Part shown: in pieces, positions 1 through 53,146 of the stretch
Layout: every line of letters starts with the position of its first letter
How positions within the stretch are numbered: the first letter of the stretch is position 1
Source of the DNA: an uncultured Spirochaetales bacterium
Lineage (GTDB): Bacteria; Spirochaetota; Spirochaetia; Sphaerochaetales; Sphaerochaetaceae
Length of the DNA: 53,146 nt
Direction: 5' to 3'
Assembly: GCA_949295125.1 (NCBI GenBank)
Contig: CASFJV010000036.1
Location: forward strand, 1-53,146
The notes under the pieces: generated by a model
The model's input: the letters and a program-made list of their open reading frames with translations, nothing else
The model's database searches: none
What the model was told of the DNA's origin: nothing
Program-made: the position numbers and the translations under genes

Positions 1-2
1 GG

Positions 3-137
3 GAGAACTGGGCTGCTATTGAGGTTCCCACTAAAGAAGAGTCTGATATGAGGAGCGTCATCAATGCCTATGATGCGGCAAAGAAGGAAAGGACGAGAGG
101 AATTAACAGGCTGCATGCCATATTCAACCAGGCAGGC
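3..137 (+). pseudogene. IS110-family transposase fragment (N-terminal domain end)
   Basis: Reading frame 3 from the left edge carries a stretch typical of the end of the IS110 DEDD transposase N-terminal domain: a PTKEE segment, then a basic helix ending KERTRGINRLHAIFNQAG. That ERTR-x-INRLHA-x-F-x-QAG signature is what IS110/IS1111 transposases show before their central linker. After the AG at about base 137 the frame stops resembling any transposase and runs on into unrelated residues to a stop at 326. The upstream catalytic part would lie left of the window and was not seen. No IS ends or target duplications are visible. I read it as a decayed insertion remnant; the family call is from motif memory only. 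Confidence 0.5.
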
Positions 138-348
138 CATCACAATTTCCATAATGTGCCCGGTAATGAGTTTCTGGGCAACCTTGATCTTCCAGAAGCC
201 AGGAGCCGCAGATTTCATACCAGCCTGGCTTACAGCAGCAGCGAAGAACCTTCCCATGGCATTTTTCTACCAGATACTCTTCTGCGGTCCATTAGTGCGT
301 TTCCTTTTCAGGAGCATGTTCCGTGAAAACGTGGGAAAAAGCTGCTGA
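136..348 (+). pseudogene. DUF2798 membrane protein, C-terminal fragment
   Basis: In a frame shifted relative to the transposase remnant, bases 136-348 encode two hydrophobic helices with the DUF2798 pattern: a MCPVMSF segment, then F-x-P-A-W-L, then LPMAFFYQ and a closing GPLVRFLFR. In intact family members this is the second of two similar halves, so the first half is missing, replaced by the IS110 fragment. The last 57 bases overlap the 3' end of the MATE gene on the other strand. There is no plausible start codon with a ribosome site for this half alone. It is probably a dead gene, although an in-frame internal start is not excluded. Confidence 0.55.
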
Positions 349-1671
349 AGTTTCCTTCCTGTAAGCTGACAGGCATAAAAGGAAATACACGGCCCAGCCG
401 GCTGGAACGACATACCATACAACGCTGACCCCATATACCGGAGCAAATGCCATGGACCCGATGACGCGCAGTGAAAGGTTGATCAGGGATCCGAGTGTGA
501 ACATCTTCATCTTTCCGCATCCTCTCAGGACTCCGCCAGTCGTCATGGCAAAACCAAGGATGAAATAGAAGAATGAAAGGAACCTGAGGTACTCCTCCCC
601 GGTCCTGTACGCCTCTGCCGACCCCTCTGAGCCAAGGAAAAGGGAGATTATCTCATGGGAAAAAGAAAAGAGTATGGCTGCAGAAAGCATGGCAAAGGCA
701 AAAACAATGACCAGGCCGGATCTGTAGCCCTCCCTGATTCTACCTTTCCTTCCTGCCCCGATATTCTGGGCAGTATAGGGACTCATCGAATTGCCAACCG
801 CCGTGAAAGGTACAGTCACTATATTGTCCACCCTGATGGCAGCAGAGTACCCGGCAAGGACATAAGAGCCGAATGCATTGACAACACTCTGCACAAGCAT
901 CATGCCAACGGTAATCGTGCCCTGCTGCAGTATTGAGGGAAGAGCTATCCTGAAACTCTGGGAAAATAGAGGGCGGGAAAAACAGCTTTCCATTTCACCT
1001 TCCATTTTTCTCAGGATCCTGATGAGGATGAAAAAAGATATTATGGCGGAAAGCGCCTGCGAGATAAGGGTTGCCCATGCTGCTCCCGCAACCCCCATAT
1101 CCAATTCGGCAACTGCTATTATATCCAGAGCAACGTTGAGAATGGATGAAAAAACAAGCAGGAAAAGTGGGATTCTCGACTTCCCAATTGAGTTGAATAC
1201 AGATGAAAGGATGTTGTACATGAAGAGAAATGGCAGTCCAAGGAAATATATCCTGAGGTATATCTCAGCATCAGTCAGTATATTATCAGGAGTATTCAGT
1301 GCGGTAAGGATATCATTGGAGAAAAAATAGCCAAAGCATGCCAGTATTACCGATATTAAGAGGAATGCCAGGAGATTTGTTGAGATGCTCTCTTTCATCT
1401 TCTTATAATTCCTCTCTCCGAATGCATTGCTCGTAATTACGGAAGCCCCTGCTCCGCCTCCGACTGCAAGTGAAATGAACACAGATGTAAGGGCATAGGA
1501 AGCTCCAACGCTGGAGAGGGCCATCTCTCCTACAAAGCGTCCGACTATTATGGAATCCGCCATGTTGTAAAACTGCTGAAACAGGTTTCCAAGCATCATT
1601 GGAAGGCTGAATACAAGCAGAGCCTTCATTGGCTTTTCAGTAATCAGGTATTCCTCTTTCTCTCTCCCCAT
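292..1671 (-). CDS. MATE family efflux transporter
   Basis: A 459-residue polytopic membrane protein with about twelve hydrophobic segments. The signature near residues 25-50 (MMLGNLFQQFYNMADSIIVG) is diagnostic of the MATE family, which exports cationic drugs or metabolites in exchange for Na+ or H+; the substrate cannot be read from sequence. Length matches the family. The start at 1671 fits the usual short cytoplasmic lead before helix 1. It has no Shine-Dalgarno sequence; an extended -10 box (TGCTATCAT on the minus strand, 1679-1687) ends 7 nt before the ATG, so the message is probably leaderless. The 3' end overlaps a broken DUF2798 gene on the plus strand. Confidence 0.9.
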   Translation of the reverse strand: MGREKEEYLITEKPMKALLVFSLPMMLGNLFQQFYNMADSIIVGRFVGEMALSSVGASYALTSVFISLAVGGGAGASVITSNAFGERNYKKMKESISTNLLAFLLISVILACFGYFFSNDILTALNTPDNILTDAEIYLRIYFLGLPFLFMYNILSSVFNSIGKSRIPLFLLVFSSILNVALDIIAVAELDMGVAGAAWATLISQALSAIISFFILIRILRKMEGEMESCFSRPLFSQSFRIALPSILQQGTITVGMMLVQSVVNAFGSYVLAGYSAAIRVDNIVTVPFTAVGNSMSPYTAQNIGAGRKGRIREGYRSGLVIVFAFAMLSAAILFSFSHEIISLFLGSEGSAEAYRTGEEYLRFLSFFYFILGFAMTTGGVLRGCGKMKMFTLGSLINLSLRVIGSMAFAPVYGVSVVWYVVPAGWAVYFLLCLSAYRKETSAAFSHVFTEHAPEKETH

Positions 1672-1678
1672 ACCACTG

Positions 1679-1687
1679 ATGATAGCA
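1679..1687 (-). promoter_or_regulatory. Extended -10 promoter of the MATE gene
   Basis: Minus-strand TGC followed by TATCAT (five of six to consensus), with 7 nt to the ATG at 1671. No good -35 box is found 17 nt upstream, which an extended -10 can tolerate. It would start transcription at or next to the initiation codon. Confidence 0.45.
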
Positions 1688-1712
1688 GAAATACAGCTCT
1701 GGTACGAGAAGC

Positions 1713-2321
1713 TTAAGCCAGATTCCTTGGCCTCAGCACTATGATACCAGCACCATAATCAGCCTTAGTGTCCATTGTTGATGAGTCAAGGTATCTAACG
1801 CTGCTGAATTCAGAGACAAAATCGTCCAGAGTGCTGATCTCATCATAGCCAAAGCCATACTTATCTGATCTGAAGTGCATCGGAATAACAAGCCTTGGAT
1901 TAAGCTTCCTGACTATCCTGGCTGCTTCTTTGCCATCTATAGTGTAAAAACCGCCCACAGGAATGAGCAGAACATCAAGGCAATGGAGTTCATCTGACTC
2001 AATGTACTCCCCAAGGTCTCCAAGATGTGCAATCCTCTCTTTCCCATCGTCTACTATGCAGATCCTGTTTGGCCCTCTTTTTTCTCCTTTTGCATCATCA
2101 TGATAGGCATTAATTGCCTTATAGCCTAAGCCTTCCCCGGATAGCACAACACCATCCATGAAGCTGTGATCGCGGTGAGAATGGGTAGAGAACACGCATC
2201 CGGCTTTCTCCCTTACTGGCTTATAGCCGGGAACCGATCCATCCTCATATGGATCAATTATGATCGATTTTCCATCAGATTCGATCTTGAAGCACGAGTG
2301 CCCAATCCATGTAATAATCAT
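1713..2321 (-). CDS. MBL-fold metal-dependent hydrolase (UlaG-like)
   Basis: A 202-residue metallo-beta-lactamase-fold protein of the compact UlaG/UPF0173 type. It begins with the characteristic WIGHSCF strand, then IIIDPY, the metal-binding THSHRDHS motif (HxHxDH) at about residues 45-52, HLGDLG near 95, and a late histidine in IPMHFRSD near 147. Two metal ions would be bound, as in the family. The substrate is unknown; UlaG itself hydrolyses a lactone phosphate, but this subgroup is broad. A strong ribosome site (AAAGGAGG) sits 8 nt before the ATG. It lies 20 nt after the GNAT gene and was probably transcribed with it. Confidence 0.85.
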   Translation of the reverse strand: MIITWIGHSCFKIESDGKSIIIDPYEDGSVPGYKPVREKAGCVFSTHSHRDHSFMDGVVLSGEGLGYKAINAYHDDAKGEKRGPNRICIVDDGKERIAHLGDLGEYIESDELHCLDVLLIPVGGFYTIDGKEAARIVRKLNPRLVIPMHFRSDKYGFGYDEISTLDDFVSEFSSVRYLDSSTMDTKADYGAGIIVLRPRNLA

Positions 2322-2341
2322 ATTTTTTCCTCCTTTACGAA

Positions 2342-2881
2342 TTATATGTGATTTTCAGTAAAATGCCTTTCTGATTCATCCCAGTACTTCATGTATACAA
2401 AATCCTTAGGAGCACTCAGGTTCATCTGGTACATGCGGAACAGCACATTGATCCTTTTTGGCATCCAGTACTCCTGATAGGTATACTTATAAGAAAAGCC
2501 AAGCTTCTGCATTACCCTTCCGCTTGCAGGATTGTTCACATCATGTGTTGCCGTAATATATGGAATGCCATCTGATGCTGCCTTTTCAATAGCCTTTCCT
2601 GCAAGCTCTGTGACAATTCCCCTGTTCCAGTACTCCGGAAGGACCGCATATCCCATGTCATGGGAGTCATCATCACTGATGTTCACATAGCCAATAGGCA
2701 TGCCATCTGATGTGATTGCATAATAATGTTTCTTATTCTCGATCCTTTCTGTGAAAAACACCTCAGCCTCCTCTGCACTCTGCAAAGGGAACCAGGGAAG
2801 GAATCTGTTCATCCTCTTATCAGAAAGGAGGCGGAAAATGGCAGGGATATCATCATGGGTGAAAGCACGCAGGAAATACAT
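2342..2881 (-). CDS. GNAT family N-acetyltransferase (RimJ/RimL-like)
   Basis: A 179-residue single-domain acetyltransferase. It starts with the LRAFTHDDIPAIFRLLSD strand-helix of the RimJ/RimL branch, has the central DMGYAVLPEYWNRGI segment with the acetyl-CoA pyrophosphate loop (Q/R-x-x-G-x variant, WNRGI), and ends with HDVNNPASGRVMQKLGF, the usual asparagine-helix motif. The substrate cannot be inferred; ribosomal protein N-termini or small amines are typical. No Shine-Dalgarno sequence is present. A TAAAAT -10 box ends 6 nt before the ATG, and the promoter overlaps head to head with that of thpR. The MBL-fold gene follows in the same direction. Confidence 0.85.
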   Translation of the reverse strand: MYFLRAFTHDDIPAIFRLLSDKRMNRFLPWFPLQSAEEAEVFFTERIENKKHYYAITSDGMPIGYVNISDDDSHDMGYAVLPEYWNRGIVTELAGKAIEKAASDGIPYITATHDVNNPASGRVMQKLGFSYKYTYQEYWMPKRINVLFRMYQMNLSAPKDFVYMKYWDESERHFTENHI

Positions 2882-2887
2882 GAGTTC

Positions 2888-2917
2888 ATTTTACACAATA
2901 AGCTGTTGTGGTATAAT
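2888..2917. promoter_or_regulatory. Overlapping divergent promoters GNAT / thpR
   Basis: For thpR (plus): TTTACA at 2890-2895, a 16-nt spacer and a perfect TATAAT at 2912-2917, 8 nt before its ATG. For the GNAT gene (minus): TAAAAT at 2888-2893, 6 nt before its ATG, with a weak -35 (TTATAC) at about 2911-2916. Each -10 therefore lies on the other's -35, so RNA polymerase should occupy only one direction at a time. Confidence 0.55.
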
Positions 2918-2925
2918 CCACTTAT

Positions 2926-3465
2926 ATGAGAATTTTCATTGCTGTTGACCTTTCAAGGGAATGCAAAGGATACATTTCTTCCATTCAGAGGGAGATGGAA
3001 AGGGAACTTGAGCAGAAAGGGACAAAGGTCCCGGAGGAAAACTTCCACATAACGCTTGAGTTCCTTGGCGAAACTGATGAGTGCGGTCTTAAGCTTATTG
3101 AAAGTGCAATGGATGATGTAAAGGCAGATCAGTTTGACCTGAGGATAAACGGAAGGATCGGATCGTTTAGAAGAGGCATAAATAAAGGACGCGTTTACTT
3201 TATCCAGATAGATCATTCAAGGGAGCTTGAAGAAATGCAGTGGAGGCTGCATCAGGCACTGAAAGAAAGGGGCTTTAGGCTGGAAGAAAGGCCATTTAAA
3301 CCACACATCACATTATTCAGGAATGCATACATGAAAGGGGATATAGAAGTATTCAGGCCTTTTAAGGATCACATAGATTCCATAAAGCTCATGAAATCTG
3401 AACGGATAAGGGGAAGGATGGCCTATACCCCGCTTTACGTGAAATCACTCAACAATCCAGTCTGA
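2926..3465 (+). CDS. thpR: RNA 2',3'-cyclic phosphodiesterase
   Basis: A 179-residue 2H phosphoesterase of the LigT/ThpR family, which opens 2',3'-cyclic phosphates on RNA ends and can ligate tRNA halves in vitro. It opens with the family's MRIFIAVDLS and has both catalytic H-x-T/S motifs: NFHITLEFLG at about residues 44-53 and PFKPHITLFRN at about 124-134. Length is normal. The start is fixed by the family N-terminus, yet there is no ribosome-binding site: TATAAT ends only 8 nt upstream, so it is almost certainly leaderless. The 3' end overlaps the convergent acidic gene by 21 nt. Confidence 0.9.
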   Translation: MRIFIAVDLSRECKGYISSIQREMERELEQKGTKVPEENFHITLEFLGETDECGLKLIESAMDDVKADQFDLRINGRIGSFRRGINKGRVYFIQIDHSRELEEMQWRLHQALKERGFRLEERPFKPHITLFRNAYMKGDIEVFRPFKDHIDSIKLMKSERIRGRMAYTPLYVKSLNNPV

Positions 3466-3921
3466 CCAGTCCTCATCTTCCCCGGTGCCTGGAAATGAAT
3501 CCTCAAAAAGCCCCCTGAGAAAATCAAAGGCATCCCCATCATCCATAGCTCCAAGATATCTTCCAAGGTCCTCCCTCTCTCCATTTCCATATATGATGAT
3601 CCTTGGCTCTGTAAAATACTTTTTCACCCCATACTCAGCCTGCAGGCTTTTAAGGCTTTCTCCCAGCGCCGATGACAAAGCCCTGAGATCTATGGATTCG
3701 AGAGCTGCACTGAAAATGATATCTGATCCCCGGATGGCTGCTACCGCATGTGAAACATAGGCCATTGAGTCATCTCCAAGTGTTGCAGGGTTTTTCATAT
3801 ATACCAGTCTCAGCCCTGTTTCGCCATCTATCTCTTCTTTCGCAAAACCTGTCCTGATATCCACAATATTTGCGAAATCCTTCTGGCTCAGTTTCCTTGC
3901 TGTTTCCTTATTTAAAATCAT
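3445..3921 (-). CDS. Hypothetical acidic protein downstream of YihY
   Basis: A 158-residue soluble protein that I do not recognise. It starts MILNKETARKLSQKDFANIV, has a mixed alpha/beta-looking centre (LVYMKNP, IIFSAALESIDLRALSSALG, PRIIIYGNG) and a strongly acidic tail (GEDEDWSDWIVE). There is no signal peptide or membrane segment. Its ATG overlaps the YihY stop as ATGA, so it is translationally coupled to that gene and belongs to the lysophospholipase-YihY operon. The 3' end overlaps thpR on the other strand. The FGxxR-like and IIIYGNG pieces are not enough to name a family. Confidence 0.75.
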   Translation of the reverse strand: MILNKETARKLSQKDFANIVDIRTGFAKEEIDGETGLRLVYMKNPATLGDDSMAYVSHAVAAIRGSDIIFSAALESIDLRALSSALGESLKSLQAEYGVKKYFTEPRIIIYGNGEREDLGRYLGAMDDGDAFDFLRGLFEDSFPGTGEDEDWSDWIVE

Positions 3922-5189
3922 AGTCTCTCCATAAGGTTTTCTATTGATATATCCTCAAGGCCTTTAATGCCTTTGTCTTCCATCTCCTGGGCAACCGCCT
4001 CTCCCATTGTCATGATATCCTCACTCTTCTTCCTCTCGCTTCCGTAGAGGATATGCAGAACTTCCTTCAGGTATATCTTGTCCAGCGGCAGGGCTGGAAC
4101 AAAAGCACTCCGCTGTGTATTCACAGCCATGATTACCCCGCCATCCTCGAGGCAGTTGATATACCCATACAGCTTGCTGGATGGAACAGCAAGTTTCCTT
4201 ATAAGCTCCTTTTCTGTGGCCGCACCTTTGCCAGAACGGTATTTGTCAGCAACCAGCAGCAGGAGGTTTACCCCCTCGCTTATCTGGGAAAGAGGACTTT
4301 CCGGCCTTCCCTTTATCTGTCCCTTGTCCGGCCTGAACTGATGGACATATGTGATCTCAGCTGAAACCATGATTATGTACCAGAAGATATAGAAATAAAG
4401 GAGAAGAAGGAACAGGCTTGCAAGCGATCCGTAAATTATGGAATAGTTCACAGACTGCGTTATCATCTTCTTGAAAATTTCAGTTGCGATTATAATTACG
4501 ATAAGCCCTGTTCCAGATCCGACAAGAGCACTCCTTATCCTTACCTTGGCATTGGGAAGGAAGAAAATGATGGAAAAAAGTGCAAGCCATAAGACTGCAA
4601 TGATAAGCAGTGATTCCCAGAAATTGCCTGAAATAACAAGCCTGTCCTGGTTCACGAATGTCACAAGTATCCTCTCGACCCTTGCCTGCAGGGCAACAAG
4701 TATGACAACTACCAGTGCCGCTATGATCAGAAGAGTCAGGAATGTAGTGAACCTTTTGAGGGCATTCGACCTTGGCTGGGTGCGGAATATACGGTTTAGC
4801 ACCGTATAGACCTTGTTTACAAGCAGGATGCTTGTTATCAGGAAGGAAATGATTCCAAACACGCCAAGGCTGAGTGCGTTGCCTGTAAATGTTTCCACGA
4901 GGCTTATTATCTCGGTTCCAGTCTGCTCACCAAGGGTGTCAACCAGGAATTTGGTCAGAGCCGTAATAACGGTCTGGAGAACTCCGAAGGCAGAAAAGAA
5001 AGCAAAAAGGAATGCAATGCATGGAATTATGGAAATAAGGGTTGAGTAAACCATGCCAGATGCCATGATGCTGACATTGTCCCTGGAAATTCTCTGATAA
5101 GAAAGAAGAAGGACCTTTGCATAGTCCTTCCACCACGAAACAAATCCCTGATATTTCCTAGCTACCTTATTCAGCCATCCAGTCTTCAT
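3918..5189 (-). CDS. YihY/virulence factor BrkB family membrane protein
   Basis: A 423-residue inner-membrane protein of the YihY/UPF0761 family. After a basic N-terminus it has the conserved first-helix region (SIMASGMVYSTLISIIPCIA at about 41-60), six predicted transmembrane helices, and the family's YGSLASLFLLLLYFYIFWYI segment around 250-275. A soluble C-terminal domain of about 130 residues follows, with winged-helix-like character (ATEKELIRKLAVPSSKLYGYINCLEDGGVI), common in the longer family members. The biochemical function of the family is unsettled; although once annotated RNase BN, it is not a nuclease. The start overlaps the upstream stop by one base (TAATG). Confidence 0.85.
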   Translation of the reverse strand: MKTGWLNKVARKYQGFVSWWKDYAKVLLLSYQRISRDNVSIMASGMVYSTLISIIPCIAFLFAFFSAFGVLQTVITALTKFLVDTLGEQTGTEIISLVETFTGNALSLGVFGIISFLITSILLVNKVYTVLNRIFRTQPRSNALKRFTTFLTLLIIAALVVVILVALQARVERILVTFVNQDRLVISGNFWESLLIIAVLWLALFSIIFFLPNAKVRIRSALVGSGTGLIVIIIATEIFKKMITQSVNYSIIYGSLASLFLLLLYFYIFWYIIMVSAEITYVHQFRPDKGQIKGRPESPLSQISEGVNLLLLVADKYRSGKGAATEKELIRKLAVPSSKLYGYINCLEDGGVIMAVNTQRSAFVPALPLDKIYLKEVLHILYGSERKKSEDIMTMGEAVAQEMEDKGIKGLEDISIENLMERL

Positions 5190-6109
5190 TATTTCCCTTC
5201 TTTTTCCAGTGAATTGTAGAAGCTGATGATGTCTTTATAGACTTCATCCTTGTTAGTTTCATTCAGTATTTCATGCCTTCCGCCATCATAGAGCTTAAGA
5301 TAGACATTTTCTATTCCGGCTTTTTTATAGAGATTATATACCCTTTTTATTCCGGATGAATACCCGCCAACGGGATCCTCGCTTCCACTTACGATGAGGA
5401 TTGGAAGGCTTTTGCGGATCCTGGCTATCAGCTTCCTGTTATTTGCCTGGAAAGAAAGTTCGATAAGGTCCTCATAGAACTTTGATGAGCATGCAAAACC
5501 ACAGAGCGGATCCTTTTCGTATTTATTCACTTCAGCATTGTCCCTGCTGAGCCATGCAAACTTCCCTTCCCCCTTGAAATGCTTTGAATACTGGGAGAAT
5601 GCAAGCTTATCCAGATCCGGATCCCTCATCTTTGATCCCCACTTCTTCACATGGGCCCTTGCTATTACCTGCCCTATCTTACCCACAATTCCCTGGGATG
5701 CTCCGGTTCCGCAGATTACTGCCCCATCGTACTCCTCACTGTGCCGGGCAATGCATATCCTTGTGATGAATGAGCCCATGGAATGCCCGAACACATAGTG
5801 TGACAGCATCGGATAGTCATCCATGATCTTCTGGTCAAGTTCATAGGCATCCTCACATACTAAAGACCATCCATCCTTCTCACTGAACCAGCCTTTCTCA
5901 TCCTCTTCTGCAGTATAGCCATGACCCCTGTGATCCTGGGCATACACAACATATCCCTCTTTATTGAGTGCATGTGCAAAGTCACTGTAACGCATGCTGT
6001 GCTCTGCCATTCCATGATTGATATGTATTGTAGCAACTGGCTTTTCCACAGGCCATACACGGTAAAACAGCTTATGTCCATCCTTGAGTGTCAGTTCTTT
6101 CTCTAGCAT
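5189..6109 (-). CDS. Alpha/beta hydrolase, monoacylglycerol lipase/lysophospholipase-like
   Basis: A 306-residue alpha/beta hydrolase of the Hydrolase_4 (serine aminopeptidase S33 / PldB / monoacylglycerol lipase) type. Visible landmarks are HINHGMAEHSMRY (oxyanion loop), DHRGHG, the nucleophile elbow GHSMGS at about residues 105-110, the acid in GSEDPVGG near 245 and the histidine in GGRHEILNE near 278. It is cytoplasmic by sequence, with no signal peptide. A ribosome site (AAGGTAGG) precedes the ATG at 6109. A promoter with an extended -10 lies at 6136-6164. It heads a coupled operon with YihY and the acidic protein. Confidence 0.85.
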   Translation of the reverse strand: MLEKELTLKDGHKLFYRVWPVEKPVATIHINHGMAEHSMRYSDFAHALNKEGYVVYAQDHRGHGYTAEEDEKGWFSEKDGWSLVCEDAYELDQKIMDDYPMLSHYVFGHSMGSFITRICIARHSEEYDGAVICGTGASQGIVGKIGQVIARAHVKKWGSKMRDPDLDKLAFSQYSKHFKGEGKFAWLSRDNAEVNKYEKDPLCGFACSSKFYEDLIELSFQANNRKLIARIRKSLPILIVSGSEDPVGGYSSGIKRVYNLYKKAGIENVYLKLYDGGRHEILNETNKDEVYKDIISFYNSLEKEGK

Positions 6110-6135
6110 TTGGATTCCTACCTTAAAAAGAAGAT

Positions 6136-6164
6136 ATCATAGCAAAACGCAAAAGTCATGGAAA
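6136..6164 (-). promoter_or_regulatory. Promoter of the lysophospholipase-YihY operon
   Basis: Minus-strand TTTCCA at 6159-6164, a 17-nt spacer, and TATGAT at 6136-6141 preceded by TGC (extended -10). The start point would be near 6129, giving a leader of about 20 nt that contains the AAGGTAGG ribosome site. Confidence 0.5.
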
Positions 6165-6167
6165 ACA

Positions 6168-6192
6168 GTATCATTTCACTAAAAAATGATAC
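6168..6192. repeat. Perfect 9-bp inverted repeat upstream of the operon promoter
   Basis: GTATCATTT (6168-6176) and AAATGATAC (6184-6192) form a perfect inverted repeat with a 7-nt centre. It is AT-rich, has no following T-run and lies just upstream of the -35 box of the lysophospholipase operon, so an operator or activator site is likelier than a terminator. Confidence 0.4.
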
Positions 6193-6428
6193 AATAACCA
6201 TCCATCTGACTATTTTCCCTTTCAAACACTGCAAAAGCATTATGATGCCTGAGCTGCACCTCAGCTCACTTCTGCTGTTTTGCATACTTATGACATAAGT
6301 TGGCATTAAGATATTTGCGGAAAATCAGCTGGAAACTGCAGGAAATGCATTATTTAAGCCACCATTTTCCCATCATGCTTTCATGGTACATTACACTGAA
6401 GTATTATTATGGAGAGCCAGGAGGATAA

Positions 6429-6983
6429 ATAAAGAAAAGCAGACTGATTGCAGCAGTTCTTGCTGCACTAGTAGTATTCTTATCATTTCCAGGATGCAGA
6501 GCGGATGCAGAACCTACTGCAGAAGAGTTCATGAAAGCATATGGATATGCCTTGATGCTTGAGGCAACAAATGCAGAAGATATCATAAACAAATATCTGC
6601 AGACGGCAGGATATCTTTCCAGTGAAATACAAATTACTGCAGTCTCTCCCGAAGACCTCAGAGATAAGGTAATGATTACTGCAGAAGAAGGACATACTGT
6701 TTACACTGTCAGCAATGCGGAAATAAGATACGAGCTGGCAGATGGGACGTCGGGAACACTCTCATACTCCGGAGAGCTTAATACATTAACCTATTCAGAC
6801 TCAGGAACAAATTATACAAAGCGGTCTTCCCATAATGTCATGGTTAATGGCGAGGCAATTAAGGATATTGAGGTTTTGCAGAGCATTTCCCGGGACAACG
6901 GGCTGAGCATTATAGAGGCCTCACTTGGAGCAGTTGCCCTGAATGCTGATGAGCTGAACAGAATCACTTTCCCCTTTTTCTGA
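6429..6983 (+). CDS. Putative lipoprotein with ATA in place of a start codon
   Basis: The frame encodes KKSRLIAAVLAALVVFL followed by SFPGC, a good lipoprotein signal peptide with lipobox cysteine at 6495-6497, then about 160 residues paralogous to the next gene. The signal peptide begins directly after ATA at 6429, preceded by a strong AGGAGG (6419-6424) at 4 nt. No ATG, GTG or TTG occurs in frame before the cysteine; the first in-frame ATG (6531) would delete the signal and 11 mature residues. A seven-codon frame (ATG at 6409) ends at 6432 across the ATA. Either ATA initiates, or the start was lost by ATG to ATA change, or the base is an error. Protein length from ATA is 184. Function unknown. 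Confidence 0.6.
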   Translation: MKKSRLIAAVLAALVVFLSFPGCRADAEPTAEEFMKAYGYALMLEATNAEDIINKYLQTAGYLSSEIQITAVSPEDLRDKVMITAEEGHTVYTVSNAEIRYELADGTSGTLSYSGELNTLTYSDSGTNYTKRSSHNVMVNGEAIKDIEVLQSISRDNGLSIIEASLGAVALNADELNRITFPFF

Positions 6984-7159
6984 TCGGCCATTTATTTCCA
7001 CTTTGCTGAAAAGGCATGGGAAATACTCTTTTCCTGCCTTTTTCAGTCATGAAATTGTGCTTTAAAGTTCCCTAAAACCTGCAGAAAAACATTAATTTAT
7101 TCTGTTTCCTAACTTATAGTCTGTATTTATTTTATTACAATACAAAAAATTAAAATTTA

Positions 7160-7189
7160 TTGACATAAAATACGTCTATATTATATGAT
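7160..7189 (+). promoter_or_regulatory. Consensus promoter of the second lipoprotein gene
   Basis: A perfect TTGACA at 7160-7165, an 18-nt spacer and TATGAT at 7184-7189. Transcription should begin near 7196, leaving a leader of about 20 nt with the GGAGGT ribosome site. It is preceded by an A/T-rich stretch that may act as an UP element. Confidence 0.7.
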
Positions 7190-7216
7190 TTGCGAATAAA
7201 AAAGAATGGAGGTCTT

Positions 7217-7873
7217 ATGACAAAATATAAATCAATTATTGCACTTCTTTGTGCTTTAGCAATCTTATCTGCTTTCACTTCATGCGCACCACATTCCCAT
7301 GAGGAGAGGATTATGGAGCAGAAAGCAACAGAGAACAGCAATGGAACATCAGAAAGCAGCCAGACAGAATCAGAAGATAACGGAAACGGAAAGACAGCTG
7401 CCCAGAAAGGGGCAGCATTCCAGGAATTCAGGCAGGTATTCGAACATGTAGCAGTGCTTGGATCTGGATATGCAGAAGACATACTGAGATCATACCTGAA
7501 GACAGAAGGATATGATCTGCAGGATATAGAAAATGCGGAATTTATTGAAGAAAGGAATATCAGCAGGCCAGAGTCAATTGGTGACACTTTAAAAGCTGAA
7601 TTTAAAAATGCAAGTATCACTTATAAGCTTTCTGAAGGTGGAAAGGAAGAGAAAATAGAGTTTTCAGGAACGCTCAGCACCACTTATTCAGAAAATAGGA
7701 AAACATTTAAGTCACAGGATGTTGTCATAAACGGAAAGGAGTATAGTGACATTACATGCACTCTCACATATGATGGAGATGTAATTTCAGAAGTGGTAGC
7801 AACCCTTGGACATGATAAAGTAGCAGATGAAGCTGAGCTTCTGAATTTCTTCGCAGAGCTTGACGGGGAATAA
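7217..7873 (+). CDS. Putative lipoprotein, paralogue of the preceding gene
   Basis: A 218-residue protein with a lipoprotein signal peptide (MTKYKSIIALLCALAIL then SAFTSC, acylated Cys at 23). A polar, Ser/Glu/Asn-rich linker of about 45 residues follows, then a domain shared with the preceding gene: AEDILRSYLKTEGYDL, an NASITYKLSEGG strand pair, an FSGTLSTTYSEN strand, DVVINGKEYSDI and EVVATLG. It is mostly beta and probably sits on the periplasmic or outer surface. The start at 7217 is chosen because GGAGGT precedes it and it places the basic residues directly before the hydrophobic core; a TTG 27 nt upstream has no ribosome site. I recognise no named family. Confidence 0.8.
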   Translation: MTKYKSIIALLCALAILSAFTSCAPHSHEERIMEQKATENSNGTSESSQTESEDNGNGKTAAQKGAAFQEFRQVFEHVAVLGSGYAEDILRSYLKTEGYDLQDIENAEFIEERNISRPESIGDTLKAEFKNASITYKLSEGGKEEKIEFSGTLSTTYSENRKTFKSQDVVINGKEYSDITCTLTYDGDVISEVVATLGHDKVADEAELLNFFAELDGE

Positions 7874-7892
7874 GTCATTTTCATGCGCTCTT

Positions 7893-7927
7893 AGGCCTCT
7901 GTCACTATGGCAGAGGCTTATCTTTTT
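7893..7927 (+). terminator. Rho-independent terminator after the lipoprotein pair
   Basis: GCCTCTG (7895-7901) pairs with CAGAGGC (7911-7917) across a 9-nt loop, with flanking TA pairs, and is followed by TTATCTTTTT. It ends the lipoprotein transcript just before the phosphoesterase gene. Confidence 0.75.
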
Positions 7928-7941
7928 CACGGGAGAAAGAA

Positions 7942-8439
7942 ATGCGGTATCTGGTATTTTCTGACATACACTCAGATGAGGAGGCATTCAGGAAACTTCT
8001 TAAAATCATGGTGAAGCTGAAATGTGACTGCATGGTATCTGCAGGAGATTTCTGCCCGACAGTTGAGATGGAGGTGGATGCATACAATCTTGGAGATTTC
8101 AGGACTGTAATGGGGAACTGTGACCGCTACCATGAATATTCCATACTCAGCACTCCGCGCGAATTCATCTCATTCAAGGATGGAGAGAGAACAGTTACAG
8201 TAACTCACGGAGACTGCTATGGTGCAAGCCACTTCAGCCTCAGATCTGGAGACATTTTCATTTCCGGGCATACCCACCGCTCAGCCTTAGAGAGGGATGG
8301 AAACGGAATCATCCTTTTCAACCCGGGATCTGTAAGCCGTCCAAGGGATGGAAGGAAGAGTTTTGGAGTCATTGCACCTGATGGTATTGAGCTCCTATCT
8401 TTTCCTCTTTGCCTCTCTCATGAAAAGCTTATGTTCTAG
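7942..8439 (+). CDS. YfcE/MJ0936-family metallophosphoesterase
   Basis: A 165-residue calcineurin-like phosphoesterase of the YfcE/MJ0936 type, which hydrolyses phosphodiesters with two bound divalent metals. Motifs in order: FSDIHSD (residues 5-11), SAGDFC, MGNCD, THGDCYG and GHTH near 110. In the second motif the usual GDxxD aspartate is not obvious, although the first GD is kept. Length is normal for the family. A GGGAGAAA ribosome site precedes the ATG. Its 3' end overlaps the convergent AOR-like gene by 45 nt. The natural substrate is unknown. Confidence 0.85.
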   Translation: MRYLVFSDIHSDEEAFRKLLKIMVKLKCDCMVSAGDFCPTVEMEVDAYNLGDFRTVMGNCDRYHEYSILSTPREFISFKDGERTVTVTHGDCYGASHFSLRSGDIFISGHTHRSALERDGNGIILFNPGSVSRPRDGRKSFGVIAPDGIELLSFPLCLSHEKLMF

Positions 8440-9918
8440 TTCCCTTTTTTCTTTCCTGTAGCATCCCATGAGCCTTGTAAGGCGGAGAGTGGAGCTATCG
8501 TCATGGGAGGAAGAAGAGTATATGAAATGGTCAGGGAATGGGAAATCGCATTCACCAAGCATATTGATGATCTCCAGCCCTTCCTTCAGCAGATCCCTTG
8601 CCTTTATGCCGAACATCTCTTCTTTCTCAAGCTTCCACTTTAAAAGGCGCGGACTGAGGTAACAGAATTCAGGGATTTTGGAAATGTAAGCGATATAGGA
8701 GCCCAGAACCGGAAGTGATCTGGAAGAAAGTGCGTATGTAAATGCCCGCTCATAAAGCGCAAGCACGGCATTAATCCCTTCCCCTTTTATCCTCTTTTTA
8801 TGGTAAATGCTGAAATAAGGAAGAAAAGTATCCCCAAGGGAGAGGAAGACTGCGGACTCCCCCATTCCGCGCGGATCAAAAATTACAGAGCAATTCCCTA
8901 CCTTATATGACTGATAGTCAGAGCCATCATAGCCTCTGGCATACTCTGCCTTTCCGTCAGCTGAAAGGTCAAGGGAGGCAAGCATTGCCCCTGCCTCTAT
9001 GCTGTCCAGCCCCTTGTCATAAACAGCTTTCTTAATGCTGAGAACTTTTTCAGATGAGAATATTCCCTGAAGGGAGCCGAATGCAATGACATCTATGAGA
9101 TCCGGAGAGGGGCTCCTGTCCTTAAGCACCCTCCTGCAAAGCACAGGACAGTCCAGGCAGGAAGAACTGTATGCTCCGTACTTTTCCTTTAGGTAGCAAC
9201 CATCAAGGAATATGGCCCTGGCATCCCTTCTTTTTGAAAAGTTATCTATGGCAAGAGATCCATTTCTCTCAAGGTATTTCACATATGATGATGAGCTTTC
9301 CCTCTTCAGCTTCACTCCAAGCTCTGCTTCGCTTATCTCTTTCCTGTATTTCTTTCCCTCCTCATCTTCCCTTCTGGGCGGAAGATAGCGCTGGAGGCAT
9401 ATTCCCTTGAAATTGAGAATGGAGAATGCAGATCCGAAAGACCTGCCAATTTCCCTTCCGTTCTCATAAAGCGCCGCTATCCTGATTTTCTCATCCGCAG
9501 CAAGCCCTGAGGCAAGGACAACATCATCACTCTTCAGCGAAACCCTTTTCCTGAATTCATCATACCTGAGTCCGCGTTCTATCTCCTTCAGCTCTATCCT
9601 GTCTCCCCTGAGAGAGAGGTAGCAATACCTTTCTGCCTTTCCTTCAATGACTAAAGCAGTGTAGCCAAAACTGAAAAGCATGAATGAAAGGTACAGTGGG
9701 GCATAACCGTAATCCACCCTGCCCTTGAGAGGGGAATTGAAAGCAAAAAGGGCACTCGATGCGCCTTTTATCCTCAATGCATCACCATTGATGGAAGTGA
9801 AGGCAATCCTGTCCTTCCTTTCATCCATCAGGGCTTTCAGCAGCGCATAGCCATTTTCAGGCCTGTCCTTTTCTGTCCTTATCTCATTTTTCTCAAGATT
9901 TACATACAAAATGCTCAT
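8395..9918 (-). CDS. Degenerate aldehyde:ferredoxin oxidoreductase-like protein
   Basis: A 507-residue protein that follows the aldehyde:ferredoxin oxidoreductase (AOR) plan but is about 100 residues short. It has LYVNLEKNEI at the start, NSPLKGRVDYGYAP and FGYTALVIEGKAE (residues 60-95), a REIGRSFGSAFSILNFKGI stretch matching the GR-G-G-AVMGSK-LKA cofactor loop, C-x2-C-x3-C at 254/257/261, GLDSIEAGAMLA near 305 and a FDPRGMG near 348. The cofactor loop has lost the conserved lysines and glycines, and I cannot place the fourth cluster cysteine. Tungstopterin binding is therefore doubtful. There is no Shine-Dalgarno; a TAGTAT box ends 7 nt before the ATG. No ferredoxin or pterin gene is nearby. 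Confidence 0.65.
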   Translation of the reverse strand: MSILYVNLEKNEIRTEKDRPENGYALLKALMDERKDRIAFTSINGDALRIKGASSALFAFNSPLKGRVDYGYAPLYLSFMLFSFGYTALVIEGKAERYCYLSLRGDRIELKEIERGLRYDEFRKRVSLKSDDVVLASGLAADEKIRIAALYENGREIGRSFGSAFSILNFKGICLQRYLPPRREDEEGKKYRKEISEAELGVKLKRESSSSYVKYLERNGSLAIDNFSKRRDARAIFLDGCYLKEKYGAYSSSCLDCPVLCRRVLKDRSPSPDLIDVIAFGSLQGIFSSEKVLSIKKAVYDKGLDSIEAGAMLASLDLSADGKAEYARGYDGSDYQSYKVGNCSVIFDPRGMGESAVFLSLGDTFLPYFSIYHKKRIKGEGINAVLALYERAFTYALSSRSLPVLGSYIAYISKIPEFCYLSPRLLKWKLEKEEMFGIKARDLLKEGLEIINMLGECDFPFPDHFIYSSSSHDDSSTLRLTRLMGCYRKEKRELEHKLFMREAKRKR

Positions 9919-9925
9919 CAGTGTA

Positions 9926-9984
9926 ATACTACATCAAAACGCCAAAGAAATTAATTCGACTTTAGCATAATCTGCTGTTAATCT
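9926..9984. promoter_or_regulatory. Compact divergent promoters AOR-like / nucleoside kinase
   Basis: Minus: TTAATT (9949-9954), 17 nt, TAGTAT (9926-9931), 7 nt to the ATG at 9918. Plus: TCGACT (9956-9961), 17 nt, TAATCT (9979-9984), 7 nt to the ATG at 9992. Both boxes are imperfect (-35 three or four of six). The two -35 boxes are 1 nt apart. Confidence 0.4.
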
Positions 9985-9991
9985 TATTTTT

Positions 9992-11644
9992 ATGGATCTG
10001 ATAAAAGTAAAAGTCGATGGAAAGAATAAAGATGTGGAGATGCTGAGCCTCTATAAGAGCTTTGTCGGATACGAGAAGAAAAAGTATGAGGAAAATCCGA
10101 CAGTCGGAGTGCTCGTCAATGGAAAGCTTGAGCCTCTTTCAGAGAGAGTTGACGGAAAAGAGGATATTGAAAGTGTCCCCCTTTTCTCCCCTCTGGGAAA
10201 GAGGATATACAGGAAAACCCTGACCACGCTGCTTTCCTATGCATCCTCCCTGATCTATCCCGGGAGGGCTTTGACCATCGGGCACAGCCTTGGAGACGGA
10301 TACTATTTCTACTACCCCGATAACCTTCTTTTTTCAGTGTCGGACCTGACAGACAAAATGAAGGACATAGCAAAAAGGAAAGTGGAGATAGAAAAAGTCT
10401 CACTCAGCCATGATGCAGCCATGAAATATGCAGAAAGGACTAAACAGGAAGAGACAGCCGTCCTCCTGAATTCCCTGAACCTCAACAGCTATGAATTCCT
10501 GAAATGCGGATCATATTACCAGCTCTATACAGAACCCGTCCTTCCAGATTTCTCCATAGTTACGCTCTGGGAACTGAGGGAGTACGGCAATGGCCTGCTG
10601 CTGCGCTATCCGCAGACAAGGAATATAATGCAGATCATGCCGTTTGCTGAGAACAGGCTCCTTTTCTCAGTGTTCAATGAGAGCATGAGGAATGAGGAGG
10701 CGGTAAGCATCAGATCCCTTGGAGAGCTGAACATGAGCATCGCAAATGGCAGCATTGCCCATGATATCCTCCTGATGGAGGCTCAGCAGAGGCGCAAGAT
10801 AATAAAGATTTCAGATATGATCCTTAATAAGAAGAGTGCCCGCCTCATCTTCATTGCAGGTCCGTCTTCCTCAGGAAAGACAACATTTTCCCTCAAGCTC
10901 TCCGATGAGCTCAGAATCCTTGGGAAGAAAGCAATCAAGATAAGCCTGGATGATTACTACAAGCCACGCTCTGAAGTTCCAAGGGATGAGACGGGAGACT
11001 ATGACTATGAGGTGCTTGAGGCACTCAGGACTGATCTTTTCCAGCAGCAGATGAAGGATCTCCTAAGTGGCAAGGGTGTGCACCTTCCCTCCTTCTCATT
11101 CATAAAACAGGAGACCATGTTCAGTGAAAGGGAATACAGGATGGATGAGGATACATATCTTGTCATAGAAGGAATACACGGCCTTAATCCGGACCTTCTT
11201 CCTGATCTTGATCCAGAGCTAAGCTTCAGGATATACATCTCCGCCCTGACTGTGCTCAATCTCGATTCATCCACAAGAATCAGCACAACGGACAACAGGA
11301 TCCTCCGCCGCATAGTGCGCGACAACCGCACCAGGGGAGCTGATGCAGTTGAAACGCTGAACAGGTGGCCCAGCGTTGAGCGGGGGGAGAAATACCATAT
11401 CTTCCCATACCAGAACAATGCGGATGTCATGATAAACAGTGCTTTGGACTATGAAATGGCTGTGCTTGCGCCGAAGGCAATACCGCTTTTAAGGATGGTA
11501 AGGAAGGAAGACGGAATCGCATATCCTTCTGCAAAGAGGCTGCTTTCATTCCTCTCATTCATATCTCCGGTAGATTCATCACTTGTTCCAGGTGATTCCA
11601 TTGTCAGGGAATTCATAGGGTCAAGCGTATACTGGACAACATAA
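9992..11644 (+). CDS. TGS/ThrRS-type domain fused to uridine kinase-like nucleoside kinase
   Basis: A 550-residue fusion. Residues 1-60 resemble a TGS domain, about 65-260 resemble the second additional domain of threonyl/alanyl-tRNA synthetases (GHSLGDGYYFYY), and about 280-490 form a phosphoribulokinase/uridine kinase domain. The P-loop GPSSSGKTT is at 290-298, ISLDDYYKPR follows near 325, and VIEGIHGLN lies near 390. It probably phosphorylates a nucleoside with ATP. This architecture is known in clostridia and spirochaetes; what the synthetase-like half senses is not established. No ribosome site; TAATCT ends 7 nt before the ATG. Its stop lies on the T-tract side of the terminator for the convergent Fe-S operon. 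Confidence 0.85.
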   Translation: MDLIKVKVDGKNKDVEMLSLYKSFVGYEKKKYEENPTVGVLVNGKLEPLSERVDGKEDIESVPLFSPLGKRIYRKTLTTLLSYASSLIYPGRALTIGHSLGDGYYFYYPDNLLFSVSDLTDKMKDIAKRKVEIEKVSLSHDAAMKYAERTKQEETAVLLNSLNLNSYEFLKCGSYYQLYTEPVLPDFSIVTLWELREYGNGLLLRYPQTRNIMQIMPFAENRLLFSVFNESMRNEEAVSIRSLGELNMSIANGSIAHDILLMEAQQRRKIIKISDMILNKKSARLIFIAGPSSSGKTTFSLKLSDELRILGKKAIKISLDDYYKPRSEVPRDETGDYDYEVLEALRTDLFQQQMKDLLSGKGVHLPSFSFIKQETMFSEREYRMDEDTYLVIEGIHGLNPDLLPDLDPELSFRIYISALTVLNLDSSTRISTTDNRILRRIVRDNRTRGADAVETLNRWPSVERGEKYHIFPYQNNADVMINSALDYEMAVLAPKAIPLLRMVRKEDGIAYPSAKRLLSFLSFISPVDSSLVPGDSIVREFIGSSVYWTT

Positions 11645-11673
11645 AAAAAGGAGGCGTCAGATGAACGTCTCCT
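11643..11673 (-). terminator. Terminator of the nifS-nifU-XRE operon, overlapping its last codons
   Basis: AGGAGGCGT (11649-11657) pairs with ACGTCTCCT (11665-11673) across 7 nt with one wobble; on the minus strand it is followed by seven T residues (11643-11649). The stem lies inside the final codons of the XRE gene and the T-tract touches the convergent kinase stop codon. Confidence 0.7.
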
Positions 11674-11974
11674 CAATAATGCCAAGATCTATAAGGAAGT
11701 CCGGACTCTTTCTCATCATGTTCATGAGCCTTAAGGCAGGCCCTGATGGAGTATTCTTTCCGCTTTCCCAGGCTTCCACGGTTTTTGCGCTCACTCCCAG
11801 TATCTGAGCGAAATAGGCACTTGAAAGCTTCAGGCTTTTCCTGAGCTTCCTGACATCTTCTGCGCCCATTTCCACTACAGGAGTAACCAGCAGAGCCTTA
11901 TTCCTGGTAGAGAGCACTCCATTCTTCCTGGGATAGAGTGCATCCCTGACTGCTTCCTTGAAAATAGAAACCAT
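11657..11974 (-). CDS. XRE/HigA-like helix-turn-helix regulator
   Basis: A 105-residue DNA-binding protein. The XRE helix-turn-helix covers about residues 37-93: VRKLRKSLKLSSAYFAQIL, GVSAKTVEAWESGKNTPSG, then ALRLMNMMRKSPD. This is the form seen in HigA-type antitoxins and related repressors with a short N-terminal extension. No toxin gene is adjacent. Instead it starts 2 nt after the NifU-like stop, without its own ribosome site, so it is coupled to Fe-S assembly genes. The context suggests a regulator of its own operon, possibly at the palindrome over the nifS promoter; that link is inference. A terminator overlaps its stop. Confidence 0.8.
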   Translation of the reverse strand: MVSIFKEAVRDALYPRKNGVLSTRNKALLVTPVVEMGAEDVRKLRKSLKLSSAYFAQILGVSAKTVEAWESGKNTPSGPALRLMNMMRKSPDFLIDLGIIEETFI

Positions 11975-11976
11975 GG

Positions 11977-12588
11977 TTACTTATTGTAGATATGTAGCAT
12001 CTCAGCAAGCTCGGCTGCAATCTTTTCCCTGCACTTGCCGCATCCTGTCGTTGCCCCTGTCTCCCGGATCAGGTCATCAAGGGTCTTCACCTTGTCATTC
12101 TTCACCAGATCCTCAATCATCTGGTCCGTAACGCCCTTGCACTCACAGATGATCCTTGCTGTTGTTGCCTTGTACGGGTTCGGCATATTGTTCTTCTCAA
12201 GGTAATCATCAATGGCTGCCCTGAGAGCCTTGTCCCCGAGGACAGAACAGTGGAACTTGTGCTCAGGAAGGCCGCCAAGCTCTTCCGTGATGTCCTTAGG
12301 AGAAAGATGGTAAGCCTTCTCAAGATCAAGTCCGATTGCCATTTCGCTCATCATGGACGTGCTTGCGATAGCTGATGCACAGCCATATGTAAGCCATCTT
12401 AAGTCCTTTATCTTTCCATCCTCGACCTTTATGCCGACCCTCATCTGGTCACCACATGCAAGGGATCCCACTTCTCCGACTCCATCTGGAACAAAGTCAT
12501 CATCTTCCTTCCAGATATTCCTCGGATTCATGAAATGGTCCTTTACCTTATCTGTATATACCCACTCTGTGAAAAAACTGCTTGCCAT
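11977..12588 (-). CDS. nifU: Iron-sulfur cluster scaffold, NifU-like with BFD [2Fe-2S] domain
   Basis: A 203-residue two-domain scaffold on which Fe-S clusters are built with sulfur from the adjacent cysteine desulfurase. Residues 1-130 are the IscU/NifU N-terminal domain with the three ligand cysteines in LACGDQ, YGCASAIAS and FHCSVLG. Residues about 145-200 are a bacterioferritin-associated-ferredoxin-like domain with C-x-C (ICECKG) and C-x2-C (GCGKC). The C-terminal Nfu domain of full-length NifU is absent, a form found in many anaerobes. It starts 1 nt after nifS. The ribosome site lies within the end of nifS. Confidence 0.9.
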   Translation of the reverse strand: MASSFFTEWVYTDKVKDHFMNPRNIWKEDDDFVPDGVGEVGSLACGDQMRVGIKVEDGKIKDLRWLTYGCASAIASTSMMSEMAIGLDLEKAYHLSPKDITEELGGLPEHKFHCSVLGDKALRAAIDDYLEKNNMPNPYKATTARIICECKGVTDQMIEDLVKNDKVKTLDDLIRETGATTGCGKCREKIAAELAEMLHIYNK

Positions 12589-12589
12589 A

Positions 12590-13762
12590 TTAAACCTTCC
12601 TTGTGCTCATGTTCCTGATTTTCCTGATAATAGGAGGAAGCTTCTCGAGCACTGTATCAACTTCTTCCTCTGTATTATAGCGTCCAAACGAGAATCTTAT
12701 GGAACCATGTGCAAGTTCCACATCCAGCCCTGAAGCAAGAAGGACATAGCTGGGCTCAAGGGATCCTGTTGCGCATGCACTTCCTGTAGATACCTCAATG
12801 CCTTCCAGATCCAGGTAAAGCAGGATGCTCTCCCCTTCAGCTGCCTCAAATGAGACATCAAGCGTTCCAGGCAAGGCCGTATCATAGTCCATTGAACCAT
12901 TGAAAGTGATGTCCTCAATCCTTTCTGCAATTCCATTCTTCAGCTTTTCCCTGAGCTTCCAGAGGTACTTTCTCTCCTCATCCACTCCAAGCCTTGCAAG
13001 CTCGCTTGCCTTGCCAAGCCCGATTATTGCCTGGGTATTGTAAGTTCCAGCCCTCTCTCCCCCTTCCTGATGTCCTCCATGAAGATAAGGAGTGCGCGGA
13101 GCTGAGCGCCTTATGTAAAGAGCTCCAACTCCTTTCGGTCCATAGAACTTATGGCCTGAGAGGCTGAGGTAGTCAACACCAAGATCATTCACATCCACAG
13201 GGATCTTGCCTATTGCCTGAGTTGCATCGGCATGCATGTATGCACCATATTCCTTTGCGATCCTTGCCACTTCCTTAACCGGCTGAATCACTCCGGACTC
13301 ATTATTTGCAACCATCACGGAAACAAGTGCCACATCAGCACCGATCATTGCCCTGTATTTATCCATATCAAGCATTCCGATCCTGTCTACAGGGATGAAG
13401 TCCACCTTGTAGCCTTTCTTCTTCAGGTACTTTGCAGTCTCAATGCTTGCAGGATGCTCTACATCAGAAAGGAGTATCCTATCCTTTTTTGCCCCGTCAT
13501 CTATCAGGTCACGGAACGTGTTGAATACAGTGTTGTTGCCTTCCGTAGCACCGCTTGTGAAGAAGATTTCGTTCGCATAGTCTGCGCCGATAAGCTTCCT
13601 TACCTCCTCGCGGGCCCATGCTATTCCGCTTTCAGCCATACGCCCTAAGGCATGCATGCTTGAAGCATTGCCGTAGAGATCCTCATTTTCCCTCATGATG
13701 GCCTTCACTTCAGGTGCCATCTGAGTAGTTGCGTTATTATCCAGATATATATATTTTTCCAT
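12590..13762 (-). CDS. nifS: Cysteine desulfurase
   Basis: A 390-residue pyridoxal-phosphate enzyme that turns cysteine into alanine and an enzyme persulfide for cluster assembly. It shows YLDNNATTQMAP at the start, SGATEGNN near 70, the PLP histidine region DVEHPAS, ADATQAIGKIPVD, the lysine in SLSGHKFYGPKGVG near 205, and the mobile-loop cysteine in STGSACATGSLEPS near 330. The loop is of the long NifS/IscS type. An AAAGGA ribosome site precedes the ATG. It heads the nifS-nifU-XRE operon and is driven by a promoter embedded in an inverted repeat. Confidence 0.92.
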   Translation of the reverse strand: MEKYIYLDNNATTQMAPEVKAIMRENEDLYGNASSMHALGRMAESGIAWAREEVRKLIGADYANEIFFTSGATEGNNTVFNTFRDLIDDGAKKDRILLSDVEHPASIETAKYLKKKGYKVDFIPVDRIGMLDMDKYRAMIGADVALVSVMVANNESGVIQPVKEVARIAKEYGAYMHADATQAIGKIPVDVNDLGVDYLSLSGHKFYGPKGVGALYIRRSAPRTPYLHGGHQEGGERAGTYNTQAIIGLGKASELARLGVDEERKYLWKLREKLKNGIAERIEDITFNGSMDYDTALPGTLDVSFEAAEGESILLYLDLEGIEVSTGSACATGSLEPSYVLLASGLDVELAHGSIRFSFGRYNTEEEVDTVLEKLPPIIRKIRNMSTRKV

Positions 13763-13789
13763 AGAAAAAAGTCCTTTATTTACGCTAAT

Positions 13790-13832
13790 AAATTAGCCTC
13801 AATTAACTTTATCGTCAAGTCAATTGAGGCTA
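13790..13832 (-). promoter_or_regulatory. nifS promoter within an 11-bp inverted repeat (candidate operator)
   Basis: Minus strand: TTGACG (13813-13818), a 17-nt spacer and TAATTT (13790-13795). TAGCCTCAATT (13794-13804) and AATTGAGGCTA (13822-13832) form a perfect 11-bp inverted repeat with a 17-nt centre; one arm abuts the -10 box and the other lies just upstream of the -35 box. The geometry fits a dimeric repressor. There is no T-run, so it is not a terminator. Confidence 0.6.
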
Positions 13833-13872
13833 TTGCGGACTTAAGAATACATTCCGATTTAATAGGGTATTA

Positions 13873-14475
13873 TCAGATTGCGTTCGACATATCGTATGTT
13901 GAAGGGAATACTTCGCCGTTCACCACCCATACATCAGAGAGGTCAGGCTCTCCATCAACTGCACTGCAGACAAGGTAATCCCCCTCCCCATGAGGGGCAT
14001 CTCCACTGTTTGTGTAAAGGGTATCACCCCAGGCTGTATCGACTTTCACAACTGTCCCTGCAGGAACAAACAGCGCATAGTTCGTACCTGGCTCAGCAAC
14101 AGTCTTCAATGCAACCTCCTGATCAAGGTTATTTGTAAAATCCTCTGCGCTCAGGGCTGAGCCATCAGGCCTTGTGTAAGTTGAAAGGACCTTGCTTATG
14201 TTTGCAACCCATTCCTCTCCTACTGTTCCTTTAAGGATCACGGACTCACCGTCGTTTGCCACATCATATGTCACGAGTTCAAGGGGGTTATATACAGTAG
14301 TCGGCTCAGAGACCATGCGTCCTGTAATCTCATATGATGTTTTTCCTGTCAGGAAGGCCTCTCCCTGATGCTCTGAAATGTATGATGCAGCATCGTAGTC
14401 ATATGCGGTATCCTCTGCAAAAGCAGGGAAAACAGAAAGTAAAACAATACTTAATGCAAGTAATATTTTTTTCAT
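13873..14475 (-). CDS. Secreted protein of unknown function
   Basis: A 200-residue protein with a standard Sec signal peptide (MKKILLALSIVLLSVFPAFA, cleavage after AFA, no lipobox cysteine), so it is periplasmic or exported. The mature part starts EDTAYDYDAASYISEHQGEA and is rich in acidic and small residues with likely beta strands (SVILKGTVGEEWVANISK, NYALFVPAGTVVKVDTAWG). It contains one cysteine in LVCSA near the end. AGGAGAG precedes the ATG. I do not recognise the family. It stands between the surE operon and nifS on the same strand. Confidence 0.75.
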   Translation of the reverse strand: MKKILLALSIVLLSVFPAFAEDTAYDYDAASYISEHQGEAFLTGKTSYEITGRMVSEPTTVYNPLELVTYDVANDGESVILKGTVGEEWVANISKVLSTYTRPDGSALSAEDFTNNLDQEVALKTVAEPGTNYALFVPAGTVVKVDTAWGDTLYTNSGDAPHGEGDYLVCSAVDGEPDLSDVWVVNGEVFPSTYDMSNAI

Positions 14476-14512
14476 TTTTCTCTCTCCTGAGGCTTATTGT
14501 CACACATCAGTG

Positions 14513-14803
14513 TTAATTTTCAAAGACGCATTCTTTATCTTTTGTGAATCTTATGTGATGTTTTTTTGCCCATTGGACATAAGCGCAGGAAGGGGGAAGA
14601 TAGTCTGCAAAACATGCCCTGAAGATATTAACTTTCATGCACCTTCTGCACTTGCTGAAACGCTCAGCATATACTGAGCAGCGTTTTCTCCCCTCATCAT
14701 AGAACTGGCACCTTCCATCAAGAAAAATGAGAAAGTCCTCAGTAACAACCTTTTCCCTGCAGCAGAGGCCGCAGTTGCTGCAGAGATCCTCCCAGCGTTT
14801 CAA
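14513..14803 (-). CDS. CxxCxxxCC zinc/iron-chelating domain protein (YkgJ/YcgN-like)
   Basis: A 96-residue cysteine-rich protein. The opening motif C-S-N-C-G-L-C-C (about residues 8-15) and later C-x10-C-x7-C-x2-C cysteines match the YkgJ/UPF0260 metal-binding family of unknown role. It initiates at TTG overlapping the surE stop as TTGA, with AGAAGG a few bases upstream, so translation is coupled to surE. No signal peptide. Metal identity is not established for the family. Confidence 0.75.
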   Translation of the reverse strand: MKRWEDLCSNCGLCCREKVVTEDFLIFLDGRCQFYDEGRKRCSVYAERFSKCRRCMKVNIFRACFADYLPPSCAYVQWAKKHHIRFTKDKECVFEN

Positions 14804-15540
14804 TCAAATACCTTCTTAAGCTTTTCAAAGACCGGATTATGGCTGTATGACCTTACAGAGACAGTGCTGACTGATGCATAGCCTTCTTTTACGCATTCTA
14901 TATCGTTAAGGAAACCATCGACAGCCAGATCAGTCCTGACGACATCGCTTATTTTCACCCTCAGCCTGTTGCCATCTTTTTCCACAAGCTTCACAGCATC
15001 CGCATAACGCACTTCGCCAGGAATCGTGAGCCTTGCCTTCCCATTGAAGGAAGGAGGGAAATTGATATTTATGAAACCATCAAGATCCAGAGAGGAATAT
15101 AATGAATCCAGGTTTTCTGCCACAAACTTGGCTGCAATGCTGAAATCCAGCTTCTCCGCGGAGACTGCGATTGCTTTCCAGCCACAGAATACGGCTTCCC
15201 TTGCAGCGCCGCATGTACCTGAATACATGATATCAGTCGCGAGATTATAGCCATTGTTTATCCCGGAGATCACAAGATCAGGATCATATGGGAACAGCCC
15301 CTCTTCATAGCGCTTTGAATAGAGCACACAGTCTACAGGCGTTCCAGTTACATGGTAATGGCACTCTCCATCCTTCACGATATCCACTGTCCCTGAGACT
15401 GTCATCGCATGGCTCATGCCGCTCATCTGGACTTCCGGTGCGCTCACCCATACAGTATGGCCCGCATCAAAGAGAGCCTTTTCCATTGCCTTTATGCCAT
15501 CTGCCCTGTATCCGTCATCATTAACCAGCAGTACCGTCAT
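14800..15540 (-). CDS. surE: 5'/3'-nucleotidase SurE
   Basis: A 246-residue SurE-family phosphatase that dephosphorylates nucleoside monophosphates and short polyphosphates with a divalent metal. It begins with the diagnostic VLLVNDDGYRADGI, where the paired aspartates bind metal, continues with APEVQMSGMSHAMT, DLVISGINNGYNLATD with the metal-binding asparagine near residue 92, and YSGTCGAAREA. Length is normal. The start lies 20 nt inside the upstream galactokinase-like gene, and the following CxxCxxxCC gene overlaps its stop, making a tight three-gene unit. Confidence 0.92.
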   Translation of the reverse strand: MTVLLVNDDGYRADGIKAMEKALFDAGHTVWVSAPEVQMSGMSHAMTVSGTVDIVKDGECHYHVTGTPVDCVLYSKRYEEGLFPYDPDLVISGINNGYNLATDIMYSGTCGAAREAVFCGWKAIAVSAEKLDFSIAAKFVAENLDSLYSSLDLDGFININFPPSFNGKARLTIPGEVRYADAVKLVEKDGNRLRVKISDVVRTDLAVDGFLNDIECVKEGYASVSTVSVRSYSHNPVFEKLKKVFD

Positions 15541-16690
15541 CTTCCAATACCCTTACCCCGCCTGTCGGAGAGAATGGCCTGAGAGTCGCATGGAAATCGA
15601 AGATTTTCTCATAGTCATTGAGCTTATCTTCGAAATTGGGGATTAAATCCCTGTCCCCGACAATCAGTATATGCCCGCTGAGCCCGACTTCTATCAGGGA
15701 TGCTGCATAGACATGCGGATTCTCATTGGCGCGCTTAATCAGCCATTCCACTTCAGGACTTGTAACCTCAAGATCACCGTCTATTCCGTCCTGCTGCTCT
15801 TTAAGGATCTTTGAAAATGCATTCCTGTCATTATGTTTCAAAGCATCCCAGGCCTTAAGCACCCTTGCAGATTCAGTCAGGGTGAAATTCGCATAGCGTA
15901 CCGCATTCTCATTGGAAAAGCCCCTTCTGTATTTGAGTTCACGTGTGCTGTAATCCCTGAGCTTCGTTCCCTTTTCTATGCTCTTCTTAAGGCTTTCCAT
16001 CGTCTCTTTAGTGATTTCCTGGACTTTCCTCTCCTCTTCAAAGAGTATGTTCTTCGGAATGCCGCAGTCAAGGATGTATGTTGCTATCTCATCGGTGTCA
16101 AACGGATCTTCCATTGTTGTGTAGGAATAGGAATCCAGATCAAAAAGCACAAGCTCTTTCTTTTTTATGATGAACAGCGTCAGCAGGTCCCTCAGCCGTG
16201 ATGAGCCCAGAGAATATGTGTTTGCCGCATGCGCAATCCTGAGCATGTCTGACAGGGCAAGATTGAGGTTAAGAAGTTCATTGAAAGCAATCAGGAAGCC
16301 AGCGGCTACAGCTGCTGCAAGCGTGTCATAGTCTGAATGCGCAGTGCGTCCCGTTATGCTGATATCCATTCCAGGCAGGATTACCCCGTCGTGCTGCAAG
16401 GCAATGAATACAGCCTTCACGGTTGCAATCCACTTGTCATCTGCCTTGCACTTCAGCCCTGAAAGCTGGAATTTCTTCCTGTCCTGTATTGTGTGGTTAT
16501 ATACCTTTACGAGATTATCATCCCTTTTTGAGATGGCAAGACGGAGCCCCTGCGTGTTAGTGCACATCAAGGCATAGCCGTCGCAGTAATCTGAATAGGA
16601 ACCCAATATGGTCATTACTCCAGGAACATCAACAACAACCTCCGGTTCCTTGCCATATTCGTTTCTATGATGAACAAGCACCCTATACAT
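15521..16690 (-). CDS. Galactokinase-like GHMP-fold protein with eroded ATP motifs
   Basis: A 389-residue protein collinear with galactokinase. The sugar-binding start is recognisable (PGVMTILGSYSDYCDGYALM at about 23-42 versus the usual PGRVNLIGEHTDY). However, the glycine/serine ATP loop (P-x-G-x-GLSSSAA) is replaced by ITGRTAHSDYDTLAAAVAAG near residues 120-140, and the third motif (MTGxGFGGC) reads VGLSGHILIVG. Galactokinase activity is therefore unlikely; a regulatory or scaffolding role is possible but unproven. The ATG at 16690 is preferred over a GTG 6 nt upstream because AAGGGGAG lies 7 nt before it. It overlaps surE by 20 nt. Confidence 0.7.
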   Translation of the reverse strand: MYRVLVHHRNEYGKEPEVVVDVPGVMTILGSYSDYCDGYALMCTNTQGLRLAISKRDDNLVKVYNHTIQDRKKFQLSGLKCKADDKWIATVKAVFIALQHDGVILPGMDISITGRTAHSDYDTLAAAVAAGFLIAFNELLNLNLALSDMLRIAHAANTYSLGSSRLRDLLTLFIIKKKELVLFDLDSYSYTTMEDPFDTDEIATYILDCGIPKNILFEEERKVQEITKETMESLKKSIEKGTKLRDYSTRELKYRRGFSNENAVRYANFTLTESARVLKAWDALKHNDRNAFSKILKEQQDGIDGDLEVTSPEVEWLIKRANENPHVYAASLIEVGLSGHILIVGDRDLIPNFEDKLNDYEKIFDFHATLRPFSPTGGVRVLEDDGTAG

Positions 16691-16791
16691 AGTCACACTC
16701 CCCTTTAAAGTGTCTTATAGAATTTTTACCATCCATTCAATCCGGATTCAAGCTAATTTTTTCTGTAGATGGTGTTTGCCTTTTTTTCAAC

Positions 16792-16822
16792 AAAAAAGCA
16801 CCCGGAATTTCCTGGTGCTTTC
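16792..16822 (-). terminator. Rho-independent terminator after rpmE
   Basis: On the minus strand AAGCACCAGG pairs with CCGGGTGCTT (one mismatch) around an AAATT loop, followed by six T residues (16792-16797). It ends the rho-rpmE transcript, 15 nt past the rpmE stop codon. Confidence 0.8.
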
Positions 16823-16836
16823 TCACTTTAAATAAT

Positions 16837-17046
16837 TTAGTTGTTCTGGCTTCTGTTGTATCTCTTGTTGAAGCGTTCAACACGTCCAGTAGTATCAACA
16901 AGCTTCTGTGTACCAGTAAAGAATGGGTGGCAGGCTGAGCAGATTTCAACTGTCAGGTTCTTGCTTGTTGTCTTTGTCTTGATTACGTTGCCACAAGAGC
17001 AGCGAATTTCCTGCAATTCGTAATTAGGATGAATGTCCTTCTTCAT
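16837..17046 (-). CDS. rpmE: 50S ribosomal protein L31
   Basis: A 69-residue zinc-type L31, opening with MKKDIHPNY and carrying C-S-C (residues 16 and 18) and the paired CSAC at about 36-39, which together bind zinc, then [26 protein letters not shown] site precedes the ATG. It follows rho, a linkage common in many bacteria, and ends at a strong terminator. Confidence 0.95.
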
Positions 17047-17109
17047 TTTGTTTTTCCTCCGAGTCTATGTAATTCTTTCTGGTTCATACAGAAAGGGTAC
17101 GTCTTTTTC

Positions 17110-19035
17110 CTAGCTCCTCATTGCAGAGCTGACTGCAACAGCATTCATGCTGTCAAGGAACTCCTTATTGTTGTTATTTTTCTTCATTTTGTCAATAAGG
17201 GAGACTGACATGTCCATATCATCAAGGTTTCCGAAAGCTGTCCTCAGCAGGAACACCCTGGTAAGGATGTCTTCACTGAGAAGAAGGTCATCACGCCTTG
17301 TTCCGCTCTTCTTTATGTTTATAGCCGGGAACTTGCGGTTATCTGCCATCTTCCTGTCAAGCACGATTTCGTTGTTTCCCGTTCCCTTGAACTCTTCAAA
17401 GATGACTTCATCCATCCTTGATCCAGTCTCAATGAGAGCGGTGGAAATAATTGTCAGGCTTCCTCCCTGCTCAATGTTCCTTGCTGCTCCAAAGAACCTC
17501 TTAGGCTTATGGAGTGCGTTGGAATCAACACCTCCGGAGAGTATCTTTCCTGATGCAGGAACGGTCTGGTTATATGCACGGGCAAGACGTGTGATGGAAT
17601 CAAGGAGGATTACGACATCCTTCTTGTACTCAACCATTCTCTTGGCCTTTTCTATGACCATTTCAGCCACCTGCACATGGTGTGTTGCCTGTTCATCGAA
17701 TGTGGATGCGACAACCTCAGCCCTTACATTGCGTCTCATATCGGTAACTTCTTCCGGACGCTCATCCACCAGCAGGACTATAAGGCTCACTTCAGGATGG
17801 TTTGCAGATATGGCATTTGCAATTTTCTGCATAAGAACTGTCTTACCTGTCCTTGGAGGGGCAACGATAAGGGATCTCTGTCCTTTCCCTATTGGGCAGA
17901 AAAGATCCACCACGCGTGTTGAGAGATCGCTTGGCTTACCCTCTTCTATGACTTCAAGCTTCAGCCTCTCATCAGGGAAAAGCGGTGTAAGGCTGTCAAA
18001 AGGAGCACGGAGCTTGGCCATTTTAGGATCCTCGCCATTAACCTTGAAGACCTTTATCATGGCAGCTGCCTTCTCTCCATCCCTTGGAGCCCTTATCTGT
18101 CCGAATACAGTATCTCCTGTCTTGAGTCCTGTTGCCTTGATGATAGGTGCGGATACGTAAACATCCTCACCTCCTGGAAGATAGTTGTTAACAGAATATC
18201 TCAGGTATCCGTAAGCTCCTTCCTGCATGATATCAAGAACACCCTCAACAAGAAGGGCTCCGCCATTCTGGGAATGAAGGCGGCACATCCTGTAGATCAG
18301 GTCCGTCTTCCTGGAATCAAGGATCACATCCTCACTGATTCCCATTGCCCTTGCCTGTTCCCTCAGCTGATCTATATGCTTTGTAGTCAATACTGATAAA
18401 TACAGTTTTGGTGCATCAGGATTTTCCTCGAGGTTCACCTCTAATGGGTAGTCCTCCCTCTTCTTCCCGTTCTTCTTGTTCTTGCCGTTATAGCGGTCAA
18501 ACCGGCCGTTGCGTCTTCCTTCCGGCTCCTCTTTTGCCTCTTCCTTTGCCTCTGCTTCAGAAGAATCCGCACTTTCAGCAGATTCAGAAGCCTCCAAAGC
18601 CTCCCCATTTTCCTGAACGGGCTGAGAAGATGCTTCAGCTTCAGGCTTTGTCCCCTCAGATTCTGTCATTTTCTCCTCAAGCTCAAAGCATTCGCTCCTG
18701 ATATCGGCTGCCGGAGTGTCTTCACCTGAATCTGGAAGAGGAAGCTCCATCTGCTTTTCTTCCTGGCTATCATCCACTTTCTTCTCTTCTTCCACCTGCT
18801 CAGCTTCTTCCCTCTTTACGATCTTGATCCTCTGAGGGCGCCTTGCAATCCTGAAGACCTTCTTTTCCTCACTGACAGAGCTTGAGCTCTCCTCTTTTTT
18901 TTCTTCGTTTCCTGTTTCTTTTGTTTCTGCGGCTGCAGACTCTTCTGCTTTCTGCTTTCTTGGCCTACCCCTTCTCTTCCTGATTTCCTGTTCAGGGGCT
19001 TCGCCTTCATGCTGCTTTACTGTCTCATCAGACAT
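17110..19035 (-). CDS. rho: Transcription termination factor Rho with long N-terminal insertion
   Basis: A 641-residue Rho hexameric RNA helicase. The last 430 residues are canonical: a Rho N-terminal helical domain ([12 protein letters not shown]), the cold-shock-like RNA-binding domain ([20 protein letters not shown]), the P-loop [36 protein letters not shown] and the arginine region SGTRRDDLL. The first about 210 residues are a low-complexity extension, first basic with an AT-hook-like KRRGRPRK near residue 20, then Glu/Ser/Ala-rich, then basic again ([16 protein letters not shown]). Extensions like this occur in Actinobacteria and some other phyla and can bind RNA. GGAG precedes the ATG. 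It is co-transcribed with rpmE. Confidence 0.95.
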
Positions 19036-19273
19036 CTAGTAAAACTCCATTTATAATTTAAATTTGATTTATGATAGGCAAATAATTCTCAATATCTGGA
19101 ATTGGTTAAATTATTTCTTACAGCTAAACTATATTATTTGGATAAAACTCTGTCAATGTTTCCATTTTGTTTTTTGTTTATAAAATTTATATGCTGCCAC
19201 CAAAAGTTATTTTATTAACTTTTATTGCATATTTATTTAAAATGTAATAATATTTGCATAAGGAGAGTATAAT
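19036..19273. other. AT-rich intergenic region between rho and the toxin-antitoxin pair
   Basis: About 240 bases of strongly AT-rich sequence separating divergent units. It contains the antitoxin promoter described separately. For rho I see AT-rich stretches but no convincing box pair. No gene or RNA is recognised. Confidence 0.5.
19225..19253 (+). promoter_or_regulatory. Candidate promoter of the relB-PIN operon
   Basis: TTGCAT (19225-19230), a 17-nt spacer and TAATAT (19248-19253), about 20 nt before the ATG, with AAGGAGAG between them. The boxes are moderate matches, and the surroundings are AT-rich. Confidence 0.4.
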
Positions 19274-19558
19274 ATGTCTCATATGTCAACATACAGTATA
19301 CGGATGGACAGCGAACTCAAGAAGGAATTCGATTCTGTATGCGAAGATTTCGGCATGTCATCATCCACTGCAATTAATGTTTTCGCAAAGGCTGTCGTAC
19401 GTGAGCGCCGCATACCTTTCGAGGTGAAATCCGAATCCAGTGGAATGGAAGCGTTCAACGCTTTACGTCGCTCTGCAAAGCAGAATGGTCTCCAGAACTT
19501 GTCCTTAGAAGAAATCAATGAAGAGATCCAGCTTGCAAGAAAAGGAAACGGAGACTGA
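19274..19558 (+). CDS. RelB/DinJ-family antitoxin
   Basis: A 94-residue antitoxin. The N-terminal ribbon-helix-helix reads YSIRMDSELKKEFDSVCEDFGMSSSTAINVFAKAVV (split here by its strand and two helices), ending with RRIPFEV, the diagnostic RelB/DinJ hinge. The remainder (about 50-94) is a charged toxin-binding tail. It should bind DNA as a dimer and neutralise the PIN toxin downstream. AAGGAG lies before the ATG at 19274. The stop overlaps the toxin ATG by one base (TGATG). Confidence 0.85.
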   Translation: MSHMSTYSIRMDSELKKEFDSVCEDFGMSSSTAINVFAKAVVRERRIPFEVKSESSGMEAFNALRRSAKQNGLQNLSLEEINEEIQLARKGNGD

Positions 19559-19956
19559 TGAAGAAAGCCGTAATCGATACAAACGTGCTCATCTCGGCCC
19601 TTTTATCAAGTAACGGAAATTCAGCAACGGTCCTTGTGATTTCACTGGTTCTTGATGGCTGCGTGATTCCAGTCCTTACTGACGGCATTCTCAATGAGTA
19701 CGGAGATGTACTCAGAAGGAAGAAATTCAAATTTCCGGAAAAAGATGTAATGATCCTTCTCTCTGAAATCAGAAGCAGAGCCATAAAAGTCTCCCCCGTT
19801 CAAGTTCACATTGATCTGCCTGATGAAAAAGATCTCCCATTTCTCGAAGCGATGCTTGCCGATGATGATGCCATACTCATCACAGGGAATACAAAGCATT
19901 TTCCAAATAATGAGAGAATCATGACACCAAGGGACTTCATCTACCGTTTCTTCTGA
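19558..19956 (+). CDS. PIN-domain toxin
   Basis: A 132-residue PIN nuclease of the putative-toxin subgroup. Acidic metal ligands expected for PIN ribonucleases are in place: D7 in VIDTNVLIS, E47 in LTDGILNEYGDV, and the D89/D92 and D102-104 clusters in DEKDLPFLE and LADDDAILITGN. The closing TGNTKHFP is typical of this subfamily. The natural target RNA is unknown. It is translationally coupled to the RelB-type antitoxin; pairing of a RelB/DinJ antitoxin with a PIN toxin is less usual than with RelE/YafQ. Confidence 0.85.
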   Translation: MKKAVIDTNVLISALLSSNGNSATVLVISLVLDGCVIPVLTDGILNEYGDVLRRKKFKFPEKDVMILLSEIRSRAIKVSPVQVHIDLPDEKDLPFLEAMLADDDAILITGNTKHFPNNERIMTPRDFIYRFF

Positions 19957-20318
19957 AAAACTGGAATGCGGCAATGCTTCTAGTCATGGAGACCGTTTTA
20001 TTTCCTCTGAATCCACAGCTCTTTCCCTCTCAGGCAGTCATAATGATTCAGTTTTCCCCTGTGTAGGAAGAGCCTCATTCTGTGGCTTCGGCAACTGGTT
20101 CCAGTTCCATTTTGGACTTTAACTCATATTCAGGCAATAGGCAAACCTGAACGCAGCACTGATCATGCCATCATGTATCCCGAAATATGCTCAGCCCTTT
20201 AGCACCATGGAAGATCCCCATGATGTACTGCAGCACAAATCAGCTTGATCCCCTGGTGTTCATAATTGATAACGCCTGTTTCCTCTGCCGCCGAAAAAGA
20301 TGAAATGGGAATGGAGTA
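19957..20318. other. Region without an intact gene; possible decayed coding sequence
   Basis: About 360 bases between the convergent toxin gene and an outer-membrane protein gene. The minus strand shows short stretches with protein-like character (for example EETGVINYEHQGIKLICAA around 20210-20290, and ISAAFRFAYCLN near 20130) in different frames broken by stops, so it may be the remnant of a lost gene. No family is recognised, and no terminator stands out. Confidence 0.3.
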
Positions 20319-21965
20319 TCATATTGAAACTGATACCCCGCAGGATAGCTGGAAATCAGGATCCCCATCCATATATAAGAACGCGATGTTGATGAATGTC
20401 TCAAAATCCAGGATGGAAACACTGAATGGGTACCGTAAATCTATCTGGGTTATGACATTATGGGAGGCATCCCCTGTCGGGGTCATGTCCTTGATATCGG
20501 GTGAATGTCCATTGCCCTGGCTGGAATGCGGACTGAATAAGCTCACCTTGCCATGAATCATGTAAAGAAGTTCAAAATCAAGGCTGATGGATCCGATCCG
20601 CAGCCACGATGCATTTAAAAGCACAGCAATCGCATCTCCGCCATACGGGAATCCTATATAAGTGAACAAAGGGAATTTGCCATATGGCCTGTTGATCGAA
20701 TAGCGGTTGAATATTATGAAGTCAACCTTTTCCCTCCTATAGAGATAGGGGCTTGTATATGCTCCCTCAAGGCCGATCCTGAATATGTCTTTCCCAAAGG
20801 AAAACGAATACTCAGCCCCTCCGCTCAAGCCAAATGCCGCTGCCTGAGAATCACTTTCTGTCGGAGCAGTTGCCTGGTCAAGAACTCCCTGCGCATAAAT
20901 CCTGAGGCCATTGAGAGGCACATATACAAGCTCAAGATGTGCCAGTGCATTAAGCGTTGCTGAGTTGTTGAGGTTATGGAAGATTGTGGCAGGATTGAAG
21001 TAGCCAGGCTCAGGTGTTGTGAAGCTGTACATCACATTCTCAGAAGCTGAAATGGAAAGGCAGTCAAGAGGACGGAATGTGAACATATGTGCAAACATAA
21101 GCCTCATACTGCCTTTATAATCCTCCTGATTTTTGTTTGAATAGTTGGTCTCAGGAAAATAGATGACATAATCAAAGGAGAAACGCTCTGCCTGGGCTTT
21201 CAGGAAAATGCGGTCCATTTTCTCAACATGGGAATCGAAGATGAAATTGCCTATGCGTGAGCTGCCCCACTGCATCCTGTCCCTCAGGTAGCCAAAATCT
21301 ATATTCTCAAACGAGAAATAGATGGCACTGCGCCTTGGAATGTCAATTTCAAGCATATCAAGAGGAGGAAGGTTGAAAAGGAAGAGAGGGGAATACACAG
21401 CAGATGATACGGGAATCCTTATATCACCATCATCCTCAGGAACTATTGCCCCCACTCCAGGAAAATCCTCTCCGAATATTTCACTTAAGGAGCTGAATGT
21501 ATCCTTGTTTGTAACCCTGCCATAGCCATATGAGAGTTCGCTATATGTATGAAATGGCCCGATCCCTGCAGAAAGCCAGCCTTTCAGGAATGGCTTCCTT
21601 TCATTAAAGCCATATGCCCAGTCTTCATCAAGGACGAAATCATCACTGTTTGTATGTACATACATCTCAGCAGAGAGTTCCACTCCAGCTGAAAGGTAGG
21701 TCTCTTCATCACGCAAATAGGAAGAAATCCTCTCATACAGCGCCTGGCATGTGCCATCAAGGCCTTCTTCCTCAAGATAGGAGAGCATGCGCCCAACCTC
21801 TTTCCCGCTCCATGGGCGGGATGGGGACAGCCCCGCATTCCCGCAAAGGAGAAAGAGGCTCTCCATCTCCTTATATACAGGATGAGAGAGCGGAAATACC
21901 TGATCTGAAGCAAAACATAGAATGCAGGAAAAAAGGATGATAGCGGCTAGAAGAAGCTTCCTCAT
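20319..21965 (-). CDS. Outer-membrane beta-barrel protein (Wzi-like), second of pair
   Basis: A 548-residue exported protein with a signal peptide (MRKLLLAAIILFSCILCFAS). Residues about 25-85 form a small helical domain (SGKEVGRMLSYLEEEGLDG), followed by a long stretch of alternating strands with many aromatic residues that suits an outer-membrane barrel, ending in SCGVSVSI. The WGSSRIGNFIF segment near 225 matches WGPGQTGNFIL in the neighbour, so the two are paralogues. The plan resembles the Wzi capsule-assembly barrel, but I hold that loosely. The start at 21965 overlaps the upstream stop as ATGA. Confidence 0.7.
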   Translation of the reverse strand: MRKLLLAAIILFSCILCFASDQVFPLSHPVYKEMESLFLLCGNAGLSPSRPWSGKEVGRMLSYLEEEGLDGTCQALYERISSYLRDEETYLSAGVELSAEMYVHTNSDDFVLDEDWAYGFNERKPFLKGWLSAGIGPFHTYSELSYGYGRVTNKDTFSSLSEIFGEDFPGVGAIVPEDDGDIRIPVSSAVYSPLFLFNLPPLDMLEIDIPRRSAIYFSFENIDFGYLRDRMQWGSSRIGNFIFDSHVEKMDRIFLKAQAERFSFDYVIYFPETNYSNKNQEDYKGSMRLMFAHMFTFRPLDCLSISASENVMYSFTTPEPGYFNPATIFHNLNNSATLNALAHLELVYVPLNGLRIYAQGVLDQATAPTESDSQAAAFGLSGGAEYSFSFGKDIFRIGLEGAYTSPYLYRREKVDFIIFNRYSINRPYGKFPLFTYIGFPYGGDAIAVLLNASWLRIGSISLDFELLYMIHGKVSLFSPHSSQGNGHSPDIKDMTPTGDASHNVITQIDLRYPFSVSILDFETFINIAFLYMDGDPDFQLSCGVSVSI

Positions 21966-23758
21966 AGGCTCCAGCCTACTGCAAATGACCACTGGACATC
22001 GAATTCAACCTTATACGATTTTATATTTCCTGCATTCAGGATGGAGACAAAATCAAGTGAAGTGCCTACGCTGAATCCATAAGGGAGAATGATGGAGCCA
22101 TCAAATCCTATGTCAAATGTATGGCTTACTGCATTCCTGTCTTTAGCATTTGAATCCTTGTGGTTGCCTGTCTGGTGTTCATCTGTTGGTGTGCTGACAT
22201 TGTGGTAGTCCCGATTTACCTGTGTCCATACAGTCCACTGGTCATGAGTGCCATGTGCCATATAGAAGAACCTTCCTCCTGCCATCCAATTCCCTGGCTT
22301 CCTGTAATTCACTGAGAGCTGAGCTACAATAGCATCCCCTCCATACTTATAGCCAAGGAACTGCTCATCAAAGTACTGAGTTCCCCCGTTTTTAACCATC
22401 TCACGTGTAGGGACCACGAAATTGATTCCCCACTCTCCTTCTTCCTGATTTCTGCCATTTCCATCTTCTACCTGGCTGTTTCCATCCCTGAGATAGAGGT
22501 AAGGATCCGTATATGCCCCTTCCAGATTGAAGCTCAGTATTCCATCACTGAGCGCCATATCATATGTGGCTCCAAGCATGTAGCCCATGCTTGTAGGTTC
22601 TGCTGGATCAGCTCCTTCCTTTCCTGGCACCGGTTCTCCAGGCAGTATCATCTCATCCACTACAATCTGGGTATAGATGTTCAGGCCTTTCATCACAGTC
22701 CAGTCAAACTCAAAAGAAAGGATTGAGTTTGTCAGGCTTCTTGTATAAGAGTTATGGAAAAGATGTGCGGGAGAAATGGCTATGAGGTCAATTCTGTTGT
22801 CTTTTGACATGTACATCACGCCTTCTGTAAGGACAAAGCCTAACTTGTCATCAAGGAATCTCCACTCAAGGCGGTGAGCGATGAATGCACTGATGCCATT
22901 GAGATAAGAGCTCTGGCCATCTTTGCCGTTCGGATGGAGAGAGCTTTTTCCACCCTCGGCTGCATAATAGTAATTCTGCGGGTGTATGAAGCTTAAGACA
23001 AGGAAAGTGTACTTGAAATTGTCATCAAATGCCGTGATCCTTGCACTGTTATGGTATTTGATGTGATCTCCAAGGATGAAGTTTCCAGTCTGCCCTGGTC
23101 CCCAGGAATAGCGCTCCCTTCCAACCTCAAGGCTCCAGTTCTCACCTCCTGCTGCGACAAATGCTCGGTAAGGGAAATTGAAATCGAGATTGTTCATGAT
23201 ATCAATAGGGATATTGCTCTCCCAGATCCTGTCGCCGAATGCAGTTTCTCTATAAGGGGCCTTTGTCTTTGTAGTGCCAATGGAGAAGTCAAAGAAGCCA
23301 TAGAAGTTCCTGCCTATATGCTGCTCCATCACAAAGCTCAGGGCCGGAGGAGAATCTGCCCAGTCTATGATCCAGTTATCCCAGGTCTGGAAAGTCTTCG
23401 AAGTATTTGAGTGCATGTAGATCTCAGGAATTATTGCCAGGTCCACAGTGAATACTGCAGACGCAGCATCTTCCATAAGACGCCCTTCAATCCTGTCATA
23501 CAGGCTTTTCTCAAAACTGCCAAGGCTGGCATAATCAAGCCGCTTAAGCGCCATTTTAAGCTCACTTCCGCTATATGGACCTGTTGTTGACGGAAGGGAT
23601 AGCCCGCTGAGAATGTAAAGATCTTTCAGATCCTGCACAATTTCATCGTCTATAGGGTAAATCTTCTCGAAATTATCGCTGGCACTGTTTTCATCAGCCA
23701 TAAGAGGCAAAGTGACAGCCATTAAAGCCATCAAAATTATAAGTATCTTCTTTCTCAT
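21962..23758 (-). CDS. Outer-membrane beta-barrel protein (Wzi-like), first of pair
   Basis: A 598-residue exported protein. The signal peptide is MRKKILIILMALMAVTLPLMA, cleaved before DENSAS; the start at 23758 is chosen because it begins this peptide. A helical N-domain (residues about 45-105, SGSELKMALKRLDYAS) precedes a strand-rich barrel of about 450 residues. It carries RERYSWGPGQTGNFILGDH near 240, a motif seen in Wzi-type barrels that anchor surface polysaccharide. No ribosome-binding site is visible, although TAAAAT ends 7 nt before the ATG. It is translationally coupled to its paralogue downstream. Substrate or ligand unknown. Confidence 0.7.
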   Translation of the reverse strand: MRKKILIILMALMAVTLPLMADENSASDNFEKIYPIDDEIVQDLKDLYILSGLSLPSTTGPYSGSELKMALKRLDYASLGSFEKSLYDRIEGRLMEDAASAVFTVDLAIIPEIYMHSNTSKTFQTWDNWIIDWADSPPALSFVMEQHIGRNFYGFFDFSIGTTKTKAPYRETAFGDRIWESNIPIDIMNNLDFNFPYRAFVAAGGENWSLEVGRERYSWGPGQTGNFILGDHIKYHNSARITAFDDNFKYTFLVLSFIHPQNYYYAAEGGKSSLHPNGKDGQSSYLNGISAFIAHRLEWRFLDDKLGFVLTEGVMYMSKDNRIDLIAISPAHLFHNSYTRSLTNSILSFEFDWTVMKGLNIYTQIVVDEMILPGEPVPGKEGADPAEPTSMGYMLGATYDMALSDGILSFNLEGAYTDPYLYLRDGNSQVEDGNGRNQEEGEWGINFVVPTREMVKNGGTQYFDEQFLGYKYGGDAIVAQLSVNYRKPGNWMAGGRFFYMAHGTHDQWTVWTQVNRDYHNVSTPTDEHQTGNHKDSNAKDRNAVSHTFDIGFDGSIILPYGFSVGTSLDFVSILNAGNIKSYKVEFDVQWSFAVGWSL

Positions 23759-23796
23759 TGAATATATTTTAAACTGAAAATGGATTTTTTGGGTAG

Positions 23797-23853
23797 AAAA
23801 AGCCTGATCCCATTGATGGACCACTTCCAAATGAGGCGATCCGGGCATCAGGC
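23797..23853 (-). terminator. Hairpin and T-run between ybaK and the barrel-protein genes
   Basis: GCCTGATCCC (23802-23811) pairs with GGGCATCAGGC (23843-23853), one base bulged, with a 31-nt loop. The minus strand runs into TTTTT (23797-23801); the plus strand is also followed by a T-rich tract (23856-23868). It probably ends the lnt-cinA-ybaK transcript, and being only 38 nt before the next ATG it may act as an attenuator. Confidence 0.5.
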
Positions 23854-23876
23854 ACTTTTCTTTTTTTTCCTGTTTT

Positions 23877-24362
23877 TCAGTTTTGCGCAGGCTCGATTAT
23901 CTTTGCCACGCTTACCCATCCTTTTGCATTGGAAAGGCTGTAAAGCTCCTGGGGGCTTAATGGAATTGCACTGTTTGCTGTCCCTGCAGCCGGATAGACA
24001 GTATCGAACCTTTTCAGTGATTCATCAAGATATACTTCTATGCTGTCATTTAAGGCAAACGGGCATACTCCCCCGACCTTATGCCCTGTTATGCGCTCTG
24101 TGTCTTCATGAGAAAGCATTGAAGGCTTAAACCCGAAGCGCCTCTTGAAATCCCCGTTGCTTATCTTGGTATCACCTGCGGTAACTATGACAATCGCGCT
24201 GTCATCCCCATTCCTGAATGCAAGCGTTTTTGCAATCAGTGCCTCACCGCATCCAAGGGCCTTTGCAGCAAGCTCAACAGTTGCGCTTGATACATCAAAA
24301 AGTATTACCCTCTCATCATAGCCACGCTCTTTAAGATATGCCATTACTTTTTCAAGGCTCAT
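23877..24362 (-). CDS. YbaK/EbsC aminoacyl-tRNA deacylase
   Basis: A 161-residue YbaK/ProX-type editing domain that hydrolyses misacylated tRNA, classically Cys-tRNA(Pro). Markers are FDVSSATVELAAKALG at about residue 22, IAKTLAFRNGDDSAIVIVTAGD with the catalytic lysine region near 45, and GHKVGGVCPFAL with the GGxxPFG-type loop near 95. The start at 24362 (MSLEKVMAYL) is preferred over a GTG 12 nt upstream because it overlaps the cinA stop as ATGA with GGAG just before. Amino-acid specificity cannot be told from sequence. Confidence 0.88.
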   Translation of the reverse strand: MSLEKVMAYLKERGYDERVILFDVSSATVELAAKALGCGEALIAKTLAFRNGDDSAIVIVTAGDTKISNGDFKRRFGFKPSMLSHEDTERITGHKVGGVCPFALNDSIEVYLDESLKRFDTVYPAAGTANSAIPLSPQELYSLSNAKGWVSVAKIIEPAQN

Positions 24363-25600
24363 ATATTGCTCCACTCCCTGCTCATTTTCTCAACATCCAT
24401 TCCGTTAATGTATGCCAGAAGGAAAAGCATTGCAGAAACAGAAGATCTCCTTCTGACAGAATCGCGTCCCCATGTAGTGTAGTTCAGCGTTACCGCTTTT
24501 GCCTCTTTTCCTTTTCCGCTGAAGCCGAAGCACACGTACCCCGGGCCCTTTCCCTCGCTTGGATCCGGACCGGCAACACCGGTAATTGAGCATGCAACAT
24601 CGCTATCCATCAGTTTCCTTACACCTTCCGCCATTTCCCTTGCGCACTCTTTGGATACAACTCCAGACCTCTTTACAGTCTCTCTGGAAACTCCAAGAAC
24701 ATTGACCTTGACATCCGGGCTGTAGGAAGTGACTGAGCCAAGGAAGTACTCACTTGAGCCTGGCATTGATGTCAAGAGTGATGCAAGCACTCCTCCTGAA
24801 CAGCTTTCCGCCACACTTATAGTTAAATGATCCCCTTTCAGCTTATCTGTAAGAAGGCCTAATGCGCTGACATCCCCCTCCACAATCCTGTACGGACCAA
24901 GTTCACCCTGCAGGGACGAAATAGCACGGTTCACTTCATCTTTATCATCAGATTCAGCATAGAGGCTTATCTTATAATCCTGGAACCTGGTACCCCACTC
25001 TATTGCCGGATACTTTTCTGTAAGTTCCTCAAGACGGGCCTCAGCAGTTATGAATGAAGTGTACTCATACCTTGCCTTGTCCTTTATGTCCAGAAGCTCC
25101 TTAACTTTGGGAAGCACTGAGGAATAGAACATTGGCTCCATCTCCCTTGGCGGTCCGGGAAGGGCAAATACGAATGTGCCTCCCTCCTCTCCATAGAAAC
25201 CTGGAGCAGTGCCATTTGGATTTTTCATTACGGTAAAACCTTTTGGAATGAAAGCCTGTTTTTCATTTGCACCCAGAACTCTCTCCTTTCCAACACGCCT
25301 TACCAGCTCCTGATAGCACTCCTCATCCTCTATAAGCTCCGAGTTGAACACATCCGCGATGCTCTGCCTTGTCATATCATCCTGAGTTGGTCCAAGGCCT
25401 CCTGTCACGATGATGATATCATTATCCTTCTTCAGCGCCTTCAGCACAGCTGTGATTGATCCATCGTCCGGGATAGCAACTATCTCAGACATATGGACAC
25501 CTATACCCGTCATCTCCTTTGAAACGAGCCTGCCGTGCTTATCTGCAATGATGCCCCTGGTAAGCTCCGTTCCAATCACTATCAATGCGGCTTTAGTCAT
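24359..25600 (-). CDS. cinA: CinA family nicotinamide-nucleotide amidohydrolase
   Basis: A 413-residue two-domain protein. Residues 1-170 are a MoCF/COG1058 domain (ALIVIGTELTRGIIADKHG, IIVTGGLGPTQDDMTRQ), linked to pyrophosphatase activity on ADP-ribose in the family. Residues about 250-405 are the CinA C-terminal NMN deamidase domain (SVAESCSGGVLASLLTSMPG, GVAGPDPSEGKGPGYV). Together they recycle NAD by-products. The usual G-E-x-L of the first motif is GTELTRG here. The ATG lies inside the last codons of lnt (8-nt overlap) and its stop overlaps the YbaK start. Confidence 0.92.
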   Translation of the reverse strand: MTKAALIVIGTELTRGIIADKHGRLVSKEMTGIGVHMSEIVAIPDDGSITAVLKALKKDNDIIIVTGGLGPTQDDMTRQSIADVFNSELIEDEECYQELVRRVGKERVLGANEKQAFIPKGFTVMKNPNGTAPGFYGEEGGTFVFALPGPPREMEPMFYSSVLPKVKELLDIKDKARYEYTSFITAEARLEELTEKYPAIEWGTRFQDYKISLYAESDDKDEVNRAISSLQGELGPYRIVEGDVSALGLLTDKLKGDHLTISVAESCSGGVLASLLTSMPGSSEYFLGSVTSYSPDVKVNVLGVSRETVKRSGVVSKECAREMAEGVRKLMDSDVACSITGVAGPDPSEGKGPGYVCFGFSGKGKEAKAVTLNYTTWGRDSVRRRSSVSAMLFLLAYINGMDVEKMSREWSNI

Positions 25601-27251
25601 TTCCCTTTCTTCTCCCTTTAAGAGTTTCCGTGACTTTCATGACAGCACCTATTGCCAGGACAGCAATAGACACATAGACAGCGACGTCTGCGAAAAGATC
25701 TATGTGCCTTACATAGAATGTATTCTCTCCGCCCTCATACACTGGAACATCATAGATATGGTATCCCATCCAGAACGGACGCATAGGATCATGCAGCGTT
25801 CCATCAGGTGTGATCAGGCAAGTAAGGCCACTGTTTGTTCCTCTTATCACACTCTTCCTGGTCTCTATTGCCCGCATGATTGCGATATAAGCGTGCTGTT
25901 TTTCTGCAGATACAGCTCCTGACCAGTTGTCGTTTGTCATATTCACAATGACATCTGCCCCTTCCCTTACGAATTCTGCGGAGATATAGCCAAAGACATC
26001 CTCAAAGCATATCGGGGTTGAGAATTTTACCCCATCAGACTCAAATACGACAGGTTCATCTCCCTTTTCCCACCAGTTATAGTCATTGGCAAGGAGAAGG
26101 TTGTAAAGCCATGGAAGCTGCTTTTCATATGGGAAGTGTTCAGTAAACGGAACAAGATGCTGTTTCCTGTATTTGCCTGCGATGCCTCCATCCTGGAAAA
26201 GGACGACGCTGTTATAATCCTTCCTGTTCTGGCTTCCATCCTCAAGCAGAGGCCCGGCATTCTCATCCACAACCTCACCGTCTGAGTTTCCTGTCAGAAG
26301 CGGCGTTCCAAGCTCTTCAGCGAACTTGATGAATTCCTTGACAAGTTCCCTCATGCCATGGTTGCCTTCGTAATCGAACCTCATATTCCAGTCTATGGAA
26401 GGGACAAATGCGGTTTCAGACCAGATTACGATATCGGGATCTTCAGTAACTGCTTCCAGTGTGTAGCGCCTCAGGTTATTGAAGTTGCGCGTATATGTCT
26501 GAAGCCCTCCTTCCCATGAGTCATGGTTATGCTGGACAGCTGCAACTTTCCAGATCCTGTCCGGCTCAGCATCCTCCCATTCATTGATTTTCACAAAACC
26601 ATAGATAAGGGATGCAAGCACAAGTGCTGCGTAAATGGCGAGAACCACCACATTTGACTTGAGGTACAGCCTGAAAGAAGCGGAACGGTCCTTGATCTTA
26701 TCATGCAGGAATGCCCCCAGGTATGCCTGAGGAAGAACCTGCAGGAATATGATTCCCCAGATTCCGGTGATATCCGCAATCTGGATAAGAGGACGGTACT
26801 GCACAAGGGCGTAGCAGATAGTGCCGTATGGATAGCCTGCGAACCAGGATTCAGAAAGATATGCATATGCAACCCAGATCACAGCCTGCAGCACATATGC
26901 CCTCTTCTTGAAGAAAATATCTGCAGCCTTCAATGCCAGAAAGAGGAAGAACATCTCTCCACCCTGGATTATCGGTACAATCAGGATGGCAAGGGGATGG
27001 AATGTCGACAGCCAGTAATTGAAGAATATGTAATACATGAAGCCAAAGAAGAAGCCATATGGCGCCACTAAGGCAAAACGCGTATTCCTTATTACTGCGA
27101 AAACGGGAATCAGCACAAATAATGATATAAAGCCGAATCCCTCCTCCAAAACAAAGCCTGGGAAGGCTAACGATAATACAAATGCCGATACTAATAATAC
27201 AAAAACCTCAGAACAAACAGTCCTGAGGCTTCTTTTCTTCAAAGTTTCCAA
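25593..27251 (-). CDS. lnt: Apolipoprotein N-acyltransferase
   Basis: A 552-residue inner-membrane enzyme that adds the third acyl chain to lipoproteins. Six or so N-terminal helices are followed by a nitrilase-like periplasmic domain (about 235-490) with the triad E279 (IWSETAFVPS), K363 (KYRKQHLVPFTE) and C415 (PICFEDVF), and a final helix near 525-545. Translation appears to begin at TTG (27251) with AGGAG 9 nt upstream. Its presence fits the lipoproteins elsewhere in the window. Overlaps cinA by 8 nt. Confidence 0.93.
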   Translation of the reverse strand: METLKKRSLRTVCSEVFVLLVSAFVLSLAFPGFVLEEGFGFISLFVLIPVFAVIRNTRFALVAPYGFFFGFMYYIFFNYWLSTFHPLAILIVPIIQGGEMFFLFLALKAADIFFKKRAYVLQAVIWVAYAYLSESWFAGYPYGTICYALVQYRPLIQIADITGIWGIIFLQVLPQAYLGAFLHDKIKDRSASFRLYLKSNVVVLAIYAALVLASLIYGFVKINEWEDAEPDRIWKVAAVQHNHDSWEGGLQTYTRNFNNLRRYTLEAVTEDPDIVIWSETAFVPSIDWNMRFDYEGNHGMRELVKEFIKFAEELGTPLLTGNSDGEVVDENAGPLLEDGSQNRKDYNSVVLFQDGGIAGKYRKQHLVPFTEHFPYEKQLPWLYNLLLANDYNWWEKGDEPVVFESDGVKFSTPICFEDVFGYISAEFVREGADVIVNMTNDNWSGAVSAEKQHAYIAIMRAIETRKSVIRGTNSGLTCLITPDGTLHDPMRPFWMGYHIYDVPVYEGGENTFYVRHIDLFADVAVYVSIAVLAIGAVMKVTETLKGRRKGND

Positions 27252-27270
27252 GCCTAAAATCTCCTAAATC

Positions 27271-27585
27271 TTAGTCAATTTCTTTAGCTGTGCGGATATT
27301 CCAGACGAACTCCTTGAGTTCCTTTCCAGGGCGGAATATTGCAACTCCATGCTTATCTACTGCCACAACTTCGCCTGTCTTAGGGTTCCTTGCCTTCTCA
27401 CGGCCTTTCCTGGTGCGTACCTCGAAAGTGCCGAATCCTCTCAGCTCGATTACCCTATCATCTTTCAATCCGTCCTTGATCTCTTCAAAGAGCTCGTCGA
27501 TGACTTTGTGGATACTCGTCCTATCTAGGCCTAGCTTATCATGAAGACTTTCGATAATTGCTGCCTTGGTTAGTTTTTCTTCCAT
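27271..27585 (-). CDS. HU/IHF-family DNA-binding protein
   Basis: A 104-residue histone-like protein that bends DNA as a dimer. It shows LTKAAIIESLHDKLGLDR, the VIDELFEEIKDGLKDD helix, the IELRGFGTFEVRTRKGREKARNP (beta arms split across this region) and the arm tip NPKTGE with its proline, then PGKELKEFVW. The start at 27585 (MEEKLTK) is preferred over a GTG 12 nt upstream because the GGGTGGTGG purine tract serves it. It lies 19 nt upstream of lnt and 7 nt after rpsT on the same strand. HU versus IHF cannot be settled here. Confidence 0.92.
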   Translation of the reverse strand: MEEKLTKAAIIESLHDKLGLDRTSIHKVIDELFEEIKDGLKDDRVIELRGFGTFEVRTRKGREKARNPKTGEVVAVDKHGVAIFRPGKELKEFVWNIRTAKEID

Positions 27586-27604
27586 AATTGCCACCACCCT
27601 TTAA

Positions 27605-27865
27605 TTAAGCAAGCTTATTAAAAGCGTGTGCCATTCTGCTCTTTTTCCTATCTACAGTGTTGCGGTGCATAACTCCCTTGTTAACGGCACTGTCAAGAAG
27701 CTTGAAGCTCTCATGCATGAGTGCGCTTGCCTCTTCCTTGTTGTTTGCGTTAACAGCTGCTTCGAACTTCTTGATGGAAGTTCTAACTTTGCTTTTTGCA
27801 GCACGGTTCAGCATTCTGCGTGCCTGATTCCTGCGTTCACTTCTCTGAGCGGATTTCTTTGCCAC
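27605..27865 (-). CDS. rpsT: 30S ribosomal protein S20
   Basis: An 86-residue basic helical protein with the S20 pattern KSAQRSERRNQARRMLNRAAKS at the start and VNKGVMHRNTVDRKKSRM near the end. Initiation is at GTG with a strong TTGGAGG upstream. It is followed by the HU gene after a short gap, and by lnt. Confidence 0.95.
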   Translation of the reverse strand: MAKKSAQRSERRNQARRMLNRAAKSKVRTSIKKFEAAVNANNKEEASALMHESFKLLDSAVNKGVMHRNTVDRKKSRMAHAFNKLA

Positions 27866-28013
27866 TTTATTTCCTCCAAGAATAACTATTTACTACATTT
27901 CTGACCGTCTAGATTACGACAGCGTTAGTCAAGGTATCACAATAGGGTAATTTTGGTCAATAGCGTTTATTAACTTTCTATATGCAAAAGGATTAATTAT
28001 CAGAAAAGGATTA

Positions 28014-28967
28014 TCAGAGGAAGTTCTCCTGAAATTCATCGCTGACAATCCAGTACCCCGTTGCACTATCGTATGTGATCTCTGAGAGAGGAATGTAAAC
28101 AACTCCGCCCTCACTTGCCTGCACTGTAATATTCCTAGACAAAATATTGACTTCCGTGACTTTCCATAGGTCATGCCCAAGCTTTATCCTGGTTCCCTCA
28201 GGAGGACATGAAGCCTTCTCCTCAAGGTAATAATCATACTCGTATGCCAGGCAGCACAGCAGCCTTCCGCATGGTCCGGATATCTTCATGCTGTTAAGCG
28301 AGAGGTTCTGTTCCTTTGCCATTTTTATCGTAACAGGCTCAAGATTGCTTGTAATTGAATGGCAGCAGTAATCCCTTCCACAGACGCTGAGCCCTCCGAT
28401 CAGGCGGGATTCATCCCTTACTCCTATCTGCCTGAGCTCTATTCGCATCCTGAAAACGGAGACAAGGTCCTTTACAAGATCCCTGAAATCAACCCTTTCC
28501 TCTGCCGTAAAGAAAAATATAACCTTGCTCTCGCCAAGCAGGAAGTGCGCCGTAACAAGCTTCATATTTAGCTTATGCTTCAATACCTTTTCCCTGCAGA
28601 CCCTGAGAGCAGCCTCTTCCCTGGCTGTATTCTGTTCGTATTTCTCCATCTCCTCGGGTGTTGCAAGATGGTCAATGTAATCAACATCGACAGGGACGTT
28701 CATCAGCTCAGGCTCAGTCTCTATTCCATGGCAGGCATCAGATGCTCCGCAGACCTCTGCGCATCCCCTTTCGTATTTCCTTCCTTCCCTGGGAGCTGGG
28801 GCTGTCACTATTCCCAGGTCAAGTCCAAACCTTGTCTCATATACAACAGGAGTGCCCGGATAGAGAATGCTGCCATAGGCACAGAGGCATATGTCATTGT
28901 AGCTCGGATTCTTAACTATATAGATATAGGCTTTATCTTCAGATTCTTTCCTATTTTTATCCTTCAT
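28014..28967 (-). CDS. ricT: PSP1/RicT-family protein
   Basis: A 317-residue protein with the PSP1 C-terminal domain (KLVTAHFLLGESKVIFFFTAEERVDFRDL, then RIELRQIGVRDESRLIGGLSVCGRDYCC). Cysteines clustered in CGRDYCC and SGPCGRLLCCLAYE match RicT, a member of the Fe-S RicA-RicF-RicT complex that adjusts RNase Y activity in Bacillus; RNase Y itself is in this window at 42.9 kb. The start at 28967 (MKDKNRKESED) is set by a promoter ending 7 nt upstream; longer frames would run through it. No ribosome site. Residues 1-20 are a polar tail not seen in all homologues. Confidence 0.85.
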   Translation of the reverse strand: MKDKNRKESEDKAYIYIVKNPSYNDICLCAYGSILYPGTPVVYETRFGLDLGIVTAPAPREGRKYERGCAEVCGASDACHGIETEPELMNVPVDVDYIDHLATPEEMEKYEQNTAREEAALRVCREKVLKHKLNMKLVTAHFLLGESKVIFFFTAEERVDFRDLVKDLVSVFRMRIELRQIGVRDESRLIGGLSVCGRDYCCHSITSNLEPVTIKMAKEQNLSLNSMKISGPCGRLLCCLAYEYDYYLEEKASCPPEGTRIKLGHDLWKVTEVNILSRNITVQASEGGVVYIPLSEITYDSATGYWIVSDEFQENFL

Positions 28968-28974
28968 ACCGAAA

Positions 28975-29042
28975 AAGGTATCATGAGCGGGATAATTTAG
29001 CAATAAAGCATGATGGACAAATTGATGAGAGTAATGTATTTT
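28975..29042. promoter_or_regulatory. Divergent leaderless promoters ricT / dus
   Basis: ricT (minus): TTGCTA (28998-29003), 17 nt, TACCTT (28975-28980), 7 nt to the ATG. dus (plus): TGGACA (29014-29019), 17 nt, TATTTT (29037-29042), 6 nt to the ATG at 29049. The two -35 boxes are 10 nt apart. Confidence 0.5.
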
Positions 29043-29048
29043 CTCCAT

Positions 29049-29999
29049 ATGGCGCTAACACTTGCACCCCTCGCGGGATATACAGATAAGGCATTCAGGG
29101 AGATGGCATGCAGATACGGGGCTGAAGAGACCGTTACCGAGATGGTATCAGCAGAAGGGCTCGCAAGAAGGAGCGAGAAGACAAATGCCCTTCTTGACAG
29201 GTTTGAAGGAGAGAGCAATCTGACCCTCCAGCTTTTCGGCCCGGACTACAGCGTATTTGAGCGCGCACTGAGGGAATTCGATTATTCATCATTCAGGAAA
29301 ATAGACATAAATGCGGGATGCCCGGTTCCAAAAGTCGTGAAGACCGGAGCAGGATCGGCTTTGATGAAGGATCCTAAGAAAGCCGGAGAGATAATCAGGG
29401 CGGTAAAGGAAACGACAGGCCTCAGGGTTTCAATAAAGTTCCGTCTTGGCTGGGATGAGGAGTCCATCAATTTCCTGGAATTTGCCGAAGAGGCGGTAAA
29501 GAGCGGAGCAGATGAGCTGACACTTCATGCAAGAACCCGCGCCCAGGGCTATGAAGGACAGGCAAGAAAAGAGTATTTCAGGAAATTGCGCAGCCTCTTC
29601 CCAAAAGATGATCCTTCATCTCCCGTTCTGAATGCATCTGGAGATGTCTTTTCTCCTGAGAGTGCGCTTGAGTACCTGAATGATTATATGATGGATGGTG
29701 TCATGTTTGCCCGTGGAGCAATAGGCAATCCATTCATCTTCAGGCAGACAAGGGACCTGCTTGAGAAAGGAAGATACGGCGTGCCGGGCACCGATGAAAG
29801 GATAAGTGTTGCAATAGAACATCTGAATCTTGCCGCAAAATACTATGGTGAGAGCATAGCATGCAGGGAAATGAGGAAAAGCGCGCCGCAGTACATAAAG
29901 GGAATAAAGGACTCAAGCAGGGTGAAGGCAGAACTGAGCAGAGCTGGAACCATTGAAGAATACATAAAGGCATTTTCGCTCCTGAATCACTCTATTTAG
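29049..29999 (+). CDS. dus: tRNA-dihydrouridine synthase (DusB-like)
   Basis: A 316-residue FMN-dependent enzyme that reduces uridines in tRNA. It opens MALTLAPLAGYTDKAFREMA (FMN-binding AP-x-AG-x-TD), has QLFGPDYSVF, the catalytic cysteine in DINAGCPVPKV near residue 95, KFRLGWDEE and LHARTRAQGYEG near 165, and GVMFARGAIGNPFIF near 215. The ATG at 29049 is chosen over one at 29010 because the family begins with ALTLAPLAG, and a TGGACA/TATTTT promoter lies inside the longer version, ending 6 nt upstream. Target uridine not assignable. Confidence 0.9.
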   Translation: MALTLAPLAGYTDKAFREMACRYGAEETVTEMVSAEGLARRSEKTNALLDRFEGESNLTLQLFGPDYSVFERALREFDYSSFRKIDINAGCPVPKVVKTGAGSALMKDPKKAGEIIRAVKETTGLRVSIKFRLGWDEESINFLEFAEEAVKSGADELTLHARTRAQGYEGQARKEYFRKLRSLFPKDDPSSPVLNASGDVFSPESALEYLNDYMMDGVMFARGAIGNPFIFRQTRDLLEKGRYGVPGTDERISVAIEHLNLAAKYYGESIACREMRKSAPQYIKGIKDSSRVKAELSRAGTIEEYIKAFSLLNHSI

Positions 30000-30085
30000 T
30001 TACATTGCATACTGATAGGTAAATTCAGAAAAATTTTCTTGAATTGTGATTTTCCATATGCTAGCGTTTAATTAAGGAGTTAGCA

Positions 30086-31351
30086 ATGCGTGTTCTTGTT
30101 TTAGGTTCAGGAGCAAAAGATCACGCGATGACATGGTGGCTTAGCAAAAGCTGTTTTATATCTGGACTCTTTGTTGCCAGAGGCAACTTCTGCACGCCAG
30201 ACATCGCTCAGAAACTTGAAAATGTCGATCCATCTGATGGCAGGAGTGTCTATTCTGCATGCCTCGAGCATTCAATAGATCTTGTATTTGCCGGAACAGA
30301 AGCTCCACTTCTTACAGGTGTGATCGAATACCTGAACGGACGTGGCATAAAGACATTCGGTGCCCCCAGCAAATCCATCAAGCTTGAAGACGACAAGGCA
30401 TTCAGCAGATCTTTCACTGACCGCCATAACATTCCTACCCCGAGACGCAGCCTTTTTGCCGACCTGGATCAGATGGAGAAATACCTCGTCAGGCATAAGG
30501 GAAACATGTTCATAGTCAAGAGCAACAACATCTCGCCAAGCAGGGAGACACTCAGTTCTTCAGATACAGGTAAACTCCTTTCATATGCTGCACGCCTGCT
30601 CAAAAAGGGTCCGGTATTCCTGGAAGAGTTCGTACCAGGGCTTCCCATCACGGCAACAATCCTCCTGGATAAGAAAAGCTACCTTATGCTTCCTATCGTA
30701 AGCGAGTATACGAAGAAAACGGAAGATGATGACATTCCAACAGGAGGAATGGGTGCAATATGCCCTGTTCCAATCCGCAGTGGCATTGCAAAGGAGATAA
30801 AGGAGAGAATCATCGATCCGACTCTCTATGGAATGAAAGTGGAACAGCTCTCATACAGGGGTGTCCTGACATTCTCGATCATCATAAAGGAAAACGGGGA
30901 TCCGATTCTGGTAGACTACCATGTAAGATTCAATGATCCGGCAGCCCAGGCATTCGTGCCCCTTGTGAACAATGATTTTCTCAGCATTCTTGCCGCAATG
31001 AATGAGGACAGGCTCAGTGAAATAAGCCTTGATACATCCGATGACTTCACAGTCGCTGTGGTCCTTGCAAGCGAAGGCTACCCGGAAGAGACAAAGACAG
31101 GGCGCATCCTTTCTGGCCTCACAAACATAAAGAGGTGCGGAATCATAAGGCGGCCCCTTATATTCTGCGGTGCAGTGGATAATGATTCAGAAGGACTGCC
31201 AAGGACTACAGGAGGAAGGGCAATAACAGTAGTAGGAAAGGCAAAAAGCATAGAAGAAGCAAATAAAAGAGCCTACCGCATGATGGAGAGTTTCCACCTT
31301 GAGGGAGGCTGGTACCGAAAGGATATCGGAGAGAAATTCTTCGAGTCCTAG
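30086..31351 (+). CDS. PurD-like ATP-grasp protein with altered active site
   Basis: A 421-residue homologue of phosphoribosylamine-glycine ligase. The overall order is kept: VLVLGSGAKDHAMTWWLS, AGTEAPLLTGVIEYL, DKAFSRSFTDRHNIPTP, LEEFVPGLP, TGGMGAICPVPI near 230 and RGVLTFSIII. However, the ATP-binding VVKADGLAAGKGV has become IVKSNNISPSRETL (153-166), and the metal site E-F-N-x-RFGDPE reads DYHVRFNDPA (287-295): Glu to Asp, Asn to His, Glu to Ala. Normal GARS chemistry is doubtful. No other purine gene is nearby. AAGGAG precedes the ATG. It overlaps rlmB by 4 nt at the 3' end. Confidence 0.75.
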   Translation: MRVLVLGSGAKDHAMTWWLSKSCFISGLFVARGNFCTPDIAQKLENVDPSDGRSVYSACLEHSIDLVFAGTEAPLLTGVIEYLNGRGIKTFGAPSKSIKLEDDKAFSRSFTDRHNIPTPRRSLFADLDQMEKYLVRHKGNMFIVKSNNISPSRETLSSSDTGKLLSYAARLLKKGPVFLEEFVPGLPITATILLDKKSYLMLPIVSEYTKKTEDDDIPTGGMGAICPVPIRSGIAKEIKERIIDPTLYGMKVEQLSYRGVLTFSIIIKENGDPILVDYHVRFNDPAAQAFVPLVNNDFLSILAAMNEDRLSEISLDTSDDFTVAVVLASEGYPEETKTGRILSGLTNIKRCGIIRRPLIFCGAVDNDSEGLPRTTGGRAITVVGKAKSIEEANKRAYRMMESFHLEGGWYRKDIGEKFFES

Positions 31352-32091
31352 TGATTTTTCCTGTACTGGTAAAGAAGTATTCCTGCAGCCACGGATACAT
31401 TGAGGGAATCGATATGTCCCTGCATTGGAATTGAAACGGTATAATCTGAGTTCTTCCTGATAAGCGGAGAGATTCCAGAGCCCTCGCTTCCCATGATTAG
31501 AAGCGTTCTGGAACTGAATTTCTCTTCATAGCTGGATGTTCCATTCATGTCTGCAGAATATACCCAGAATCCATTTTTCTTGAACTTCTCGATCTCCCTA
31601 TTGAGATTTGTGACAACAGAGAGGGGAACATACTGTGCAGCTCCGCTTGAGACTTTCACCACAGTCTCATTTGCCTGCACGCTGCGCCTTTCCGGAATCA
31701 CTACAAGATCTACGCCAAACTGGTCTGCACTCCTCAGTATTGCACCGAGGTTATGCGGATCTGTTATTCCATCGAGCATCAGGACGATATAGTCCTTATC
31801 ATCACTCAGGAGTTCAAGGAATTCCTCTGTCGTTGTCTCATTGAGCCTGCTTGCACCTTTTCTCGGACCGCCAAGATCAAGAATCGCACCCCTGTGATCC
31901 ATTCCGGGAGCCATCCTGTCCAGCTCATCCTTGCTGAGTTTCTTCACTGCAACCTTGCCTGTGCACTGAGCCTTGAACTCAAGCTTTCCAAGACGCTCAG
32001 TCGAATTCCTCTGCAGATACAGGGTTGATCCTGCCGCTGCCTTCTTCAATGCCTCTTCTATCGCATGATAGCCATATATTCTTTCACCCAT
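31348..32091 (-). CDS. rlmB: 23S rRNA 2'-O-ribose methyltransferase (RlmB/TrmH family)
   Basis: A 247-residue SPOUT methyltransferase. Residues 1-75 form the L30e-like substrate-binding domain (IYGYHAIEEALKK), and about 95-247 the knotted SpoU domain with its three motifs: DGITDPHNLGAILRSAD, LIMGSEGSGI and VSIPMQGHIDSLNVSVAAGILLYQ. RlmB methylates G2251 in E. coli 23S rRNA; the exact target here is inferred. No ribosome site: TTGCCA (32124-32129), 18 nt and TAAGAT (32100-32105) end 8 nt before the ATG. Converges on the PurD-like gene. Confidence 0.88.
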   Translation of the reverse strand: MGERIYGYHAIEEALKKAAAGSTLYLQRNSTERLGKLEFKAQCTGKVAVKKLSKDELDRMAPGMDHRGAILDLGGPRKGASRLNETTTEEFLELLSDDKDYIVLMLDGITDPHNLGAILRSADQFGVDLVVIPERRSVQANETVVKVSSGAAQYVPLSVVTNLNREIEKFKKNGFWVYSADMNGTSSYEEKFSSRTLLIMGSEGSGISPLIRKNSDYTVSIPMQGHIDSLNVSVAAGILLYQYRKNH

Positions 32092-32099
32092 AGTGCTTT

Positions 32100-32129
32100 A
32101 TCTTATTTCATTTCCATCATTGTTGGCAA
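32100..32129 (-). promoter_or_regulatory. Leaderless promoter of rlmB
   Basis: Minus strand TTGCCA (five of six), an 18-nt spacer and TAAGAT, ending 8 nt before the ATG at 32091. It lies directly downstream of the dnaJ terminator, so rlmB is its own unit. Confidence 0.55.
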
Positions 32130-32134
32130 TTGGC

Positions 32135-32164
32135 AAAAAAAAATGGGCAGGCCAGCCTACCCAT
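32135..32164 (-). terminator. Rho-independent terminator after dnaJ
   Basis: ATGGGTAGGC pairs with GCCTGCCCAT (one G-T wobble) around a 2-nt loop on the minus strand, followed by eight or nine T residues (32135-32143). It starts 1 nt past the dnaJ stop codon and closes the chaperone cluster. Confidence 0.9.
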
Positions 32165-32165
32165 C

Positions 32166-33272
32166 TCAGTCTTCGTACTCCTGCGGAGTCGGATGATCGC
32201 TCTCCCCAAGCTCCAATGCGAGATCCTTCATGATCTTGCGGGCTTTCAGGGAGATGTGCTTTGGAACATCCACCACGACCTTAAGATACATGTTTCCTCT
32301 CTGTGAAGAGTTGATATAAGGGAACCCCTTCCCCTTTATTCGGAGGATCTTGCCAGACTGAGTTCCTGACGGAATTGCCACTTTTATTTCCGTTCCGTCT
32401 ATTGTCGGCACGTAGATATCCGTTCCAAGGACTGCCTGCGTATATGAAATTGGAACAGCCAGATACACATCCTGCTCCTCACGGACGAAATACTTGTCAT
32501 CACGGACAGTGATGAAGATATAGAGATCTCCATCTGCGCCGCCATTTTCACCGGCATCACCTTTTCCTCGGAGGGTAAGCCTGCTTCCGGTATCCACACC
32601 TGCTGGGATCGTGACATTGAGCTTCTCACTCTTTCTCACCGTACCTGTCCCATGGCATGCTGCACATGGGTTATCCACAATTGATCCGCTTCCATTGCAT
32701 GTAGGACATGTTGAAGCAACCTGGAAAAATCCATTTCCGCGGGCAACCTGTCCAGATCCATGGCATGTAGGGCACGTCCTTCTTCCTGTGCCGCCTGTTC
32801 CCCCACAGCTGTCACATTTGACTTTGTGCGAGAATGAAATTTCCTTCTTGCAGCCTTTGACAGCCTCACTGAAGTCTATTGTGAGCTCATAGCGCAGTGA
32901 TGCTCCCTGCACTCCAGATCTGGCAGAGCTTCTTCTGGAACCACCGCCAAAGAAGGATTCAAAAATATCTGAGAATCCGCCAGCGCCTCCGAAGATATCG
33001 GAGAAATCGCGGTAAACATTGCTGTAACCGCCAGCTGCAGCTCCTCCATCAACTCCAGCAAAGCCGAACTGATCATAATTCCTTCTCTTCTTCTCATCAG
33101 AGAGAATCTCATATGCCTCGCTGGCTTCCTTGAACCTTTCCTCTGCATCCTTATCATTTGGATGGGTATCCGGATGGTTTGCCATAGCAATCTTGCGGTA
33201 TGCTTTCTTTATCTCATCCTGAGTAGCGGTTTTGGAAACACCGAGAACCTCATAGTAATCACGCTTTGCCAT
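32166..33272 (-). CDS. dnaJ: Chaperone protein DnaJ
   Basis: A 368-residue type I DnaJ, the J-domain co-chaperone that stimulates DnaK. The J domain (residues 4-69) has the HPD tripeptide in [10 protein letters not shown] Gly-rich stretch follows, then four zinc-binding repeats ([32 protein letters not shown]) at about 140-215, and the C-terminal substrate-binding domains. AAGGGGC precedes the ATG. It is separated from dnaK by a hairpin that may lower its expression. Confidence 0.96.
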
Positions 33273-33293
33273 TTATTGCCCCTTAAACACAGG

Positions 33294-33316
33294 AAAACAG
33301 CATGTCCCCATGCTGT
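33294..33316 (-). terminator. Hairpin between dnaK and dnaJ (weak terminator/attenuator)
   Basis: ACAGCATG (33297-33304) and CATGCTGT (33309-33316) form an 8-bp stem with a 4-nt loop. On the minus strand it continues TTTTCC, a short T-run, so termination is probably partial and dnaJ is read through at a lower level. Confidence 0.5.
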
Positions 33317-33343
33317 CTCCTTTCTTTTTCAGTAAAAACAGGT

Positions 33344-35260
33344 TTACTTAACCTCTTCGAAGTCCGCATCAACTGAGCCGTCATCGTTCTTTGCATTAGC
33401 ATTTGCATTTGCTCCTGCTCCGGCGCCTGGCTGTCCAGCTGCTCCCTGCTGCTGAGCCTGCTCATAGATCTTCTGTCCAAGCTGCATGGATGCCTGCTGT
33501 ACAGCTTCCGTCTTGCTCTTGAGCTCTTCAGCTGTCACGCCATCCTTTGCAATGGCTGCCTTAAGATCTGCAACTGCACTCTCAATGGAACTTCTCTCAG
33601 CCTCTGAGACCTTGTCGCCGTAATCCTTAAGAGCTTTCTCTGTCTGGTATACAACGCTCTCTGCAGTATTCTTTGCCTCAATGGCCTCACGTGCTTTCTT
33701 GTCGTCTGCAGCATGTGCCTCAGCATCCTTTACCATCTTCTCAATCTCAGCCTCAGAAAGTCCGGAAGAAGATTCAATTACGATCTTCTGCTCCTTGCCT
33801 GTACCAAGATCCTTTGCGCTGACGTGTACAATGCCGTTGGCGTCGATATCGAATGTAACCTCAATCTGAGGCACTCCACGTGGAGCCGGTGCTATTCCAA
33901 CAAGATCGAAGTTTCCAAGTGTCCTGTTCTGGCTTGCAAGTTCCCTCTCTCCCTGGAGGACATGGATGGATACTGCTGTCTGGTTATCTGATGCAGTACT
34001 GAAAATCTGGCTCTTCTTTGTAGGAATTGTGGTATTCCTCTCGATAAGCCTTGTAGTAACTCCACCAAGTGTCTCAATTCCAAGTGAAAGCGGAGTGACA
34101 TCAAGAAGGAGGACATCCTTAACATCTCCCTTTAGGATACCGCCCTGGATTGCAGCTCCAACAGCTACAACCTCATCAGGGTTTACACCCTTCTGTGGCT
34201 CTTTGCCGAAAAGCTCCTTTACAAGTGTCTGGACACAAGGAATTCTTGAAGAACCTCCGACAAGGATGACCTCATCAATCTGGCTGGCAGTCAGTCCTGC
34301 ATCGCGGAGTGCGTTCAGGCATGGTGTCTTTGTCCTTTCAACAAGTGGTGCAATCATCTGTTCAAACTTAGCCCTTGTCAATTCTACCTGAAGGTGAAGT
34401 GGACCGTTTGCATTAGCAGTGATGAATGGAAGGTTGATCGTTGTTGTGGTGGAAGAAGAGAGGGTGATCTTTGCCTGCTCTGCTGCTTCCTTCAATCTCT
34501 GAAGTGCCATCTTGTCTTTTGACAGATCTACTCCATTCTTTGCCTTGAAGTCAGATACGAGCCAGTCGATAATCACCTGGTCGAAGTTGTCTCCTCCAAG
34601 GTGTGTATCGCCATTTGTGCTCTTAACTTCAAAAACACCGTCACCAAGCTCAAGGATTGAGATATCGAATGTACCGCCGCCAAGGTCATATACAGCGATT
34701 GTCTCATCTGTGTTCTTATCTTTTCCAAAGCCATAAGCAAGAGCTGCTGCCGTAGGCTCATTGACAATTCTCTTTACATCAAGGCCTGCAATCCTTCCAG
34801 CATCCTTTGTAGCCTGCCTCTGGGCATCGTTAAAGTATGCAGGAACTGTGATGACAGCCTCTGTTACTGCCTCTCCAAGGTAATCCTCTGCAGTCTTCTT
34901 CATCTTCTGAAGCACTACTGCGCTGATAGCCTGAGGGCTTAAAAGCTCTCCGTTGATGTTAACCTTGATCTCATCTCCGGATCCAGCTTCCACCTTGTAA
35001 GGGACCATCTTTATCTCTTCGCCAACCTCATGGAACTTCCTTCCCATGAATCTCTTTATTGAATAAACAGTATTCTCAGGGTTGGTAACCATCTGGTTCT
35101 TTGCCGGCTTGCCGACAAGGCGGTCATTACCTTTATATCCAACTACGGAAGGAGTAGTCCTGTCTCCTTCGCTGTTTGCAATTACTACTGGCTCGTTACC
35201 TTCCATTACTGCTACGCAGCTGTTTGTGGTTCCGAGGTCTATTCCAATAATCTTTCCCAT
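33344..35260 (-). CDS. dnaK: Chaperone protein DnaK (Hsp70)
   Basis: A 638-residue Hsp70. The nucleotide-binding domain starts [20 protein letters not shown], has [13 protein letters not shown] near residue 190 and [11 protein letters not shown] near 330; the substrate-binding domain begins about 385 after [16 protein letters not shown], and the lid runs to a Gly/Ala/Asn-rich tail ending [15 protein letters not shown] precedes the ATG. A TTGACG/TATTTT promoter lies in the gap after grpE (35325-35353), overlapping the grpE stop codon. No CIRCE operator was found. Confidence 0.97.
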
Positions 35261-35324
35261 TTTCTATGTCTCCCGTGTTTATATCTAAAACTTTATTCTG
35301 TTAACCTTATCCCTAATCGAAATC

Positions 35325-35353
35325 AAAATAATAAAGGCTATATAAATCGTCAA
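35325..35353 (-). promoter_or_regulatory. dnaK promoter
   Basis: Minus strand TTGACG (35348-35353, overlapping the grpE TGA), a 17-nt spacer and TATTTT (35325-35330). It shares GGCTTGACGATT with the grpE promoter. The leader to dnaK would be about 60 nt. Confidence 0.6.
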
Positions 35354-35907
35354 GCCTTAGGCTTGGCAACCTTTACTTTAGCACTCCTGATCACCTTTCC
35401 ATGAAGCTTGTACCCATTCTGGAAAACCTGTGACACAGTCTCGACTTCGATTCCATCCTTTTCCTCGGCAGCATATGCCTCCATGGTCTCAGGATCAAAC
35501 TGCTTGCCATCTGCCTCTATGGCCTCAAGCCCCCAGTTATTCTTCAGGATGCTCAACAGCTGGCTTTCCACCATGCTTATTCCGTCTTTTAGAGCCTTGA
35601 AGTCTTCAGTGCTGTTTGCACTCTCTATGGCTCTCGAGAAGTTGTCAATCGGATCAAGAAGATCTTTTATGAGTGCTTCGTTTGCGAATTTAACGGAGCT
35701 CTCCTTCTCCTTAAGCAGCCTCTTCCTGTAATTCTCTGTCTCTGCACGGAACCTGAGATCTTCGTCCTTCATGGCCTTGATCTCATCTTCAAGTTCCCTG
35801 ATCCTGTTCTGGGCATCAAGGAGTTCATCTCCTTCCTCTTCCTGCTCAAGAGCCTCTTCTTCAAGCTCTTCAGCAATGAGTTCATCCTTATCTTTCTCTT
35901 TGCTCAT
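35350..35907 (-). CDS. grpE: Nucleotide exchange factor GrpE
   Basis: A 185-residue GrpE, which releases ADP from DnaK. An acidic N-terminus (about 1-35) leads into the long dimerisation helix (DEDLRFRAETENYRKRLLKEKE), then the four-helix bundle and the beta domain with GIEVETVSQVFQNGYKLHGKVIRSAKVKVAKP split over the last 40 residues. AGAGGA precedes the ATG. It has its own promoter after the coiled-coil gene and lies directly upstream of dnaK. Confidence 0.95.
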   Translation of the reverse strand: MSKEKDKDELIAEELEEEALEQEEEGDELLDAQNRIRELEDEIKAMKDEDLRFRAETENYRKRLLKEKESSVKFANEALIKDLLDPIDNFSRAIESANSTEDFKALKDGISMVESQLLSILKNNWGLEAIEADGKQFDPETMEAYAAEEKDGIEVETVSQVFQNGYKLHGKVIRSAKVKVAKPKA

Positions 35908-35932
35908 TTTGTCCTCTTAATTTCCACATGGT

Positions 35933-35962
35933 AAAATAATAAAGAATGAAACGAATCGTCAA
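35933..35962 (-). promoter_or_regulatory. grpE promoter
   Basis: Minus strand TTGACG (35957-35962), an 18-nt spacer and TATTTT (35933-35938). It begins 2 nt after the coiled-coil gene's stop codon and shares GGCTTGACGATT with the dnaK promoter. Confidence 0.6.
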
Positions 35963-35964
35963 GC

Positions 35965-37614
35965 CTATTCGTCATCATCGCTGAGGTCAATCTCTTCCTC
36001 GTCTCCGATGAAGATATCATCCGGGAACTGCTCTATGATGCTCTCAGCCCTGCTCTTCTTCTCTTTCTCTGCCTTTTCCTTGTCCCTTTCGATCTCAAGA
36101 CGGAGCTTTACGGCATCTGACTCTTCCTTCATCCTCTTTTCCTTTGCATCCGTAAGTTCCTTCTGGGCCTTCTCGAGATCTTTCTGCACTTCACTCAGCT
36201 GGCTGACAAGCTTTCCCTGCTCTTTCTGGTTTTTATAAAGATCTTCCTTTGCCTCTGTGACCTGCTCCTGTATTGCCGTCAGGTTCGCTTCACTCAGTGC
36301 TATCTTGTCATTGAGCTCCTTGAGCTTGGAAATGGTTTCTGTAAGCTTATCGCTCTCTGCTGAAGCAAGCTCGGCTATGGTTTCCCTTGTCTCCTTAGCA
36401 CGATCGGCCAGTGATTCAACCTGCTCTGCGACGGATGCCTTTATCCTGTCGAAACTGCCGGATATCTCCTCAAGTTCCTTGGAAAGTGCAGCACGGTATC
36501 CGATGCGTGCCTTCTCAGAGTATGCATCCTTCTCCTTGGAAAGAGAGAGAACCCTGTCATCAACTTCCTTGGACATTGATGCAATGTTTTCCTTGAGATC
36601 AGTCTCCTTGCTTGAGATTCTCTTGTCTATATCCTGGAACTTGTCCTCAAGGATCACTTCATATTCCCCCCTCTTCTGGCTGAGGGCGGAGATGGTGTTG
36701 TCGAAGGATGAGCTCAGGCGGTCCATACACTCCTTTGTCTTCTCATCAAGAGCTTTCTTCTCCTCATCGACATCCTTTTTCATGCTGTCAATCTGTGCGG
36801 AAACATCTGAGCGGAAGGCATCAAGCCCGCTTCGCTCCTGCTCTGAGAAAGATCTGGCAGAGTCCTTAAGGTTCTGCATGTTCTCATTGGCGCTCCTGAG
36901 AGTCTCCTCAACTTCTGCCCTGAATTCCTTGACCTTGCCCGTAATGCTTTCAGCAATCCTGGTCTGCTCTTCACATTCCCTGCTGAATCCCTGCTTTTCT
37001 ACGTTTATGAACTCAACAAGCTGTGCCTTCTGCCTCTCGACTGCACTCGAGAACTGGCTTAGCATGTCTGTGTTCTCACTCTTCTGGAGTGCTGCCTGCT
37101 GTTTCAGCGCCTCCTGAGTTGATGTCACAAGGCGCACATATTCTGCCTTGAGATCCTGCATCTGGTTTACCAGGAGTTCTGCCTCCTCATGGAACTGGCG
37201 CACGAATTCAGATACGCTTTCGGCCTTCCTCACTTCCTGCTGGACAACGGCAATCCTTGCCTCAGCCTGCTCGGTCTGCACCTTAAGCTTGTCAAGAGCT
37301 CTCCTGTAGTCCACGCAGACACCTTCAAGGCTTGTCAGGTCCTTCTGGTGCTGTGACAGCCTGTCCAGGCATGTATTCACAATATCCACAGTATTCCTTG
37401 CCTTATCGACATGGCTCTGAACATTGTCTGTACAGTCCTGAGCTGTTGTCAGCAAACGCTGTGTGGTTGCAGAAACCTCACTTCTGAAGCTCTTTATCTG
37501 TGCATTGACATTCGCAAGGCTTCTCGATTTCTTGTCTGAAGATCTCACTGAGAAGAAAATGAGAAGCGAAAGTAGAAAAAGCGCAACTGATATCACAAGA
37601 TTAAAAACATTCAT
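35965..37614 (-). CDS. Membrane-anchored long coiled-coil protein (SpiroCoCo-like)
   Basis: A 549-residue protein with one N-terminal transmembrane helix (residues about 5-24, VFNLVISVALFLLSLLIFF) and then some 490 residues of almost unbroken coiled coil rich in Glu, Lys, Ser and Ala, ending in an acidic tail (IGDEEEIDLSDDDE). The layout matches the spirochaete-specific coiled-coil family, whose role is not established; a structural or septum/envelope role is a guess. GGGGTG precedes the ATG. It follows the HAD gene by 12 nt and precedes grpE. RmuC-like features were considered, but no nuclease domain follows the coil. Confidence 0.75.
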   Translation of the reverse strand: MNVFNLVISVALFLLSLLIFFSVRSSDKKSRSLANVNAQIKSFRSEVSATTQRLLTTAQDCTDNVQSHVDKARNTVDIVNTCLDRLSQHQKDLTSLEGVCVDYRRALDKLKVQTEQAEARIAVVQQEVRKAESVSEFVRQFHEEAELLVNQMQDLKAEYVRLVTSTQEALKQQAALQKSENTDMLSQFSSAVERQKAQLVEFINVEKQGFSRECEEQTRIAESITGKVKEFRAEVEETLRSANENMQNLKDSARSFSEQERSGLDAFRSDVSAQIDSMKKDVDEEKKALDEKTKECMDRLSSSFDNTISALSQKRGEYEVILEDKFQDIDKRISSKETDLKENIASMSKEVDDRVLSLSKEKDAYSEKARIGYRAALSKELEEISGSFDRIKASVAEQVESLADRAKETRETIAELASAESDKLTETISKLKELNDKIALSEANLTAIQEQVTEAKEDLYKNQKEQGKLVSQLSEVQKDLEKAQKELTDAKEKRMKEESDAVKLRLEIERDKEKAEKEKKSRAESIIEQFPDDIFIGDEEEIDLSDDDE

Positions 37615-37626
37615 AAAAGCACCCCA

Positions 37627-38319
37627 CTAAAACAATATATCCCGCATTTGGGAAAATGACGAGACCACAATATCTGCCTGGCTCTTTTCAGCCTTCTTCC
37701 TGTCTTTCGTAATCAGCATGCTGTGCATCCCCGCATTCTTTGAGCCGAGCACATCCTTTCTTTCACTGTCTCCGACATAAAGGATCTCTTCAGGCTTAAG
37801 CCTGAAACGCTCTGCAAGTATCCTGAATGGAGTTTTTGCTGGCTTTAAGCGCCCTATATCCTCGCTGCTTATCACAAAATCTGCAACACCCTCTATATTG
37901 AGCGCCTTGAGCTTGCATCCAATAGGGAAATCTGAAAGGAGCGCCACAGGAACAATCCTGCTCAGGTCCCTGAGCAAAACATCCATTCCATCAAACATCC
38001 TGATCGAGAGGAAATCCCTTTCCCATTTATCATGGAAAATCCGCTTCTCCTTGTCCTTGAACCACTCAAGGCTCCTCTTTTTGCCGGGATACATTATTGA
38101 AAGCTCCCTCTGCTTGAACTCATCAGCAGTCACGGCAGGAAAATCTCCATAGCCATCCTCTTTCCTTACCGTGTTTCTCATGGAAAGGTATTTCAGGGCA
38201 AATGGAAGATGAAGCATAGATGTTTTCACAAGGATCCTGTTTGTCTCACTTTTGGGATAAAGCGTGCCGTCAATGTCGAATGCGACGGCCTTTATGCCAT
38301 GGTCTTCAAGGTAGCTCAC
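37627..38319 (-). CDS. HAD-superfamily hydrolase
   Basis: A 230-residue haloacid-dehalogenase-type phosphatase. Motif I is AFDIDGTLYP (residues 13-22, nucleophile Asp plus acid Asp), motif II the serine in VALLSDFPIG, motif III the lysine in GRLKPAKTPF, and motif IV YVGDSERKDVLGSKNAGM near 185. It resembles the subfamily IA phosphoglycolate phosphatase/YjjG group. It initiates at GTG overlapping the der stop (GTGA). Substrate unknown. Confidence 0.88.
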   Translation of the reverse strand: MSYLEDHGIKAVAFDIDGTLYPKSETNRILVKTSMLHLPFALKYLSMRNTVRKEDGYGDFPAVTADEFKQRELSIMYPGKKRSLEWFKDKEKRIFHDKWERDFLSIRMFDGMDVLLRDLSRIVPVALLSDFPIGCKLKALNIEGVADFVISSEDIGRLKPAKTPFRILAERFRLKPEEILYVGDSERKDVLGSKNAGMHSMLITKDRKKAEKSQADIVVSSFSQMRDILF

Positions 38320-39866
38320 TTCTCTTTAGCCCTCTTCTGCTTGCGGTTCCTGACGATCTTCTCGGCCCTCTCCCGCTCTTTTCCAATCCTTGCCTTTCCT
38401 CCTGGCTTCCTGCTTATGCCCCTGCTTCTTGAAGAGGATACAGAATGCTTGACAATACGCTCAGCTTCCTTCTCATCCCTGCTTGGGCCCTTTTCATTGA
38501 GGCTCGGATTTCTCCTTCTTTCTCTCAGGTTGATCTCAATAGGGATATATGAAAAGCCCATTTCCTTCCTCAGCTGGTTTTTTATGTACTGCAGGTATGT
38601 CTCAGGGAAATTCTTTATCCTGTTTACAAAGAGAAGGAACCTGACAGGCAGCGTAGAGACCTGTGTGCCGTAGAGGATCTTGAAATAGCCATCGCTGGCA
38701 CGGGGAATTTCATATGCGCTTGTCCATTCCTTCAGGGCATTGTTCAGCTCAGCGGTATCCACCCTCTTGTTCAGCTGCTTCCAGACTGCCCAGACAGTAT
38801 CAAGCATCTTGCTGACCCCTTCTGCATCCAATGCGGAAATAGTGACCATCGGGGCAAAATTCAGGATGGGGAACAAAAATCGCACCCTGTCCTTGATCGC
38901 CTCCACCTGATTTGGAACGCCGGAGAGGAGATCGACCTTGTTCAGAACAAGGACAATGCCCTTTCCCCTCCTGACAATCAGGGATGCGATTTTCTTGTCC
39001 TGATCGGCAAGACCTTCCTTTATATCGACCATCAGAAGGACGACATCTGCCTCATCTATTGTCTTGATGGCACGGTTTACGGAGTAATATTCAACATCTT
39101 CCTCGACCTTGCTCTTGCGCCTTATTCCAGCTGTGTCAAGTACAGTGTAATCGGTGCCCTTATACTCAAAAGTGCCCCTCATGACATCACGTGTTGTTCC
39201 AGCGATGTCACTTACGATGGAAATATCCCTTCCTGTAAGAAGGTTTGTAAGAGTGCTTTTGCCTGTATTCGGTTTTCCGAGGATTGCGATCTTTATCCTC
39301 TCAGGCTCTTCCGGCTCCTGCTCAACGCGCTCAAGGCTGAGCATGCCAAGCATAGTATCCTCAAGCTCCTCAATCCCAAGCCCATGGGCTGCGGAAATTC
39401 CGACCACCCTCTGGTAACCATGGCTGTAGTAATTCCATACAAGGTCATCACGGGAGGGATCATCCACCTTGTTCACGACGAGGATGACTTTGTCCGTATA
39501 AGGCCTCAAAGTCTCAAGAAGCATCATGTCCTCCCCAGTCAGTCCCGTGCACTCAAGCACAAATAGTATGAGATCAGAAATCTCAAGGAGGGACAGGGAC
39601 TTGTCAGTAACTGCATAGTCAAGACCTTCTTTTTCCAGTTTCACGCCACCGGAGTCAACCAGTGTGACAGGATGGTTTCCAAGCAGGTACCTGGAAGGTA
39701 TCGGATCGCGCGTTACACCAGGAGTCGGATCAACGATAGCCCTGCGCTCTCCTATCAGGCGGTTGAACAGTGTTGATTTACCTACATTCGGGCGCCCGAT
39801 AATGCTGATCAGTGGAAGCGATGTGTCTATATCTGCCTTATTCTTTATTTCCAGTTTTTCTTTCAT
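38316..39866 (-). CDS. der: Ribosome biogenesis GTPase Der
   Basis: A 516-residue GTPase with two G domains in tandem, needed for 50S assembly. G1 motifs: GRPNVGKSTLFNRL near residue 25 and GKPNTGKSTLTNLL near 200; G3 DSGG and DTAG; G4 NKVD in both halves. A KH-like domain (about 375-465) ends with the family's GFSYIPIEINLRERR. A basic extension of about 50 residues rich in Arg/Lys closes the protein, which is longer than usual. AAAGGA lies 8 nt before the ATG, which is 29 nt inside ptsI. Confidence 0.95.
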   Translation of the reverse strand: MKEKLEIKNKADIDTSLPLISIIGRPNVGKSTLFNRLIGERRAIVDPTPGVTRDPIPSRYLLGNHPVTLVDSGGVKLEKEGLDYAVTDKSLSLLEISDLILFVLECTGLTGEDMMLLETLRPYTDKVILVVNKVDDPSRDDLVWNYYSHGYQRVVGISAAHGLGIEELEDTMLGMLSLERVEQEPEEPERIKIAILGKPNTGKSTLTNLLTGRDISIVSDIAGTTRDVMRGTFEYKGTDYTVLDTAGIRRKSKVEEDVEYYSVNRAIKTIDEADVVLLMVDIKEGLADQDKKIASLIVRRGKGIVLVLNKVDLLSGVPNQVEAIKDRVRFLFPILNFAPMVTISALDAEGVSKMLDTVWAVWKQLNKRVDTAELNNALKEWTSAYEIPRASDGYFKILYGTQVSTLPVRFLLFVNRIKNFPETYLQYIKNQLRKEMGFSYIPIEINLRERRRNPSLNEKGPSRDEKEAERIVKHSVSSSRSRGISRKPGGKARIGKERERAEKIVRNRKQKRAKEK

Positions 39867-41568
39867 ACAAAAATTCCTTTAACAGTTTCTCTATCTCAAT
39901 GTGGCTAGACTTTGAGAGTACTTCATTTACGAAGTCAAGGCAATCACTATAGCTGAGACTCAGCAGAAGCGGCTTTACAACTGGAATGCTCTGGGGGCTC
40001 ATGCTTATCTCGTCAAGGCCCAATCCTATCAGGAGAGGAAGATACTCAGGCTCTGATGCCATCTGGCCGCAAAGCCCGACCTCAATACTGTTTTCATGGG
40101 CATTGTCCACCACATACTTGATAAGCCTGATAATCCCCGGATGCAGTGGATTATAAAGGTAGTTGGTCTTATCATTGCCCCGGTCAACGGCAATCGTATA
40201 CTGGATGAGGTCATTCGTTCCTATTGAGAAGAAGTCCACTTTTTTTGCCAAGATGTCAGAAGTAAGGGCCGCAGACGGAATTTCTATCATGGTGCCGACC
40301 TTCATTTCCTCATCAAACTCAATCCTCTTTTTCCTCAGGTCATTCTTGACTTCTTCCAGCAGAGCCAGGCATTCATCAAGCTCTTCCACCCCGCTGATCA
40401 TGGGGAACATCATGCGGACATTCCTGTATTTTGACGCTTTGAGTATCGCAGCCATCTGTGCCTTGAAATCATCTTTATGTGAAAGCATGTAACGGACTGC
40501 GCGCCAGCCTAATATCGGATTTTCCTCATCAGCCATGAAGTCTGTCTTCTTGTCCCCTCCGATATCCAGGGTGCGGAATACGATATGCCCCCGTCCTGCC
40601 ATCCTCCTCGCAGCTTCCTCATAGATTTCATCCTTCTTGTCCCTCTCATTTGCGATATCATCCCGTATTGCTATGAACTCTGTCCTGAAAAGGCCGATAT
40701 TCTCGCAGCCAAGACGGATAGCATCATCAACTCCCTCAAGCCACTCTATATTTGCATCAAGAACCAGGCGCTTTCCATCCTTTGTGGATCCCTTCACATC
40801 AAGGACAGGACTTATCCCGCCAAGCATCCTCTCACGCTCTTCAATCTTATTCCTGTAAAGCGAAAGCACTTTCCTGGATGCTCCTGCAATGGCCTTGCCT
40901 TCCATTGCATCGACCACAACAGTATCACCTTCACTGATAAGGCTGGAAAATCCATTTGCCCCTACTACCGCAGGGATGTTCTTGCTCTTTGCAAGAATGG
41001 ATACATGGCTTGTTTTCCCGCCGGTATCGAGTACAATGCCCTTTATGCTGTCCAATCCTTTGAGGCCAAGCAGCTCACTGGTCAGTATGTAGTCCGCAAC
41101 AAATATGCATTCATCATTTATTGTGATATGGTCACGCCTCTTTCCAACCAGCGTTTCGAGAACCGCATATTCAATATCGCGGATATCAACGATCCTTTCT
41201 TTCAGGTATTCATCCTCTACAGTGCTTATGACTTTTATGATCTGCTCAGTTGCCTCTTCAACCGCCCATGGGGCTGAATAGAGCTTTTCTGAGATGAGCT
41301 TATGTATTGACTTATGGTACTCCTGATCCTCAAGCATCAGTATTTCAACTGAATAGAGTGCCTTTTCACTGTCCGATATGGACTTTTCAAGATATCCCCT
41401 GAATTCGCTGACAAGCGATGAAAAACAGTCTTCAAGCCTGTTTATTTCACTATCAACTGAAGTCTGGTCAATATAATCATGCCTGATAACAAGCTTATCA
41501 TGACGGTATATGAAAGATTGCCCTATCGCGTAGCCTGGCGATGATGATATTGCCTTAATTTCAGTCAT
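39838..41568 (-). CDS. ptsI: Phosphoenolpyruvate-protein phosphotransferase (enzyme I)
   Basis: A 576-residue enzyme I that takes phosphate from PEP and passes it to HPr. The phosphorylated histidine is in GGKTSHVSILAKSKNIPAVVG near residue 195; the PEP-binding barrel has IGLFRTEFIAI, RTLDIGGDK, the MMFPMISG strand, SIGTNDLIQYTIAVDRGN and the catalytic cysteine in VGLCGQMASEP near 500. All key residues appear intact. No ptsH or EIIA is beside it, so it may serve sugar uptake or regulation; several spirochaetes keep incomplete PTS sets. No ribosome site: extended -10 TGGTATACT ends 6 nt before the ATG. Confidence 0.95.
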   Translation of the reverse strand: MTEIKAISSSPGYAIGQSFIYRHDKLVIRHDYIDQTSVDSEINRLEDCFSSLVSEFRGYLEKSISDSEKALYSVEILMLEDQEYHKSIHKLISEKLYSAPWAVEEATEQIIKVISTVEDEYLKERIVDIRDIEYAVLETLVGKRRDHITINDECIFVADYILTSELLGLKGLDSIKGIVLDTGGKTSHVSILAKSKNIPAVVGANGFSSLISEGDTVVVDAMEGKAIAGASRKVLSLYRNKIEERERMLGGISPVLDVKGSTKDGKRLVLDANIEWLEGVDDAIRLGCENIGLFRTEFIAIRDDIANERDKKDEIYEEAARRMAGRGHIVFRTLDIGGDKKTDFMADEENPILGWRAVRYMLSHKDDFKAQMAAILKASKYRNVRMMFPMISGVEELDECLALLEEVKNDLRKKRIEFDEEMKVGTMIEIPSAALTSDILAKKVDFFSIGTNDLIQYTIAVDRGNDKTNYLYNPLHPGIIRLIKYVVDNAHENSIEVGLCGQMASEPEYLPLLIGLGLDEISMSPQSIPVVKPLLLSLSYSDCLDFVNEVLSKSSHIEIEKLLKEFLYERKTGNKE

Positions 41569-41574
41569 GCCAAA

Positions 41575-41641
41575 AGTATACCACGGATTTAAAATCTAGT
41601 GGAGAGAGCCACTTTAAAACTATTTGAATCTTGAATAGAAT
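41575..41641. promoter_or_regulatory. Divergent leaderless promoters ptsI / gerMN
   Basis: ptsI (minus): TCCACT (41598-41603), 17 nt, TATACT (41575-41580) with TGG in front, 6 nt to the ATG. gerMN (plus): TTTAAA (41613-41618), 17 nt, TAGAAT (41636-41641), 7 nt to the ATG at 41649. The -35 boxes are 9 nt apart, almost the same geometry as ricT/dus. Confidence 0.55.
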
Positions 41642-41648
41642 GTCTTGT

Positions 41649-42158
41649 ATGCCAGATAGAGAGAAAAACATAAGGGCCTTCATAGCCGGTTTAATCCTTT
41701 ATGCAGCATTCCTTGCAGCTTTGATCTTCTCACTTGGTCCCCGGATAAAAGCAAATTTCATTGACGGGGAATACATATCAGCACTGAGGACTTACAAGGA
41801 CATAATGCTTGAAGGAGAGCAGGAAAGCTTTAACATCGCCCTCTTCTCAATGGATGGAATAGTAATGGCGGAAAAGACCGTGAAAAAAGGCTTCAGCGAT
41901 GATGAGCACCTGCTTCTGGAAGCACTGCTTGGGAAAAACAGCCGGGAGAATATAGGAAAAGGGCTGATAAGCTACATCGCAGATGGCACTAAGCTCTTAG
42001 GCCTTTCCATTACGGAAGATGTGGCATACGTTGAGCTTTCGGAGGAATTCCTCAATTCAGCTGACATCACAAAGGCAAAACAGCAGATAGAAGAAACCCT
42101 CAGAGCCAGTTATGGGGATCTGAGGGTTGCAGTAATAGTTGATGATGAAATCATCTAG
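41649..42158 (+). CDS. Membrane-anchored GerMN-domain protein
   Basis: A 169-residue protein with one N-terminal transmembrane helix (FIAGLILYAAFLAALIFSL) and an extracytoplasmic domain whose last 60 residues fit the GerMN fold (LISYIADGTKLLGLSI, DVAYVELSEEFLN, then AKQQIEETLRASYGD). GerMN domains occur in spore germination GerM and LpqB and bind envelope partners; a specific role here is not known. The ATG at 41649 is chosen over ATG 41640 and TTG 41631 because the -10 TAGAAT ends 7 nt before it and no ribosome site serves any of them. Its stop overlaps ymdB convergently by 8 nt. Confidence 0.75.
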   Translation: MPDREKNIRAFIAGLILYAAFLAALIFSLGPRIKANFIDGEYISALRTYKDIMLEGEQESFNIALFSMDGIVMAEKTVKKGFSDDEHLLLEALLGKNSRENIGKGLISYIADGTKLLGLSITEDVAYVELSEEFLNSADITKAKQQIEETLRASYGDLRVAVIVDDEII

Positions 42159-42918
42159 AAAAGCGCTTTACTGAAAGAGCCTTTCCTGTATCCTTATCTG
42201 CCTCTACGATTATTCCCTGGATTTTTGCCCTTCCTTCCTTAACTTCACTTTTGATCGGAAGCTGGGTGAGGCTGCGCTCTATAGCCTTATCCTCCCTGCT
42301 TCCTATTACGGAATCCTGAACACCGGTCAGGCCAAGATCAGTTATGTATGCAGTTCCATTTGGAAGTATCTTCTCATCCATAGTCTGCACATGGGTATGC
42401 GTTCCGGCAACCGATGTGACCTTTCCGTCGAGGAAGAAGGCTAAAGCCTCTTTCTCATCGGTATGCTCTGCATGGAAATCGACAAAGATAAGAGGAGTAA
42501 TCTTCCTTATCTTTTCAACCAGTGCCCCGACAGTCTGGAATGGGCAGTCTATAGGCGTCATTGAATAGCGGCCCTCAGCATTTATGACTGCAATGCCGTT
42601 CTTGATGACATAGCCTTTGCCAATGGTTCCAGGAGGATAGTTATATGGGCGGAGGATATTATCTTCCTTCTCAAGAATCTGGAATATCTCCTCTTTCTGC
42701 CAGATATGGTTACCGCTTGTAATCACATCGACACCCATGTTAATGAAGGAGCGGTAATCCGATTCAGATATCCCGAAGCCGGATGAAGCATTCTCTCCAT
42801 TAACGATTACGAAATCTACCTTTTCTTCTTTTATGATTGATTTTAGTGAGAGGAAAAGGGCCCCCATTCCTGAGGAGCCCGATACATCTCCGATATGCAA
42901 TACACGGATGCTGGCCAC
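42151..42918 (-). CDS. ymdB: YmdB-family metallophosphoesterase (2',3'-cAMP phosphodiesterase)
   Basis: A 255-residue dimetal phosphoesterase. Motifs: LHIGDVSGSSG, VIVNGENASSGFGIS, VITSGNHIWQKEE, FVDFHAEHTDEKEA and VAGTHTHVQTMDE, all as in Bacillus YmdB, which acts on 2',3'-cyclic nucleotides and affects motility and biofilm choice. It initiates at GTG sharing one base with the rny stop (TAGTG), so it is coupled to RNase Y; this rny-ymdB pairing is widely conserved. Confidence 0.92.
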   Translation of the reverse strand: MASIRVLHIGDVSGSSGMGALFLSLKSIIKEEKVDFVIVNGENASSGFGISESDYRSFINMGVDVITSGNHIWQKEEIFQILEKEDNILRPYNYPPGTIGKGYVIKNGIAVINAEGRYSMTPIDCPFQTVGALVEKIRKITPLIFVDFHAEHTDEKEALAFFLDGKVTSVAGTHTHVQTMDEKILPNGTAYITDLGLTGVQDSVIGSREDKAIERSLTQLPIKSEVKEGRAKIQGIIVEADKDTGKALSVKRFSR

Positions 42919-44447
42919 TATCTTGCGTACTCCACTATCCTGAGTTCCCTTATGATCGTTACCTTGATCTTTCCAGGATATCTCAGTTCTGCCTCAATTC
43001 TCTGGGCAATTCCTGTTGCAATCTCACGTGACTTCTCATCAGATACAGCATCTGCATTCACAAGAATCCTGAGTTCCCTTCCTGCCTGGATTGCATATGC
43101 ATTCTCAACACCGTCAAATCCCATGGCGATTCCCTCAAGGTTTTCAAGCCTCTTGATGTAGTTGTCCAGGGATTCCCTTCTAGCGCCAGGACGGGCAGCA
43201 CTGATTGCATCTGCGATCTGAACTATAATGGACTCTATGCAGCTTGGTTCGACGTCATTATGGTGTGCAAGAACAGCATTGACAACCCTTGGCTCCTCAC
43301 CAAGCCTTTTGACAAGGTCAGCGCCAAGTTCTGCATGGTTGGCCTCACTCTCCGTCTCAGATCCCTTTCCGATATCATGGAGAAGTCCAGCGCGCTTTGC
43401 AATTTCGGTATCTGCGCCGACTTCGCTTGCTATCATGCCGGCAAGTATTGCAACTTCCTTAGAATGCTGAAGGACATTCTGTCCGTAGCTTGTCCTGAAG
43501 TGAAGCCTTCCCAGTGCCCTGATGAGCTCTGTTCCCATATTGTGTATGCCGAGATCGAATACCACTTTCTCTCCCTCATCCACGATTATGCGTCCTACTT
43601 CCTTGCTTACCTTGTTAACAACTTCCTCAATGCGTGCTGGATGTATCCTTCCATCCTGTACAAGGCGTTCAAGGGCCACACGTGCAATTTCCTTCCTTAC
43701 AGGATCAAAACAGGATATGACGACAGCCTCAGGAGTATCATCAATGATGAGATCAACACCGGTCAATGTTTCCAGTGTCCTGATATTCCTTCCCTCTCTT
43801 CCTATGATGCGTCCTTTCATCTCATCACTTGGAAGAGTCACTGATGTCGTCGTGATGTCTCCGGAAACTTCAGTTGCCAGACGCTGAATGCATGTCACGA
43901 TGATATCGCGTGCAATCTTGTCTGCCTGAAGCTGAGTCTCACTTTCAATCTTATTGAGATATACCTGCCCATCGTGCTCTGCTTCGGCCTTCATCTGCTC
44001 AATGATGAGTGCCTTGGCATCCTCACGGGTCATGGATGCGACTTTCTCAAGTTCTACGGTGAGCCCCTGCTCCCTCTCTTCAACGGCTTTTTCCCTCTCT
44101 GAGACGGAGTTCTCTCTTTCTCCTAGTTGTTTTTTGACAGCATCAAGCTCATTCTGCTTATGCTCAAGATTCATTTCCTTCTGCAGCAGCCTTCTTTCAT
44201 TCTTCTGCAGTTCCAGTCTTCTCTCTCTAGCATCCCGCTCGTTCTGCTGCTGTTCTTTCTGCAGAGCATCACGGGTTTCGAGCATCAGCTCACGTGCTTC
44301 AGCATTTGCCTTCTCTTCTATTTCCTTAGCGATCCTGACAGCCTGCTGCTCAGCCGATGTAAGCTTGCTCTTTGCATATATCCAACGGACGGTAAATCCG
44401 ATGCCGATGCCAAGTGCACAACATAGGAGGGCTATTAGTACATACAT
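42918..44447 (-). CDS. rny: Ribonuclease Y
   Basis: A 509-residue membrane-tethered endoribonuclease that starts mRNA decay. An N-terminal helix (VLIALLCCALGIGIGFTV) anchors it; residues about 30-190 are coiled coil; the KH domain has GRIIGREGRNIRTLETLTG near 205-225; the HD domain has QHSKEVAILAGM and AGLLHDIGKG near 330-355. All catalytic residues look intact. GGGAGG precedes the ATG, and a TTGACA/CATTAT promoter lies at 44486-44514. RicT, encoded at 28 kb, belongs to the complex that modulates this enzyme in Bacillus. Confidence 0.96.
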   Translation of the reverse strand: MYVLIALLCCALGIGIGFTVRWIYAKSKLTSAEQQAVRIAKEIEEKANAEARELMLETRDALQKEQQQNERDARERRLELQKNERRLLQKEMNLEHKQNELDAVKKQLGERENSVSEREKAVEEREQGLTVELEKVASMTREDAKALIIEQMKAEAEHDGQVYLNKIESETQLQADKIARDIIVTCIQRLATEVSGDITTTSVTLPSDEMKGRIIGREGRNIRTLETLTGVDLIIDDTPEAVVISCFDPVRKEIARVALERLVQDGRIHPARIEEVVNKVSKEVGRIIVDEGEKVVFDLGIHNMGTELIRALGRLHFRTSYGQNVLQHSKEVAILAGMIASEVGADTEIAKRAGLLHDIGKGSETESEANHAELGADLVKRLGEEPRVVNAVLAHHNDVEPSCIESIIVQIADAISAARPGARRESLDNYIKRLENLEGIAMGFDGVENAYAIQAGRELRILVNADAVSDEKSREIATGIAQRIEAELRYPGKIKVTIIRELRIVEYAR

Positions 44448-44485
44448 ACGCTAACCTCCCTGATGTATAAACTACTTAATTATTG

Positions 44486-44514
44486 ATAATGGATTAAAGT
44501 TAGACACCTGTCAA
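44486..44514 (-). promoter_or_regulatory. rny promoter
   Basis: Minus strand TTGACA (44509-44514, perfect), a 17-nt spacer and CATTAT (44486-44491). The leader of about 30 nt contains the GGGAGG ribosome site. Confidence 0.6.
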
Positions 44515-44604
44515 GGATCATAGCAGAACAAATATCCCCCAACAAACATTTTCTTCAGCCCATGAAATGCCAGCATGTATGATTTGCAAACAGAAATATT
44601 AAAG

Positions 44605-44634
44605 AAAAAAACCTCTCTGCTTAATGCAAAGAGG
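44605..44634 (-). terminator. Rho-independent terminator after the lipoprotein gene
   Basis: CCTCTTTGC pairs with GCAGAGAGG (one wobble) on the minus strand and is followed by seven T residues (44605-44611). It ends the lipoprotein transcript upstream of the rny promoter. Confidence 0.8.
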
Positions 44635-44659
44635 CCATAAACTCAAGCAAGTGAGCATA

Positions 44660-45217
44660 CTACATTGTAATTTTAAGAGGTTCTCCGTTCAAGCTTGCCG
44701 TTAAATGCCCTGAAGTTTCATCCATTTCATATGTTATGCTGAATACATCACCGGAGACCAATCCCAATTCGCTTATAGCTTCATCAGCTCTGAAGACAAC
44801 AGAAATCTTCATTCTATTATGATCTACATCCAAAGGACCTGATAGTTCATATGTTCCCCATACTGTATACTGATCTAAAGCATATTCATCATAATCTATC
44901 TTAATATATCCATTTTCTCCATCCTGCTTGGCAGTAATTTTAAGAGATCCATTATAGAAAGATTCTGATACTTCCGTATTTGGCTTTTCTGATGCTTCTG
45001 CTGTTAACTTCTGAATATTTTCAAAAGCTTTTTCATCTAATAGAAGAGAACTATGATACAGACTAATTTCAGCTTTTGCGCCATCTTCCAAAGCTCCAAA
45101 CTTATCCTGAGTATTTATTTCAGGTGCGTTATCAACTGGACTTGGAGTCGAGTTATCACAAGAAGCAAAACTGAATGCGATAAACACTGCGAGTAAGAGA
45201 ACTGATAGTTTCTTCAT
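44660..45217 (-). CDS. Putative lipoprotein of unknown function
   Basis: A 185-residue protein with a lipoprotein signal peptide (MKKLSVLLLAVFIAF then SFASC, acylated Cys at 20). The mature part is Asp/Glu-rich with likely beta strands (NGSLKITAKQDGENGYIKID, YELSGPLDVDHN, VFSITYEMDETSGHLTASL). The start at 45217 is preferred to an upstream alternative at 45310 because AAGGAAGG precedes it and it opens the signal peptide. Composition resembles the lipoproteins near 7 kb, but I see no clear shared motif. A TTGACA at 45341-45346 could be its -35, but no good -10 accompanies it. Confidence 0.75.
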   Translation of the reverse strand: MKKLSVLLLAVFIAFSFASCDNSTPSPVDNAPEINTQDKFGALEDGAKAEISLYHSSLLLDEKAFENIQKLTAEASEKPNTEVSESFYNGSLKITAKQDGENGYIKIDYDEYALDQYTVWGTYELSGPLDVDHNRMKISVVFRADEAISELGLVSGDVFSITYEMDETSGHLTASLNGEPLKITM

Positions 45218-45388
45218 TTTTTCCTTCCTTTCTTTTTTTGTTTCAAAGCAGCTTTGAGGAAGAAGGCAAATGATGAGAGAAAACAATAATCCATCACCAT
45301 AACCATACAACCCGGTTATGAAGCTACCCTAATTTTTTTCTGTCAATATTTACGTGGTTTCAGCACAATAAAATACAGCATATAGAGC

Positions 45389-45418
45389 AAAAAAAAATAC
45401 CCTCACAAACCGTGAGGG
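45389..45418 (-). terminator. Rho-independent terminator of the ribosomal cluster
   Basis: CCCTCAC (45412-45418 on the other arm) pairs with GTGAGGG around a 5-nt loop on the minus strand, followed by TA and nine T residues (45389-45397). It lies 30 nt past the rplQ stop and ends the long spc/alpha transcript. Confidence 0.9.
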
Positions 45419-45447
45419 CTGAGGTATTGCTACCTTCTGACAAGGTC

Positions 45448-45876
45448 TTACTTTGATTCCTTGTCTGCCTTAGCTTTTGCTTTGGCTTCTTTCTTCTCAG
45501 CTTTGGCATCCTTCTTTGCAGTTTTCTCTACAAGCTCTAGGATTACCATTTCAGCTGCGTCTCCAAGGCGGTAACCAGTCTTGAGAACCCTGGTGTATCC
45601 TCCGTTTCTCTCTGCATTGAGAGGAGCGATCTCCTTGAAGAGCTTGTCCAGGACAGCTTCATCCTTGATGTCGCGTGCGATCATCCTGCGGTTGTGAACA
45701 TTGTCAACCTTTGCACGTGTGATCATCTTCTCTGCCATCTTCCTGACTTCAAGAGCTTTTGCCTTTGTGGTCTCTATCCTCTCATAGCGAAAGAGGGAAG
45801 TTACCATGTTTCTCTTGAGGGCTGTGCGCTCGCTAGTTGTGCGAGATAGCGCGTTAAAACCAATTCTATGCTTCAT
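45448..45876 (-). CDS. rplQ: 50S ribosomal protein L17
   Basis: A 142-residue L17: [40 protein letters not shown] and [20 protein letters not shown] are family signatures. A Lys/Ala/Glu-rich tail of about 25 residues extends beyond the usual end. The ATG lies 11 nt inside rpoA, so it is coupled. Last gene of the cluster. Confidence 0.97.
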
Positions 45877-46921
45877 TATCCACTTCCTTGTTCTCTGGAA
45901 CTTTGATAGACGTCTTTAATACACTGAAGTCAGTCATTCCAAGGGTAAGGCCCCATTCCTTGAGCTTATCCTTAATTTCAGTAAGGCTCTTCTTACCGAA
46001 ATTCCTTGTCTTACCGATCTCATCTTCAGTCTTCTTTGCTAAATCACCGATTGTCTTAATTCCTGCATTCTTCAGACAGTTTGAAGACCTAACAGTGAGC
46101 TCTAACTCCTCTACAGGAGTATCGAGAATACTTTTAATCCTCTCTTCTTCCTCATCAACTTCATCATTGGAAGCAATCTTTCCCTCATCGAAATTGATAA
46201 AGATTGTGAAATGATCCTTGATGATCTTTGCTGCTTCGCCAAGAGCATTCTCAGGGCTGATTGTTCCATCTGTGTAGATCTCGAGAATAAGCTTGTCATA
46301 ATCATTTCTCTGGCCTACCCTTGTCGGCTCAATCGAGTACTTTACCCTCTTGACCGGAGAGAAGAATGCATCGATTGCAATAACGCCAGGTTCCTCTGAA
46401 TACTTCTCATTGTATTCTGAAGGAACATAGCCTCTTCCCAGATCGATCTGGACTTCCATCTCCATGTCACAGTCATCCATCATCGTGAAGATCTCGAGAT
46501 CCTTGTTTGTTACAGTCACCTGGTTCTTTTCAAAATCGGCACCGGTAATAACGCCTGGGCCTTTGCAGGTAATTGTAAGAACAGTTCCCTCTGAATCTTC
46601 TGGCATACTGATCTGAAGCTTCTTAATGGCAGCAATGATATCGTTGATATCCTCCCTTACACCTGTAAGTGGCTCATATTCGCTTGTTACAAGATGAGCA
46701 GCATGGTCCTCTCCATTAAATGTTGTGAAGCGGATTGAAGTAACAGCATATCCCTGGATGGATGAAAGAAGTACACGCCTAAGTGTATTTCCCACTGTTG
46801 TGCCATAACCACGCTCAAACGGATAAGCAATGAACTTACCATAATCTGGTGTGCTTACTGTGTGTTCGGAAGTAATTCCCGTAGGCTTCTTAAAACCCTT
46901 GAGAAGTGATTTTCTTGCCAT
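45866..46921 (-). CDS. rpoA: RNA polymerase alpha subunit
   Basis: A 351-residue alpha subunit. The N-terminal assembly domain has [31 protein letters not shown] split over residues 30-60 and the INFDEGKI region; the C-terminal domain (about 265-330) has [21 protein letters not shown] and the [17 protein letters not shown] helix that binds UP elements. AAGGAG precedes the ATG. It lies directly after rpsK, without the rpsD gene that sits here in many bacteria. Confidence 0.97.
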
Positions 46922-46965
46922 TTATAACTCCTTAAAGTAGGTACTGCGGGTAGCCCCGCAGCAAA

Positions 46966-47343
46966 TCAGACACGTCTTGTCTTGCGAGGGCGGCATCCAT
47001 TGTGTGGAATAGGTGTAACGTCTCTAATAGAGCGGACCTTGAGTCCGAGAACTCCAATAGTCCTGATAGCGCTTTCCCTTCCGACTCCTGGACCTTTTAC
47101 ATAGACATTGACTTCCTTCAAGCCGTAGTCCATTGCCTTCTTTACAGCAGCTTCACAAATTGTCTGTGCAGCAAATGGAGTTGATTTCTTTGCCCCACGG
47201 AAACCGAGACCGCCTGCACTAGCCCAGCTTAATGCATTGCCGGCAAGATCAGTAACGGTAATGATCGTATTATTGAAGCTAGTCTGGATATATACATTAC
47301 CTTCCAGAACGGTCTTCTTAACTTTTTTCTTAACGTTTGCCAT
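46966..47343 (-). CDS. rpsK: 30S ribosomal protein S11
   Basis: A 125-residue S11 with [57 protein letters not shown] and the closing [15 protein letters not shown]. Normal length and all family landmarks. It lies 13 nt after rpsM. Confidence 0.97.
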
Positions 47344-47356
47344 TTCTCACCTGCCC

Positions 47357-47722
47357 TTACTTCTTCTTTCCAGCAACGGTCTTCTTCTTACCCTTTCTGG
47401 TTCTAGCGTTGGTCTTTGTCCTCTGGCCGCGGACAGGAAGCCCCTTCCTGTGCCTCAGTCCTCTGTAGCATCCAATATCCATCAATCTCTTGATGTTGAG
47501 GGCAACCTCAGTCCTGAGGTGACCTTCAATATTGTACTCTTCTTCAATGACCTTCCTTAAAAGAGCAATCTGATCCTGGTCAAGAGTGTTGATCCTTACT
47601 TCCGGATCAATATTTGTTTTCTTACAGATATCTACTGCTGATACCCTACCGATACCATAGATATAAGTCAAAGCAATCTTGACTGCCTTGTTTGGCAAGT
47701 CAACACCTGCTATACGTGCCAT
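47357..47722 (-). CDS. rpsM: 30S ribosomal protein S13
   Basis: A 121-residue S13: [35 protein letters not shown] (helix-two-turn-helix) and [26 protein letters not shown] site precedes the ATG. It follows rpmJ by 12 nt. Confidence 0.97.
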
Positions 47723-47734
47723 CCTGGCCTCCTA

Positions 47735-47848
47735 TTACTTCTGTCTCTGCTTGTGCTTTGGGTTCTCGCAGATGATGCGTACAACACCAGCACGTCTGAT
47801 TACTTTACACTTGTCACAAATTGGTTTGACACTTGCTCTAACTTTCAT
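47735..47848 (-). CDS. rpmJ: 50S ribosomal protein L36
   Basis: A 37-residue zinc-binding L36, [19 protein letters not shown] onward, with C11, C14, C27 and H32 as the expected zinc ligands ([14 protein letters not shown]). AGGAG precedes the ATG. It lies between secY and rpsM, with no infA, map or adk in between. Confidence 0.96.
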
Positions 47849-47862
47849 TTTGTGAGCTCCTC

Positions 47863-49164
47863 TTATATTTTCTTGACTTTGCGTTTCTTAACATCCACAA
47901 AGCCATCATGATGATGCATCTTCATCAATCCGTCAAGCTGTCTCATTGTATCGAGGTCAACACCAACCAGGATGATCAGTGATGTTCCACCGAAAAGCAT
48001 TGCAACATTGCTTGGGAAGTTGAAGAACATCTGTATCAGAGTCGGAATCAAAGCGATGAAAGCCAAGAATAATGATCCTGGAAGAACGATCCTGTTGAGA
48101 ACCTTTGTAAGGTACTCCTCAAGCTTCTCGTTCCTTACTCCCGGGATGGAACCTCCGTTCTCGCGGATATTCTTAGCCATCTCAATCGGATTGAGACTGA
48201 TCTGTGTATAGAAGAATGCAAATGCTATAATCAACAAGGTGTAGATAATCATATAGGGGGCACCCTGAGGATTAAGGAAGTTTGCCACTGCCTGCATCCA
48301 TCTTACGTTCGAATTATATCCAATCTGCAGAGGGAAGGAAAGAAGTGCAGAAGCAAAGATTACAGGAATTACTCCGCTTGGGTTGATCTTGAATGGAATG
48401 AATGATGACTGGGAGCCATACATCTTCCTTCCGACAACTCTCTTTGCATAATGCACAGGGATCTTCCTCTGACCCTGCTCTTCATATACTACAAGGGCAA
48501 CAACAAAGAAGAACATTACAACGACAAGCACTACTGCAAGAGGATTCAGTGTTCCAGCGTTTACTGCAACGATGAGTGAGTAGAATGCAGATGGAATTCT
48601 TGCCACGATACCTGCGAAGATTAAGAGTGAGATACCGTTTCCGATTCCGAACTGTGTGATCTTCTCACCAAGCCAGACCAAAAGCATTGAGCCTGCTGTT
48701 ACAGATACGATTGCAATCAGCGTAAAAGGTACGGTTCCAATCGTAAGAGCGCCTGGAATACTCCTGGCATATACTGTAGTTGCAAGGGACTGTAGTATAC
48801 ATACTACGATTGTGCCATAGCGTGTATACTGCTGAATCTTCTTCGCACCCTGTGGATCCTGAGTGAGCTTCTTGAGTGATGGAATTACCAGCATCAGCAG
48901 CTGAACGATGATCTGAGTGCTGATATATGGCATAACGCCCAGCATGAAAATAGAGAAATTGCTGAAAGCACCACCAGAGAAGAAGTTCAGATATTCAGTG
49001 AAGCTGTTTGAACTTGCTTCAAAGTAACTTAGAACTGCGTTTGGATTGATACCAGGCACAGGAATGACTGTTCCGATTCTGGACACAGCAAGAAGGCCTA
49101 ATGTGATTAGGACCTTCTTCCTGATATCTTTCATGCGCATCATATCTACCAGAGTGTTAGACAT
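47863..49164 (-). CDS. secY: Protein translocase subunit SecY
   Basis: A 433-residue channel subunit of the Sec translocase with ten transmembrane helices. Signatures: [15 protein letters not shown] in the plug region, [17 protein letters not shown], and the conserved [19 protein letters not shown] loop, plus [20 protein letters not shown] near 335-355. The start at 49164 ([17 protein letters not shown]) is preferred to an upstream alternative because that extension runs into rplO. GAGGGT precedes it. Confidence 0.97.
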
Positions 49165-49180
49165 CAGATACCCTCGATTT

Positions 49181-49612
49181 TTACTTGATCTCTCCGCCAG
49201 CTGCCTTGATCTTCTCAGCAGCAGTTGCAGAGCACTTGATTCCCTCAATTGTCAGAGCCTTTGAAAGCTCTCCAACTGAAAGGATCTTTGCAATTGCCTC
49301 ATGACCCTTTAAAAGTCCCTTTTCCTTGAGACTAGCCTCATTTACAACCTCTCCAGCTTCGTAGGAAACTTCAAGATCCTTGAGGTTAATTGCCTCGTAC
49401 TCCTTCTTAAATGGACTATTTGAGAATCCACGTCGGGCAACACGCCTGTAAAGTGGCATCTGTCCACCCTCAAAGCCCAGGCGTACTCCGCCACCGCTTC
49501 TTGAGTTCTGTCCGTCATGTCCTCTTCCGCAAGCCCTGCCCTTGGAGGAAGCACCACGGCCGACAATGGTCTTTTTCTTTGTTGCGCCTAATGGCTTTAC
49601 AATCTGTGGCAT
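49181..49612 (-). CDS. rplO: 50S ribosomal protein L15
   Basis: A 143-residue L15: GRGASSKGRACGRGHDGQNS, GFEGGQMPLYRRVARRGF, and the C-terminal SKALTIEGIKCSATAAEKI. Strong GAGGAGGT before the ATG. It lies between rpmD and secY in the standard order. Confidence 0.97.
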   Translation of the reverse strand: MPQIVKPLGATKKKTIVGRGASSKGRACGRGHDGQNSRSGGGVRLGFEGGQMPLYRRVARRGFSNSPFKKEYEAINLKDLEVSYEAGEVVNEASLKEKGLLKGHEAIAKILSVGELSKALTIEGIKCSATAAEKIKAAGGEIK

Positions 49613-49614
49613 TC

Positions 49615-49797
49615 TTATACCTCCTCAACCTTTACAAGGTGTGAAACTACGCGGACCATTCCCTGATGTACAGGATTGTTGTCCTTAATAACAGAGCTGT
49701 TAATCTTTCCTAGTCCGAGAGCCTTTACAGTTTTCCTCTGCTTTGGCAGAGTGCCTGCAACACTCCTGATTAGTGTAATCTTAATCTTATCAGCCAT
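49615..49797 (-). CDS. rpmD: 50S ribosomal protein L30
   Basis: A 60-residue bacterial L30: [30 protein letters not shown] and [18 protein letters not shown]. The ATG at 49797 is preferred over an upstream GTG that lies inside rpsE; the GGGG of the rpsE end serves as ribosome site. Confidence 0.95.
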
Positions 49798-49799
49798 GA

Positions 49800-50309
49800 T
49801 TAACCCCACATTTCCTTTAGAGACTTACCTCTGTTCTTTGCAACCTTAGCTGCATCAAACAGGTTCTCCAGACCATCAAAGGTTGCCTTCACTGTGTTGA
49901 TTCCATTCCTGGATCCGAGGCTCTTTGAGATGATGTCCTTGATACCTGCTGCATCGCAGACAAGGCGGACTGCACCACCTGCGATAACTCCAGTACCAGG
50001 AACAGCTGGCTTGAGAATTACTGATGCACTCTTGAACTTTCCAATCACATCGTGTGGGATTGTGCTGTTCTTGAGTGGAACTGTGATCATGCTTGCCCTG
50101 GCCCTGCTGGATGCCTTCTTGATTGCATCTGTAACATCATTGGCCTTACCGAAGCCATAACCGACCTTTCCATTTCCATCTCCTACTACAACGAGTGCGG
50201 AGAAGGAGAATCTCTTACCACCTTTTACTACCTTTGATACGCGATTAAGCTTTACGAGCTTTTCTACGTAAACATCTTCTTTCTTTTCAAAATCTTTAGA
50301 CCTTTCCAT
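49800..50309 (-). CDS. rpsE: 30S ribosomal protein S5
   Basis: A 169-residue S5 with [20 protein letters not shown] at the N-terminus (RNA-binding), [19 protein letters not shown], and [20 protein letters not shown] near the C-terminus. AGGAGCGG precedes the ATG; 8 nt from rplR. Confidence 0.97.
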
Positions 50310-50317
50310 ATCCGCTC

Positions 50318-50677
50318 CTAGAACTTAACGCCTGCTTTTCTAGCTCCGTCTGCGATTGACTTCACGATACCATGATAAAGGTAACCGTTCCTGTCGAATA
50401 CAACGGATTCGATGTTGGCATCAAGAATCCTCTTGCCTACGATTTCGCCAAGCTTGAGTGCGTCCTCGCATGTATTCCTGAGATTCTTGAGGTCTGCTTC
50501 TACAGTGGAAGCGGAGACTAAAGTCTTTCCACATGTGTCATCAATAACCTGGACATACATATGGAGGTTGCTTCTGAAAACAGTCATGCGTGGCCTCTCA
50601 GGTGTTCCAGAAATCTTCTTTCTGATGTGAGCCTTCCTTTTGAGCTGCCTTCTGGATTTATCTATCATTCTGTTCAT
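50318..50677 (-). CDS. rplR: 50S ribosomal protein L18
   Basis: A 119-residue L18 that helps bind 5S rRNA: RKKISGTPERPRMTVFRSNL, MYVQVIDDTCGKTLVSAST and FDRNGYLYHGIVKSIADGAR. AAGGGG lies before the ATG. Confidence 0.97.
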   Translation of the reverse strand: MNRMIDKSRRQLKRKAHIRKKISGTPERPRMTVFRSNLHMYVQVIDDTCGKTLVSASTVEADLKNLRNTCEDALKLGEIVGKRILDANIESVVFDRNGYLYHGIVKSIADGARKAGVKF

Positions 50678-50690
50678 CAGTCAAATCCCC

Positions 50691-51233
50691 TTATTTCTTA
50701 CCACCAGACTTACCAACCTTGCGGCGGATTGTCTCAGTCTCATACTTAATACCCTTGCCCTTGTATGGCTCAGGTCCCCTGAGGGAACGGATTTCTGCTG
50801 CAACCTGTCCAACCCTTTCCTTGCTGATGCCGGAACTTGTGAGCTTTGCAGGACCGTCTGCTGCGATGCTGATTCCCTCTGGAATCATATACTCAATTGG
50901 AGTTGAGTATCCAAGGTTGAGTGTAAGGATGCTTCCCTTTACCTCTGCCCTGTAACCAACGCCGTTGATAAGAAGAACTTTTGAGTATCCTTCACTAACG
51001 CCCTTGATCATGTTAGCAATAAGCTGGCGATAAAGGCCATGATAGCTTCTGGATGCTTTCTCATCGTTATATCTTGTGACAACGACTTCGTTTCCGTTAA
51101 CCTCAACTTTCACTTCAGGCCTCAGTGCCTGAGAGAGAGTTCCCTTGCTTCCCTTGACTGTTACAAGTCCGTCCTGGACTGTTACTGTAACTCCGTTAGG
51201 TACTGCTACTGGTAATTTACCTACTCGTGACAT
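50691..51233 (-). CDS. rplF: 50S ribosomal protein L6
   Basis: A 180-residue L6 with two similar halves: MSRVGKLPVAVPNGVTVTVQ and VKGSKGTLSQ at the start, LINGVGYRAEVKG in the middle, then the C-terminal signature EPYKGKGIKYETETIRRKVG. GGAGGAG precedes the ATG. Confidence 0.97.
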   Translation of the reverse strand: MSRVGKLPVAVPNGVTVTVQDGLVTVKGSKGTLSQALRPEVKVEVNGNEVVVTRYNDEKASRSYHGLYRQLIANMIKGVSEGYSKVLLINGVGYRAEVKGSILTLNLGYSTPIEYMIPEGISIAADGPAKLTSSGISKERVGQVAAEIRSLRGPEPYKGKGIKYETETIRRKVGKSGGKK

Positions 51234-51242
51234 AGCTCCTCC

Positions 51243-51641
51243 TTACCAGATAGTGCAAATGATCTCTCCACCGACTTTAGCTGCCACAGCTTCTTTTCCT
51301 GTGATAACTCCGGTTGAGGAAGAAACGACTACAACACCATTGCCGTTGAAAACACTTGGCATATCCTTGTATCCGCAATAAACACGTCTACCCGGTGTTG
51401 AGATACGATCGAGGCCATGAATAACTGGATTCTGCTCATCGTCATACTTAAGGAATACGCGGATAAATGTGATGTTATCCTTTGTAACCTTCTTGAAGTT
51501 CTTGATGAAGCCCTCATTCTTAAGGATCTTGACGATCTGAAGCTTCATCTTGCTAGTTGTAATCTCTACCTTTTCGTGCTTAGCCTGACTAGCGTTCCTA
51601 ATCTTGGTAAGCATATCTGCAATTGGATCACTCTGTGCCAT
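51243..51641 (-). CDS. rpsH: 30S ribosomal protein S8
   Basis: A 132-residue S8: [19 protein letters not shown] at the start, [12 protein letters not shown], the [20 protein letters not shown] segment and [16 protein letters not shown] at the end. AGGAG precedes the ATG. Confidence 0.97.
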
Positions 51642-51650
51642 AACTATCTC

Positions 51651-51836
51651 CTACCAACTTGATTTGGTAACGCCAGGAATCTGGCCTTCACTAGCCAGTT
51701 TTCTGAAGCAGACCCTGCACATATCAAACTGGCGCATATAACCACGAGGACGACCGCAAATTCTGCATCTGTTGTAAGAACGTGTGGAGAATTTCGGTTC
51801 CTTCTTTGCTTTTACAATCAAAGATTTCTTTGCCAT
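51651..51836 (-). CDS. rpsN: 30S ribosomal protein S14 (zinc type)
   Basis: A 61-residue zinc-binding S14 (short form). Two C-x2-C pairs (NRCRICGRP near 23-31 and [13 protein letters not shown] near 38-50) bind zinc, and [12 protein letters not shown] closes it. AGGAG precedes the ATG. It lies between rplE and rpsH. Confidence 0.97.
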
Positions 51837-51852
51837 ATTCTACTCCTATTCC

Positions 51853-52410
51853 TTACTTTGCAAATGGCATTCCAAGCTTCTTGAGAAGTGCATATGCCTC
51901 TTCATCAGTCTTGGCAGTCGTTACGATAGCGACGTTAAGGCCGCTTACCCTCTCGATCTTGTCATAATCGATTTCAGGGAAGATTATCTGCTCTGTAATT
52001 CCGAGGCTGTAGTTTCCATGGCCATCGAAAGCATTTGGCTTAACACCCCTGAAGTCCTTAACACGTGGAAGTGCAATTGAGATAAGGCGCTCGAGGAAAT
52101 ACCACATGTTATCTCCGCGGAGAGTAACCATGGCACCGATTTCCTGACCAGCTCTGATCTTGAAGTTTGCAATACTCTTGCGTGCCTTTGTCTTAACTAC
52201 ATGCTGTCCTGTGATCTGCTCGAGTTCCTTTACAGCTGCGTCAAGAAGCTTCTTGTTTACAGTTGCCTCACCAACGCCAACACTGACAGTGATCTTTTCG
52301 AGCTTTGGAATCTGCATGACAGTCTTGTAGCCGAATTCCTTGTAAAGCTCAGGTGCTACTTCTTCAAGATACTTCTTCTTGAAATTTGGAATAAATTTCT
52401 CTTCTGCCAT
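51853..52410 (-). CDS. rplE: 50S ribosomal protein L5
   Basis: A 185-residue L5: [58 protein letters not shown] and [19 protein letters not shown] are all signature stretches. The ATG at 52410 (MAEEKFIPN) is preferred over a GTG 15 nt upstream, because GGTGAGG of the rplX end then serves as ribosome site. Confidence 0.96.
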
Positions 52411-52411
52411 C

Positions 52412-52711
52412 TTAGAGTACCTCACCTGTCTTCTTTGCGTAACGGACTTTCTTTCCGTTCTCTACCTTATATCCAATCCTTGTTGTCTTATCCTTCGATA
52501 CTAAAGCAACGTTAGATACGTGGATTGGAGCCTCGATTTCCATCATGCCACCCTTATCCTGAGGATTCTTTTTCTTGACCGTTTTTGTGATCATGTTGGC
52601 ACCCTGGACATAGACCCTCTCTTTCTTTGGGTCAATCTTCACGATCTTGCCGGTCTTTCCCTTATCCTTTCCGGCAATGATCTTGACTGTGTCATCTTTT
52701 TTCAGTCTCAT
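52412..52711 (-). CDS. rplX: 50S ribosomal protein L24
   Basis: A 99-residue L24 with the KOW motif [20 protein letters not shown] at the N-terminus, then [20 protein letters not shown] and [14 protein letters not shown] precedes the ATG. Confidence 0.97.
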
Positions 52712-52719
52712 ACTAACTC

Positions 52720-53085
52720 CTACAACACTTCCGGTGCGAGAGATACGATCTTCATGTAGCCATCCCTGAGCTCTCTTGCAACAGGTCCGAAGATACGCTT
52801 TCCGCGTGGGTTATTGTTGGCATCAATGACAACACATGCATTGTCATCGAACCTGATATAGGTACCGTCAGGTCTGCGGTATTCCTTCTTTGTCCTTACA
52901 ATAACAGCTTTCAGAACGTCGCCCTTCTTGATGGCTCCGTTTGGAAGAGCATCCTTAACTGCAACAACGATGATATCACCAACACCGGCAATATATCTAT
53001 GGCTGCCGCCAAGAACCTTGATGCACTGCACACGCTTTGCACCACTGTTATCTGCTACATTCAAATAAGTCTGCATCTGTACCAT
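52720..53085 (-). CDS. rplN: 50S ribosomal protein L14
   Basis: A 121-residue L14: [40 protein letters not shown], and the closing [22 protein letters not shown] (split signature). AAGGAG lies 7 nt before the ATG; 11 nt from rpsQ. Confidence 0.97.
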
Positions 53086-53096
53086 GGCATTACTCC

Positions 53097-53146
53097 TTAG
53101 CGTGCTCTCTCGACGATTTCAACGAGCCTCCAGCACTTATCCTTAG
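53097..53146 (-). CDS. rpsQ: 30S ribosomal protein S17, C-terminal end (partial)
   Basis: The minus strand from the right edge to a TAA at 53097-53099 reads [16 protein letters not shown] with a few bases of lead, which is the last turn of S17 (the family ends in a basic helix like this). It is cut by the window edge. The position just before rplN agrees with standard order. Confidence 0.85.

Follow-up and report, generated by a model that had tools for sequence, protein, structure and literature searches.

A conserved AOR-fold protein of the Sphaerochaetales with altered cofactor ligands and a derived Arg/Asp motif

The DNA analyzed here, referred to as the window, is a stretch of 53,146 nucleotides from a gut spirochaete and lies in contig 36 of a draft genome of 1.96 Mb. 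It carries a gene related to aldehyde ferredoxin oxidoreductase (AOR), which we call AORL, between a phosphoesterase gene and a kinase gene. The features of the locus are as follows.

7942-8439, forward strand: YfcE-type metallophosphoesterase (Pfam Metallophos_2, 2e-21), convergent with AORL
8395-9918, reverse strand: AORL coding sequence, 507 aa, ATG start, frame intact
8710-8712, reverse strand: P403, which aligns with Pf C494, the fourth cysteine of the cluster, now lost
8866-8877, reverse strand: D348-P-R350-G351, retained D-x-R-G motif (Pf D428 and R430), Asp and Arg in 88/88 AORLs
9136-9159, reverse strand: C254-x2-C257-x3-C261, which supplies three cysteines of the four-Cys cluster site and does not vary within the genus
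9205-9231, reverse strand: AORL motif R230-x-D232-P-R234-x3-L238, R234 in 88/88 and D232 in 85/88 AORLs
9400-9438, reverse strand: FGSAFSILNFKGI loop, residues 161-173, the altered counterpart of AOR GxGAVMGSKNLKA by alignment
9992-11644, forward strand: PRK/uridine-kinase-like gene (Pfam PRK, 1e-15), divergent, upstream of AORL

The order NifS-NifU-HTH, PRK kinase, AORL, YfcE-type phosphoesterase, alpha-beta hydrolase, and BrkB recurs across the genus, with AORL usually transcribed alone. We took the genus as Candidatus Ornithospirochaeta, of the order Sphaerochaetales and the family Sphaerochaetaceae; the sequence relatives include Candidatus Ornithospirochaeta stercoripullorum and uncultured Spirochaetaceae and Spirochaetales. 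Outside the genus, this neighborhood is found, complete or in part, in the majority of the genera sampled, so that the homologues are most reasonably regarded as orthologues at an inherited locus. The 3' ends of AORL and the phosphoesterase gene overlap by 45 bp in the window (8395-8439) and by 139 to 244 bp in 16/16 measurable genus loci (L072-L088); most orthologues reach 553 to 577 aa because they run this far into the convergent gene. The C-terminal GPSEDLGRDGDPGL, which is repeated in relatives, was considered as a conserved domain and rejected because it is the phosphoesterase gene, where the two genes overlap, translated in antisense; this tail is probably conserved because its antisense frame encodes that enzyme. 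Elsewhere in the window, two adjacent large ORFs (20319-23848, reverse strand; 557 and 628 aa) have no NCBIfam match; the 557-aa ORF has no Pfam match, and the 628-aa ORF has a weak Wzi capsule-assembly match (3e-6) below the cut-off.

The AORL frame matched Pfam AFOR_N (7e-13) and AFOR_C (1e-14), and the 1aor sequence matched it at 3e-13, while an NCBIfam profile scan gave nothing useful (best match 0.021). These matches, together with C254, C257, and C261, agree with the AOR chain order and the C-x2-C-x3-C described in an earlier note on this DNA. Structure prediction had been proposed there as a check, and an AlphaFold2 model built from 18 sequences (pLDDT 84.9, pTM 0.88) covers the whole AOR fold, although its confidence drops near the cysteines, to pLDDT 53-62 in blocks 241-270. 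VIA-align aligned residues 1 to 502 of the model to 1aor with Z 31.3 and an rmsd of 3.3 over 476 residues and gave Z 32.2 to 9mqx, 31.7 to 9g7j, and 22.9 to BamB (4z3w). Seven AOR/WOR/BamB entries scored Z 23 to 32, no other listed entry exceeded Z 4.2, and Foldseek matched the model to 1aor at 4e-20. Judged by these matches, the window AORL is a true AOR homologue that has the fold and the AFOR_N and AFOR_C domains by which AOR/WOR members are recognized, and in the predicted structure, the fold is kept end to end though the cofactor ligands are gone. The alignment with Pyrococcus furiosus AOR (PfAOR) covers 460 residues; those that are missing are scattered among numerous gaps, of which 444-450, with H448, is the most informative. 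The shortness described in the earlier note is partly a matter of where the gene ends.

Cofactor residues were compared in an alignment of PfAOR with 88 AORLs, 48 from the genus and 40 from the order's other genera, and with 34 canonical AORs of the class; the AORLs align with PfAOR at about 20% identity. Ten pterin/active-site positions were scored (R76, R182, T243, E311, E313, D338, D343, Y427, H448, and D489). We take R76, R182, D338, D343, and D489 to be pterin/active-site positions of the AOR structure, with D489 as the pterin Asp. Glu313, His448, Tyr427, and Thr243 are second-shell active-site residues of AOR, E311 is given among the residues of the site, and the Mg2+ between the two pterins is held by Asn93 and Ala183 (PMC12096430). 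In the window AORL, the positions of R76, N93, A183, E311, E313, D338, Y427, D489, and C494 align with S55, Y72, E156, D273, I275, Y300, F347, S398, and P403, respectively; T243 is changed to Ser, and H448 is deleted. Retained are R182, D343, K199, D428, R430, and G190 (G162 in AORL), along with C288, C291, and C295, which correspond to C254, C257, and C261. The pterin-binding and second-shell residue set that marks an AOR/WOR is therefore not present in the window AORL.

The same pattern extends to the other AORLs, which keep a median of 2 of the 10 scored residues (range 0-4), against a median of 10 (range 7-10) in the 34 canonical spirochaete AORs. R76 and E311 are each kept in 0/88, H448 is gapped in 88/88, and the PfAOR 444-450 loop is absent from at least 90% of the 88; with D338 and D489, these residues are gone from essentially all of them. 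As far as the alignment can place them, the known bis-pyranopterin/tungsten ligands are shown to be gone in all AORLs examined. The glycine-rich loop, noted earlier as altered, indeed reads FGSAFSILNFKGI, yet its G162 and K171 (Pf G190 and K199) are still conserved as in real AORs. G341, L342, and in many AORLs D343 of the DxxGLD pterin motif are retained as well, so some ligand, either another pterin or a nucleotide, could still bind. The loss of the cofactor site suggested by the earlier note thus stands, but the loop it named is only part of the evidence. Stronger evidence comes from the replacement or deletion of R76, E311, D338, H448, and D489, from the lack of a Moco pathway, and from the loss of the fourth cysteine.

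Three of the four [4Fe-4S] cysteines that characterize AOR/WOR members (Pf C288, C291, C295, and C494) are kept in the window AORL. The C-x2-C-x3-C triad is present in 48/48 genus AORLs, whereas each of its cysteines is found in only 17 to 21 of the 40 AORLs from other genera, where the whole loop is often deleted. The fourth cysteine is present in 1/48 AORLs of the genus, 14/40 of other genera, and 34/34 canonical AORs. It had been described as unplaceable; it is lost, but its position can be placed at P403. A quick tree, built without the cysteine columns and with several long branches, gave approximate minimum counts of nine changes for the triad state and six for C494, showing in sequence terms that the cysteines were lost repeatedly in genera outside Ca. 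Ornithospirochaeta. Within that genus, the invariant three-cysteine site probably still binds metal, either Zn or a putative Fe-S cluster in which one ligand is not a cysteine, and such a metal would be a structural or sensory extra, dispensable for the common function.

The invariance of these cysteines in the genus (48/48) and the retained parts of the pterin-domain motifs could also be explained by a redox enzyme of the AOR fold, in which another organic or metal cofactor occupies the same pocket and is fed by the three-cysteine cluster. We consider this unlikely because the cysteines have been lost outright in many other genera that carry the same syntenic gene, so a cluster cannot be required for the function that AORLs share. 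In addition, no redox partner gene adjoins AORL at the loci compared.

A search of the genome for moaA and moeA had likewise been proposed, and the MoaA C-terminal domain, MoaC, and MoeA were detected in 0/24 genus genomes searched, which thus show no host pyranopterin synthesis of the kind that accompanies an AOR/WOR. The controls for this search were positive in 11 of 14 named genomes. Order-wide, MoaC was found in 11/139 genomes and MoeA in 2/139, neither of them in the genus, and elsewhere in the class, outside this bacterial family, MoaC was found in 72 of 97 AOR-bearing spirochaete genomes. Genomes bearing AORL are thereby shown to be almost all without detectable Moco synthesis. AORL and MoaC occur together in eight genomes. 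The AORLs read from six of these eight (L130, L133, L147, L152, L163, and L164) are likewise without the H448 loop, and in four of the six, the cysteine triad is entirely absent.

Three further observations concern molybdopterin-related genes. MoaC occurs without detected MoeA in ten genomes of the order (G067, G069, G080, G082, G095, G097, G108, G109, G147, and G153). A PF00384 (Molybdopterin) match is present in only 2/48 genus genomes (G005:C16:15000-16286 and G023:C5:7913-9037). CinA, encoded in the window at 24359-25600 with a MoCF_biosynth domain, was considered as a sign of Moco synthesis and rejected, as it is not such evidence.

If AORL were still a tungsten or molybdenum enzyme, it would have to use a scavenged pyranopterin cofactor in a rearranged site. 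This reading accommodates the intact fold, the retention of G190, K199, G341, L342, and often D343, and the existence of AORs in families f4 and f17 whose sites are largely intact though no Moco genes were found there. It is nevertheless very improbable given that R76, E311, D338, H448, and D489 are lost in essentially all 88 AORLs, that the fourth cysteine is gone in 47/48 genus AORLs, and that no Moco synthesis was found in the genus. Moreover, free Moco is unstable outside proteins, which makes its uptake unlikely.

Relatives were retrieved with a close alignment; the single window protein gave none as a query, and a broad AORL alignment had no stretch conserved enough for searching. Most of the genomes compared are draft metagenome assemblies. 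Each of the 48/48 genus genomes has a single AFOR_C match, and none of these is interrupted by an internal stop. Searching the order with a profile built from the genus proteins gave homologues in 130/139 genomes, covering 19/22 genera. In the nine order genomes without AORL, no diverged copy adjoined the phosphoesterase at the inspected loci, several of which are near contig ends or in draft sequence. AORL is, in this sample, a near-universal, mostly single-copy, vertically inherited gene of the Sphaerochaetales. One genome of the same family (G090, genus g25) has an additional AOR match that is far closer to the canonical type than its AORL (AFOR_C, 2.4e-88), with no MoaC found; this additional AOR may have been gained recently or may be a contaminant.

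Orthologues and their dN/dS had been named as a further check. Besides the orthologues in all 48 genus genomes, pairwise dN/dS between close pairs was 0.05 to 0.13, far from one. Where the neighbors were comparable, the values were 0.05 to 0.09 for AORL, 0.02 to 0.09 for the kinase, 0.09 to 0.24 for the phosphoesterase, and 0.04 to 0.14 for the hydrolase. These ratios show AORL to be under purifying selection. The alternative in the earlier note, a decaying AOR gene that by chance is still open in the window genome, would fit the loss of most active-site residues and the rapid divergence, with genus members only 27-55% identical, but this pseudogene reading was rejected and retains next to no probability in view of the dN/dS values, which resemble those of flanking genes, the conservation across the genus and order, the 48 genus orthologues without internal stops, and the invariance of the derived motif.

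This derived motif, R-x-D-[P/G]-R-x3-L, lies directly after the (R/K)NF-Q stretch of AORs and shortly before the cluster loop. In addition to R234 and D232, L238 is conserved in 87/88 AORLs, and D-x-R is found at the site in 85/88 AORLs versus 1/34 canonical AORs. Similarly, D428 and R430 are each present in 88/88 AORLs and K199 in 87/88, and together with the motif they plausibly form a candidate working site. We propose the RxD[P/G]Rxxx-L motif, deletion of the H448 loop, and the PRK/AORL/phosphoesterase locus as the marks of AORL, and the window gene carries them. The earlier note was silent on the order-wide spread and on the new motif that replaces part of the old site.

The only canonical AOR with the D-x-R motif, L028, belongs to family f4, and two AORs of this family, L202 (G026) and L203 (G167), match the AORL profile strongly (2e-115 and 3e-114). 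Like AORL, they have a YfcE-type phosphoesterase nearby and no MoaC was found in their genomes; unlike AORL, they are longer (624-626 aa), with four cysteines and an intact GAVMGSK loop. L203 has R76 and H448, and G026 has H448F and RTDPR. In both genomes, the AOR is convergent with the phosphoesterase about 4.5 kb away, and the interval holds an argCJBD-type set (by Pfam, for L203) or a similar arrangement of frames (L202). On the simplest reading, a working hypothesis from the two f4 genomes examined, cofactor dependence and the motif would have changed first, the pterin residues next, and the cysteines several times later. Across families f4 and f17, the AOR ligand residues of L202, L203, and L204 (G039) are mostly or fully intact, and MoaC was found in 0/6 genomes sampled, which reflects either gaps in the assemblies or the persistence of AORs in cells that lack the cofactor pathway. 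The retention of AORL by a whole order in which almost no genome has a detectable cofactor pathway provides a natural series from an intact AOR to an apparently cofactor-free protein, in which the change of role of a metalloenzyme fold and the order in which its parts were lost become testable.

We think it likely that AORL is an apparently cofactor-free family of the AOR fold, with a new conserved site and a role in binding, scaffolding, or other chemistry. AORL would then work without tungsten or molybdopterin, most likely as a non-redox binding or scaffold protein or as an enzyme of different chemistry. Its working site would include the charged residues R234, D232, D348, R350, and K171 and perhaps hold an anionic ligand or partner. 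The suggestion of the earlier note that an AOR relative had moved to a new function is supported, while the function itself is our inference from sequence. More tentatively, and with the balance somewhat against it, the AOR fold may have given rise to a cofactor-free core protein of the Sphaerochaetales with a newly built Arg/Asp site and a wholly different job. If true, a fold so far tied to the tungsten/molybdenum pyranopterin was freed from it in an ancestor of the Sphaerochaetales, and the gene would have belonged to the core of the order ever since.

AOR-family proteins are automatically annotated as tungsten enzymes, and a WOR classification of June 2026, in which spirochaetes are unmentioned, reports that the W-pterin and [4Fe-4S] ligands hardly vary and treats them as nearly invariant (PMC13328260). 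We found no description of cofactor-less AORs in the open-access literature on Sphaerochaeta, spirochaetes, pseudoenzymes, and AOR. AOR matches in gut metagenomes need not mean tungsten metabolism and should be read with caution. AORL shares its fold, domain order, C-x2-C-x3-C, and D-x-R-G with AOR/WOR proteins such as the Pyrococcus furiosus AOR (1aor) and the Clostridium autoethanogenum AOR (9g7j). However, it lacks their fourth cluster cysteine, H448 loop, and pterin, Mg, and active-site residues, has no Moco genes in its genus, and carries the derived motif instead. The benzoyl-CoA reductase subunit BamB, which also has the AOR fold, shows that this fold is suited to chemistry other than that of aldehydes; BamB does bind tungstopterin, whereas AORL has the fold without the tungstopterin site.
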